Shown here: piece by piece, positions 1-64,000 of the stretch
Numbering within the stretch: the stretch's first letter is position 1
Layout: every line of letters starts with the position of its first letter
Assembly: GCA_011033025.1 (NCBI GenBank)
Contig: WFMF01000006.1
Coordinates: 558,001-622,000 of the forward strand
Reading direction: 5' to 3'
From: Beroe forskalii
Lineage: Eukaryota; Ctenophora; Nuda; Beroida; Beroidae
DNA length: 64,000 nt
Translations under genes and position numbers: made by a program
Notes under the pieces: model-generated
Seen by the model: only the letters and a program-made list of their open reading frames with translations
Told to the model about the DNA's origin: nothing
Database searches by the model: none

Positions 1-3000
1 CAGGACTCACCAGTCAACAGGTGATAACTCCGCGCAGGACTCACCAGTCACCAGGTGATAACTCCGCACAGGACTCACCAGTCACCAGGTGATAACTCCG
101 CGCAGGACTCACCAGTCACCAGGTGATAACTCCGCGCAGGACTCACCACTCACCAGGTGATGACTCCGCGCAGGACTCACCAGTCACCAGGTGATAACTC
201 CACGCAGGACTCACCAGTCACCAGGTGATAACTCCGCGCAGGACTCACTAGTCACCAGGTGATAGCCCCGGCAGGACTCACCAGTCACCCGGTGATAACT
301 CCGCAAAGGACTCACCAGTCACCGGGTGATAGCTCCGCGCAGGACTCACCAGTCACCAGGTGATAACTTCGCGCAGTACTCACCAGTCACCAGGTGATAA
401 CTCTGCGCAGAACTCACCAGTCACCAGGTGATAACTCCGCGCACGACTCACCAGTCACCAGGTGATAGCTCCGTGCAGGACTCACCAGTCTCCAGGTGAT
501 AGCCCCGCGCAGGACTCACCAGTCTCCAGGTGATAACTCCGCTCAGGACTCACCAGTCACCAGGTGATAACTCTGCGCAGTACTCACCAGTCACCAGGTG
601 ATAAATCCGCGCAGGACTCACCAGTCACCAGGTGATAACTCCGCTCAGGACTAACCAGTAACCAGTCACCAGGTGATAGCTCCGCGCAGGACTCACCAGT
701 CACCAGGTGATAACTCTGCGCAGGACTCACCAGTCACCAGGTGATAACTCCGCTCAGGACTCACCAGTCACCAGGTGATAACTCCGCACAGGACTCACCA
801 GTCACCAGGCGATAGCTCCGCGCAGGACTCACCAGTCACCAGGTGATTACTCCGCACAGGACTCACCATTCACCAGGTGATAGCTCCGCGCAGGACTCAC
901 CAGTCACCAGGTGATAACTCCGCGCAGGACTCACCAGTCACCAGGTGATAACTCCGTGCATGACTCACCAGTCACCAGGTGATAACTCTGCGCAGGACTC
1001 ACCAGTCACCAGGTGATAACTTCGCACAGGACTCACCAGTCATCAGGTGATAACTCCGCACAGGACTCACCAGTCACCAGGTGATAACTCCGCGCAGGAC
1101 TCACCAGTCACCAGATGATAACTCCGCGCAGGACTCACCAGTCACCAGGTGATAGCTCCGCGCAGGACTCACCAGTCACCAGGTGATAACTCCGCGCAGT
1201 ACTCACCAGTCACCAGGTGATAACTCCGCGCAGAACTCACCAGTCACCAGGTGATAACTCCGCGCACGACTCACCAGTCACCAGGTGATAGCTCCGCGCA
1301 GGACTCACCAGTCTCCAGGTGATAGCCCGCGCAGGACTCACCAGTATCCAGGTGATAACTCCGCTCAGGACTCACCAGTCACCAGGTGATAACTCCGCGC
1401 AGTACTCACCAGTCACCAGGTGATAACTCTGCGCAGAACTCACCAGTCACCAGGTGATAAATCCGCGCAGCACTCACCAGTCACCAGGTGATAACTCCGC
1501 TCAGGACTAACCAGTAACCAGTCACCAGGTGATAGCTCCGCGCAGGACTCACCAGTCACCAGGTGATAACTCTGCGCAGGACTCACCAGTCACCAGGTGA
1601 TAACTCCGCTCAGGACTCACCAGTCACCAGGTGATAACTCTGCGCAGGACTCACCAGTCACCAAGTGGTAACTCCGCTCAGGACTCACCAGTCACCAGGT
1701 GATAACTCCGCACAGGACTCACCAGTCACCAGGCGATAGCTCCGCGCAGGACTCACCAGTCACCAGGTGATTACTCCGCACAGGACTCACCATTCACCAG
1801 GTGATAGCTCCGCGCAGGACTCACCAGTCACCAGGTGATAACTCCACTGGGACTCACCAGTCACCAGGTGATAACTCCGCGCAGGACTCACCATTCACCA
1901 GGTGATAACTCCGCGCAGGACTCACCAGTCACCAGGTGATAACTCCGCACAGGACTCACCAGTCACCAGGTGATAACTCCGCACAGGACTCACCAGTCAC
2001 CAGGTGATAACTCCGCGCAGGACTCACCAGTCACCAGGTGATAACTCCGCGCAGGACTCACCAGGTGATAACTCCGCGCAGGACTCACCAGTCACCAGGT
2101 GATAACTCCGCACAGGACTCACCAGTCACCAGGTGATAACTCCGCGCAGGACTCACCATTCACCAGGTGATAACTCCGCGCAGGACTCACCAGTCACCAG
2201 GTGATAACTCCGCACAGGACTCACCAGTCACCAGGTGATAACTCCGCACAGGACTCACCAGTCACCAGGTGATAACTCCGCGCAGGACTCACCAGTCACC
2301 AGGTGATAACTCCGCGCAGGACTCACCAGTCACCAGGTGATAACTCCTCGCAGGACTCACCAGTCACCAGATAACTCCTCGCAGGACTCACCAGTCACCA
2401 GGTGATAACTCCGCGCAGGACTCACCAGTCACCAGGTGATAACTCCACGCAGGACTCACCAGTCACCAGGTGATAACTCCGCGCAGGACTCACCAGTCAC
2501 CAGGTGATAACTCCGCGCAGTACTCACCAGTCACCAGGTTATAACTCCGCGCAGGACTCACCAGTCACCTGGTGATAACTCCGCACAGGACTCACCAGTC
2601 ACGAGGTGATAACTCCGCGCAGGACTCACCAGTCACCAGGTGATAACTCCGCGCAGGACTCACCAGTCACCAGGTGATAACTCCGCGCAGGACTCACCAG
2701 TCACCAGGTGATAACTCCGCGCAGGACTCACCAGTCAACAGGTGATAACCCCGCGCAGGACTCACCAGTCACCAGGTGATAACTCCGCACAGGACTCACC
2801 AGTCACCAGGTGATAACTCCGCGCAGGACTCACCAGTCACCAGGTGATAACTCCGCGCAGGACTCACCACTCACCAGGTGATGACTCCGCGCAGGACTCA
2901 CCAGTCACCAGGTGATAACTCCACGCAGGACTCACCAGTCACCAGGTGATAACTCCGCGCAGGACTCACTAGTCACCAGGTGATAGCCCCGGCAGGACTC

Positions 3001-4560
3001 ACCAGTGACCCGGTGATAACTCCGCAAAGGACTCACCAGTCACCGGGTGATAGCTCCGCGCAGGACTCACCAGTCACCAGGTGATAACTTCGCGCAGTAC
3101 TCACCAGTCACCAGGTGATAACTCTGCGCAGAACTCACCAGTCACCAGGTGATAACTCCGCGCACGACTCACCAGTCACCAGGTGATAGCTCCGTGCAGG
3201 ACTCACCAGTCTCCAGGTGATAGCCCCGCGCAGGACTCACCAGTCTCCAGGTGATAACTCCGCTCAAGACTCACCAGTCACCAGGTGATAACTCCGCGCA
3301 GTACTCACCAGTCACCAGGTGATAACTCTGCGCAGAACTCACCAGTCACCAGGTGATAAATCCGCGCAGGACTCACCAGTCACCAGGTGATAACTCCGCT
3401 CAGGACTAACCAGTAACCAGTCACCAGGTGATAGCTCCGCGCAGGACTCACCAGTCACCAGGTGATAACTCTGCGCAGGACTCACCAGTCACCAGGTGAT
3501 AACTCCGCTCAGGACTCACCAGTCACCAGGTGATAACTCCGCACAGGACTCACCAGTCACCAGGCGATAGCTCCGCGCAGGACTCACCAGTCACCAGGTG
3601 ATTACTCGCACAGGACTCACCATTCACCAGGTGATAGCTCCGCGCAGGACTCACCAGTCACCAGGTGATAACTCCGCGCAGGACTCACCAGTCACCAGGT
3701 GATAACTCCGTGCATGACTCACCAGTCACCAGGTGATAACTCTGCGCAGGACTCACCAGTCACCAGGTGATAACTTCGCACAGGACTCACCAGTCATCAG
3801 GTGATAACTCCGCACAGGACTCACCAGTCACCAGGTGATAACTCCGCGCAGGACTCACCAGTCACCAGATGATAACTCCGCGCAGGACTCACCAGTCACC
3901 AGGTGATAGCTCCGCGCAGGACTCACCAGTCACCAGGTGATAACTCCGCGCAGTACTCACCAGTCACCAGGTGATAACTCCGCGCAGAACTCACCAGTCA
4001 CCAGGTGATAACTCCGCGCACGACTCACCAGTCACCAGGTGATAGCTCCGCGCAGGACTCACCAGTCTCCAGGTGATAGCCCCGCGCAGGACTCACCAGT
4101 CTCCAGGTGATAACTCCGCTCAGGACTCACCAGTCACCAGGTGATAACTCCGCGCAGTACTCACCAGTCACCAGGTGATAACTCTGCGCAGAACTCACCA
4201 GTCACCAGGTGATAAATCCGCGCAGCACTCACCAGTCACCAGGTGATAACTCCGCTCAGGACTAACCAGTAACCAGTCACCAGGTGATAGCTCCGCGCAG
4301 GACTCACCAGTCACCAGGTGATAACTCTGCGCAGGACTCACCAGTCACCAGGTGATAACTCCGCTCAGGACTCACCAGTCACCAGGTGATAACTCCGCAC
4401 AGGACTCACCAGTCACCAGGCGATAGCTCCGCGCAGGACTCACCAGTCACCAGGTGATTACTCCGCACAGGACTCACCATTCACCAGGTGATAGCTCCGC
4501 GCAGGACTCACCAGTCACCAGGTGATAACTCCGCGCAGGACTCACCAGTCACCAGGTGAT
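1..4560. repeat. Higher-order repeat of about 2.75 kb within the satellite
   Basis: The variant unit CAGGACTAACCAGTAACCAG occurs at 646, 1502, 3401 and 4257. Spacings are 856, 1899 and 856 bases, so the 646/1502 pair recurs 2755 bases later. The runs of variants around these markers also recur in the same order, for example the AGTACT/AGAACT/CACGACT series at about 375-480 and 3095-3180. The unit at position 1 with CAGTCAACAG reappears at 2722, an offset of 2721, one unit short of 2755. This shows a block duplication plus a single-unit gain or loss. Confidence 0.85.
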
Positions 4561-5415
4561 AACTCCGCGCAGGACTCACCAGTCACCAGGTGATAACTCC
4601 GCACAGGACTCATCAGTCACCAGGTGATAACTCCGCGCAGGACTCACCATTCACCAGGTGATAACTCCGCGCAGGACTCACCAGTCACCAGGTGATAACT
4701 CCGCACAGGACTCACCAGTCACCAGGTGATTACTCCGCACAGGACTCACCAGTCACCAGGTGATAACTCCGCACAGGACTCACCAGTCACCAGGTGATAA
4801 CTCCGCGCAGGACTCACCAGGTGATAACTCCGCGCAGGACTCACCAGTCACCAGGTGATAACTCCGCACAGGACTCACCAGTCACCAGGTGATAACTCCG
4901 CGCAGGACTCACCATTCACCAGGTGATAACTCCGCGCAGGACTCACCAGTCACCAGGTGATAACTCCGCACAGGACTCACCAGTCACCAGGTGATAACTC
5001 CGCACAGGACTCACCAGTCACCAGGTGATAACTCCGCGCAGGACTCACCAGTCACCAGGTGATAACTCCGCGCAGGACTCACCAGGTGATAACTCCGCGC
5101 AGGACTCACCAGTCACCAGGTGATAACTCCGCACAGGACTCACCAGTCACCAGGTGATAACTCCGCGCAGGACTCACCAGTCACCAGGTGATAACTCCGC
5201 GCAGGTCTCACCAGTCACCAGGTGATAACTCCGCGCAGGACTCACCAGTCACCAAGTGATGACTCCGCGCATGACTCACCAGTCACCAGGTGATAACTCC
5301 GCGCAGGACTCACCAGTCACCAGTTGATAACTCCGCGCAGGACTCACCAGTCACCAGGTGATAACTCCGCGCAGGACTCACCAGTCACCAGGTGGTAACT
5401 CCGCGCAGGACTCAC
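1..5415. repeat. 34-bp satellite array (about 155-160 units)
   Basis: Near-continuous head-to-tail copies of a 34-bp unit. Core motifs on the plus strand are CAGGACTCACCAGTCACCAG followed by GTGATAACTCCGCG. Units vary by point changes (CGCG/CACA/CTCA; AACTCC/AGCTCC/AACTCT), and a few are shortened, for example near 2058, 2370, 4815 and 5085. Each unit contains the E-box CAGGTG and the near-palindrome TCACCAGGTGA. On the minus strand each unit carries CTGGTGAGT, a strong 5' splice-donor match. The array ends exactly at the donor of the cathepsin exon at 5416-5554, so it probably lies in that gene's intron. There are no unique spacers between units, so it is not a CRISPR array. Confidence 0.97.
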
Positions 5416-5554
5416 CAGGTCGCTGAACTTGTTGATTTCCAGGAAGTAGTCTGAGTGTTGGAAGAGGTTGTGTTTCTTCACTTCATTAAACCTTTTCTTG
5501 AACACCCGGTACCGCTCCCTCTCCTCAAGGCCCTGGTAATGCCGGCCGAACTCC
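5416..5554 (-). CDS. Orphan exon of a cathepsin L-like cysteine protease (I29 propeptide)
   Basis: Read on the minus strand, this 139-base exon gives 46 codons beginning EFGRHYQGLEERERYRVF and ending LEINKFSDL. It contains the I29 propeptide hallmarks: an ERFNIN-type helix (E-x3-R-x3-F, then V-x3-N), although the central Asn is Arg here, and an N-x-F-x-D box (NKFSD). In papain-family C1A proteases this prodomain keeps the zymogen inactive until lysosomal processing. The acceptor is CCCCGCAG/G just above 5554 and the donor is CTG/GTGAGT just below 5416. The exon enters in phase 2 and leaves in phase 0. No signal-peptide exon is visible upstream (at higher coordinates), and the catalytic exons would lie beyond the satellite, outside the window. 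It could be one exon of a live gene with a satellite-filled intron, or a relic. Confidence 0.72.
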
Positions 5555-5564
5555 CTGCGGGGTC

Positions 5565-5692
5565 ACGAGGTTTAAGAGTCACGAGGTTTCAGGGTCACGT
5601 GGTATTAGAGTCACGAGGTTTTAGGGTCACGTGGTTTACATGTCATGTGGTTTAGTAGTCACGTGGTTTAATAAGTGTCGTGTGGTTTTAGT
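5565..5692. repeat. Degenerate short tandem repeat (about 17-18 bp)
   Basis: Roughly seven loose copies of GTCACGAGGTTTTAG / GTCACGTGGTTTA follow the cathepsin exon. They lie just upstream of its splice acceptor on the minus strand, so they probably fall in the preceding intron. Confidence 0.7.
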
Positions 5693-8273
5693 TCCATCTT
5701 GATTGGTCTGACTTAATGTTTCTGCTTTTTGGATACCTCTACACTCCAAAATACATTATAGGCCATTTAGCCATTACCTGAGCGGTTCAATTATCTCATT
5801 GTGGTTTAAGCCCTCGGTCTTCGATTTGCGGTTCTAAACTGGATACACCCCCTCGGGCCACGCCCTCTCGATTTATCCCAAAAATATGGAACCTATGTCC
5901 CGATACCAGTGGAGATCTATGTATGTTGTAGAAACATAGGTATAGTATCACCATAACGTAATCGGGCCTCATCAAGTTGGTGTTACAAACTACACCAATT
6001 AATTGGGGCCCAGGCAATTATTTAGGGTTATTCAGGGTTAGAGGACTTGAGGTAAACTCATGTACATGAAGCACTTCAATTAGTTGGAATACACAGTCCC
6101 TTAAATGGTGTACAACCTTTTAATATTATTTCAATATACGGTCACATATTGAAAGATTGAACCTGATTGAAGTAATACATGAAATTGGATGTAGCGCACC
6201 CACATACGCAGAATAATGTGGGCATGGGTCATGCAACATGAGTACAGAATGCTGAGGTCCAATATCCATCAATTTTAGTACATTCGTTTGGAACGTAAAG
6301 GTTGTCTGTAGGTGAATGATTTGGGCAGTAGCCAGCAACAGATTTAACTTTCCCTAAGGTCCTAGAAACTACCGCTTCACTTTCATTGTAAATCAACTCA
6401 AATTTAGTTAGTGCTTCACTTTTTAGCCGCTTTATTTTGTTGTTTTAAACCCATTATCTACTCACGATTCGAATTCTCTGAAGAGTTTCCTGGCATCGGT
6501 GTTTGTAGAGTCGAGGAGCTGGATCGCGTGGAGAAGGCTACTCGTGTGCCACAAAATTAACAAAACAAACATGTCCGGCCCAAAAGAGTAAACTATATAG
6601 ACGGTGCGAGTTCTTACAAATAGTAGTAAAATTAGAAGAGGGTACTGTGTACGTCAATAATATTAACTTTATTAAACGTACTGAAAGGAGGGGGTGCTGA
6701 ATCGTAACTCGAGTTTCGATTTAATGTTTCTAATTATTAATATAACAAGGTGTAGTATACTGCTCACATGGCGAGAGAGAAGGGAGGTTTATTAATCTAA
6801 AGCAAACATCTGCAGTAACTCCAACTATTGTCTAAACTTTACACTCACGTAGAAGGGTGGCAGCAGCCCTATTAGCTAAACAGATAACATTCGATGATGA
6901 CACATATTTATACGCTGCTATTCTCCCTTTCGTGTAAGGTTGGAATTATCAAAACATGGAGACTTATAGAAAGAGGGGCAGCTACTTTATTGTTCTTATT
7001 GAAACTCGAATGTTCTTTATGTTCGCTCCGATCATGTCAGTCACAAATGAATTGAGTGAATAAACAATAGACACCTAGCACTCGGAAGTTTCTAGCCCCG
7101 AAGGTAGCCTACTCCTTCATAAATTACACATGTTTTAGGTCACGCCCAACTTTTTCGACAATGAAATCGACAGTTTATAAAAAGTGTATGCTGATCAACA
7201 TTCGACCGTGCCCACTTCTGTACCATTCTCATAACAGGTGGTGTTTATCATACTATTATTGTCACACTTGGGCTGCCTTGGGCACCATGTCTATGAAACA
7301 TGTCTACGCGGGCAATATGATGATGATGCAATAATGACGCTTTCTCTTCTCCAATAGAAGGGAGATAATGTGAGCATTGCGCAATATGTAAAAAGCTGCA
7401 ACTACCACCAACCGACTGGACAGCACTCCCCAATGAAAGGGAGAGTGATGTGTTACATTGGTTTAGAAGTAGGACTTGATGAAGTCACACCGCTTTCAGG
7501 TCGAGTACAATCGGGGAACTCCCATATGAGATAACTGACAATAGGCCCTACAAAACGACTGGGAGTGGTAGCAAATACCAGCGCCCTTTATCGTTTTGTT
7601 TTCTCCAGATGCATGCTCACGAACAAAATGAATACCTTTTTGCCCCCCATTATGCTCATCATGTTGGTCCTTACTAAGAACGAAATCTACTTACAAATTT
7701 TTCTTAAAACAAGACTGGTTAGCGTGAGGCCTGATAGAATCGATTTTATGAATTAAGAGTTCAGATTTTTCATCGGTAAGCTTACACTTACAGTAACATA
7801 AGTAAAAAATTATACAAAATTAAAAGAAAACGATTAAATTATTGGGCTGGTATCCATATATGAAGTAAAAACTATGAAAACGCTGGAATGGAGATATGAA
7901 TGATCTTCGCAGTTTTCAAGGTGTTCCTATTGGTTCCGCATATTTGCAAGTACTTAACCGCAAATTTAGCCATGTCTCAGCAGCCACTGTATTTTGAATA
8001 GTCGCTGATTTATTTTCCTGTTTCCCTTCATGCAATAAAACTTACAACGTTTTCCGCTGCCACTCCCTCTACTTACACAGTGATCGTGGGATATTTTTGA
8101 TGTCATAAGCCTGAGTCTTATACATGCGTCTGCCCGAAAGATTTATCAGCTGCAAAACTAATAGCGAGCCTGTACTTGTAGGACCAGTGATTAGTTTTTA
8201 TACACAACTACAACCCTTGCTCCCCTGCAGGGTGGAGGCCAAAGGTGGTTTTAATCTAACAAATCCTGTCCCT
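5693..8273. other. Unassigned AT-rich sequence
   Basis: I see no exon with family similarity, no RNA gene and no clear repeat. All open stretches on either strand are under about 75 codons and lack convincing splice contexts. This region would hold the 5' exons of the minus-strand cathepsin gene if that gene is intact, but I could not find a signal-peptide exon. Confidence 0.5.
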
Positions 8274-8439
8274 ACATACATACATACATACATACATACA
8301 TACATACATACATACATACATACATACATACATACATACATACATACATACATACATACATACATACATACATACATACATACATACATACATACATACA
8401 TACATACATACATACATACATACATACATACATACATAC
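8274..8439. repeat. Tetranucleotide microsatellite (CATA)n
   Basis: About 41 perfect copies of ACAT/CATA, with the first break at CGTAC near 8440. The long open frames on both strands here (THIYTYIH-like and MYVCMYVC-like) are just translations of the microsatellite. Confidence 0.98.
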
Positions 8440-10596
8440 GTACATATCTACTTATATCAAGTACCTACTCCTATTCAGGCATACTTCTGCTCTTACAGTC
8501 TACATTTTACTAAATCGGGCGTGATACGTCATAATAAAGTCATAAGATAAGGGCGTTTGCAGTTTTGGATGTCAAATTAACCATTCGCTAGCATAATGTT
8601 ATCGATGTTGAAATCACATTTCAAGTTTTTCACGACAACTACCAAGTCATCAAATCGCAATGAATACGCTCGGATGTTTTCAAAAGCACAAAGTAGAAGT
8701 GACAGCCGATGCTTCAAGTTCTTAATTATGCTACTTAATTAGGGTAATTTCTTGGCTACCAGATATCGCGATCCCCACACCAGCTGAGAATTTAGAATCA
8801 AATAACGGCGAACTTATCTAGAATTTTCTTACACCACGTTCTTATACTGACAAGGAAATTCCTAAATTCGTGATGTCTCCTAATCAAAAGTACACAAAAC
8901 AATGTGAATTATTTTTGGACCATTGGCAATTTGTCCCGCAAACACATGTTCGGCTTATTTAACAAATATTTCACTTTTTGGCTGCAACACATGCACGACA
9001 TTCTAATTGCAGGCTGGAATATCATCATCCAGACAGCTTATTATTTAAAAAGGATAAAAGGATAATGAATTACAGGAAGCCAGATACGAGATAACCTATA
9101 GGGGACCGGATATCATGACTTTTGCTTTTTCCACATACCGAACTTGGGACAGATTCGGTAATTGCGTAGTTAGGAGGAAATAAGTTCAAGCTATTAGAAA
9201 ATAATTCCTTATCCGGGAAGAAATTCCGATCATTGTCATTGATTGTTATATTCACAGTGCCTCACTGTTAAAAGTAGTTAAAACATAGTGTTAATATTGG
9301 GAGAAGTCCCAAAATATCTTCCCTTTCACACGTTCAGGACGTGAGTACCTTGTGAATTGTAATGCGTTGGCCTAAGCATGTGGAGCCAGAAGTACCATAT
9401 TAGAGTAATAGGTAAACAGCCTCAAAAACATATGACTTTTTTAAAAATAATAGAGGATTTTTGTATCCTGGACCTTTTGCTCACCTCAATTGGTGATTTG
9501 AACGGATTGAAGACTTCACTCTAAAGTCTTAACAGCCTGTTCTCAACTGTACCACCTCCATTTCTGCAGACTGTTTCTATACCACACTGAATAGAATTGG
9601 CTGTGAGTTCTGTATACATCCATTCCATTAGTGGTTTTAACAATGAGTAATTTATACCACCCCCTGAAACAAGAAGGGTTGGTTTATCATATTAATTAAC
9701 ATGGTATGTGGACTAACAAACTCTAGCCAAGAATTAATTATTGTTTCCAGCACTTACCTCATGTTTGGCTTCATGAGACGAGGCTCTTTGTGTCTGTGCT
9801 CCATTAGTGTATCTTTTCAAGAGTGTACATTGATCTATTTCTTCTGCTGCATAGTGCTATAGTGCATACCCAGTCTATCAGCTGTTCACAAGGACCTTGT
9901 GAACACACAGTGACCTTGTGCGACAAGGGCCTTGTGAACACACAGTGATCTTGTGCGACAAGGGCCTAGTCTAAAGATCAATGTGTGTCCCTTGTTCACC
10001 ACCTCACTGGACCATACCCCTTCTTCCCCTTTATAGAACGTAACTTTTGGACATAGGTCCTTGCTGCTGACTATGATCCATGCTTCCACATGTTCCCATA
10101 TTAATTGTTGTTAATATATTAGCATGATAATTGGGCATCTGTTGTTGCATAAGATAGACAAATTACTGTTGTTGTGTTTCCAAATTTAGACCACCCTAAC
10201 TCTCAAGCGTCGAGACTTTGGCAGTATCCTAGGACCTAGACTTTCTGCCAAGTTTAAGTTTAAGACACCTGCTTTGCACTTCTCTAATAAAGAACTTACT
10301 CAGTAACTCATTAATATTCGAGGGTACCATGTGTTTGACAATATGGCATTTCTGAAGCCCCTAGCAGTACTACATGACATTAGAGTAAGTGTGTGGGGGC
10401 TAGGTTTACGTGCTGACGCCCAACCGCAGCGGAACATAATATGATGTTTTTATCAATGAAGCGATGCAATGTGCTGGGCTTGGTTATGGAAAATTTAAAA
10501 TAAGGCACTAATGCAATTTTAATTTATGCCATGTGTATATGTGTGAAGTAGAAATAAGAAATTTTAAATTGGGTAAATTGCCAGTCATGGTTTTTA
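8440..10596. other. Unassigned AT-rich sequence before the duplication
   Basis: No coding exon recognised. The only structure is the short 35-bp duplication at 9895-9964. Sequence similarity to copy B of the large duplication starts at about 10597. Confidence 0.5.
9895..9964. repeat. 35-bp tandem duplication
   Basis: Two copies of a 35-bp unit starting CCTTGTGAACACACAGTGA, at 9895 and 9930, with one clear substitution (GACC versus GATC). Confidence 0.85.
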
Positions 10597-11465
10597 TCTC
10601 AAAATTCCACAATAAAAACTTTTTTTAACCGTTAGAAATGCAAAAATAATTCGCAGCTGTTTACAAACAGGCATCAATATCAATCGGTCACGATATTATG
10701 TAACGCAAATGGAGAATGTGGTTTCAAGACTAATAAAACGGCAGAGTATTAAAATATCTGGCAAATTCCCCATTCATCCCATTTTCCTGCGAATCACCTG
10801 CATGGGAATTGAGCAGTGCCCTCCACCTATTAATACTTTAATACTGGTAGGTTGTGGGTACCCCTCATATCACCCTAGCCTGACTTTATAACGGCTCTTG
10901 AGCCCGACTCATTGAACAACTCATGATACACTACGTAGAGCACAATGCAATGGAAGAGGGCTATTGTACACGTCCTGTAATCCGTTATTTGGTAATGGCT
11001 CATGGCTGGAGTTAGACTGGTGATACTGTGATAGGTTGCAGTGGTATTGAATGAATGTTACTCTCCAGAACTTTGTCATTTGAATTTTACCTTAATTTAC
11101 TTCTTGAATTTATGAAAAGCATAAAAACGTCCGTATATCTGTATTGGAAAAAATTAGCTCAAGTAGTCAAGTCCCCATTCCCCAATAATTTGACAATTAC
11201 TTTTCAAAACTAAAATTAGAAGTTCCTCAATAATTGACTTTAAAAGTGATTTGCTTCAAAATTAATATTGATGGACGTTGCAAAGTTGGGGCAAGCTTAC
11301 AGCGTTCTATATTTAGACCATGACTCGAATATTAATAAAGGTCATGCTTCAGAATTTAAGTTTTTACATTACACTGATAAGATGTTCCCTTTCTGCTTTT
11401 GATTTTACGGATTTATCAATGTAATCCAGCCGTTTAATTCCCGCTTAGGAAGAAGGCTTTGGTGC

Positions 11466-13039
11466 ATGGACAAACTTGCTGATTCTGTTTTCGGGACCTT
11501 CAAGAAGATCAAAGCAACCATCGTCTCAGACGTGAGTAGCCATTAGTAGCCACTAATAATAACCTGTCTGTCACCTTTTTGTAACTTACAGGTTACTGAC
11601 CACTTAACTGTCGGATGCCGTGGCCGGCTAGCGCTCACTTGAAAAAGACTTAACGTTTTAACGGTCGGTCAACGCGCACAGTCGCTTCACATTATCTTAA
11701 CAGTAACTTGACGGTCATTTACCAGTGCTCCAGTGGCACTATTTGTCGCTTGAATATGCCCTCTTGGTGGTTTGATTTCTGGTGATCATAATATGCTTGG
11801 CAGTTTAATCCGGCTATCTTTCTATCTGCTACATTCCTACTTTGACTCTTTGTATATGATTCTACTTCGACCTTTGTTCCACTTTCAGGAGGAGAATGAA
11901 ATGAACAGAGGGCCGGAGTGTTCCGTTGACGGAGACGAGTACTCTGAGTTCGAATCAAAACCCAAATACTCCCCTCGGCCCTCGCCTCGACCCTCTCCTC
12001 GGCCATCACCTCGGCCCTCGCCTCGTGGCTCGCCGCGACCCTCCCCGCACCCCTCTCCCAACAGGCGGAATCCTCGCCGAACCAGCCCTGATTCGAACAA
12101 CCCACCGCCCATACAGGTGCTTTCAACTGCTTTGAGGGCAGATACTATTGGGGGTTGTAGGGTCCTTTTTAAGTACAAATATTTCCATATTCTTTGATTA
12201 TAGCACCAGTAGAACCACTACCACAGATATGTGTAAGCAGCAGTTCTTTTCAAATTAAATCTAACCTTGCGTTTTTTGTCTAGTCAGAAATTGACCGTCT
12301 CTCTACCCCTTCAGAAGTTGAAGAAGCAAACGTATGAAACAGGGAGTAAAGGGAAGGATGATACCCTGCTGGCAATCTCCAAAAACACTCCAGAAGGTGG
12401 GCATAAATCACACTTTAAGAGGGACATAAAACACACCAAATCATGGACATGAATCAAGCAAATACGTGGGTCGTGGGCAAACATTTACAACACGCCAGAC
12501 AGTGAGCAAACCCAATGCTGATTAGCTTGCCTTGAACAAATTATGCCCCCCATCAAATCCCACGACTGCCCTAATCCAATACCTGTGTGTCTCATGATCC
12601 AATGTCTTGTGTACCCTAATTCAATGTCTGTATATCCCCCACCCAATTTCCGCATGCCTCTTGATGATCCAATTTCCCCCGCAGGTCCTAACTCAGAATG
12701 TAATCGTCGGATGAGGTCGATGAAGTTGGCGAGCAACATGAACAGCGTGTATAAGAAGCTTCACAACGACAGGAACGTGCACAACGACCGACATTATCTG
12801 GTGTCAGTGGCGGAGAATATCAAGGTGAGCAGCAAACTCTATTATCTTTCCTCTTTTGGTATGAGTAAATTGAAGCAGCTGACTATGATCGGCGGTAAAA
12901 TTTAAAAAAAAACTATGGATTGAGGAATTATCGGATAATCATATTCATACAGTTCAATTTTCATATTTTCCGCCTTTTTTCTTTATTTATTCCCTCTCAG
13001 AAAGACGAGAAAGTTGTAGTACCAGCAAGGAACTCCTAA
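11466..13039 (+). CDS. Small gene of unknown function with SPRP repeats, copy A
   Basis: Five exons: 11466-11531, 11889-12116, 12315-12396, 12685-12824 and 13001-13039. All have GT-AG borders and matching phases (0, 0, 1, 0), giving about 184 residues. It starts MDKLADSVFGTFKKIK, which could be an amphipathic helix. Exon 2 is acidic and then becomes a low-complexity run of SPRP repeats followed by RRNPRRTSPDS. Exon 3 is lysine-rich, and exon 4 is basic and helical (MRSMKLASNMNSVYKKLHND). It ends KDEKVVVPARNS. The SPRP block suggests a disordered, phosphorylatable segment. No signal peptide or membrane segment is seen. I do not recognise the family. The model is supported by the second copy, where all exon frames are kept. 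I chose the start because it is the first ATG of an open exon ending in a good donor (GAC/GTGAGT). Confidence 0.7.
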
Positions 13040-13628
13040 GATTTGGCACATTATCAAGAGCAGTTCTTTGAAACGAGACTTACGCACCGAGGGAGGCCCC
13101 CTGTTTCTACTCGATTTATTAAGCAGAACCAAATCCGGAACACTTCATCAGTTTTGGTAATTCTTTGACTTTGTGTCCTCTATCATGTAACTGTAATCAC
13201 GTTGCACGTGTAACCTTCAATAGGTTTATATACTTTATAGTTACCCACTTGATCCTCATGAAATCGACCAATCAGCGTGCGAGTTTACGGTCGACTTCAA
13301 GCACACGTCCTGTGGGTGCCAATAGGTTGATTTGCCGCCGATATTAGTACTATAATCCTAGTGTCTAAAACAGAACGCTGAGCAATGAGCAACATGATGA
13401 CAAATATAATGCAATATTCATGGCATTATTCTGACATTGAGAGTTCGAACTGCAGTTTGCGCGTCTTTTAGTTTAAAGTGCGCGGCTTATCTTAAAGTTA
13501 AAGTTAATCTACGATATGATATATATGAGCAGAACTTGGAGTCGTTTATTTCATTTCATTTTTATGTTCCATAAGATCAACTTTGATTTCTGATGCAGAT
13601 GCCCTAACCTATGCAATAGCCCTGGTTT

Positions 13629-15851
13629 GGGATCTTTCACATAATACATAATCAATTGATGGGCATTTTTTCCTGTTCCCAATCGCGTTTTTGTTTTACA
13701 AAAAGGCATTGAGAAAAGGTTAGCAGAGATCGTGTTTTGTGGGGGTTGTGTGTATACTACCTTTACGCGTACTGTTAAATCTGAAATAGGTGGTGGTTTT
13801 TACTTTTTGGCCGTTGGTCGTCGTCGTCGTCGTCGTATGTCACATTTTCGATCAACTGCTCCTTTATAATATCACTCGCGTCAGAATAGCTTGTTGTAGT
13901 GGCATCCTTCGTATTATGGGCTGCAGCTAGCTAACTGGGCTACTTTGTAGGTATTCGAGTTCAATGCTCTGTTCATGCTGATGTTCGTTATCAAAAATCT
14001 AACAATTCTTAAAACAATCATAAAATTAAAACTTAATCAATCTTCACAGTATCAATCAGATTGGATTTCAATCACACAGCCATTTGAACTTCTTTAAGTA
14101 GCGGGCAATTCGGCCAATTTACAATGGGCAGTATTAGTGCCATCAGTTATGAATGATCTAAAGAATTGACTAGAGGAAAGTAAAACATAAGAGTTTGTCT
14201 CGGTTCATGATTGATAACAATGATATATCTGAATCTTTAATCTTGGTCAGTAATTAATAATTATATTGTGAATCTCAATCTTGAAAATATCAAGGCGGGG
14301 TACAATATTAGCGATCATTGCAATGGTTTGATATCTGCAACGCAACACAAATAGAAGAAAATTTAACGCGTAACGAAAATGGTGATTTTAGTTATGAAAC
14401 TCTGAACGCGCGCAGCGAATCTTCAAAGAGTTCTATGAAATGGCGGAAACGCGCGCGCGAACATTTGGCACGTGGAACGAAATCGCCCACGTGATATTTC
14501 GATCTGCGCGCGTTAATTCAAAATTGTAGGAGAATGAAATATATAGCGCCCGCATAACGTGGAATATTTATAAAATTCAAAAATTGATTCAATGATGTTA
14601 GTATTGCGATGTCACACTTGATAGAAGAAGCGTTTTATCACGGAAAATTATTTCAGATAAATCTTTAATCTTTTCAATACCAACTCTTGCTCTTAATTCC
14701 CGTAGGTGTACGCCCGCGATTGTATCTTGATTTGTGAGGTCACTTTTCATGCTTTATCGTCAACTCACTATGTCAGTAAATAAGACTGACAACGGTCAAA
14801 TGACAGCGTACGTTCTAATAGTAATACCAGCCCCGGGGAACAGGAAATTAAGCGCCTGCATACGGGAACAATCAACAACGCACAAGAAATGCTCCGGCAG
14901 GCGCAATTCTTGTTTACCCCTTCCCCTCCGTAATCAAAAGTAATCATGACCAATGGCTAAACCCCCCTCTTAGTCTTTTCATTTTGGGAAAATATTACGT
15001 AATCATGGCCCAACCGGCCAACCCCCCCCCCTCCAAATTTTTTTGACATCACCAAAAACTATATTAACCGACAAAATATTAGAACAGTATCATAATCATG
15101 TGTTCCAATTCAAATTCAATCATCATGATCAACATCATGGAGTGACCTGAAGATGACAATCAAAGCTACTTTTTCCTACGGAGATCTCGCCTACGACTGC
15201 TCCCCTGACACATGTTCTTCATCCTCCTCTACCTCAGTTCATGATCCCCCTCCTCTTCTACACCAGATTCTCCCAGTTCCACTAAAGAGACGGAAATCCA
15301 CGTCTTGGTCCCACCTCAACCTCCTTCAAAACCGATAGAAGTATAGAACCGAAGTTCAGTTACAGTATCCGTGTCCTGCTCATCTGCCACCAAAGTCCAA
15401 AGCCGACAGAACCCAAGATCCAGATCAGAGCTGCGGACGTTCGCCAAAACCTGCCCTGGCATCAACTCTAAAGGGAAAGAAGGCCTCCGAACCGCTGATC
15501 GAGTACAGAGCGGCAAACCTTAGATACAGAGAGGCACTGAAGACTAAGAGGTTCGGAAGAGATCCAAGAATGGTGAACATCCCTCCTATACCATATGGGC
15601 AGCACTATTTTAGTCATAATTTTGATAATTTCGACAATTTCTTCTGTAAATGGTTAATTTTTTGGTAATAGAAATTCGGAAATCCTTTTTTTAAGTTTAA
15701 CTTTTCATGAAAATCCGTAAAATTTTCATGAACATTTAGGTATTTTGGTTACATAATCATTTGCCAACCCCCCCCCATCCCCCGTAACTTAAAGTAATCA
15801 TTTGAAAAAAAACCTCCCCCTCGGCTGATTACGTAATATGTGAACGATCCC
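13629..15851. mobile_element. Probable DNA transposon with terminal inverted repeats, copy A
   Basis: The left end is GGGATCTTTCAC followed by an AT-rich stretch with ATAATACATAAT. The right end is TTACGTAATATGTGAACGATCCC, which is the inverse of that pattern. G- or C-rich subterminal motifs (CCCCTCCGTAATCA, CCCCCCTCGGCTGATTACG) lie inside both ends. The same element occupies the same site in copy B (39028-40098), so it was inserted before the duplication. Copy A has about 1.2 kb (around 13670-14920) that copy B lacks. The superfamily is not identified. Confidence 0.55.
15140..15660 (+). pseudogene. Serine-rich open-frame remnant inside the TIR element, copy A
   Basis: Two coding-like fragments lie in different frames. 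The first corresponds to an acidic/serine-rich stretch that is clearer in copy B. The second reads PLIEYRAANLRYREALK, then TKRFGRDPRMVNIPPIP, then an Asn/Phe-rich tail, with a stop near 15668. Differences between copies A and B in the second fragment include in-frame indels, for example 6 bases around 15535, which hints at past coding constraint. No family is recognised. Frame breaks in both copies suggest a dead gene, perhaps the element's own protein. Confidence 0.35.
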
Positions 15852-16084
15852 TTTCCTCATTCCGACACTGACAGCTGCAAGTACACTTAAATCAAACGAA
15901 TGGTTGATTGGTTGACGCAAGTGCAAAGTGATCTGAAGTTTAACTTAAAGCTTAATATTAAAGTCAAATGAACTTGAAGGCAGTATGTAAATTTGTTCGT
16001 GTAACACGGAATTTTCAAATACTCAAATAGTTTATTTATATTAACTCGTCTACTGATTTGCCTCAAATTCAATACAATCAAATA

Positions 16085-16703
16085 TGAAAATGAATTCCTA
16101 AGCCTCGCTGCTCGCGCGCGGGGGTCAGGCCCGTTCTGGCGTTGCCTGGCATCCTGCGCGCAGACAACGTCTGGCAATGTCAAAGGTCAGGCAACGCCTG
16201 ACAACGCACCCCAACGGCCCAACTCGTTGCTAAACACGTATATACTTTCCTAAGCCCGCTTCCTAAGCCCGCATAGGTGTGTGTACGCGCCGCAAGTATA
16301 TACTATATCACTGTTTGGCCGTTCGGGTTGCAGTTGCGCAGCGCGCTTCCCTGTAGAAAAGCGCTGCGTCGTAAGAAGTTATTGTCAGACGTTGTCTGAC
16401 CCTTTGCCCTCGGCGGGCGCGCGCGTCCGCCGATAAGGCGGATGACAAGGATGTTACCCTACCCTCGCACGCGGCGCAACGTTATCCACTGGCATTGTCG
16501 TACGATGTATGACCCGCTGACACCAGCCGCGAAGGATCAGCGCCGCGCGCGCGGCGCTGATTCTCAAGAGGGTCTGTCAACGCCAGACAACACTGCCACA
16601 ATGTGGGCGTTGCCCGTCTATTTTGTCTGACTGGATGGCTAGAGCGCGCGGCGCAAAGTGGCGTCCAAATGTGGAATCCCCATTTGGATTGCCAGATTAT
16701 AAG
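16085..16703. repeat. GC-rich block of short hairpins
   Basis: A CpG- and GCGC-rich island in AT-rich surroundings. It contains several short stem-loops with an AAC or GTT loop, for example GTCAGGCAACGCCTGAC at 16186 and GTCAGACGTTGTCTGAC at 16384. It also has segments shared with the foldback element near 40.5 kb, such as GATGTTACCCTACCCTCG at about 16450 and GACGTCCAAATGTGGAA-like sequence at about 16660. It is probably a nest of non-autonomous elements. No gene is seen. Confidence 0.6.
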
Positions 16704-17001
16704 TGACTAGCAGGCCCCGTAGGGCCTGCAAATACACTGCAAATACGGAGCACCTCGTTTGCAAAATTCAAATCAACTCAATACTTTTTACCGCATCAAA
16801 AAATTCCAATCACATCAAAAGTTACGCAGCAACGTACTCAAACAGCTCATTAAACAGAAATGAACGCGTGCGCTCAATATGTAACCATAGCAACGCGCGC
16901 ATCTATCCATACTGCACGTGCACGCTTCAAAATGTGTCTACAAAAAGACAAAAAACGTGACGGAGTACATAATAATACAGAGGTTGCGAAATTATATTAG
17001 A
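16704..17001. repeat. Dispersed repeat unit, first copy
   Basis: Begins GACTAGCAGGCCCCGTAGGG and ends GCGAAATTATATTAGA. It is followed immediately by a second copy in the same orientation (17002-17311). Its left-end motif also occurs inverted near 24410-24440 within PHGDH-A intron 1. Short open frames here are not convincing genes. Confidence 0.8.
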
Positions 17002-17311
17002 GACTAGCAGGCCCGTAGGGCCTGCAAAAACACAGCTCACTCGGCGCTGCTACGCAGCACCTCGTTCGCAAAATTCAGATCCACCAAATACTTTTTACCG
17101 CATCAAAAAATTCCAATCACATCAAAAGTTACGCAGCAACATACTCAAACAGCATTGAACAGAAATGAACGCGCGCGCAATATGTAACTATAGCAACGCG
17201 CGCGCCTATATCCATACTGCACGTGGGCGCTTCAAAATGTGTCTACAAAAGGACAAAAGACGTGACGGAGGTACATAATAATATTACAGAGGTTGCGAAA
17301 TTATATTAGAG
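17002..17311. repeat. Dispersed repeat unit, second copy
   Basis: Direct tandem copy of 16704-17001, with small indels and substitutions. The GCACCTCGTTCGCAAAATTC and GCATCAAAAAATTCCAATCA blocks are both conserved. Confidence 0.8.
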
Positions 17312-17343
17312 ATGTGGGCATCAATTTTATTTCACCTAACCAG

Positions 17344-17504
17344 CCGCGCCGCGCACTCCGTGTGCAAAACCAGGGCGCTGGTTAGGGCAACAATTTTTCC
17401 TTTATCTAATATCTATTTGAATTAAAAAGAAACATTTCTTCAAGACATCAATCTGCATTGCCCTAACCAGCGCCCTGGTTTCGCGCACGGAGTGCGCGGC
17501 GCGG
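17344..17504. repeat. Foldback element with 47-bp arms
   Basis: The left arm at 17344-17390 (starting CCGCGCCGCGCACTCCG) is the inverse of the right arm at 17458-17504, with two mismatches. The 67-base loop contains CTTCAAGACATCAATCTGCA, a 20-base string also found in PHGDH intron 1 (about 23159 and 47329). Confidence 0.85.
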
Positions 17505-17806
17505 CAAGCCGCGCGACACCCCTGGTTAGGGGAACAATCTGCAAGACTTTTCTCCAACTCCGCACTTGAACTCCAACATGAAATGCAGTGTGGAGAGCAG
17601 TAGAATCTTAATGAGTCACACCAAGATGAGTGCTGTGCAGGCATCTTCAGTCCAATACCTACCTCAGCTTTCGGGGTGTTTAAATTGCGAGAGCTTTTTA
17701 TGAGGTAGGCCCCCCAGCAGTTTTAAACTTACAACACAACACATATTAAATTAACTAACTGAGATTTGAGATATGGTTGCTACTGATTTCCCCACATACT
17801 TAGTAA

Positions 17807-18949
17807 TTGCTAAACACGTATATCCCTGTCTGCGTTGCGCGGCGCGCTTCACACACCTATGCGGGCTTAGGAAACTTAGTAACCACTACTGCTGAGGAAG
17901 ACAATGGAGTAACAACAAATGGTTATATTTCTGATTTCAGTGATTGTCAGTCAGGAGCTTCTTCAGCTACAACTTTGAAGCGTAAACATCAAAAAACTTA
18001 TGGAAATAATTCACCATCAACCAGATCACCAAGAAATAAAAAGCTTGCCAGGGACAAATGTCCATGTTTGAAAGTGATTGATTCCTGCTTCTTAACATGT
18101 GTATCATGTGGTCAATGTTATCATTGTAACTGTGTTGGGTTGACTGGGCTTGTTCAAAGTGCTGTTGACTGTATTCTTTCATGGAAATGTCACAATTGTT
18201 ACAAACCAAGCTTTGCCCACAAATCTTTCAAGAATAAAGAGGTAAAGAGTTCTGAAGTTGACATCCAGGCTATTGTTAAGGATGAGGTGCAAAATGCCTG
18301 TGCCACCACAATCAAAGACTTGGTGTTCTCTGCTACCAAGGAGGCTATTGGTAAGGCAACAAAAGGATTAGTGGAGGATGTTTCCAGGAAAACAAATGAA
18401 AGTGTCAGAACATTTGCTGAAGTTACCTTGGGCAAATCGAAAGAATCACAAAAGAAACTCATTGAAGATGTAAAACAGGCTACCTCTAATACTGTCATCA
18501 TAGGTGAGGTTTGTAGGCAAATAGATTCAAACCAAATACAAAGGGAGCAGAGGAAATGTAATCTTATGATAAACAAGATCCCAGAAACTGATACTAAATT
18601 GTCAGGCAAGGAAAAGAAAGAACATGACATGAAATTCTTGTGTGAAAATCTTGAAATGAATAGAAGTGAGATAAAAACGTGTTTCAGAGTTGGGGCTATT
18701 GTGAAAAATACTCAGGGAACAAGTCTTCCAAGGCCTTTGATCGTTGTTATGAAGGATGAAGAAACAGCACAGTATTGGCATGATAATGGTAGAGGATATC
18801 GTGTGCGAGGAACTGATCATTGGATAAACCCTGACTTGTGCCGAAAAGATCGTGAAGCACATTTTTTACTGAGGCAGGAGAGGAGAAATCGGATGAAAGC
18901 AGCTTCAGCTGCTCAGCAACAGCTCCCCCCAAAGCCAACACAGAAGTAA
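17807..18949 (+). CDS. LINE ORF1 protein (PHD-type zinc finger, coiled-coil and RNA-binding region)
   Basis: A 380-residue open frame. Residues 85-131 hold a Cys/His pattern (CPC, CVSCGQCYHCNC, then WKCHNC) like the PHD/esterase-type fingers in CR1/L2 ORF1 proteins. A lysine/glutamate-rich helical region follows (about 150-250). The C-terminal third (RKCNLMINKIPETD, CFRVGAI, RPLIVVM) resembles the RRM/transposase-22-like nucleic-acid-binding domain of LINE ORF1p. It would coat the element's RNA. The first 20 or so codons read through a dispersed repeat, so the natural start may be further in, at about residue 30. It ends 38 bases before ORF2 begins. Confidence 0.75.
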   Translation: MLNTYIPVCVARRASHTYAGLGNLVTTTAEEDNGVTTNGYISDFSDCQSGASSATTLKRKHQKTYGNNSPSTRSPRNKKLARDKCPCLKVIDSCFLTCVSCGQCYHCNCVGLTGLVQSAVDCILSWKCHNCYKPSFAHKSFKNKEVKSSEVDIQAIVKDEVQNACATTIKDLVFSATKEAIGKATKGLVEDVSRKTNESVRTFAEVTLGKSKESQKKLIEDVKQATSNTVIIGEVCRQIDSNQIQREQRKCNLMINKIPETDTKLSGKEKKEHDMKFLCENLEMNRSEIKTCFRVGAIVKNTQGTSLPRPLIVVMKDEETAQYWHDNGRGYRVRGTDHWINPDLCRKDREAHFLLRQERRNRMKAASAAQQQLPPKPTQK

Positions 18950-18987
18950 TCAACTCAAAGATCATTGAAAGTGTAAAAGTTGGGCTG

Positions 18988-21900
18988 TTGAATGTCTTGT
19001 ATACAAATGCATGCTGTTTGACAAATAAGATGACTGAACTAAAGCAGCTTGTTGCATTAAACTGTTATGACATGATTTGTGTATCTGAAACACATTTCAA
19101 TGATGCCTTGACAAGTGCAGAAGTTGAAATTCCAGGGTATACTTCATACCGTTGTGATAGAGATTTTAAGTTGGATAGGAGCTTGAACAACAAAATGATT
19201 AGTGACTGTGGTGGCTCAGTGATTTATGTTCATGAGAGTATTGAAGTAATTGAAGCCAGAATGGGACTTGACTCCATTGTAGTATTCATTGAATGTGATA
19301 TTGGCAAGGTTGCAATTGCTTGTGTTTACAGATCACCATCTTTAAACAAGAAACAGGACAAACAGCTTCTAAGCTTTTTGAAAGGAATATTCATTGACGA
19401 GTCAACCAGCGCTAAGTTCTGCTTTGGTGACTTCAACCTTTCCCATGTGTCATGGCTCTCAGGTACCATATTGGACCAACATAGTGCTGGAAATGAAATG
19501 GTTCTTAGGCAGAAAAAGTATCTGGAACTTGTTCATGAATTGGGTTTATCATGGCTCCTTACAACAGAAATCACATGCAGGAGAATAAACAATAGTACTG
19601 GCACCTTGAATGAAAGTTTGTTGGATCAGTTACTGTTCTCTGATGATGGTCTAGTAAATGAGTTCAAAATAGGTAGCCACCTGGGAAAGAGTGATCATGC
19701 CACTATCAATGTAGAGCTAAATGTACCTCACCCTGCAAGGCTTGAGAAGGATAAATTAGTGAAAGAAGAACAAAGATGCTGGTCAAAAGTCAAGAATGAA
19801 GATATTCTAAAATGGTCACAAGAAATTGATTGGAACTTACAACCTACTGAACTTGAAAATATGTCAGTAGATGATATTTGGACTGTAATATTAAACAATC
19901 TAAACTTGATTTCAGAGAAAGTACCATTAAAAAGTTTCAAGCATAACATAGACATTAACTATAATACACCATGGGTAAACAGATCATTAAAACGAGCTAT
20001 AAGAGGTAAAAACAAGGCTTGGAATGATTTTGATATAAACCCCTCTGTATATAATTGGAATATTGCCTTAGAGAAACAGCGTATTTTTGAAAATGTGAGA
20101 GTAATGCCAGAATTAAATATGAGAAAAAGGTTACTAAAGATCTTAAGTATAACTCACGTGCTTTCTTTTCATATTTGAGATCTTGTAATAAAGTGAAGGA
20201 AGTGGTAACAAATCTGGTAAAGCCTAATGGCTCTAGAACCACAAATGATCATGATACGGCTGAGTGTTTTGCTGACGCTTTTAGTTCAGTCTTTGTCGAA
20301 GAGCCTCAGGGTCCTTTGCCAGAAGCTTGTTACAACAATGGAAATGTCAATTCGTGTAATGATTTAGTTATTAGCTTTTCTGATGTTTATGATGAGTTGA
20401 AAAAACTTGATGTATATAAGAGTTTTGGACCTGATAAGGTCCATCCAAAGCTTTTAAAGGCACTTGCTGATAATGAAGAATTTGTTCGTACGTTGACAAT
20501 ACTGTATGATAAGTGTGCAAAGGAAGCTAAAATACCTGAAAAGTGGAAAGAAGCTCATGTTATTGCTCTTCACAAGAAAGACTCTAGGAACAATCCATAT
20601 AACTAGGTATAGGCCTGTTTCACTTACCTGTATATTATGTAAAATCTATGAAAAGTTTGTCAGAAAGCACATTTTAGATTTTGTTGAAAATGAAATAACT
20701 GATGATCAACATGGTTTTGTTTCTAAGAAATCATGCTTATCAAATTTGTTGGAAACAGTTGACAACATCATTTCTTTAATTGAAGAAGGTTCTCCTGTTG
20801 ACCTTTTATACCTAGATTTTATGAAAGCTTTTGACACTGTGCCTCATCACCGGCTTCTTATCAAACTAGAAAATCTGGGTGTAAAGGGGAACACTTTGGC
20901 AATTATTAATGACTTTTTATCCGATAGAACTATGAGAACTGTTGTTAGGGGGAGCTGTCTGATTTTAGGAAGGTCAATTCTGGTGTACCTCTATATGAAT
21001 GATTTGCGTGAAGAAATTAAGAGTGTTTCTAAGGTTTTTGCCGATGACCTTAAGATTGTTTTTAATGCAGATCAATGCCATGAAAATCATGTTGATATGA
21101 GATGACTTGAAAAATGGGAGGAAATTTGATAAATGTAAAGTTATGCATATAAATATGAATAATAATCCTAGAAATGAATATGTCCTGAATGATGTAGCCC
21201 TGAAAGATACCTGTTTAGAGAAGGATTTGGCTGTTTTCATGAATGAAAATTTGGATTGGAACTGTAATGTAGAAAGGTGTATCAAAGATGCCAATAAAAC
21301 CATAGCATGGATTAGTCGAAATGTTATTGTTAAAGAGATGGCCATGAGTGTCATGTTGAAAATATATAAAGCACTTATAAGACCAAAGCTCGAGTATTGT
21401 GTCCAGCTTTGGAGTACGGTTACTCACCAATCACCATGGGAACTGGGGTACTATCTTGGAACTAGAAGGTGTCAAGTGTTGTTTCACAAGTCTTATAAAC
21501 GGCATATTGGCATAGGTACACTTCCTTACAGTGAGCAGTTGGACAGGTTGAATATAACTACTTTAGCTGAAAGGAGAATTAGAGGGACCTCATTGAAACT
21601 TTTAAGGTATTAAATGATAAAGTTGATTATGGTAAGACTTGGTTTAAAGTAGGCAGAAGCAGAAGAAACCTTTTGACCTGTAGAAAATCTTGTAGCAAGC
21701 TGCCAAGAGAAATAACTAAAGTAAATGATGGATTTATTTCAGAGAGAGTTAGACCTTATTGGAATGACTTACCTAAAACTGTACGAGAAGCATCTTGTGT
21801 AGACATGTTTAAGGTTTCATTAGATCATTATAAGAACAACACTGAAATGCACTCTCCTAGTAATTTCTGGTATATATCATCAGTTGTGCTTGAAAAATTA

Positions 21901-21993
21901 GATAGCTATTTAAGAAACAAACTAAAGTTTAATGAATTCTTAAGAAATAATCCTTTTGTAGCCAAGAAGAAAGGTATCAATATTTATACATGA
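18988..21993 (+). pseudogene. Broken LINE ORF2 (endonuclease + reverse transcriptase)
   Basis: The first piece (18988-20178) is an AP-type endonuclease: NACCLTNKM, ICVSETHF with the catalytic Glu, FCFGDFNLSHVSW and GKSDHATINV with the SDH motif. A frame change near 20145-20175 leads to the next piece (20175-20606: SFGPDKVHPKLLKAL, WKEAHVIALHKKD), which ends at TAG 20604. Reverse transcriptase continues in another frame: RPVSLTCILCKIYEK, LLYLDFMKAFDTVPHHRLL, FADDLKIV. Between motif A and FADD, the usual GVPQGS-type motif B is cut short: SGVP runs directly into YMNDL. Thumb and C-terminal fragments follow at 21107-21613 and 21673-21993. Confidence 0.85.
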
Positions 21994-22888
21994 TAAATTA
22001 AATTGCATATTTTTTATATAATCTACCATTTGGTATTATTTGACCATGTTTATTTGACTTACTATTTTTACTGGCTTTTCAGTGTTTTTATCAATTTTGA
22101 TATTTTGTCATTGTGGAAGTTAAAATTAATTTTATCACATTGAATAACTTCTTATTTGTTAATTGTAAAATTGCTTTTTATTAATGTTACTATGGAATGG
22201 GCACCGGAGTGAAATGGTGCTAAATAATTGTTAACATTTGATATTGATCAATTAGGTGTGAGATTAGAGATGGTTCAATACCATTATGCTTACATTACAT
22301 TACATTAGTCACCCCCTGGTACCAGGGTATAGCACCGTCAAGTGCAGTGACCACCTGCCTGAATGAATCTGAAACTTGCTCTTTGGTCTTTGTCTTTACT
22401 CCAAGCACCAAGAAATTAAGCAACACACTATCTAATATCTAATTGTTATTCCACTTCTTTCTCATAAAATTATCAGCAGTTTTAGAATATTTCTGTTATT
22501 TGATTTTTGAATGTTCTTGAAAATTTAATAAATGGACACCTGTATTGAAAGGTGTGTTATAGTGGAAGGTATTGTTTCGATATAATGCAATGAAGTGTGA
22601 TGGTTAAATACCATAAATTCTATTTCTATACATTTTAGCTGTGGACTTAATTGCATTACAGCAAAACCTTGGAATGATGGATTTTTTTATCATCTGCCAA
22701 ATATGGTATAAATTTATAAAAATGTAACCTAAAGAGAATTTATTATTTATTATTTAGTGCTTTACTGCAATGCTCAATCTTATCGAAATTCTTAACTTCA
22801 GCCTGAAATCTGAATATTTGCTATTGCATGTAAAAAGATTGGTCTTATAAGTGTAAAATCTTTCTAATTCCCAAAGTGAACCCCAAGA

Positions 22889-25800
22889 ATGAGTATCCTG
22901 AAGCTCAAAAGAGTCCTAGTAAGTGACAAGATTGCCAGTGATTGTTTAAAAGTGTTTGAAAATTCTGGCATCGACTTGACTTATGAACCTGGCCTATCAA
23001 AGACTGAGCTTCTCAATAAGATTCCTGATTACAATGGCTTGATTGTGCGTTCTGCTACAAAAGTAAATGCTGAAGTCATCAAAGCTGCATCTAATCTTGA
23101 GGTGAGCTTAATTGTGGCTGATATTACCAATTTTAATCTTAATAATAAAGAATGGTTACTTCAAGACATCAATCTGCAATTATTTCTTTTATGAATTACT
23201 TAATGATAAGAATAAAAAATGACTGAGCAGTGAGCAATGATGGGGGTTTCACTGTCCTTATTGTCCCAAACTCAAGAAAAAGCAGATTGGGAAGGGACAT
23301 TTGGGACAAATTGGACAGAGAAAATAGGGCAAATGGGACTCAAAAAAGTGAATGCAGACTGGTACAATTGGGATATTTGGGACAAATGAGACAGTGAAGA
23401 AATGAATTGGGACAGGGACAAATGGGATATTTGGGACTGGATGTTGCAGTTTAGAACCAGTTTTTTTATTTATTGAAACTGACTTCATTGAATTTAGTTT
23501 TTTGTTTTAAATTTGACTTCGGGCAAGTCACAAATGTGGCCTGACCTCGGCAAGTCACAAAAATGCAGCCTTATTTCTGTATATATGTTAAATAATACTG
23601 CAGTACATTTTTTCTTTTTAACCCAATATTATATATAAAGTAAAGTCACACATGAATAATGTTTGTATGTGCCGCCGTACACAATTAAAAATTGAGCTTG
23701 CCAAGAAAATATCAAGAAAAATGAATGCAAAAGGGAGAAATGAGACGCTGTTGCTATGGAAACCAATTTTGCGCACGTGCAGATTATAATCAGTGCTATG
23801 CGAGAGCTTTCTATTACGCTACTACTGATAAATGCTGTGCTGACATAGTTTTTGAAAATTTGACGTTGTTTTACATCAAATTCAAGATCTCAAGATGGAG
23901 AATGGATATTAACTTGAACAATGGTGGATATTTCAGATGAATTGTTTTCTGTGGCAGAGTTTGCCAGATAATCACTGCTGAGTCCATGATAACAATAGTA
24001 ACTATAATTTCGAAATTAGCCATTTAGTTTACAAAAGTGTACATTTCAATCGAGTCGAATATAGGTGTAGCAGATTACGAAGACAAGTGAAGGGGTCAGA
24101 CAACGTCTGACAAAACAAAACGAAATGGTCCAATGTCAGTATCAGTATGAGAATTATCAAGTAACATAGACTTCTTGCAATCAAAACGGAATGCTGGAAC
24201 AAAACTCACATGTTTTAGCATAACTAAGACTAACCGACGCCGTTCTATTTTCCACTCTGCTCCTTCATAAAATTGAATAATGATTTAATTGATTGCGTTA
24301 CGAATAACTTTTGATCTAATTAGAATTCTTGATGCTGTAAGAATCAATTGGAATGGTAGTTTTTAAAATTTTCGAACGAGGTGCTGTGTAGCTGTGTGAT
24401 TTGTGTATATGCAGGCCCAACATGCCTGCTAGTTAAATTATAAAGTTGTTTATACTTTTTATTTAAATTATTGCCAGTATTTACCAGTATAGAGGGTAAA
24501 CTCTTTATGTTGAAGTTTTTAGCTAGGTATCGCAGTTCTTATTTTTGCAGTTATGATTATCTATCCCTATAGTTAGTCTTTGATGGGAGGCCCTTTTAAC
24601 AGATTTTAAATTTGACTTGGTACCTACCCTCAGCACATCCCAGATGCTTCATTATATAATCCAGAGATAATATATTTTCAGTTTTGTGCTGTAAGTGTAA
24701 AAATTTATAATTGAATTGAATTGAAATGGGACATTTGGGACAATTGGGACAAAAGCAACAGAGACAACTGGGGCTCAAATGATTGTGTTTTTGAGTGGAA
24801 GTTCAATGTTTTTTGTCTCACTGCCTGTGACATAGCTGTGGTTGCTGCCTTGCAACTGCCACTGTCTTTTTCTTATGTACTAAGTATAGTAGTATGAATA
24901 TAACTATCAGGCAGAAATAGTCAGAATTCATTGGAATGATTAAAAAACTTGGATCAATGCAAAAAATGATAAATGACTGATTTTTAAACTTTTTGTTTGC
25001 CCCAAATGTCCCAGTTGTCCCAAAAACCAGTCCCAAACATAAAAGAGTAAATTGAGACAGGGACAATTGGGACAATTAGGACAGTGACACTCCCCCCCCC
25101 TGACATTGTGAAATGTTTGATCATGTATATAATATGTTATATCACAGCTAGTTACAACACATAACATGTCCTCTGACCTCTCCCATTTAATAAACATGAT
25201 AGGTTAATAAACATGATAGGTTAATAAACATGATAGGTTATTTATATGATGATCATATTTGAGTATTTGGGGCCACTAGCAATACCAGATTTTCCCAAAA
25301 AAATTAGTTATATGCCCCAATAACATCTCAAATAAATAGATCATTGGTCGGGCTGGAACTGGAACAGATAACATAGATGCTGTAGCTGCATCTGAAGCTG
25401 GTGTTGTAGTCATGAATACACCAGGGGGGAATACTAATAGTGCAGCTGAACATACCTGTGCATTGCTCTTAGCCACCTGTCGCAATCTTCCTAACAGGCA
25501 TTCTGAGCTGATGAATGGAGAATGGAACAGAGTAAATGGTTAGTATGGTCGCTGACCTATATTGTTTTAAATATACTGTATAAGTGCCAAAGCCAATAAG
25601 ATGCTCATGCTTAGAATCAAATTATGTATAATGTATATCAATCAATGATATCTGCTTACTTGCTTAGAATTTTGATAAAATTTGTGCTTAAGATCCAATA
25701 TACCTTTATACATATAGCAGCATATAGGTCTATTGACACATGCTGCTAACCCTTATTCAATTACCATATTTTATTGAAATATCATTTATTTCTTCATATG

Positions 25801-28800
25801 ACTGATAATTTCTCATTAGATGTCATTTTTCAGGAATTGAGCTTCAAGGAAAAACTATTGGTATAATAGGGCTGGGTAGGATTGGCATGATAGTTGCTCA
25901 TCGAATGCAGTCATTTGGTATGACTACAGTTGGCTATGATCCCATTGTGCCTAAAACTGTAGCTGAGGAGAATGACATTGGATTTATGGAACTGGAAGAT
26001 ATGTGGCCAGTTTGTGATTTCATCACAATCCATGTGCCTCTATTACCATCCACCAAACATTTGATTAACAGAGATGTCCTAAAAAGGTGTAAGAAGGGAG
26101 TAAGAATAGTAAACTGTGCTCGTGGAGGTAAGCAATAAACATATCCTTGTCTTCCTTACCTAAATCATTATCAAAGTTTTAACTTGTTGAAATTAAAATC
26201 TTTGATGTGCTGTGTAATGGTTTCCAAATAAGTGAGTACATCTGTGTTTATAGCGATATCATGAAATTTGCCACCAAGTACAACCTCACAGCTTAAACCA
26301 CCCAGGTATTATTGATGAGGATGCCTTGTTGGACAGCTTGAACAGTGGTGATGTGGCTTGTGCAGCTCTGGATGTCTTCGAGCAGGAGCCACCCCAAACA
26401 GACTCACCACTCCTCCAACATTCCAACCTCATTGCTACCCCACATCTTGGTACTGATTGATGTTTACTGACTAATGTTTACTGATTAATGTTTACCTTCT
26501 TGTTGAATAATGTGTACCATCTTCTTGATTAATGTTTACCATCTTGATACTGAGTAATGTGTACCATAAATGTGTTTCATGATGTGTCAGGCATGGATCC
26601 ACGGGGGCGTGCTGGGGGCGTGCGCACGCCCCCAAACAAAAATTTGGGGGCGTGCTCTGGGCGTGCAATTCAAAGATTTCAAACTAAAGCATCATTAGAA
26701 TTTAAAATACCACTGAGAACATCAGATGCTGCAGTAATTGTCTCCACGGACAAGCTTTACATGAACTGAATTATTGGTTTGGAGACATAAAAGTATCAAT
26801 TGAATGGGAATACGCTATTGTTGTCACTTCTTCACTTGTTTCTTCCAAAACTGTTTCTTCCCAAACTCTGGCTTTCTGGGGCTGCCGCCCTCAGAGTCTG
26901 AGGGCTCAGACCCCTGCTGTTCATTTGATTAACAATATTAAATTTATTGAAATTGAGTGCGACATTATCGATCGTGCTGTTGAAATGAAAACATTGCAAA
27001 ACCCTATTGAGCTATTGCGGTGACAACAGTCATGTCTTACTCCAGACATATGGCTTCTGGAGGCTGCCACCCCAGACCGCTGCTGTTCTTTATTCCTGGT
27101 GATTGGTAATATATTTAGTGAAATAATGTACGACAAAATCGACGGAGCTGTTGAAAATTGACATGAAAACAATGCAAAAACTCTATTGAGGTGACATTTC
27201 TTTCAATTCCAGACCTCTGGCTTCTGGGGGCTGCCGCCCCCAGACCCCTGCTGTTCTTTCTTTCTTTTGATTGTGAATATAACAAGTGAAATTGAGTACG
27301 ACTACAACGATGAAGCTGTTGAGATGAAAACAATGCAAAAACTTTATTGATTTGACATTTCTTTAAAATCCATACCTCTGGCTTCTGGGGGCTGCCGCAC
27401 CCAGACCCCTGCTGTTCTTTCGTTCTTTTGATTGTGAATATATTTAGTAAAATTGAGTACGACTACAACAATGAAGCTGTTGAGATGAAAACAATGCAAA
27501 AACCCTATTGAGATGACATTTCTTTACATTCCAGACCTCTGGCTTCTGGGGCTGCCGCCCCAGACCCCTGCTGTTCTTTCTTTTCTTTTGATTGTGAATA
27601 TAATAAGTGAAATTGAGTTCGACTACAACGATGAAGCTGTTGAGATAAAAACAATGCAAAAACCCTATTGAGATGACATTTCTTTACATTCCAGACCTCT
27701 GGCTTCTGGGGGCTGCCGCCCCCAGGCCCCTGCTGTTCTTTCTTTTGATTGTGAATATAATAAGTGAAATTGAGTTCGACTACAACGATGAAGCTGTTGA
27801 GATGAAAACAATGCAAAAACTTTATTGATTTGACATTTCTTTAAAATCCATACCTCTGGCTTCTGGGGGCTGCCACCCAGACCCTGCTGTTCTTTCGTTC
27901 TTTTGATTGTGAATATATTTAGTAAAATTGAGTACGACTACAACAATGAAGCTGTTGAGATGAAAACAATGCAAAAACCCTATTGAGATGACATTTCTTT
28001 ACATTCCAGACCTCTGGCTTCTGGGGGCTGCCGCCCCCAGACCCCTGCTGTTCTTTCTTTCTTTTGATTGTGAATATAATAAGTGAAATTGAGTTCGACT
28101 ACAACGATGAAGCTGTTGAGATAAAAACAATGCAAAAACCCTATTGAGATGACATTTCTTTACATTCCAGACCTCTGGCTATAGGGGCCGCCGCCCCAGG
28201 CCCCTGCTGTTCTTTCTTTCTTTTGATTGTGAATATAATAAGTGAAATTGAGTTCGACTACAACGATGAAGCTGTTGAGATGAAAACAATGCAAAAACCC
28301 TATTGAGATGACGTTTCTTTACATTCCAGACCTCTGACTTCTGGGGGCTGCCGCCCCCAGGCCCCTGCTGTTCTTTCTTTCTTTTGATTGTGAATATAAT
28401 AAGTGAAATTGAGTTCGACTACAACGATGAAGCTGTTGAGATGAAAACAATGCAAAAACCCTATTGAGATGACACTTCTTTACATTCCAGACCTCTGGCT
28501 TCTGGGGGCTGCCGCCCCCAGGCCCCTGCTAGTGCAAATACATACTTGAATTATCTTTATTTTCGAAAAACGCACTTACTGCGAATGAGGCGCCGCGAAG
28601 CGGCGTCGAATGAGCTCAAATTTGCACGCCCCCAAAAATTCTGGGCTGGATCCATGCCTGTGATGTGTGGAAGTTGATAATCCAATAATTACTTCTTGAA
28701 CCTAAAGCTATCTTACCTTTTTTCTATAATATCTTCAAAGTATTTCAGTATTACAATCAATGTATCTTTGAGGCCTTGGCTTCTGCTGTTGGGTAATACA

Positions 28801-30304
28801 ACCAGGATCTCCTACATGACCAAAAGATTGCCGCAATTGATTGAATATTTATACTGTTAATCAGGTGCAAGCACTGCTGAGGCACAGACTAGAGTTGCCA
28901 AGGAAATAGCAGAGCAATTTATTGCTTTGAGAGATGGGAAATCTGCATTTGGGTGTCTCAATGCTCCACTACTGAGGTTAGATAAAAACAGATGATTCCT
29001 AATGTCTTATCACAGATTGTTGGATGTTATTTTTAGAAATTGAAAAAAAACTTATCACAATTCAAAATCTACATTTTAACTTGGTTAATATTTTACTGCG
29101 CCAAAAACACCTCCCTGTTCTAGAGGGATGTAACATTTTCAGTTTGACATTTTTCGAGCACATTTTGACGATTTTTGGTACGCTTTGGATATTTCTAGAT
29201 CATATTTCAAAGCAGAAAAGTAGAATTAATGGAGGGCATAATATTGATTTTCATTTCAGGGATGCACTAAGTAAGCCCAATGAAACTAAGTTGGCAAAGA
29301 ACCTTGGAATATTACTCAGTGTTCTGGCTCCAAAGGCGACAGTCCTCGAAGTAACTGGAAAAAATGGCTCCTTTATTCCCTATGTAAGTGGTCACAAAAT
29401 ACTTTTTAATTTTTAAAATGATTCAATTGATTTATGAGGCATTTTAAATGAAATAATAAATATTGAAGATTGATTCATATTCTAATAATAAGTAATAAGT
29501 AACTTTTCAGGCTATTATGGCAGGATACCTTGACAATAAAGGAGATAAAGCAGTAAACCTCATTAATATAAAGAAAAGGGCTGATTCTTGTGGGCTTTCT
29601 TTCAAGTCAGTTTCATTGTTACCAAGCCATGAAGTATCCATGATTTCTTGATAGCTAGAGAGTATCTTTGGGATGTATGATCAAATGTGCTCTGTTAGAT
29701 CTGTATGTAATACTAATATAATGTCCTCATGTAATCTTCTCCAAGTTCACAGAAGGCTCAGGACTGGCAGTGTCAAGTGAAGGTGTCTGTGTCAGTGGCA
29801 TGGTTGATGGCTCCACTCCCTTCCTTACTGCTCTGAATAATGCGTCCGTCTTCATACCTCTTAAAGGTTTGTAAACTTGTAATTTGCTCATGTAATTTGA
29901 CAATTCGATTCAAGTGGACTTTCTGCAATACTTTTTCATGGCAAAAACAGTTTTTAGTCATAGGTAGTTTGGATCTGTATGGTCGCCCAAAAAGTCCATA
30001 AATCGTTTAATTGTCCATGATTCAAAATTGAAGTCTGCATTTTCGAGTAATGTAATAAATACATTCTCTTCATAAACCTTGAGGCATGAGACCTTTACGA
30101 TTGCTACAAAACTTGTCATTAACCAACTTCATTTCAGGATGTCTCACCCTGGTTGAGACTACGTCTGACATGTTTGCTGGACTCCAGATTCTATCACCCT
30201 GTGTGTCTGGTGTTCACTTTGCCGGGGCAGTGACCCTCCTATCTCATCCTGACAAAGCCATCAACTGGGATAGATTTAATGTCATCGCAACTCTCAAATT
30301 CTAG
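22889..30304 (+). CDS. D-3-phosphoglycerate dehydrogenase, copy A (splice sites eroded)
   Basis: Nine exons: 22889-23101, 25340-25538, 25834-26127, 26306-26449, 28865-28976, 29260-29383, 29511-29605, 29745-29866 and 30138-30304, for 489 codons. The enzyme oxidises 3-phosphoglycerate to phosphohydroxypyruvate with NAD, the first committed step of serine synthesis in the cytosol. Visible features are the Rossmann motif GLGRIG (150-155) with Asp173 for NAD ribose, and the catalytic trio Arg234 (NCARGG), Glu263 (DVFEQEP) and His282 (TPHLG). A long animal-type C-terminal regulatory region follows (from about 290 to LKF). All exons are open. However, the exon-8 acceptor is AA instead of AG, the exon-5 donor is GTTAGA (copy B GTGAGA) and the exon-8 donor is GTTTGT (copy B GTATGT). 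Intron 4 carries a 2-kb hAT insertion. This copy is probably failing or altered in splicing. Confidence 0.9.
23230..23440. repeat. TGGGACAAA-type degenerate minisatellite in PHGDH-A intron 1
   Basis: Loose repeats of TTGGGACAAATGGGACAG and relatives. Similar stretches occur at about 24725-24780 and, inverted, at about 25000-25085 (TGTCCCAGTTGTCCCAAAAA). The same array is in copy B intron 1 (47410-47660). Confidence 0.75.
23440..24724. mobile_element. Insertion specific to copy A in PHGDH intron 1
   Basis: Copy B goes straight from one GGGAC-repeat to the next (about 47600-47640), whereas copy A has about 1.3 kb more. The extra piece includes an inverted partial copy of the dispersed repeat at 16704 (AACGAGGTGCTGTGTAGC then GCAGGCCCAACATGCCTGC, about 24375-24432) and a GTCAGACAACGTCTGAC hairpin at 24095. 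Ends and class are not resolved. Confidence 0.55.
25188..25241. repeat. 17-bp tandem triplet
   Basis: Three copies of TAATAAACATGATAGGT in PHGDH-A intron 1. Copy B lacks the triplet. Confidence 0.85.
26588..28660. mobile_element. Non-autonomous hAT-type transposon with an internal tandem array
   Basis: Perfect 14-bp terminal inverted repeats, CAGGCATGGATCCA at the left and TGGATCCATGCCTG at the right, flanked by an 8-bp target duplication TGATGTGT (26580-26587 and 28661-28668). The empty site survives in copy B (TCATGATGTGTGGAAG near 49404). The 8-bp duplication and CAGG ends are typical of the hAT superfamily. The subterminal G/C-rich sequence (GGGGGCGTGC and inverse GCACGCCCCC) forms longer inverted ends. 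No transposase is inside, and most of the element is the roughly 160-bp tandem array. It sits in intron 4 of PHGDH copy A. Confidence 0.92.
26870..28530. repeat. Roughly 160-bp tandem array inside the hAT element
   Basis: Eleven units, recognised by GGGGCTGCCGCCCC (or variants) at about 26881, 27065, 27230, 27393, 27549, 27710, 27868, 28025, 28185, 28345 and 28505. The outer left units are the most diverged and the inner right ones nearly identical. Each unit holds a C-rich hairpin (GGGGGCTGCCGCCCCC) and a TTCTTTCTTTCTTTTGATTG tract. Minus-strand open frames across it ([19 protein letters not shown]-like) repeat with the unit and are not genes. Confidence 0.93.
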
Positions 30305-30324
30305 ATCCGAGGTTTTGGAGGCCC

Positions 30325-30535
30325 ACATCCAGAAACACGCGAGTCCGAGAGTCTGACTCGGAGGAAATTGATTTTGAGAGGAAATTTTTGGTGGTTTGAG
30401 AGGATTTTTTTTGTATGAAAATGTTAATTTTAGATTCTGACGGCAGAGGAAAATGTTCATATTTTTAAGTCAAGTGTCACAAATATGTTTAATTCATGAG
30501 CAAAAGGAATATGATGTGATTCTAAATTGAATTTA
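30325..30535. other. Unassigned sequence after the copy-A breakpoint
   Basis: Similarity to copy B stops about 20 bases after the PHGDH stop codon. No feature is seen in these roughly 200 bases. Confidence 0.5.
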
Positions 30536-30707
30536 AAGCATAGCTTCCGAACTGCCCTCTCATGCCCTCTTTTTGCCCTCCTTTTTGGGTCTTGCCCTCC
30601 GAGCCCTCTTTTTTGCCCTCTCTTAGGCCCAATTTGCCCTCCTTTTTGACCCATCTCAAAATACACCTAACACATATGGCCTTAAATAGGTCTTTCTGGG
30701 CGGTTTC

Positions 30708-30742
<35 letters not shown>

Positions 30743-31469
30743 TCGACCACATATTTCGGAAATACACTTAACAAGCACTAGCTCCGATTGATTTTGGAAA
30801 TCTACTTTTAGTAAATTTGCACCTGACAGACACATCAAGTTCATGAAATACACCCAATAAGCACTATCTCGGATTGATTTTGTAAATACACTTTACTGAG
30901 TTCACCTAAAATACACCTTAAGTTCCTGAAATGGACCCATAATTGTGAAAATACACCTAACAAGCACCATCTCGGATTGATTTTGTAAATACACTTTTAC
31001 TGAATTCACCTAAATTACACCTTAAGTTCCCGAAATACACTCTTTAGTAAACTTGCACCTGACAGACACATCAAGTTCATGAAATACACCCAACAAGCAC
31101 TATCTCGGATTGATTTTGTAAATACACTTTACTGAGTTCACCTAAAATACACCTTAAGTTCCTGAAATGGACCCATAATTGTGAAAATACACCTAACAAG
31201 CACCATCTCGGATTGATTTTGTAAATACACTTTTACTGAATTCACCTAAAATACACCTTAAGTTCCCGAAATACACTCTTTAGTAAACTTGCACCTGACA
31301 GACACATCAAGTTCATGAAATACACCCATTAAGCACTATCTCGGATTGATTTTGTAAATACACTTCTACTGAATCCACCTAAAATACACCTTAAGCTCCT
31401 GAAATACACCCACGATTGTGAAAATACACCTAACAAGCACTATCTCGGATTGCATTTCTGGGCGGCGAC

Positions 31470-31503
<34 letters not shown>

Positions 31504-31640
31504 TCGCTACTGTTTTGTAGAATATTGCCCTCTTTTTGCGTTGATTTGCCCTCCTTTTTGGGCAAAAAACTGCCCTCCGAACGGATTTTCAATGGTCGGA
31601 AGCTATGATTTAAAGGCAGATTTCGCATTATGATGCAAAA
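30536..31640. repeat. Repeat cluster with GCCCTC motifs, poly-A runs and a 235-bp tandem unit
   Basis: Two GCCCTCCTTTTTGGG-rich blocks (about 30555-30650 and 31525-31590) flank a tandem repeat. Its GCACCTGACAGACACATCAA marker falls at about 30820, 31053 and 31290, a period near 235. Poly-A runs of about 30 bases lie at 30709-30740 and 31471-31501, each next to TTTCTGGGCGG on the left and GGTCG on the right. A diverged relative lies at 61350-61910. Lys-rich and Phe-rich open frames here are poly-A artefacts. Confidence 0.8.
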
Positions 31641-32715
31641 ATCTTCATGTGCGGCGGACTGTTGTTAAATCAAATTATCAATACCAAATTTACTTTACAT
31701 TAGAGGCAGATTCAGATGCAAAAAACCCTAAAAATTTTCGCCTGCGGCAGGCTGTTATGTTGTGATCAAATTATGTTATTCAATTAATGTAGAACAATTA
31801 AAATTTTCGCTTGCAACGGGTTATTCCAATTAAATTGTTCATCACCAAATTAACTGAGGTGGCAGATTCAGATGGAAAAACCCTAAAAATTTTGGCCTGC
31901 GGCGAGCTGCTGTGATCAATTTGTGTCAATGAATTGGTTTCAGACCCAGCCACAGATGTGGAACTTGAGAAAATTTTCGCCTTCGGCGGACTATTCTAAG
32001 CAAATTATTATTACTTAATTGACTTTTGAGGCACATTTCTTATTACGATACAAAATATTCTAAAAATTTTCGCCTGCGGCAGGCTGTTGTGATCGAATTG
32101 CGTTGATGAAATGATAAATTGGACTTAGACACAGCCCCAGGAAGTGTGAAGTGAATTTAAAATTTCCGCCTGCTGCGGACTGCTGTAATCAAATTATCAA
32201 TAGGTACCAAATTGACTTTATATTAGAGGCAGATTCAGATGCAAAAAACCCTAAAAATTTACCCCTGTCATGGGCTGTTTTGATGAAATTATGTTATTCA
32301 ATCAACCAAGACACAGTCACGGATGCATAGCAACTAAAATTTTCGCTTGCAACAGGTTATTTCAATCAAATTGTTCATTACCATATTGACTTAAGAGGCA
32401 AATTCAGATGCGAATAACCCTAAAAATTTTCGCCTGCAGCGGGCTGTTGTGATCAAAATCAAATTGTGTAAATGAATTGGTTTTGGACCCAGCCACAGAT
32501 GTGAAACATATAAAATGTTCGCGTTTGGCGGACTATTGTAAGCAAATTATTGATACCAAATTGACTGTAGAGGTAGATTTAGATGCAAAAATTCCTGAAA
32601 ATTTTCGCCTGCGGCGGGCTGTTGTAGTAAAATTATACAGATTCCTGCAAATATGAATGCAAAACACCAAAAATTTTCGCCTGTGGCAGGCTGTTGTGAT
32701 TCCTTATCCTACTAA
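31641..32715. repeat. Roughly 85-bp minisatellite
   Basis: About 12 diverged copies marked by AAAATTTTCGCCTGCGGC (or CGCTTGCAACGGG), with adjacent GATTCAGATGCAAAAAACCC blocks. Copies fall about every 80-95 bases, and alternate units are more alike, suggesting a two-unit higher-order period. No coding is seen. Confidence 0.85.
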
Positions 32716-33304
32716 ATTGGTCCTATACTCCAGTAGCTAGCCAAAGTTGAGTAGCCCTTTCGAGGTCGAGAGAATTTCTCATCGGAATTTGTTAGTTCAA
32801 ATGATAACAATCAACTTTGAGGGGGGTAGAAATTTTCAAATTGTGGCGAACAGGTGACCACGCCCACTTTTTGTCATTTAATTGGCACGCATGTTCAAAA
32901 ATTCATATCTCGGGCTAGGAAGGTCGTAGAGACTTGTTTTTGGGCTCAAACGAATCGCAATGGCCATGTTTATATTAGACTTGTTAATAAACATATGCTC
33001 TAAAATGCTCCTGAACCGAGTTACAGGCCAAAAGCATTTTTTACCCAAAGCGATGGCTAAAAATCGATTATTTTATCATAACTTGGGCTAGGAAGGTCAC
33101 AGAAACTTCGTTCATAGCTCAAAAGAACCGCAATTGGCATGTTTATATACGACTTGTGAATAAACATATGCCCTAAAATGCTCAGAAACCAAGTTATAGG
33201 CAAAAAACTGATTTTTGGTCATTTTCGCTGTGGAATTTTTGGCAAAAAATCAATGTAGCATCCATGTTCTGGGGTCGAGACCAAAATTTTACCCCTGAAA
33301 ATGT
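32716..33304. repeat. First copy of a roughly 520-bp direct repeat
   Basis: The block containing GGTCGTAGAGACTTGTTTTT and AATCGCAATGGCCATGTTTA (about 32920-33000) recurs about 520 bases later (33440-33520), followed in both by a similar GGTCA..AGACTTCGTT block. The second copy forms the left arm of the palindrome at 33305-34320. Confidence 0.8.
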
Positions 33305-34320
33305 TCTTCAAGCATCCCTCGTTTGACGGAAAAGGTTTTGGGGGTCTAGAATAGTCACAATGGCTATGTTGAACTATTTAGCAACTGGATTTGGTGTCAT
33401 TTTTTTGACGCGCATGTCCAAAAAATCATATCTTGGGCCAGGAAGGTCGTAGAGACTTGTTTTTGGGTTCAAACGAATCGCAATGGCCATGTTTATATTA
33501 GACTTGTTAATAAACATATGCTCTAAAATGCTCCTGAACCGAGTTACAGGCCAAAAAGCATTTTGAGCCAAAGCGATTGCTCAAAATTGTTAATTTGTTC
33601 ATAATTTGGGCTAGGAAGGTCATAAAGACTTCGTTAATAGCTCAAAAGAACCACAATTGGCATGTTTATATACGACTTGTGAATGAACATATGCCCCAAA
33701 ATGCTCAGAAACTCAGTTATAGGCCAAAAACTGGTTTTTGGCCGTTATACTATGTGAGATTTGGTAAAAAATGAATGCAGAATCCATGTTTTGATCTGCA
33801 AACCAAAATTTTAGACCCCAAAACCTTTTTCATCACATCCTCTGGATGTTTGAAAACATTTTTGGGGTCCAAAATTTTGGTTTGCACATCAAAACATGGA
33901 TTCTGCATTCATTTCTAAATCTCACATAGGCTAACCAAAAATCAGTTTTTAACCTCTAACAGTTTTTGAGCATTTGGGCATATTCATTACAGAATCTCGC
34001 TGCTTATGCCAGTGTGTTCTTTGAATAACAGGGAGTCTTTATGACCTTCTGGCAAGTATGAGCAAAATTAACTGGTACGAGCCATCGCTCATACTTTGAC
34101 ACTCTGGCCTCGGTTCAGGGGCGACACAAGCTATTCAAGTCTAATATAAACGGCCATTGCAATCGTTTGAGCCCAAAACAAGTCTCTACGACACTTCTGG
34201 CCGGATGCTGTTTTTGGACATCTTGGCCGTCATGACGCAAATCGGTGCTAATAATTCAACATAACCGACTATTCTAGACCCCCAAAACTCCACTGCCATC
34301 AAACGGGGGTGTTAAAATAC
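33305..34320. repeat. Roughly 1-kb imperfect palindrome (foldback)
   Basis: The left arm (about 33305-33840) and right arm (about 33855-34320) are inverted copies. GGGGGTCTAGAATAGTC (about 33339) matches GACTATTCTAGACCCCC (about 34267). GAATGCAGAATCCATGTTTT (about 33772) matches AAAACATGGATTCTGCATTC (about 33892). The centre is near 33845. The arms carry many substitutions, the right arm more than the left. Confidence 0.85.
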
Positions 34321-34680
34321 TTCGGTAAAAGGCCCGCCCCAAACAGGGTGTACATTTTTTTTCCCAAAAAACCCAAAATGACCAAAAATCGTTTTTTTCG
34401 GTTTCTGGCAAAGGGCTGTTTTTCAATATTTCCCAAAGTTTTTTGGTATGAACAAAGTCTCATCCCCAGTATGATAAAAAAATCGTTTCCTCCGGTAAAA
34501 TCCCTGTTTTCAAGAAACTATGTTAAAAAAGTCTAATCATGACTTTTTTTGAGCAAAATCAAGCCTCCCCCCAGAAAAAGCTAAAATGACAAAAGTGGGG
34601 GGTCAAGGGTTGCCACTTTTTGGCCCCCCGTTGTTATTTTTAAATAAAACCAATTTTCTGGACACCCCTCAACTTTTTTT
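34321..34680. other. Unassigned low-complexity sequence
   Basis: Homopolymer-rich (T, A, C and G runs), with CCCCCCAGAAAAAG and GGGGGGTCAAGG. No feature recognised. It may be the decayed outer part of the palindromic element. Confidence 0.4.
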
Positions 34681-35335
34681 AAAGGAGCTCCTTATCCACC
34701 TGAAGCACTCTCCTTGGTCCTGGGTCACGTTTGTTTCATGGGACCCCTCCCCTTTGATTTTGGGACAGACTCCTTGATCCTGGGACATTCTCCTTGATCC
34801 TACATGACAAACTCTTTGATCTTGGAACACTATCCTTGATTCTGGAAAACTCTCCTTGATCCTGAACACACTTCTTGACCCTGAGACATGCTCCTTGATC
34901 CTGGGACGCTCTTCTTTATTCTTAGACACACTCCTTGACCTTGGGACAAACTCCTTGGTCCTGGGGCAGATTCCTTGATCCTGGGACACTCATCTTAAAC
35001 CAGGAACACACTTATTTATTCTGGGATACCCGGAAACAAACTCCTTGGTACTGGGGAAGATTCCTTGATCCTGGGACATTCTCTTTGATCCTGAGGCACT
35101 CCTAGATACTGGAACACTCTCCTTGATCCTGAGACACTCTGCTTGATCCTGAGGACTTACCTTGATCTTGGGACACATTTGATGTTCATGGGACACTCTC
35201 CTTGATTTTGCGACAGACTCCTTGATCCTGGGACATTCTCCTTGATCCTGGGACATTCTCCTTGATCCTACATGACAAACTCTTTGATCTTGGTAAAAAC
35301 TCCTTTATCTATCCTTGATTCTGGAAAACCCCCTT
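34681..35335. repeat. 18-bp minisatellite abutting the copy-B breakpoint
   Basis: About 30 variable copies of CTCCTTGATCCTGGGACA. The array stops at about 35335, exactly where copy B of the duplication begins. Minus-strand open frames (SQDQGICP-like) are translations of the repeat. Confidence 0.9.
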
Positions 35336-36225
35336 TTGAATTCCACAATAAAAAACGCTTTTTTAAACCGTTAGAAATGCAAAAATAATTCGCAGCTGTT
35401 TAACAACATGCATCAATATCAATCGGTCACGATATTATGTAACACAAATTGAGAATGTGGTTTCAAGACGAATAAATCGACAGAGTATTAAAATATCTGG
35501 CAAATTCCCCATTCTTCCCATTTTTCCTGCGAATCATTCGCTGATTTCCATGACCTGCATGGGAATTGAGCAGTGCCCTCCACCTAAACCTTAATACTTA
35601 AATACTGGTAGGACGTAGGTACCCCTCATATCACCCTAGCCTGACTTTATAACGGCTCTTGAGCCCGACTCATTGAACAACTCATGATACACTACGTAGA
35701 GCACAATGCAATGGAAGAGGGCTATTGTACACGTCCTGTAATCCGTTATTTGGTAATGGCTCATGGCTGGAGTTAGACTGGTGATACTCTGATAGGTTGC
35801 AGTGGTATTGAATAAATGTTACTGATACTCTCCAGAACTTCTTCATTTGAATTTTACTTTAATTTACTTCTTGAATTTATGAAAAGCATAAAAACGTCCG
35901 TTTATCTCTATTGGAAAAATTAGCTCAAGTAGTCAAGTCCCCATTCCCCTATCATTTGACAATTACTTTTGAAAACTAAAATTGGAAATTCCTCAATAAT
36001 TGACTTTAAAAGTGATTTGCTTCAAACTTAATATTGATGGACGTTGCAAAGTTGGGGCAAGCTTACAGCGTTCTATAGTTAGACCATGACTCGAATATTA
36101 ATAAAGGTCATACTTCAGAATTTAAGATTCTACATTGTATTGATACGATGTTTCCATTTTGATTTTACAGATTTATCAATGTGATCCACCCGTTTAACCC
36201 CTGCTTAGGAAGAAGGCGTTGGTGC

Positions 36226-38419
36226 ATGGACAAACTTGCGGATTCTGTTTTCGGGACCTTCAAGAAGATCAAAGCAACCATCGTCTCAGACGTGAGTGGC
36301 CATTAGGATCTCGACTGACAGTAACCTGTCTGTTACCTTTCTGTAACTGGCAGGTAACCAACCGCTAAAAGTAAACGCGCAAAGTCACTTCACAGTAACT
36401 TAACGGTAATCTACCAGGGCTCCAATGGGATTATTTGTCGCTTGAAAACACCCTTGGTGGCTTGATTTCCAGTGATCGTATTATGCTTGGTATTTTAATC
36501 CGGCTATATTTCTATCCGCTACATTCCTACTTTATATTGATCCTACTTCTACCTTTGTTCCAGGAGGAGAATGAAATGAACAGAGGGCCGGAGTGTTCTG
36601 TTGACGGAGATGAGTACTCTGAGTTCGAATCAAAACCCAAATACTCCCCTCGGCCCTCTCCTCGACCTTCCCCTCGGCCCTCGCCTCGTGGCTCGCCCCG
36701 ACCCTCCCCGCACCCCTCTCCCAACAGGCGGAATCCTCGCCGAACCAGCCCTGATTCGAACAACCCACCGCCCATACAGGTGCTTTCAACTGCTTTGAGG
36801 GCAGATACTTTCGGGTGTTGTAGGGTCCTTTTGAAGTGCAAATATTTCCATATTCTTAGATTATAGACCAGTAGAACCACTACCACAGATATGTGTAAGC
36901 AGCAGTTCTTTTCAAATTAAATCTAACCTTGTTTTTTATTTCGAAGGTTTTACTTCTATTCCAACAGCTGTAACAGCCAATGACAGGAATCGAAGGATTC
37001 AAGTAATCAAGCCAGTGACGGTTAAGGAAGTGTAATCCATACTTTGGGTACTTTCTTCGCCCGAGACTTCGCTGCAATGGGCAGCTCCTCATTTAACCCT
37101 CCCGCACAGTTTCTTGTACGCTCGGCTGAGTGAACCGTCGGGCTGGGTAGGCTCGAGATGAATCTCTCACCCTTAGCTCAGTGGCGCTGGCCGGGATTCG
37201 AACTCAGGATCTTTCGATCTTGTGGTCAAACCGATACCACTACACCACTGACCTAATCAGAAATTGACCGTCTCTACCCCTTCAGAAGTTGAAGAAGCAA
37301 ACGTATGAAACAGGGAGTAAAGGGAAGGATGATACTCTGCTGGCAATCTCTAAAAACACACCAGAAGGTGGGCATGAATCACACTTTAATAAGAGGGGTG
37401 AAAAACACCAAATCTTGGACATGAATCAAGCCAAAAACTTGGGAATACAACACGCCAGGCAGTGCGTTTACGCAACACCCAGCATGCCTTGAACAAATTA
37501 TATCCCCGTCCCCCCTCCCCCATCGAATCCCACGATTGCCCCGATCCGATGCCTGTGTGTACCCTAATCCAATGTCCTGTGTATTGCATGTACCCTAATT
37601 CAATGTCTGAATATCCCCCACCCAATGCCCGCATGCCCTTTAATCTAATGCCCGCATGCCCTTTAATCACAAGGTTGTTAAATCCGTATTTTTGAAAAAT
37701 GCGACAAAAAGTACAATACGTATTTTTTGGCAGAATCTGCCGTATTTTTCTCCTTAAATATTGAAATTTTGCTCAAACTTCGAACAAACTGTATTGTCAT
37801 GGATTGGTCGCGCGCGCACTCTAAATGTTTATGATACCAATTACCATCGTTTTATTATATTTGGAAGCGCATGCGCGCGTACTTTTTCTCGTATTTAACA
37901 ACCCCTATTCAGAATCCGTGTTCTAATTTCTAAGTCACGTATTGTGAGAAAAATACGCGTATTTTTCTTCAGAGGCCAATACGTCGTACTTTTTGGCGAT
38001 TTTTTCACGTATTTAACATCCTGGACTTTAATCCAATGCCCGCATGCCTCTTGATGATCCAAACACACCAGAAGGTCCTAACTCAGAATGCAATCGTCGT
38101 ATGAGGTCGATGAAGCTGGCGAGCAACATGAACAGCGTGTACAAGAAGCTTCACAACGACAGGAACGTGCACAACGACCGACATTATCTGGTGTCAGTGG
38201 CGGAGAATATCAAGGTGAGCGGCAAACTCTATTATCTTTTCTCTTTTAGTAAGAGTAAATTGAAGCAGCAGACTATGATCGGCGGATTTTTTTGAAAACG
38301 GTGAATTGAAGAATTGGCGGATAATCATACAGTTCAATTTTCATATATTTCGCCTTTTTTATTTATTTATTTCCTCTCAGAAAGACGAGAAAGTTGTAGT
38401 ACCAGCAAGGAACTCCTAA
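36226..38419 (+). CDS. Small gene of unknown function with SPRP repeats, copy B
   Basis: Same five-exon structure as copy A: 36226-36291, 36564-36779, 37286-37367, 38075-38214 and 38381-38419, for about 180 residues. Exon 2 is 12 bases shorter, one SPRP tetrapeptide fewer, in frame. Introns 2 and 3 have grown by a SINE (36942-37254) and a MITE (37669-38024). The exon-4 acceptor differs from copy A: the pyrimidine tract TTTCCCCCGCAG has become AAACACACCAGAAG, which copies the last bases of exon 3. A tandem CAG/AAG acceptor remains, and either choice keeps the frame, but it is weaker on paper. No product is recognised. Confidence 0.65.
36942..37254 (-). mobile_element. tRNA-derived SINE
   Basis: Present in intron 2 of copy B and absent from the same site in copy A. 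Read on the minus strand it starts with a tRNA-like head (37253 down to about 37176) with an A box (GGTGTAGTGGTATCGG) and a B box (GAGTTCGAATCCCGG). An unrelated body follows and then an A-rich tail (AAATAAAAAAC, about 36942-36953). The acceptor stem of the head is imperfect, and the A-rich tail and polymorphic presence point to a SINE, not a working tRNA gene. Confidence 0.82.
37669..38024. mobile_element. hAT-like MITE (356 bp)
   Basis: Ends form an imperfect inverted repeat of about 45 bp (AAGGTTGTTAAATCCG at the left; CGTATTTAACATCCTGG at the right, whose inverse is CCAGGATGTTAAATACG). It is flanked by CTTTAATC on both sides (37661-37668 and 38025-38032), an 8-bp target duplication. It lies in intron 3 of the small gene, copy B only. 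No coding. Confidence 0.75.
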
Positions 38420-39027
38420 GATTTGGCACATTATCAAGAGCAGTTCTTTGAAACGAGACTTACGCACCGAGGGAGGCCCCCAGTTTCTACTCGATTTATT
38501 AAGCAGAACCAAATCCGGAACACTTCATCAGCTTTAGTTTTTGGTAATTCTTTGACTTTGTGTCCTCTATATCATGTTACTGTTATATCACGTTGCACGT
38601 GTAACCTTCAATAGGTTTATATACTGTATAGTTACCCACTTGATCCCATGACATCGACCAATAAGCGTGCGAGTTAACGGTCGACTTGAAGCGCACCTGT
38701 GGGTACCAATAGGTTGATTTGCCGCCGATATTAGTACTGTAATCCTAGTGTCTAAAACTTGAACAGAACGCTGAGCAATGAGCACCGTGATAACAAATAT
38801 AATGCAATATTCCTGGCATTATTGAGAGTTCGAACTGCAGTTTGCGCGTCTTTTAGTTTTATGTGCGCGGCTTATCTTAAAGTCTTAAAGTTAAAGTTAT
38901 TCTACGATATGATATATAGAAGCAGAACTTGGAGTCATTTATTTCATTTCATTTTTATGTTCCATAAGATCAACTCCAACTTTGATTTCTGATGCAGATG
39001 CCCTAACCTAAGCAATAGCAGTGGTTT

Positions 39028-40098
39028 GGGATCTTTCACGTGTTACGTAATAAATTTATGGGCAATTTTTACCCCTCCCCCTCCGTAATCACAAGTAATC
39101 ATGGCCGGGCCAAATCACCCTCGTATAGTCTTTTCATTTGGGAAAATATTACGTAATCATGGCCCAACCCCCCCCCCCCCAAATTTTGACATCACCAAAA
39201 ACTTTATTAACCGACAAAAACTTAGAACAGTATCATAATCATATGTTCCAATTCAAATTCAATCATCAACATCATGGAGTGACCTGAAGATGACATTCAA
39301 AGCTACTTTTCCTACGGAGATCCCGTCTACGACAGCTCCTCTGACAGTGAGATGGACACTTCCTCCTCTTCTTCCTCCTCCAAAACATTATCTTCATCCT
39401 CCTCTACCTCCAGCTCATGATTCTCCTCCTCTTCTACACCAGATTCTCCCAGTTCCACTGAAGAGACGGAAATCCACGTTTTTGTTCTTGGTCCCACCTC
39501 CTTCAAAACCGATAGAAGTCTACAACCGAAGTTCAGTTACAGTATCCGTGTCCTGCCCAAGATCCAGATCAGAGTCCCTAGCCCCTAAGTGCCAATCAGA
39601 GAGTGGCAACAGACACTTCAAAGAAAACTGCAGCTTTCTACACCTTCTTCAAAAAGATTGGTTCCTGGATAATGGAGCTGCGGACGTTCGCCAAAACCTA
39701 ACCAGAACCTGGCATCAACTCTAAAGGGAAAGAAGGCCTCTGATCGAGCACAGAGCAGCAAACCTTAGATACAGAGAGGCACAGAAAAGGTTCGGAAGAG
39801 ATCCACGAATGGTGAACATCCCTCCTATACGGGCAGCACTATTTTAATCATAATTTTGATAATTTCGACAATTTTTTCTGCAAATGGTTAATTTTTGGTA
39901 ATAAAAATTCGTAAATCCTTTTTTAAGTTTAACTTTTCATGAAAATCCTTGTAATTCTCATGAACATTTTGATTTAGGTATTTTGGTTACATAGCATAAT
40001 CATTTGCCAACTCCCCCATCCCCCGTAATCAAACGTTATCATTTGGAAAACCCCTCCCCCCTCGGCTGATAGTGATAACGTAATATGTGAACGATCCC
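39028..40098. mobile_element. Probable DNA transposon with terminal inverted repeats, copy B
   Basis: Left end GGGATCTTTCACGTGTTACG; right end AACGTAATATGTGAACGATCCC (inverted). It has the same position and content as 13629-15851 in copy A but is shorter. G/C-rich subterminal stretches (CCCCTCCCCCTCCGTAATCA) repeat inside the ends. Confidence 0.55.
39280..39850 (+). pseudogene. Serine-rich open-frame remnant inside the TIR element, copy B
   Basis: From about 39288 one frame reads DDIQSYFSYGDPVYDSSSDS, then a long serine run to a TGA at 39418. The same frame continues open past the stop (TPDSPSSTEETEIHVFVL). A second fragment further on reads LIEHRAANLRYREAQKRFG, then RDPRMVNIPP. The composition looks like a once-expressed acidic, serine-rich protein. 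Frame breaks differ between copies A and B. The family is not recognised. Confidence 0.35.
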
Positions 40099-40454
40099 TT
40101 TTCTCATTCCGATACCGACAGCTGCAAGTACAATTAAATCAAACGAATGGTTGATTGGTTGACGCAAGTGCAAAGTGACCTGAAGTTTAACTTTAAGTTT
40201 AAAATTATTATTAAAATCAAATGAACTCGAAGGCAGTCTGTCAATTTGTTCCTGTAATACGGAATTTTCAAATACTCGAATAGTTAATTTATTAACTCGT
40301 CTACTCGTCCTCAATACAATCAAATATGAAAAATAAAATGAATTCCTGAGCCTCTGCTAAACACGTAATCGTATATCCCTGTGTGGGCTCGCGGCGCGGC
40401 GCGTACACGCACCTATGCGGGCTTAGGAAACCGATTCCTAGCGCGCAACACTCA

Positions 40455-40815
40455 CTACTCAGTAATTTGAACATTGAAGGGTCGTCCGGTCGTGTTTCTC
40501 AGCTCCGTGGTTGACGGGCGTTGCCCGTCTATTTCTTCTGACTGGATGGCGAGAGCGCAAAGTGACGTCCAAATGTGGAACGTTGCGCCGCGCGCGTGGG
40601 TTGCCAGTCGGGGCGCGCACGAGGCCGAGGGGGCCAGGCAATGCCTCGTAGGATGTTACCCTACCCTCGCGCGCGCGGCGCAACGTTCCACATTTGGACG
40701 TCACTTTGCGCCTTTGTCCAACAACAAGTCAGAAGAAAAGGACGGACATCGCCCGTCGAGGCGATGCCTGGCACATGGCAACGCGTGGGTAGGGTAACAT
40801 CCTACGATGTTATTC
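40455..40815. repeat. Foldback element
   Basis: GCAAAGTGACGTCCAAATGT..GGAACGTTGCGCCGCGCGCG (about 40557-40596) is matched by its perfect inverse at about 40670-40709. Outer parts also pair imperfectly: GACGGGCGTTGCCCGTC with the GGACATCGCCCGTCG region, and GGATGTTACCCTACCC (about 40651) with GGGTAGGGTAACATCC (about 40786). It is specific to copy B at this site, though pieces recur at 16.1-16.7 kb. Open frames here are chance products of the GC-rich sequence. Confidence 0.8.
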
Positions 40816-41344
40816 CATAGTCTATAAAATAGTGGCATAAACTTAAAGACTTACGTTTGTTTGGCAAGGGACGAAGTGATATGATATAATAATTAATTCG
40901 ATTTATAGATGTTGCAAATATTAAATTTTGTCTTTCACCAAATTTCATCTTTTACTATTAGTGATATGGGAATCAACTTTTCCATTTTCCTTTCTATCTC
41001 ATTGTTATTTCACTACTTTCTCATAAAATGATCGACAGTCTTAAAATATTTCTGGTATTCGATTTTTGAATGTTCTTGAAATTTGAATGAATGGAAACCT
41101 GTGTTAAAAGGTGTGTTCTAGTGGAAGGTATTGTTTTGATATAATGCAATGAAGTGTGGTGGTAAGATACCGTAAATTCTATTTCTATTTCTATACATTT
41201 TAGCTGTGGACTTAATTGCAGCAAAACCTTGGAATGATGGATTTTTTCATCATCTTCCAAATGTGGTATAAAGTCATAAATATGTAAAGAGAATTTATTA
41301 TTTATTATTTAGTGCTTTACTGCAATGCTCAATCTAATCAAAAT
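40816..41344. other. Non-coding sequence shared with copy A
   Basis: From about 40960 it aligns with 22420-22790 of copy A, upstream of PHGDH. It may contain PHGDH promoter or 5' flanking DNA before the 5.6-kb insertion, but no defined element could be read. Confidence 0.5.
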
Positions 41345-41631
41345 TCATCAATTAGGATAGCATTTTTTCTTGTTCGTAGGTTCAATTGAATCTGACCTTT
41401 TTAAAACCTTTTCATTTATTTTCTAATGCCAGGGAATGTTTTTGAACAATAATTAAAATTATCAAACATATTCACAATACTTATCCTTCAAATCTGCTCA
41501 TGTTCAAGCAATATCTCGCTTCATAGAAAAAAAATGAAAGAAGGGAGTATTATATGAGAATATAGTCCCGAAAGAAGTGACTTGAAAAAACCTCAAAGGC
41601 CAAAATAGAAAATCAATGAATGCACATCAGA

Positions 41632-43899
41632 TTAAGAAAAAGAAACATCCCCTCTCAGCCCATCTGGAATAAGATTAAACGATATATCAGAAATCGGCGA
41701 TTCGCGCTCACGAGAGGACTTGCCCCGAGATCCTCTTACTGACACCAGCACACTCTTCAGGAGTGCAAATGACAGCTTCGTTCTCATTGTACTGATAACA
41801 TCGCGATAATCCTCATTGGTCTTCTCTGCTACCCGTTCTGCAATCCTCTTATGAAAAGCCAGAGCCTGAGGAGCCATGCCTCCTGACGTACTGTACACGA
41901 GTGGCGTGAAGCTACACTTCTCCACCTGGATGACTCGCTGCTCATACTCCCTCTTCTTAATGTTCTCATGTTGGGTGTATACTGACTTGATGTCCCGATC
42001 CTTATACGAGTCGGCATTGGGATGGAAGATCCTGACATCGAACATTGTCTTCTGGAAAGGTCCCCAAAGCCCTCGAGCAGAGATGTCTAGGCGGGCCCTC
42101 TCCTCCATATTCCCTGGGATTGACTGAGAGGAGTCGATAGGGATCAGCTCGGGCTCGGTCTTAACGTCGTGACAGACTTCCCTAAGAAACGCAGCGTTTG
42201 TGTCTCGAACTTTGTTGTGTCTGAAGATCAAGTAGCCACCATTTTTGCAAATTAAGGTGTGGTCTACCGAATTCTTCTTGCCACAAACACAAACTGCTGG
42301 AATGTTAGGGACCTGCCAGCCGTACCTCAGCCGTAGAGCATCCCGAAACTCCTCTTTGTTCAGCACCCACCCGAGAGAACCAATAGGGAGAACAGTTAAC
42401 CACGCCCCGGCACCCTTCTCTTGGGCTAAGGTGATGGACCTTTTCAGGTTGCCAACAGAAGAGTCTGATACAATCTCAGAAATCATCCTCACTTCCTTGT
42501 CCTTCAAGCAATCCCTGGTCACTTCCGCCACACTCGCAGCCTGATAACCATCAAGAGTTTGCTGTTGATCTAATATTAGCTTTCTCAGGTTGTCCGTGAT
42601 TTTCACTGAGGCCTGGAACTCAATATCTGAAGCTTCAACTGGGTTTGAGATTCCAAGCCCCCCAAGCCTGACAGGAAGAGTAAACAGCTTCCTCTCCACA
42701 TCTGATACTTGCCTTCCTACAATGGCTGGCAGGAAGCTCTGTCGCAGGGCATTTTCCAGCGGACCAAACAAATCAGAGATGCCTGGGATAGTCCTCTGAA
42801 CAAATGTCCACCTGTGACATAGCGCTTTTGTGAAGGCCGCGTAGGCTGCCTGAGGGTCATCTTTCCCGATATCAGATAACTGTTCAACGTCCTTGACCCA
42901 CTTTGCAACCTTGTCCTCGACGTACCCCCTCCTGAAAGCCTCCATCCCAAGCACGGCACCGAGATGATGCTCTCCTTTACAAGTGACCTGAATACCACTG
43001 TCCTTGAAGATTTGATTAGCCAACTGGAGACAGTCTTCTTTCACAATCAAAACAGTTTTTGAGGGCTTAGGGTAGTATCCATATTGAGGTCCTCTAACAC
43101 ACACGAAATCCCACCACTTCTTGATTTCAACCAGTCTCCCAGCAGCAGTAGAGTCATCTGCATACCACATCTGCTTACAAGAAGATGGATCAACTGCAGA
43201 TGAGAGCTCTGTGATGAGTGGCTTGACTCCCAGTGCGTAAAAGGCCATAGCAGCAACATCCCCCTGAGTACAGCCTTCATAGGATCCCATGTACTCCGTC
43301 TTCAGACCATCACTAACAACAAGCATGGCGGGTCGCTGATAGGTGTTAGCAATGAAGCGATGGAAGGGTGGGCACAACTCCCTGATGTTGTGAACTGCCA
43401 GCTCTCTGTTGATGGAATTGAACGCATTGTCCGCATCAACCAGCAATACACCCTGAGTAGCTGGCAGCTCCCACTGTTCCCGAGTAGCGTGGATGGAGGC
43501 CTCAATGCCCGCCTTCAGACCTGAACAAGTCTGCAGTGGTCCTGCAGCATGCTGGATGTCGTTCTTTAGGACACCGATGACCAGTTTGCCCACAATTCGC
43601 CGAAGTACCTCACCAACACCCACTGGTCTCACTCCGATGCCTCCCCGCTTATCGTTGCCCTTGTCCAGGGGGATAAGACGACAAGCCAGAAGTTCTTCCA
43701 AGGCAGTTGGGTTGACTTCTTTAGTGCTGATGTACTTAGCAAGCTCAGCGATGGATTCACACAGCTTCTCAGATGCCTTACCATAGGACCTGCAACACAG
43801 AATGTGTTTCCATCCGTCTGCATCTAAGAGTGTCGGTCCACCAGAACCATGTACATTTTTTGGCGACTCTGTAGACCATCTGACCATCAATTTCCTCAA
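41632..43899 (-). CDS. Reverse transcriptase with a C-terminal zinc and nuclease-like domain
   Basis: A 755-residue open frame. Reverse-transcriptase landmarks: GVRPVGVGEVLRRIVGK (about 89-105), motif A VDADNAFNSINR (154-165), motif B EGCTQGD (208-214), motif C YADDSTAAG (246-254) and GEHHLGAVLG. After a thumb-like region (LPVRLGGLGISNP) comes a small Cys/His cluster (CVCGKKNSVDHTLIC, about 545-560). Then comes a region with spaced acidic and basic residues (ARLDISARGLWG, FDVRIFHP, KKREYEQRV, FTPLVYSTSGG) that looks like a restriction-type PD-(D/E)XK nuclease. No apurinic endonuclease, RNase H, integrase or protease is seen. It is unlike the LINE at 17.8 kb. Similar proteins are common but poorly named in cnidarian and echinoderm genomes (from memory). 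I cannot place it in a named clade. Confidence 0.82.
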   Translation of the reverse strand: MRKLMVRWSTESPKNVHGSGGPTLLDADGWKHILCCRSYGKASEKLCESIAELAKYISTKEVNPTALEELLACRLIPLDKGNDKRGGIGVRPVGVGEVLRRIVGKLVIGVLKNDIQHAAGPLQTCSGLKAGIEASIHATREQWELPATQGVLLVDADNAFNSINRELAVHNIRELCPPFHRFIANTYQRPAMLVVSDGLKTEYMGSYEGCTQGDVAAMAFYALGVKPLITELSSAVDPSSCKQMWYADDSTAAGRLVEIKKWWDFVCVRGPQYGYYPKPSKTVLIVKEDCLQLANQIFKDSGIQVTCKGEHHLGAVLGMEAFRRGYVEDKVAKWVKDVEQLSDIGKDDPQAAYAAFTKALCHRWTFVQRTIPGISDLFGPLENALRQSFLPAIVGRQVSDVERKLFTLPVRLGGLGISNPVEASDIEFQASVKITDNLRKLILDQQQTLDGYQAASVAEVTRDCLKDKEVRMISEIVSDSSVGNLKRSITLAQEKGAGAWLTVLPIGSLGWVLNKEEFRDALRLRYGWQVPNIPAVCVCGKKNSVDHTLICKNGGYLIFRHNKVRDTNAAFLREVCHDVKTEPELIPIDSSQSIPGNMEERARLDISARGLWGPFQKTMFDVRIFHPNADSYKDRDIKSVYTQHENIKKREYEQRVIQVEKCSFTPLVYSTSGGMAPQALAFHKRIAERVAEKTNEDYRDVISTMRTKLSFALLKSVLVSVRGSRGKSSRERESPISDISFNLIPDGLRGDVSFS

Positions 43900-44962
43900 A
43901 GATCACAGGCTGGGGTTCTGGGGTCGTTATCTCCATCTTCAACTGCGTGGGTGCTGCTTTGCCATCGGGGTGTTTGTCAGCCAGAACTGATTTGACATGA
44001 CGTGTCAACTCATGAACACCCTTAACATCGCTGTTACTGTCTATCAACTTAACAGCTTTCCCAACTTGGCCCAACAACATCAATCTTGTGAATGCAACAT
44101 GGCAGTTGGTCTCCTTCTTCTTTGCTAACTGGGATAACCGCACCTGGATTTCCCTGGCTTCGTCCATGAGACTCTGCAGATCCCCCTCACTCCATTTAGC
44201 AAGTCTCAGTGCTAAGAACTTGGCATTAGTCTTAGCTTTAGAGTTCATTGAAGGCTTCTGAAGCATCAGGGGGATGAACACATGAACCATAGACAATGAC
44301 AGATCTTTCCACGCAGTCTGGTCAGTGAACAAGAGGATGAGGCGAGCTACTTCATTGATGAAATGAACTCCTGCTTTCCCTCGAGGTAGGGTAAACAGGT
44401 TCTTCTTCCACTTAGTGATCTCCAAGTATGTCGCTTTAATGACCTGCTGTATTGCTTTCTCCCCCTTTAATGTCCCCCACTTCAGCTGAGTAGCATTCTC
44501 AGCCTGACGACTCATACAGCACCATGAATTCTGTGAGCTGCTGAGATCATTGTACTCCTCATCTGATATCAACAAACATGATCCATGGAACCACACCTGA
44601 CATGTATCACACATTAGTCCCTTCACCTCATCTGACACATCACACTTACAAACAGGGCAGTTAACATCTTCAGTCACATAGTTCGTGATAGGTGTGCTGG
44701 TAATCACCTTGCTCTTTCTGGGTCTTACAGCACTCTTCTTACGTGGAGGTGGTCGTGGAGGTGTTGGTGAATGGAAAACTGTTGTGACTGGCTTGCGGGT
44801 GAAAGAAACTTCGTGATCCGTGTCTTCAGTCCCCGGCGTAGTGTTACCAGTCTTTGCTTTCTGGGAGGAGGAGCCCTCGTCCTTACTGCCACCAGCCATG
44901 TCATCCTGTAACAAGACTGAGGACTCCTCCCCCTCCTCTTCAAACTTTTCTCTCCGTGGCAT
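43778..44962 (-). CDS. N-terminal part of a PHD-finger/reverse-transcriptase retroelement protein
   Basis: A 394-residue open frame. Residues 1-100 are charged and low-complexity, with a basic RPPPRKKSAVRPRKSK patch. Residues 102-149 form a PHD-type zinc finger (CPVCKCDVS, MCDTCQVWFHGSC, SWCC). A helical region follows. The last 30 or so residues read out of frame relative to the protein that continues in the next open frame: they overlap by 122 bases and the coding sense moves over at GCCAAAAAATGT (about 43853-43864). With one A fewer in that run of six, the two frames would form one protein of more than 1,100 residues. PHD fingers in retroelements may target chromatin marks or bind nucleic acid; here that is inference. 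Confidence 0.78.
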   Translation of the reverse strand: MPRREKFEEEGEESSVLLQDDMAGGSKDEGSSSQKAKTGNTTPGTEDTDHEVSFTRKPVTTVFHSPTPPRPPPRKKSAVRPRKSKVITSTPITNYVTEDVNCPVCKCDVSDEVKGLMCDTCQVWFHGSCLLISDEEYNDLSSSQNSWCCMSRQAENATQLKWGTLKGEKAIQQVIKATYLEITKWKKNLFTLPRGKAGVHFINEVARLILLFTDQTAWKDLSLSMVHVFIPLMLQKPSMNSKAKTNAKFLALRLAKWSEGDLQSLMDEAREIQVRLSQLAKKKETNCHVAFTRLMLLGQVGKAVKLIDSNSDVKGVHELTRHVKSVLADKHPDGKAAPTQLKMEITTPEPQPVIFEEIDGQMVYRVAKKCTWFWWTDTLRCRRMETHSVLQVLW

Positions 44963-45164
44963 TGCACTCTTGATATTTCACAAGAAAACGCAGCAATGCC
45001 ACAGTGAGTCCGGTTCAAAGGATTGAGCTCGGGGTCCTCAAATTTGATTGTAATTAGTAGTGTTGTTAAGTTTAAAACAATAATTGGTTAGTTTGTAATG
45101 ATCTGGACTTTTTTTCAACAAGTTAGAAATATTTTGACTTCAGTTAAATGGTGCGTAAGAAAGT

Positions 45165-46772
45165 TAGGGTAAAGTGGGGTGAAGTGGGACAATTTGAGAC
45201 ATATTCAGGTGCCACAGTCACACTTTTAACGAAAAATTAATTTTTGGTTGATGATTTTAGCAATGAACCTTCCTCTTTCCATAGAATTGGCCGAAAAATC
45301 TCAACCAATGGTTTTCATATAGAAAAAAGCTGTCCATCTTTCCCACCAGCATGTCCCACTTCACCCCTCATGTGGAGGTAAAGAGGACAGTCTCTGTAGC
45401 CCTGAGATAACCATTTGAGAAGTTTTTTCTTCATTGGACATGTACAGTTCTTTAGAATAAGTCGAATAAACCACTTTGGAACAGAGAAAGATTGAGTCTA
45501 ATTGGGCAAATTGGAGAATTGAATGAATTGGTCCACTTTACCCCAAAAATTATTCTTTTAGATTTAAACTTTCAAATTTCATAAAGAGGTTCATATATGG
45601 CCAAACATGGAAAATAAGTACCTCTTTGGCAAGAATTTTGGTTTTTGGTCATTTCACAGCCTTTTTAAAAATGTCCCACTTTACCCGAAGGCCACCTAAA
45701 AACTTTTGTAAATTTGTTGTATGGGAACCATTTATCGATTTTTCTCCATTCCAACGGTTCAGTTGCCATCTGAGTGAAGCCCAAAATGACGAAATTTAAT
45801 GAGAAAAATGTAGTTACCTATAATTAACACGTTGTGGGGGAAAGAGGGACACTGATAGTTAACAAGGATAATTATCACAATATAAGCAATAAAAAGCATT
45901 TGCAACTCATAATTTGTTTACTAAAACATCCCTTATAAGTTTCTCAGGCATGAAATTTTATTTTCATTGAAAATCATGTTAATGGGGAAAGTGGGACAGT
46001 CAAGTCAGATCAAATGAAATCATGTATTCCTAAGGAAACAGTTATGCTATGCAGGTTGTTTTTCATCAAGATTTTTCACTTTGGTTGTAGTATACTTTAT
46101 TTTTTCTTGAAAATAGCACTAAATGATATGGTATAATAAATTTGGGGGAAAGTGGGACAGTTATAAAATTGTCAAAATTCAATAAAATCAATAATTTTAA
46201 TTCGTGATGCTGAATTAAAAGTTTTAATAGGCATTATTGATATTCTCACATACATAAGTCACAAAAACAGGGCGATTTTCGATTAGTTCCATACTTTTTA
46301 TCAATTGTCCCACATTACCCCATTATCCAATAATCAAGATTAAATTCCTGTTCCACTTTCCCCACTCACCTGTAAAGTCTTGTTGGCAATAGCATTCCAT
46401 CTAAATTATAACAAATAAATGTCTAGATCATCATAAAATCAATTGTTATTGTTGTACCACTTTACCCCACAATGGGTAAAATATACAAAATATGACTGTC
46501 CCACTTTTACCCAGTGGCTTTTATTGCATGAAATACTGTTGGGGTGTTGCTTTGGAAAATTTTCGAAAATTTGTCCCACTTTACCCCATATCGGTCTTAT
46601 GCATAATTTTGACAGTGTTCCTCTTTACCCAAAGTGTAGTCTTCACCATAGCTTTGCATAGATGTAGGTTTTTTGAAATTTCGTTAAGTGTCCCACTTTC
46701 CCCCCAGGTGTTCCATTTCACCCCAATTTGTCCCTCTTTACCTCCTGTCCCACTCCACCCCGTTTTACCCTA
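45165..46772. mobile_element. TIR repeat element rich in GTCCCACTTTACCCC
   Basis: Left end TAGGGTAAAGTGGGGTGAAG followed by TGGGACAA. Right end CCTGTCCCACTCCACCCC followed by GTTTTACCCTA, the imperfect inverse over about 27 bp. Many related motifs occur inside in both orientations (TGTCCCACTTTACCCG at about 45671, GTGGGACAG at 46152). It is non-coding. Short plus-strand open frames (about 46443-46815) come from the repeats. Confidence 0.65.
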
Positions 46773-47057
46773 CCATTGTTATTTATATATTGTTTATGTT
46801 AATTGTGATGGTTAAATACCATTACCCTTTTATTATTATTATTATAGATAATATTATCGTTTCTTAATCATTGTAATTGTGATACACCTCTCATTACATA
46901 TGTGGGGTGCTTTCTCAACCTGTATTTTATAATATTTGACTCTCTTCAGAGATTTTTAACACAAATTCAGTAACCTTTGTCTGAAAATTTGCTATTTCAT
47001 GTAAAAAGATTGGTATTTTAAGTGTAAAATCTACTAATTCCCAAAGTGAACCCAAGA
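46773..47057 (+). other. Immediate upstream region of PHGDH-B
   Basis: The last roughly 75 bases (from GAAAATTTGCTATTTCATG) are conserved with copy A and probably form the 5' UTR or its proximal flank. No TATA box or initiator could be asserted. The bases before that belong to the copy-B insertion. Confidence 0.4.
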
Positions 47058-50000
47058 ATGAGTATCCTGAAGCTCAAAAGAGTCCTAGTAAGTGACAAGA
47101 TTGCCAGTGATTGTTTAAAAGTGTTTGAAAATTCTGGCATTGACTTGACTTATGAACCTGGCCTATCAAAGACTGAGCTTCTCAATAAGATACCTGATTA
47201 CAATGGCTTGATTGTGCGTTCTGCTACAAAAGTAAATGCTGAAGTCATCAAAGCTGCATCTAATCTTGAGGTGAGCTTAATTGTGGGTGATATTACCCAT
47301 TTTAATCTTGATAATAAAGAATGGTTACTTCAAGACATCAATCTGCAATTATTTCTTTTATGAATTACTTAATGATAAAAATAAAAAATGACTGAGCAGT
47401 GAGCTATGATGGGGTGTCACTGTCCTTATTGTCCCAAACTCAAGAAAAAGCAGATTGGGAAAGGGAAATTTGGGACAAATGGGACAGAGAAAATAGGGCA
47501 AATGGGACTCAAAAAAGTGAATGCAGACTGGTACAATTGGGATATTTGGGACAAATGAGACAGTGAAGAATGGGACTCTTTAAGTTAATTGGGACAGGGG
47601 GCAAATGGGATATTTGGGATGAATGAGACATTTGGGACAATCGGGAGAAAGTTACAGAGACAACTTGTGCTCAAATGATTGTGTTTTTGAGTGGAAGTTC
47701 AATGTTTTTTTTGTCTCACTGCCTGTGACATAGCTGCAGTTGCTGCAGTGCAACTGCCTCTGTCTTTTTCCTATGTACTTACAGTAATATAGAAGTATGA
47801 ATATAACTATCAGGCAGAAATAGTCAGAATTTATTTGAATGATCAAATAAATTTGGATCAATGTAAAAAATGATAAATGACTGATTTTTAAACTTTTTGT
47901 TTGTCCCAAATGTCCTAGTTGTCCCAAAAACCAGACCAAACTTTAAAAAATTAAATTGGGACAGGGACAGGGACAATTGGAACAATTAGGACAGTGACAC
48001 TCCTCCCCCCCCCCCCCCAATTACATAGTGAAATGTTTGATCATGTATATATGTTATGTCACAGCTAGTTACAACACATAACATGTCCTCTGACCTCTAC
48101 CATTTAAACCAGCTGCTTTGACATGATAGGGCCACTAGCATAATACCAGATTTTCCTAAAAAAAAGTAAAAAAGTTAGTTATGCCCTAATAACATCTCAA
48201 ATAAATAGATCATTGGTCGGGCTGGAACTGGAACAGATAACATAGATGCTGTTGCTGCATCTGAAGCTGGTGTTGTAGTCATGAATACACCTGGAGGGAA
48301 TACTAATAGTGCAGCTGAACATACCTGTGCCTTGCTCTTAGCCACCTGTCGTAATCTTCCCAACAGGCATTCTGAGCTGATGAATGGAGAATGGAACAGA
48401 GTAAATGGTTAGTATGGTCACTGACCTTAACATAATTGTTTTAAATATACTGTACCTATATGTGCCAAAGCCGATAAGATACTCATACTTAGTACCAAAT
48501 ATGTATATATTGTATAATGTATATCAATCAATGATATCTGCTTACTTGCTTAGAATTTGATAAAATTTGTGGCTGAGATTTAATATACCTTTATACATAT
48601 AGCAGCATATAGGTCTATTGACACATGCTGCTAACCCATAATATTCAATTGTACCATATTGTATTGAAATATCACTTTTTTCTTTGAAAATATATAAAGA
48701 TTTATTTCTTTATATGACTGATGACTGATAATTTCTAATTAGATGTCATTTTTCAGGAATTGAGCTTCAAGGAAAAACTATTGGTATAATAGGGCTGGGT
48801 AGGATTGGCATGATAGTTGCTCATCGAATGCAGTCATTTGGTATGACTACAGTTGGCTATGATCCCATTGTGCCTAAAACTGTAGCTGAAGAGAATGGCA
48901 TTGGATTTATGGAACTGGAAGATATGTGGCCAGTTTGTGATTTCATCACAATCCATGTGCCTCTATTACCCTCCACCAAACATTTGATTAACAGAGATGT
49001 CCTAAAAAGGTGTAAGAAGGGAGTAAGAATAGTAAACTGTGCTCGTGGAGGTAAGCAATAAACATATCCTTGTCTTCCTTACCTAAATCATTATCAAAGT
49101 TTTAACTTGTTGAAATTAAAATCTTTGATGTGCTGTGCAATGGTTTCCAAATAAGTTAGTACATCTGTGTTTATAGCGATATCATGAAATTTGCCACCAA
49201 ATACAACCTCACAGCTTAAACCACCCAGGTATTATTGATGAGGATGCCTTGTTGGACAGCTTGAACAGTGGCGATGTGGCTTGTGCAGCTCTGGACGTGT
49301 TTGAGCAGGAGCCACCCCAAACAGACTCACCACTCCTCCAACATTCCAACCTCATTGCTACCCCACATCTTGGTACTGATTGATGTCTACCATAGTTGTG
49401 ATTCATGATGTGTGGAAGTTGATAACCCAATAATTACTTCTTGAACCTTAAGCTATCTTACCTTTTTTCTATAATATCTTCAAAGTATTTTAGTATTACG
49501 ATTAATGTATCTTTGAGGCCTAGGCTTCTGCTGTTGGGTAATACAACCAGGATCTCCTACATGAACAAAAGATTGCCGCAATTGATTGAATATTTATACT
49601 GTTAATCAGGTGCAAGCACTGCTGAGGCACAGACTAGAGTTGCCAAGGAAATAGCAGAGCAATTTATTGCTTTGAGAGATGGGAAATCTGCATTTGGGTG
49701 TCTCAATGCTCCACTACTGAGGTGAGATAAAAACAGCTGATGTTCGATGTTATTTTTAGAAAACGTAAGAAAAAAACTTATCACAATCTAAAATCGATCT
49801 TTTAACATGTTTGATATTATACTGCACCAAAAACACCTCCTTGTTCTAGAGGGATGTAACATTTTCAGTTTGACATTTTTCTGGCAAATTTTGACGCTTT
49901 TTTGCACGTTTTGGATATTTCTACCGTATTAACAAGTAGAAAAGTAGAATTAATGGAGGGCATAAAATTGATTTTTCATTTCAGGGATGCACTCAGCAAG

Positions 50001-50968
50001 CCCAATGAAACTAAGTTGGCAAAGAACATTGGAATATTGCTCAGTGCTCTGGCTCCAAAGGCGACAGTCCTCGAAGTAACTGGAGAAAATGGCTCCTTTA
50101 TTCCCTATGTAAGTGGTCAAAAAATGATTCTTAATAATAATTTTAATTGTTTCAAGTGATTTATATTTAATAAGGCATTTTAAATGAAACATTGAATATA
50201 AATTCATCTAAAAGTACCTTTTCAGGCTGTTATGGCAGGATACCTTGACAATAAAGGAGATAAAGCAGTAAACCTCATTAATATCAAGAAAAGGGCTGAT
50301 TCTTGTGGGGTTTCTTTCAAGTCAGTTTCATTGTTATCAAGCCATGAAGTATCCATGATTTCTTGATTACCAGAGAGTATCTCTGTAAAGTTATGATAAA
50401 ATTTGTGCTCTGTTGGATCTGTGTAATGCTAATGTACTTATGTAAGTATGTAACCTTCCCCAGGTTCACAGAAGGCTCAGGACTGGCAGTGTCAAGTGAA
50501 GGTGTCTGTGTCAGTGGCATGGTTGATGGCTCCACTCCCTTCCTTACTGCTCTAAACAACGCATCCGTCTTCATACCTCTTAAAGGTATGTAAACTTGTA
50601 ATTTGCTCAACAGACAACCACACATCCAAAATTGGGGCCTTTCAGAGGCCATGAATCGTTTAATTGTCCACGATTCAAAATTCAAGTCTGCATTTCGACT
50701 GCATAATACTTAAATTTGATAAAGACCTTCTCTACATATAACTTGAGACAGGAGACCTTTACGATTGCTCTAAAACTTACCATTAACTGGCTCCTTTTCA
50801 GGATGTATCACCCTGGTTGAGACTTCGTCTGACATGTTTGCTGGGCTCCAGGTTCTTTCACCCTGCGTGTCTGGTGTTCACTTTGCTGGGGCAGTGACCC
50901 TCCTCTCTCATACTGATCAAGCTATCAACTGGGATAGGTTTAATGTCATCACAACTCTCAAATTCTAG
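47058..50968 (+). CDS. D-3-phosphoglycerate dehydrogenase, copy B (intact)
   Basis: Nine exons: 47058-47270, 48209-48407, 48757-49050, 49229-49372, 49610-49721, 49985-50108, 50226-50320, 50464-50585 and 50802-50968, for 489 codons ending in TAG. Exon lengths equal those of copy A exactly, and all introns have GT-AG ends in matching phase. Substrate-domain start [16 protein letters not shown], then [11 protein letters not shown], the Rossmann motif GLGRIG and the catalytic Arg234, Glu263 and His282 are all present. The C-terminal half ([35 protein letters not shown]) aligns with the regulatory ASB/ACT-like part of long animal PHGDH. The residue in VAEENGIGF is Gly where copy A has Asp185. I start at 47058, not at the in-frame GTG 12 bases upstream. 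This copy probably supplies the activity. Confidence 0.95.
47410..47660. repeat. TGGGACAAA-type degenerate minisatellite in PHGDH-B intron 1
   Basis: Counterpart of 23230-23440. An inverted stretch (TGTCCTAGTTGTCCCAAAAA) lies at about 47907-47935, followed by a C run at 48004-48018. Confidence 0.75.
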
Positions 50969-51649
50969 ATCTGAGGTTTTGGAGGCGTGTGAGGTGTTTG
51001 ACGTGATGTACCGTAGTGTTACTCTATTTTGAATATTTTAAGTGTGAAATACCTAATTCTAATGAGTGTGGGGAATTTTTTAGTGAATTTCAATACATTA
51101 TGGGTTTTATTTTAATTTTATTTTATTGGTATGCTTGTGACGTGTTTTACTACCAAAGAACTAGACAGTTTATATTTTTAACGTTTTTTGACATTTTATT
51201 TTGGTAAATTTTATGGTTTCACGAGAATCTACTTTTCAGAATTATCTACTTAGCTAGTATTTCAACTTTTTAACAGCACAATCAGATATCTTATTCCTTA
51301 TACTCATAATATATCATTGTGTATTTTTGATCTGAACGACATTGTGCTAAATTGAATGTGACATGTATTTTAATCAATTATTACAAATAGTACAAAGTTT
51401 TCCTGAAAGAGAACGACTTTTGTTTTCCTCCAATTTGATTCATTTTACGTATATATACCTTCTAGGATCAGGGACGGAATTCGGAAGTTCGACACTCTCA
51501 CAGCTTGTCGAGCATCCGGTCTGCAACAAACTGAAGTTTAAAAAAATAGCGACTTAGTTTTTGATGAACTTAGCTATACTTAACAAAAGTATGAATGAAT
51601 TTTCAACTTGAGGTTCTTTTAACCACACCTATTTATGTAGGATTAAGGA

Positions 51650-54600
51650 ATGTCAGTTCCCACATTTGATATAGATGAATCCACCATTCTCGTGAGTTGA
51701 TTTCCTTTTTTCTTTTGTTTCATTGGATGATCCTTCTTCAGCCGAAACATTTCTGAATTCTTGATCTCGTGTCTGAAAGCAAATACTTACCTATAACTCT
51801 AAAAGTGTAGAACTCACATTGTATGTTTCTATAATTTCGATTCTTGTTACTGGTAATTTCCTAATAGAGTTTAAGTCCACGCTATTTGATATTTACCTAT
51901 TTTGGATTCACCCAATTCAAGCCATCCACAACTTCACTTTTTCAGGAAGCAAACAACAGATCTCCAAGTAACAACGCTCGGAACAGACGAAAAGAGGAGA
52001 AGAGAAACAGAGGAGGTAGGTAGTGTGTTAATTAAAGGTGAATGTTTGGTTTATCATTACATCTTGAGTGACTCTTTCATTTTGCCAATCGCAGGCACTA
52101 TCCCAGTATCTTATTGCCACTCCACTTAAGTAGCCCTCTCCCCACTGACGTTAACCCCCCCCCCCCTCAAGTATCCCCTCTCACCCAATTCAAGGTTACC
52201 CCCCCTCAAGTTACCCCTCCCCCCCATTCAAGGTTACCCCCCCCCCCCTCTCAAGTATCCCCTCTCACCCAATTCAAGGCTTACCCTCCCTCTCCACTGA
52301 CATAACCCTCTCCCATGTTTCAGCCTCGCCGTATGCGGGGGGTGTCTCCCCAGTGAACGCTCGACAGGCCTGGCTTAGTGCCATGAACCAGGGTAACAAC
52401 GTGTTCCACAATGTGCCGTCTAGTGGATACGGGGTAAAGGAACCACTCCCACCGTCTCCAAAGGTAGGGTGTGGCGGGCTGAACTTAGGATGATTTTGCT
52501 CATCAGCCAAGTCAAGGAATATCTGTCAATCATACGGGCCATTTATTTAGCTATTTTTCGCCGCATATGTAACACCAATTTCACTGACTAAATCATGAAA
52601 CTCCCCTAACTCTCACAGCCTAAGCTGCGGGCAACTAACCCAGCTGCGCACTTGGACAAGGAGGAAATGTACGATGAAATACAGAGTCTGAAGGCCCTCA
52701 TAGCGTCCTACAAGAAAGAGAAGTCCCTCAGACAAACTCACATTGCTAAGCTGGAGAAAGAACTCGGCAAAAAGGTTATTGAACGAGGACTTTCATATTG
52801 TGAATTGTGGTTTGTTATTTTTCATAATTTCTTTTTTTCTTAATTCTTATTCAGCTTATTTTCCCAACCATGAATTTAAATCAAGTTACTTGTAAAGCCG
52901 GTTTTTATCTTATCGTTTCCTTTTGTCTTGCATTTCTTTACATCTTCTTTTGAACCTTATTCAATTCAATTTTTGGTCTTATCAGTACAAAAAACTTGTT
53001 GAACTGGTTTTATCATTGAATATTGCACAAGATTTCTCAATATTTGGATAATTTGCAGGCTAGTCTCCCATGTAAACAGGAGCCTTCATTATCTATGACA
53101 ATGACGTCACTCATAAAAATATAATTAGGGGGGTCACCTAGATATGAGTTGGCCAGGATGGCCAGTTATTTTTGACGTTTAGTCCATTAACATTGCCCAT
53201 GTGAGGCCTCAAATGGCGTCAAAAATCGAAATTTTCTAAGATACTGCTGTTGGTTATTCATTGTCTTTACTCTTTTCGCTATCGCTATTTTCAAATGTTT
53301 CATGAAATTTTCAGAATCGCTTTGAAACTTAATTTCGCAAAATAGCGGAGGAGTTGATAAAACTCTTACTCCATCGTGTTCTTGTTATTGCAACTTAAAG
53401 TTGGTCATTGAATATTAGGTTTTCAAAATGTGAGGGGTGAATCCCCTTAATTAATTTAAGGTTGGGGTTAGGGGTCGGAATTAGGGTCAATTTTTAAAAG
53501 GATTCAAGGGTTTTGGTTAGGGTCATGGTTAGGTTTAGAATACAGAAAAATTTAATTTTAGATCTGTGACGTCACTCAGCCCCGTTTACATGGGAGACAT
53601 ACCAGTTTGCAGCGTAATTCGAGAATTTCGTGTTCTTTAGAAAAAAATTCACCCATTCATGCTATATTAGGTTACTTAATCATCTAATTAGATTAACGCT
53701 AAGGACAATTGAATTACAGAATGCCCAGAGAATATATTCACATATTGATAAAACCTGGAAAACCTGTTCTATTGCAGACCAGAAATAGAATTACATTACC
53801 TTGCAAAACAATAAGTTGATTGTCTTGCCACCGCGTGACATCTTGGTAGAATGATTGAACTTGAAAGGTCAACTGAGGAAGTAACATTTCATTCAGCAGC
53901 CCTGATTTAAGAATAAAGGGTTAACTGAGCAGCGAGGTCAAGTTAACCCTTTCAGGACAAGTTAATAGAGGACACTTACAGTCAAGCTCAGAGCAGCTAT
54001 GGACCCCCAAGTGAACGGAGTTTTGCCCTAGCACAGCGATAGAAACAAACTCAGTAAGTTTAATTAAAGAAAAGAACAAAAACAATAAAGGGTTGGTATA
54101 TTGATTACTTAATACCTGTCATACCAATGAGTCAATGGTTTTCTTAGTAAATTATCTCTAAGAATCTATTTTCTTGGGATCCACAAATTATAGATTCAAA
54201 TTTCTATTGGATTGAATGATTAATTTGATACCAAGATAATTTGAACGTTGTGTGACACATTTTGTAATTTGTGCCAAAATCGCGCAAAATCTGATCATGT
54301 TTGTAATCCGCGGCGACATTCATACGATTCGACACTTTATTGTAAGCTGTGAGTGTGCTATTTTCGCGCTTAATTTGACGGCGCGCGTGGTTTGACGTTT
54401 CAATTGATGATTCTTTGTTTTTTTTCATGATTGATTTTTCGAAATCTATGAATTTTCACTACTTATAACTCATCATCAGGAAAAGGGTTATGCAGAGCTA
54501 GACGACCACTTTCATCAATAATCACATCATCCACACCTCACCCCCATATCTATATGGATTATGGCCATATCGATCTTTGGGTTTGGGGATCGTTTAAAGG

Positions 54601-57600
54601 CATCGATTGGAGCATTGGGAGGTCAAAGGTGGGATACTTCAATAATGCGTAGATTGTGGGAACAGTAATTAGTAAATGGCAGTAATACCGTTTCCATCAT
54701 CATCACTACTTCACCGATTTAGGTTCACCCGTTCCAATGAATGGGATGTGATATGACGGTATGATAGGTATATTGAATTCCTTGTCAGGAATAGATGAAT
54801 CATTGTACCTACCCTACTTTCAGACTATTACGGGATTGCGACAGAAGTGCCACAAATTCGAGTGTTTGCTGAAAGAGAAAGAAACTGAGATCAAGTAAGT
54901 CCCCCTTTACATCCTTGCTATCAGCTATTTGCATTGATTCTGTGTTGACTAAGTACATATTACAGCACTAATGTGTGGTGTAGGGCAATGTACGTACGGG
55001 CAATGTCGTGTACATTACATCAAATAACCGCTATGAAATAAATGCCTATAATCAGGTTACACGCGTATTGTACTCGATCTCTTACACTCAGAACATAATC
55101 CGTTTAGTTTGATGGTCATAATATGATGAGGTCTGCGGAACCTCGCAAAGTCTCTGGTTGCCCAGGAAAAACAGGAATCCAGTCGGTATTTTCGGGGGTT
55201 CGTGAAAATAGGCATAGGAGTGAATGTTGTTACCTGCCCCCACCCCAGAACAATGAAGATTGCTCGTACTCCCCCTCCACATTCACCTCGATACCACCCT
55301 CACCTTGTAAGTTTGTAACCCCGCCCCCTCCCAACAGAAAGAGGGCTCCTAAGACCCCTCACCCTCACCTCATAACTCTCCCTTCCCCTTCGTAACACCC
55401 TCCCCCCCCCCATTCCTCTAAAGATTGCTCCTACCACCCCCTCCCCCTCACTAAACCCCGCTCACCTTGTATTTTTGTAACCCCCCTCCCATCACCCCTC
55501 AGAACACTGAAGAGTGATCTGCGGAGCACGAGACTACAGGAACTAGAGATAATGTGTGACACTTACTACCACGAGATAACACGACTAACTGCCGTCATCG
55601 ATCAGAAGGAGGCAACCACCCGGACTACTGCAGGACCCCGCACTTCATCGCCTGTCCTGGGCTCACAGAGGGAGAAGATACTTGAGTCTAAGATACAGAA
55701 GTTGGAGGTGGACAATAACACGTTGAGGAAGCAGATCACCAAAACCAGGAAGGTCTCCATCGGGGATAATGCAGGTTGGTTGCGTCCTACCTTAGGAGGT
55801 TTATTTATAAAGGTTGTAATTTGGGGATTTTTTCAGAAAAATCCCCATTTTTTCACCCACCATGAAATTTCGAAATGACGTCATTATCATATGTTAACAA
55901 GAGTAATGACTTGCAAAATCCCCATATTTTCAACCTACCAAAATTTCAAACACCGAAATTTTATCCCAAATAAATACACCTCCTAAGGTATATGGATTGA
56001 TAACCGTTCTCAGACTTGGAGAATAGTGCATATTTCAGGTGAATTTCACATCAGATCTTCAACTCGTTGGTGAATCATAAATTATTACCTAGGCCACTCA
56101 CGAAACAGATGATCATTCTACATGGAATATGCCCCAATAATTCCAGGACTTTAATGTTAACAGGATATTAAAATCAAAACATTCCAGGTATGATGTCGGA
56201 GTTTGCCAAGCTATCCAGATCTGAGTTGGAAGAACAGCACTTACAAGTAACCAAGGAGTTAACAGTAGCAAACCAGCTGATTGAGGAACTCAAGACGCAG
56301 AACGTTGCTGTGGAAGAGAACTTGAAGCAACTCACTGCCAAACAGACCAAACAAACGGAGAGTCTGGAGAAACTGACAGATGATCGGTCTAAGTTGGAAC
56401 AGAAGTTCAACACTGTCGAGTGAGTGATTATGGATATTCAAGTTACTAACGCTCCGTTACTTTTCTTGGCACCAATTATAATAAACTTCGGGGAACTCCA
56501 AACATGAACTTTTTCACATTGATCTCAAATCAATGTCTTGTTAATCGCTTATTTTGAAAATTTATGACATGAATTTGTGCTATAACTTTTTGTAATGCAA
56601 CCTACCCTCAGTGGTGAGCACCAAGCACAAAGTTGGTGATAAGACGACTCAATAAGACCGTCAGTAAGCATGAAGAGGAGGTGGATAAGCTTCAGAAGCA
56701 GCTGGAAAAGGAGCAGGTATTCCACATCTCCACCGGTAACCTGATGATTCAGTATTTTGCTTCATGTTAACGCACCCGATCACTCACTTTTTTATCCTTT
56801 TAAGTTCGTTAATTCGACGTGTTCTTTCAGGCGACGTTCAGAGAACGAATGACGCAGAAAACTAAAATCATCACTGATCTGGAGTACGAAATTGAAGATC
56901 TGAAAAGTGTGAAGGCTAAGAAAGAATCAGAAAGGAAGGAATCAGAAAAGAAAGAATCAGAAAAGAAGGAATCAGTTAAGCAGGAGGAAAGTATGCCCCC
57001 GGTAGTGAAAGAGGAAACCGTGAAACCAGTCAAATCCATGGCTAAATCTATCAAAGACAGCGTTGCAATTAAACGTAGGCTCTCCAATGTCAAAGACATG
57101 ATATCGCCGAAAGAAGACAGTTCCGACAAGCGGAAGAGTAAAGCGGAAGAAGATCCACCGTCGGACAAGAAGTCGTCTAAAGATGAAAGTTCGGAAAAGC
57201 GAAAGAGTAAGGCTGAAGAAAGCTCGGAAAAACGAAAGAGTAAAGCGGAAGAAAGTTCGGAAAAGCGAAAGAGTGTGGCCGAAGTATCAGAAAAACGAAA
57301 GAGTGTGGCCGAAGTATCGGAAAAACGAAAGAGCGTGGCTGAAGTTTCGGAAAAACGAAAGAGCAAAGCTGAAGATGAGACACCATCTAGTGCAAAAGAT
57401 AAACTTTCGCCGTCAGAAAAACGAAAGAGTAAAGCTGAGGATTCTGATAAACGGAAGAGTAAAGCTGAGGAAGAAAAGGTGGCTGATGATGACAAGGAGA
57501 ACTCTGATCCGACGAAGTCCCCTGTGACTTCTAAGAGGGAGAGTAAGAGGAAGAATGTCAAGCTGTCTGAGGATCAGCAGCAGAAGGTAGGATACCGGGG

Positions 57601-58355
57601 TTGGGGTACAAGAATTTTTGTAAATTCTTCTGAAGTTCTGTTTATTAATTGCAGCAGTTTCCAAGATGCCTAACACCTTCCTTTACCCTAACCTTAACCA
57701 GAGTAAATTCCGGTTCACATATCATGATAATTGTAATGGTTGTACAATTTACTTCTTGGATGTTGTCGGAAAATGTTCCCTATGGAACACGCCGAATAAC
57801 ACCCTTTTCACAATAATATTGCGTTGTGTCTCACGATAAACAGGAATAAACCCCCTCGGCCCTCGGGCCCTCACTAACTTTACCTTGATTCTTGACTTGA
57901 TATCTCACCAGGAAGTAGAAGAATCAGCCGCTAAGAAGATCCAGAAGAACTACCGGAACTACAGTCTGGCCCGGTCTGTGTCTGTGATACAGAAGATCCT
58001 GAGGGGGCATTCCTTCCGTTCCAAGGTGGCTAAGGAGGAGGAGAACGAGAGTGCTGAGATCATCCAGGCTGCTCTGAGGGGGCTGACCCTCAAAACCCAG
58101 CATATCAAGAGGTAAGTCACGCTCAGTCATTATCTTGTCGTTTGGGGCTGCTGTCCTAAGATTGAATGGTTTTTGGGCTGCTCTTTTTTGGATTGGGAAA
58201 TTTTCATTCAATCCTTTTCCCTGTATTGACATGCTATTTGAACTTAGGAGAATACTAGAATATTTTAATTGTTCGCATTTCCAGTTTGAACGATCTGAAT
58301 GAAGATAAGTCTGAAGAAAAGTCGAAGAAATCCAAAACAGAATCTAAAAGTCCAG
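51650..58355 (+). CDS. IQCE: IQ motif-containing protein E homologue
   Basis: Eleven exons found: 51650-51691, 51946-52015, 52324-52463, 52619-52774, 54824-54894, 55503-55774, 56188-56419, 56644-56716, 56831-57586, 57912-58111 and 58285-58355. All phases match, giving about 694 residues, near the length I recall for vertebrate IQCE. In mammals IQCE helps anchor the EVC-EVC2 complex at the base of the primary cilium for Hedgehog signalling. Supporting segments are DKEEMYDEIQSLKALI, GLRQKCHKFECLLKEKETEI and TRLQELEIMCDTYYHEI, then long coiled coil, then IQ motifs at about 609-670 (KKIQKNYRNYSLAR, VIQKILRGHSFRSK, IIQAALRGLTLKTQ). Exon 9 has a lysine/serine/glutamate repeat block. The short exon after residue 136 (DKQIEQLL-like in vertebrates) was not found, and the exon-4 donor AAG/GTTATT is weak. 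The 3' end is unresolved: after 58355 the next exon must start in phase 1, or the frame reads on to a stop at about 58475. Confidence 0.83.
52135..52318. repeat. C-rich minisatellite in IQCE intron 2
   Basis: Variable repeats of CCCCTCTCACCCAATTCAAG and GGTTACCCCCCCTCAAG, about 30 bases each. The pyrimidine-rich strand leads into the exon-3 acceptor, so it may serve as a very long polypyrimidine tract. Confidence 0.75.
52775..54823. other. IQCE intron 4, no exon recognised
   Basis: Two kilobases without a convincing exon. It includes GGTTAGGGTCATGGTTAGGTT-like low complexity (about 53455-53545). Two inverted phrases (TCTCCCATGTAAAC at about 53064 and GTTTACATGGGAGA at about 53585) bracket about 540 bases and suggest a degenerate inverted-repeat insertion. 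Confidence 0.5.
53064..53600. mobile_element. Possible small TIR element in IQCE intron 4
   Basis: AGTCTCCCATGTAAACAGGAG near the left end is answered by CCCCGTTTACATGGGAGACAT at the right end, a near-perfect 16-bp inverted repeat, with ATGACGTCACTCA-like and GTGACGTCACTCAG sequences just inside both ends. No coding is visible. Confidence 0.6.
55240..55500. repeat. C-rich low-complexity tract in IQCE intron 5
   Basis: Repeated CCCCCTCACCTCATAAC / CCCCTCCCCC-type sequence leading up to the exon-6 acceptor (CCCCTCAG at 55502). A 90-codon open frame through it is proline-rich noise. Confidence 0.75.
57110..57480 (+). repeat. In-frame coding minisatellite in IQCE exon 9
   Basis: About ten tandem copies of SEKRKSKAEE or SEKRKSVAEV (27-33 bases each), all in frame. 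They form a highly charged, probably disordered or helical linker between the coiled coil and the IQ motifs. The codons differ between repeats more than the residues do. Confidence 0.85.
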
Positions 58356-58477
58356 GTACTCTTATAACATTGTGGATTGATATTTTGGTGTATGTTTTCC
58401 CTGACACGGGTGCTACTTCCCATACCACTACCAAGTACCTCTGTAGAAACCAAAACACTGCTCCATGCTCATTTTAG

Positions 58478-59921
58478 CGAGCATGTCAGCTGCTGCTGTA
58501 TACGGTGACTACTATAAATAAGGACCACTAGTCTTTTGAAATGAGAATGAAAATGAAAGGGAGGAGATTAATCATAAGGCATGGGAGGGGATAAGTCTTG
58601 TGGCATGGGAAGGATTAGTCATGGGGGTGAGTTGTTCTATGTCTGAAAACTCGGCGAGAACTCGGGCATGCGGTGAGATTTATAGTAATGGGGCATGGGA
58701 AGGAATTTATTTATGGGGCATAGCAGGGATTCAGACTTCAGTCATGGGCAAGGGAAGGATTAGTCATGAGGATGTGAGCTATTTTATGGCCGAGAACATG
58801 GTTTAAAATTTTGGTGTGGGCTTCCGCCCTACCTATAGAGGTATATTAACATAGTAAGACAGCTGGAGCATGAGCTAGCATTGTTAAACTAGCATTTACT
58901 CATTTATCATTTCATTGTGGCGCTTGAATTATCCATCGCTGTAATTATATATTCAGCTCTTGATTTTAAACGATGATCTCAACGCGAAATAATGCACCGC
59001 TGTGATTTGTGAAATGTGACTGCGCTCTTGTGACCCTTAATATCCCTGAATTATAGTAGAGCAGTAGGGCACTCAACCACCCATACTTTGCCATCTATAA
59101 TCCTTCACTAATGAAGTGGGTGTGGTAGATGGAAGGCATTATTCCCTGACATTATATCAATCATCAAAAACTCAATCATCATATAGCGTGTGACACTGAT
59201 AGCCATCACGAAATCATGAGCCATAAAGCACCCGCTACCCTCGTACAGTATAAGGACCTAACTTCAGCTCGATAACGATGCAATACAATACTACGAAGAT
59301 TAACAAATAACCGGTTATATACTTATAGATATAAAGGTAGTCCTTAGGACGATTGCACTGACATCCACATGTCCATTTATTCACCTTGCAGCCCATTAAC
59401 ATACCCATTTGGGCACCTTGCAGTCCAATAGTCCATTCGCAAGCTCTTGAAATTATAGGAGGCCACCGGTCGGGCTAATGGGATCCTAGAAAGGATCCTA
59501 CTTTGTTAATTCTGGCTTTCCTCATAACGCTGTTATAGATCATGATGCGATCATTTTGCGTTGGACGTTGGTGGATAGGCAATTGGTACGTTGTCTTTCA
59601 CTTGAAAACTGTTTTACTGGCTAGGAATTTGGAAAAGGCCATCACATGTCTCAAAATCACATACCATTGAAACCTTTTGGCTGGAAGAGGTTTACATCGT
59701 GTGTGCTTGTACTACTGTCCGCTGTCCCACTCTGATAACTGATTCCGTGACCATCCATCATGACGGTAGATAGTAGATCACAGTGTCACAAGGCAACAAG
59801 GGGTGACATTCTCTGTCGTCCTCCCCTAATGTACAAGGAGTGCATTACATCATCTGTAGTCCACAGTACAGATTGTTTAAAAGCTAGATCTGCCTCTAAT
59901 GAACTGTTAAGTGTCGCAATT
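58478..59921. other. Unassigned sequence downstream of the last IQCE exon seen
   Basis: A degenerate GGGGCATGGGAAGGATTAGT repeat lies at about 58575-58790. I find no clear terminal IQCE exon and no other gene. Confidence 0.45.
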
Positions 59922-60041
59922 ACTCCTGACACTGTCACTCCTGACACTGTTACTCCTGACACTGTTACTCCTGACACTGTTACTCCTGACACTGTTACTC
60001 CTGACACTGTTACTTCTGACACTGTTACTTCTGACACTGAT
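59922..60041. repeat. 15-bp minisatellite (8 copies)
   Basis: Eight copies of ACTCCTGACACTGTT, with the last two or three carrying ACTTCTG. The TPDTV-repeat open frame is simply its translation. Confidence 0.95.
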
Positions 60042-61345
60042 TGAAGGGAAATTTAATATCCTACTGTTACAAATACAATCTTTTCACTCGTCTGCTAATT
60101 GTTATATTGACAACCGCTGCGTCGTCCTATTATGCAAAAGACAAAGGTTTATATTATAGACTTACTCCATTAGTAGGATCTTCTTCTGTATGTGTTCTAC
60201 GACAATCTATAGTAGCTAATATTGCCTAGCCTGGGAGGCAGGTGATACTTCGATAATGCCACTCTTTAGAAAATGACCCACTTTACCAGTTATAATACTC
60301 TCGCTCCGAGCGTTATGGCCTTATTCTTAAATTACCTGGAGGCTGGAGCTCTCAACCAAATTTCTCAGCTCCCTCCTTGGTCCGAATTTTCGAGCTGTGC
60401 ATTGTGCAACCGCCTCGACTTCGTCTCGGCGGTATCTGCACAGCTCTCAAAGTGAAAAGGTATTAATCATAATAATTAATAATTAATACCTTTACGCTTT
60501 GATGCCTGTGCAAACTGCCTCCTACAGCTTGGCACTCCCCAGTCCCCAACCTTTCAATGAATAGGGGGGGGGGGCCAACGCTCTTTTAGGCTCCGAGGAT
60601 AGAAAAATTCTCAAAAGAGCCCTAGAAATTGGGGCCTAAAAGAGCCTAAAAGAGCCATTCGTGTGAAATGATCAGAGTTTTCCCAGAATAATGTTTCTTC
60701 ACAGATCAGGTACAGTGTTGTGAAATCTTAACTGATCATTAGTGTACTGTGTACTTGCCGTAAGTACACACACACACAAACACTGTAGAATTGAAGGTGA
60801 TGATATCAAATTAATCCAATTTCAATGAAAATGTTTAGACAAGCAACGATCCACAATGATTTTGTTTCATCCTTTGTGGCTTTGTTGCTTTTCCAAATTC
60901 TCCAATTTCATGCCCAACAGTAATCTGGTAGTATCATTACCATTATTTCCTGGTAATCCCTTATTTGCCGGCATCTTATCCATAAAATGAAAAAAACTCT
61001 ACTTTCTTACTTTATTTCACAGTTAAGAAGGTCGATTTTTGCTGAATATCTTTGTTTGAATTTCATTTTCACACACAATTTGCTGATATTTTACTATGTG
61101 CTGTTCATTGTTGAGGTCTTGGGTATATGCTCCAGTAATTTCGGTTGCCTATTGTATAATGTACAATGTTATTCGTGCAATTAATTTCATGTGTGTTCTT
61201 TTTAAGTATAACCATATAATATATATATGGTCGCTATACAAGATGCTAGGTATTATCCATTAGCAGAGGCAATATAGGGTCTGACCGACCCTATATTCTA
61301 GAATTGACCCAATCCATATGGTTGCAAAAAGGGCGTATGAGCCAA
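60042..61345. other. Unassigned intergenic sequence
   Basis: No exon or RNA gene recognised. A short AT-rich palindrome lies near 60458-60493 (AAGGTATTAATCAT and ATTAATTAATACCTT inverse), and a short CA run near 60768. Confidence 0.45.
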
Positions 61346-61910
61346 TAGACGTTACAATTGATTCAGCCTTGAAAATCTACCTACTAAGCACTATCTCGGA
61401 TCAATTTTGAGAATTTACCTATCAAGCACTATCTAGTTCCCTTTCGGTCTTCGGACCTTGCCCACCTTTTTGGAGAGCGAATCTGAAAATTTACTCAAAA
61501 TTCTGAAAATTTACCAAATAATAAGCACTATCTCGGATCACATTTTTAGTCGTTCGGGTCGTTCCTCAAAAAATGGTCGCCAATTTTGAAAATCTACCTA
61601 CTAAGCACTATCTCGGATCAATTTTGAAAATTTATCTATCAAGCACTATCTAGAATAAATTTTAAAATTTACCTACTTAAAGGTCAAAAATGTACCTAAA
61701 GTCCTGAAAATTTACCTACAAATGTGAAAATTTACCTAATAAGCATTATCTCAGAGTCGTCCAAAAAAAAAGGGTCGCCATAAATTCCAAGAATATACCT
61801 ACGAAATTTGCCCTCCATTCAACGGTATAATTTGCCCTCCAAAAAGGGGTAAAAACTAAAAAGTGCCCTCCCAAAGAATTTTCAAGGGTTGGCAGCTATG
61901 GGTATACTAT
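61346..61910. repeat. Diverged relative of the 30.5-31.6 kb repeat cluster
   Basis: Repeats of CTAAGCACTATCTCGGATCA and AAAATTTACCTA, an A run next to GGGTCGCC, GCCCTCCAAAAAGGGG blocks and a closing TTTTCAAGGGTTGGCAGCTATG correspond to TTTTCAATGGTCGGAAGCTATG near 31590. This indicates a dispersed family with the same order of parts. Confidence 0.8.
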
Positions 61911-62223
61911 AAACATAACAAAATAGTGTAATCAATTTTCTAATTCAAGGATTGACATAAGAGGCGGGAGATACTTAACTGTGGATCATCAGCGGTTAAC
62001 CTACAGTTGTTAAGAGAAACGGAGGGGTTTCGGCCCATGTACCTCTCACAGCTTACAACTGCAAGGTTGGGCCACCCAGGACTCCGGATTCCTGAGCAAC
62101 ACAGTTTAGAGGAAAGCAAGAAAAAAGAGAAAGAGTTCAATAGAGCCAGAGGTAAAAGATCAATGAGTGTTAAAATCGTGTGATATATCTGAATATAAAG
62201 CTACTAAAACTAGAAGGTGAAGG

Positions 62224-64000
62224 TTAAAATGAAAAGGAGGTTGCAGGCATCTGCCTGTGCAGCCCACATTTCAGTAAATTGCGCGAGGTCAGCAACAAGC
62301 TGCAAACATACATTTTTTGATACATTTTGAAGGGTTTAGCAGGGATCGCAGCTGGGATCAGTGATGTCCACGTACTCCATCTCCTCGTTCGCAGCTCCAG
62401 TCGAGTAAGGAGTTGCTGTTTGGCGTTGTGTAACCCGTAACCGGTGTGCGAGGAAGTCTCCAAGGGATACTTTGAATGCCTCAAGCTCCTTTAAAACTGA
62501 GTTGACTTGCTTGGGAAGCAAGTTCCAAAGACGAGCAGATTTAACCCCAAATGAATTGTCGTAGGCAGTAGACACTGAGCGCTGTGCCTTGTAGTTGAAT
62601 GGAAGAATTTTCGCTCGGACACCAAGACGTTCATTGTTGTAGAACTCTAAACATGTGCTGTTCGGGGCCTTTTCCTGCAGAATCTTCCATGTATGGATTA
62701 TGGTGTACCGTTCTCTTCTACGCTGGAGAGACATCAGTTTCATCTTTTTCAGACGGTCCCAGTAGTCCATATCCTTTGTCCCAGCAATGCGTTTGGTGAA
62801 ATATTGCTGGATTGATTCTACTGCTTGGATGTCTTTGATCAGATGAGGATCCCAGACGGGCAACAATACTCAGTCTGCTCCTCACTAAGGACTTATAAAG
62901 GGTCAGCATTGTTAGTTCCGATCTATCCCGGAAAGTCCTTAGGACCCACGATGCCATTTTACAGGAGTCTGTGACGACATTGTTGATCTGCAGAGTCCAG
63001 CCACAATCATCTGATATTAGGACACCAAGATCACTTACAAATGATGTTGGTTGGAGAATGCTACCGTCAGGCGTTGTGTACCACCTCAGCTCTGCAGTGA
63101 AGGGCAGGTTTCTCAGGAGGTATGAGTTGTTGAGGCAGAAGTTCATGACCTCGAACTTATCCTGGTGGAGCACCATATTGTTGTTCAGTGACCAACTGAC
63201 AACTTGATCCAGATCATTTTGAAGCAAAAACCTTGCATAACATGGTAATAATCTGGTGCAGAAGCTTGCTGTCATCGGCAAAAGCAAGCGGTTTTGAAGA
63301 GGCCAGTTTAATGATCATGTCCACCACGTAGAGAATGAAAAATATTGGCGCGAGTAAAGTGCCTGAGGACACCACTTTCCACAGCTGACGACGATAATCA
63401 CATGATTTTCGAAAGCTCCTTATTTAAAGTTTATCGTATCATTTAACGTTTTAACTTGCTCTCTAAACCACTTTCCACGTTAGCGAACTGTGATTTATTA
63501 CCATCAACCACCACAGCTTGGCGTCTGTTTGATAGGAAGTCTTCTATCCACTTTAAGAGCTTGCCTTTGATGCCGTAATGCTCCAATTTGGCTAGAAGTA
63601 AGCGATGGTCTACCTTGTCAAAAGCTTAACTGTAATCCGGATAAATGACATCAACCTCTTTACCCTCGTTAAGGCTCTTGAGTACGTAGTCCTCATGTTC
63701 AAGTAGTTGAGTCAAGCAGCTCCTATAGTTTTCTAAAACCGTGTTGGCTGTCCGGGAGAATCCCATTAGTTTCAAGATGATCCACTTGCAAGTTGCGGAT
63801 GAACCTTTCAAAGACCTTGACTAAGTGGGATGTAATAGAAACAGGGCGGTTCATAACAGCCAGAGTGAGAGAGGGTGTCTTTACAGCTGCATAGAATCTT
63901 AGCTGGGATGTCTTCAATCTTCATCTGGTGCTGCCGAGTAAGGATCTAGCTCACCTATAGCTGCATGCATGTCCTCGACTGAGAACTCAATGTCACACAA
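62224..64000 (-). mobile_element. Decayed LINE reverse transcriptase, running off the window
   Basis: On the minus strand, from the window edge: MNRPVSITSHLVKVFERF and GILPDSQHGFRK (about 63723-63917), VDVIYPDYS, a stop, then AFDKVDHRLLLAKLEHYGIKG (about 63570-63640). Further down are LNNNMVLHQDKFEVMNF and SDLGVLISDDCGWTL (62718-63287) and the C-terminal region YFTKRIAGTKDMDYWDRLK, LQRRRERYTIIHTWKI and SARLWNLLPKQV (62336-62866). This is the RT-to-C-terminal order of a CR1/Jockey-type LINE. Frame changes near 62860 and 63290 and stops in the RT show it is dead. The palm FADD region is poorly kept. Confidence 0.85.

Follow-up and report, generated by a model that had tools for sequence, protein, structure and literature searches.

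A 34-bp minisatellite that begins at the splice donor of a cathepsin exon in the ctenophore Beroe forskalii

Introduction

Tandem repeats situated at splice junctions are known from human genes. As described for ABCA7 (PMC5954066), intron 18 carries a 25-bp VNTR that starts with the GT of the exon 18 donor and ranges from 12 units (298 bp) to about 427 units (10678 bp). That account describes canonical splicing as persisting in the presence of the repeat, with the donor one unit downstream also used, and it links longer VNTRs to lower expression (PMC5954066). Human segmental duplications display internal tandem repeats with units of about 30 bp at exon-intron boundaries, and these change splicing (PMC2812944). 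In the creation of introns by tandem duplication, a duplication over an exon-intron boundary likewise copies splice signals.

Described here is a minus-strand 34-bp minisatellite in a cathepsin gene of Beroe forskalii. Donor-anchored intronic VNTRs are already known from ABCA7, and the cathepsin array is a further case. Compared with the published description of ABCA7, both arrays lie directly beside an exon and open with the donor of that exon, and the cathepsin array, with 225 units and 7.6 kb, is within the size range given for ABCA7. In neither is the unit length a multiple of three, thus use of a decoy donor shifts the reading frame. The unit differs (25 bp in ABCA7, 34 bp in cathepsin), as do gene and organism, and ABCA7 is known from RNA and population data whereas the cathepsin array is known from the sequence of one assembly. 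The human segmental duplications also have a minisatellite at an exon-intron boundary, but with about 4 units on average and in young paralogues (PMC2812944), whereas the array reported here has 225 units in one gene and in an older intron. A tandem duplication that copies splice signals, as proposed below for the cathepsin array, can also make a new intron; in contrast, the position of the cathepsin intron is common to a paralogue.

Results

The window analyzed is a 64,000-nucleotide stretch of DNA. The minisatellite, with the unit GTGAGTCCTGCGCGGAGTTATCACCTGGTGACTG on the minus strand, occupies window positions 1 to 5415 and continues 2.2 kb past the window's left edge, ending at C691:555793 (L009:6793). 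TRF counts 159.4 copies of the unit in window positions 1 to 5418 and another 65.2 in the 2.2 kb further left, and places the edges of the array at C691:555793-563418 (7626 bp). A unit-by-unit alignment shows 225 units, of which the last is partial and 14 others have internal gaps. Unit 1 begins at the first base of the intron, and the far end of the array fades out via the partial unit GTGAGTCCTGCGCGGAATAATCGCC. The heptamer CTGGTGA (or CTGGTTA) is found in runs of two (166 runs), of one (51 runs, some of which may be pairs with one mutated member) and of three (5 runs). The exon junction has exactly one heptamer of the CTGGTGA type. Unit types come back at distances of 81, 41 and 25 units.

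The exon at which the array begins is a cathepsin I29 propeptide exon of 139 nt (window 5416 to 5554, minus strand), delimited by its translation and junctions. Its acceptor is CCCCGCAG/G, the slash marking the junction, its translated sequence ends in frame with FLEINKFSDL, and its donor is GACCTG/GTGAGT. A match to PF08246 is present at C691:563416-563556 (E 1.1e-7), and a scan of the peptide gives E 3.3e-10 and 40.6 bits, compared with a Pfam cut-off of 24.4. Past the far side of the array, at C691:553340-553423, is a papain active-site exon, with 37.9 bits against a cut-off of 20.7. By profile similarity the gene thus appears to carry both an I29 propeptide and a papain family C1 active-site motif. 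Because the active-site exon is on its far side, the array is predicted to be intronic, with a coding exon on either side. It should be noted that a 16-bp minisatellite, detected by TRF and by inspection of the sequence and unrelated to the 34-bp unit, is present in the upstream intron (window 5562 to 5671, minus strand) and stops 7 bases short of the acceptor of the I29 exon.

The 3′ half of the gene falls in poor or missing sequence. A tblastn search of C691:522001-553340 detected no exons with the catalytic His and Asn, the best Asn-region match being on the opposite strand (E 1.0). The exon after the active-site exon is disrupted in the assembly and is represented by a partial match (E 4.8e-4). 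The disrupted stretch, L009:2220-4170, looks like poor consensus: 31% of its bases are in runs of at least 4, compared with 10% in the window.

The minus-strand sequence across the donor junction is GACCTG/GTGAGTCCTGCG, the junction falling between window positions 5416 and 5415. The authentic 5′ splice site, CTG/GTGAGT (window 5410 to 5418, minus strand), has an identical 9-mer at unit starts, and this is intact at 198 of 225 when the authentic donor is counted and with five units that have an extra heptamer left misaligned. The hexamer GTGAGT is present 218 times in the array taken together with 22 bases of the exon and 92 of the left flank, again with the authentic donor, and 25 times on both strands of the remaining 58.4 kb of the window. 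An earlier note on this DNA had placed the start of the array exactly at the donor of the exon and proposed well over 100 strong decoy donors, and both statements agree with these data. Its description of the sequence that follows the CTG of the exon as present in nearly every unit was too broad, since the exact 15-mer CTGGTGAGTCCTGCG has 122 copies for 225 units, i.e., about half. All 122 are on the minus strand and inside the array, and they are the only copies in the whole assembly.

With the five misaligned units corrected, the donor hexamer accounts for 4 of 54 inferred change events where 9.5 are expected (nominal P 0.023-0.033). Of all six-column stretches in the unit, the donor core G/GTGAG has changed least, with 3 events. 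A P value of about 0.03 from 54 inferred events is too weak to claim selection on the hexamer. At the junction, the end of the unit and the exon share only the three bases CTG. An anchored comparison of 12 bases at the junction does not reach significance, with 11% of other exon positions scoring equally well.

To assay for copies elsewhere, the 216-Mb assembly was searched with the 34-mer, allowing up to 3 mismatches. All 211 matches are in the cathepsin locus and none was found elsewhere. A dispersed satellite family was rejected, as the 211 34-mers and the 122 15-mers are all within the array. A paralogue on C614 has an I29 exon that stops at the same codon boundary (AMNHLGDL/GTAAGT) and is without the array. 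Thus the intron preceded the array, and creation of the intron by the array through tandem duplication was rejected. No second copy of window 5417-6900, which takes in the exon and the sequence upstream of it, was found at the DNA level; the two other matches cover no more than about 62 bases. The partial C110 duplicate was considered as an outgroup and set aside, as its 2.6-kb similarity ends at C691:554337, short of the array and of the intron start. No outgroup for the intron start is present among the 34-mer matches, the exon DNA search or this duplicate.

Donor-bearing arrays show no genome-wide excess: 6340 matches were obtained, versus 6196 for a backwards-pattern control, and a fuller donor pattern gave 1543 versus 2931, all being raw matches and not separate arrays, with large arrays dominating the counts. 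Two individual loci display short duplications. One (L052) is a 46-bp unit duplication that spans the donor and follows an exon whose reading frame runs on into the next exon, and the other (L053) is a 50-bp unit across the donor of a cullin-like exon. Short donor-spanning duplications in at least these two other genes may represent early stages.

In structure modeling, 239 nt of the exon-proximal array fold better than shuffled sequences (z -5.3). Within the first 700 nt, predicted accessibility is 0.22-0.32 for 19 decoy donors and 0.26 for the authentic donor. In an 18-unit model array the donors are no less accessible than with a shuffled unit middle, and 16 of 40 shuffles are as low or lower. 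Masking of the donors by RNA pairing of the array with itself was dropped as an explanation, as the decoys do not differ from the authentic donor in predicted accessibility and the middle-shuffled units behave alike.

Discussion

The reading put forward here, to which a probability of about 0.7 is given, is that of an intronic minisatellite anchored on the 5′ splice site, which grew from the donor and is mostly a tolerated passenger. A short segment, donor first, from the beginning of a cathepsin intron that already existed may have been duplicated in tandem, with later amplification by slippage of the heptamer CTG/GTGA and by exchange of long blocks, which the spacing of unit types at 81, 41 and 25 units would reflect. 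The exon would not have been drawn into the repeat because it is coding. The earlier note had named two outcomes that count against growth at the donor: wide occurrence of the unit away from this exon, and a lack of cathepsin exons beyond the array. Neither turned up, the unit having no copies outside this locus in 216 Mb and the active-site exon being found beyond the array, and the array is therefore considered most likely to have grown locally at the donor. The claim that the satellite grew from the 5′ splice site itself is upheld in part: the start at the donor and the lack of copies elsewhere agree with it, but the sharing of CTG alone and the nonsignificant anchored comparison do not. 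Given these last two results, the array may instead have been seeded within the intron, close to the donor, and have reached it later.

Among other explanations, it is decidedly unlikely that an ordinary intron minisatellite arrived at the donor by chance, with selection against the spread of repeats into the exon fixing its edge. Minisatellites are common here, filling 5.5 to 15.6% of the four sequence sets examined at 2.6 to 4.4 arrays per 10 kb; one also adjoins the other side of the exon, and the unit has only three exon bases in common. However, the unit is in register with the junction, 198 of 225 units carry the donor itself, and the unit is without copies elsewhere. The gene may instead be a silenced copy in which the array expanded after loss of constraint, as the undetected His and Asn exons and the disrupted exon would suggest, but the I29 exon is open and canonical, as is the active-site exon, and the disrupted stretch resembles poor consensus. 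Silencing, on which the 3′ half of the gene offers poor or missing sequence, is regarded as doubtful.

A functional role for the decoys, raised in the earlier note, should also be considered. Hundreds of U1 sites could hold U1 snRNP, delay splicing or shield the 10-kb intron from early polyadenylation, with selection keeping the donors. The 218 hexamers and 198 intact unit starts fit such a role, as does the donor core having the fewest events of any six-column stretch; the low number of hexamer changes, though nominal, also counts against a pure passenger. The array has no AATAAA or ATTAAA, compared with 4 in the other 2.4 kb of the intron, but this absence results from the sequence of the unit. 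With conservation at nominal significance, no genome-wide enrichment of donor arrays, minisatellites of all kinds abundant in the sequence examined, and 19 decoys predicted to match the authentic donor in accessibility, the role is not borne out and is considered quite improbable. Least credible is that duplications starting at or spanning donors recur in many genes and grow to hundreds of intact donors under weak selection to hold U1 snRNP, the cathepsin array being one such.

If the array is a donor-grown passenger, most splicing probably still starts from the exon-proximal donor because it adjoins the exon. A decoy, if used, would put 34 nt or a multiple into the mRNA, usually shifting the frame, and in-frame reading past the exon into the array would meet a stop after 23 codons. 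The array would be mostly a passenger, and its growth may make splicing less efficient or reduce expression, as described for the repeat in ABCA7.

With about 200 strong and nearly identical donors beside one exon, most of them spaced by 34 nt, the locus forms a natural experiment on the choice of 5′ splice site, in which the choice among equal donors could follow nearness to the exon, the order of transcription, or be random. The presence of such an array in Beroe suggests that the kind of repeat found in ABCA7, which is linked to human disease, is not peculiar to humans.

Structure and position of the array

The 34-bp minisatellite (unit GTGAGTCCTGCGCGGAGTTATCACCTGGTGACTG, minus strand) adjoins a 139-nt I29 cathepsin propeptide exon at window positions 5416-5554, minus strand, which encodes EFGRHYQGLEERERYRVFKKRFNEVKKHNLFQHSDYFLEINKFSDL and matches PF08246 at 40.6 bits (Pfam cut-off 24.4). 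The exon ends at the donor GACCTG/GTGAGTCCTGCG. As the earlier note had it, the array begins exactly at this donor, the first unit starting with the first intron base. It runs leftwards past window base 1 to position 555793 of contig WFMF01000006.1 (C691), a length of 7626 bp by the edges from TRF. Unit-by-unit alignment gives 225 units, the final one partial, and 210 of them align without gaps. The 15-mer at the donor, said by the same note to recur in nearly every unit, has 122 exact copies and is thus found in about half of the units. An intact CTG/GTGAGT stands at the start of 198 of the 225 units. Counting the authentic donor, the array with its directly adjoining bases has 218 GTGAGT motifs; the remaining 58.4 kb of the window, on both strands, has 25.

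The array is intronic, as had been proposed: extension to the left of the window reached a papain active-site exon (C691:553340-553423; PF00112, 37.9 bits against a cut-off of 20.7), flanked by the acceptor CAATCAG/ and the donor /GTAAGT. The intron, about 10 kb long, contains a further minisatellite with a 27-bp unit (L009:5345-6016 in the stretch left of the window, i.e., C691:554345-555016). In the upstream intron, a 16-bp minisatellite of about 7 copies (window 5562-5671) ends 7 bases from the acceptor of the I29 exon, so that this exon lies between two unrelated arrays. A paralogue on contig C614 has an I29 exon that terminates at the equivalent place (...AMNHLGDL/GTAAGT) and is without the 34-bp array; thus, from this comparison, the intron appears to be older than the array. 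Other tandem arrays in the window are a 161-bp unit repeated 9 times (27041-28530), a 20-bp unit repeated 25 times (34761-35269) and a run of 43 TACA copies (8273-8446).

Origin and growth of the array

The assembly (216 Mb, 1134 contigs) was searched for the unit at other loci, and none were found outside the array: the 122 exact matches to the 15-mer all fall inside it, as do all 211 sites that match the 34-mer when as many as 3 mismatches are allowed. Arrival of a ready-made satellite from another locus of the assembly is thereby ruled out, insofar as the assembly is complete.

An origin at the donor is likely. Units consist of 20 bp and two copies of the heptamer CTGGTGA, with few units having one or three, and one such heptamer is the exon junction itself, CTG/GTGA. 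Heptamer runs of 1, 2 and 3 number 51, 166 and 5, many of the runs of 1 being pairs with one mutated member. The far end of the array peters out via GTGAGTCCTGCGCGGAATAATCGCC; an ancestral intron start might have continued naturally in this way. Against too neat an origin story, the match to the unit end takes in only three exon bases, and 11% of other exon positions do as well in a 12-base comparison anchored at the junction. The same unit types come back 81, 41 and 25 units apart, showing that long blocks have been duplicated over distances of up to ~2.75 kb.

State of the cathepsin gene

Neither an Asn-region nor a His-region exon was found in C691:522001-553340. A partial duplicate of the gene on contig C110 (L040:7442-9000 and L041:1-1151) has the active-site exon and later ones, among which are a C1 exon (TPQELLDC...) and one for the Asn region (HSWGEDWG...); the His region is matched at E 0.35 only, and the I29 exon was not found in the 36 kb searched. 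The duplicate shares 2.6 kb with the cathepsin locus, reaching C691:554337, and its similarity stops 8 bases short of the 27-bp minisatellite. Within C691:551220-553170 (L009:2220-4170) the two are 72-78% alike with many gaps. Homopolymer runs make up 31% of bases there; the window has 10%, with 21.5% in its highest tile, and the corresponding part of C110 has 4%. Given this excess, a poor consensus or a bad join is the probable cause of the damage.

Peptidase C1 matches number at least 153 across the assembly, and most of the matches listed each occupy one long open frame. In one of them (L020) the tail is cysteine-rich and resembles ShK domains.

Donor-bearing repeats elsewhere in the genome

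Three GGTRAGT motifs with gaps of 15-45 nt gave 6340 matches assembly-wide versus 6196 for the backwards pattern used as control, and the AGGTRAGT version 1543 versus 2931; these are counts of matches, not arrays, with positions listed for the first of the matches alone. Minisatellites (period at least 9, copies at least 2.5) cover 5.45, 9.32, 15.58 and 6.18% of four sequence sets; the sets were not drawn at random, and the fourth includes some overlapping loci.

Thirty GGTRAGT loci included six clusters. TRF was run on one locus per cluster (L047, L049, L051, L052, L053 and L063), with exons examined in L049, L052 and L053. Two of these three have a short tandem duplication that spans the donor of a likely exon. 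In L052 (1435-1625) the exon is weakly AUR1-like (E 0.0029), has no Pfam match and runs in frame into the next exon. In L053 (2645-2776) the 50-bp unit, in 2.6 copies, comprises the last 21 nt of a cullin-like exon, the donor and 29 intron bases; the exon has Pfam E 3.3e-4, under the cut-off, and matches cullin-2 chains at E 0.011 and weaker. Judged by eye from its sequence, L049 seems to be a coding repeat, in frame, whose 33-bp units each have a donor-like motif. In addition, an F5/8-type-C gene has, after its last exon, three repeats of a 57-bp unit with exon tail, donor and acceptor (L041:4286-4455). The joined exons of this gene match PF22633 above cut-off over residues 22-85, and the last exon alone matches nothing.

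Selection and comparison with known repeats

A minimum spanning tree over 47 gap-free unit types, with 15 gapped units left out, has 54 changes, 4 of which are within the donor hexamer, where 9.5 would be expected (P 0.028 by binomial test, 0.023 by column permutation and 0.033 without CpG columns). This deficit is suggestive, at most, of selection on the hexamer, and a function of the donor array is unproven.

Introns can arise by duplication across a boundary, according to PMC4974935, and repeats at exon-intron boundaries are also noted for human segmental duplications in PMC2812944. The human ABCA7 VNTR described in PMC5954066 is a 25-bp repeat that adjoins exon 18 and has the donor of that exon as its first two bases, with alleles of about 12 to about 427 units. 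There, some transcripts use the donor one unit down, and a longer VNTR is accompanied by more exon 19 skipping and lower expression. The Beroe forskalii cathepsin array resembles this VNTR, has a length within ABCA7's own range, and belongs to the same kind of repeat.
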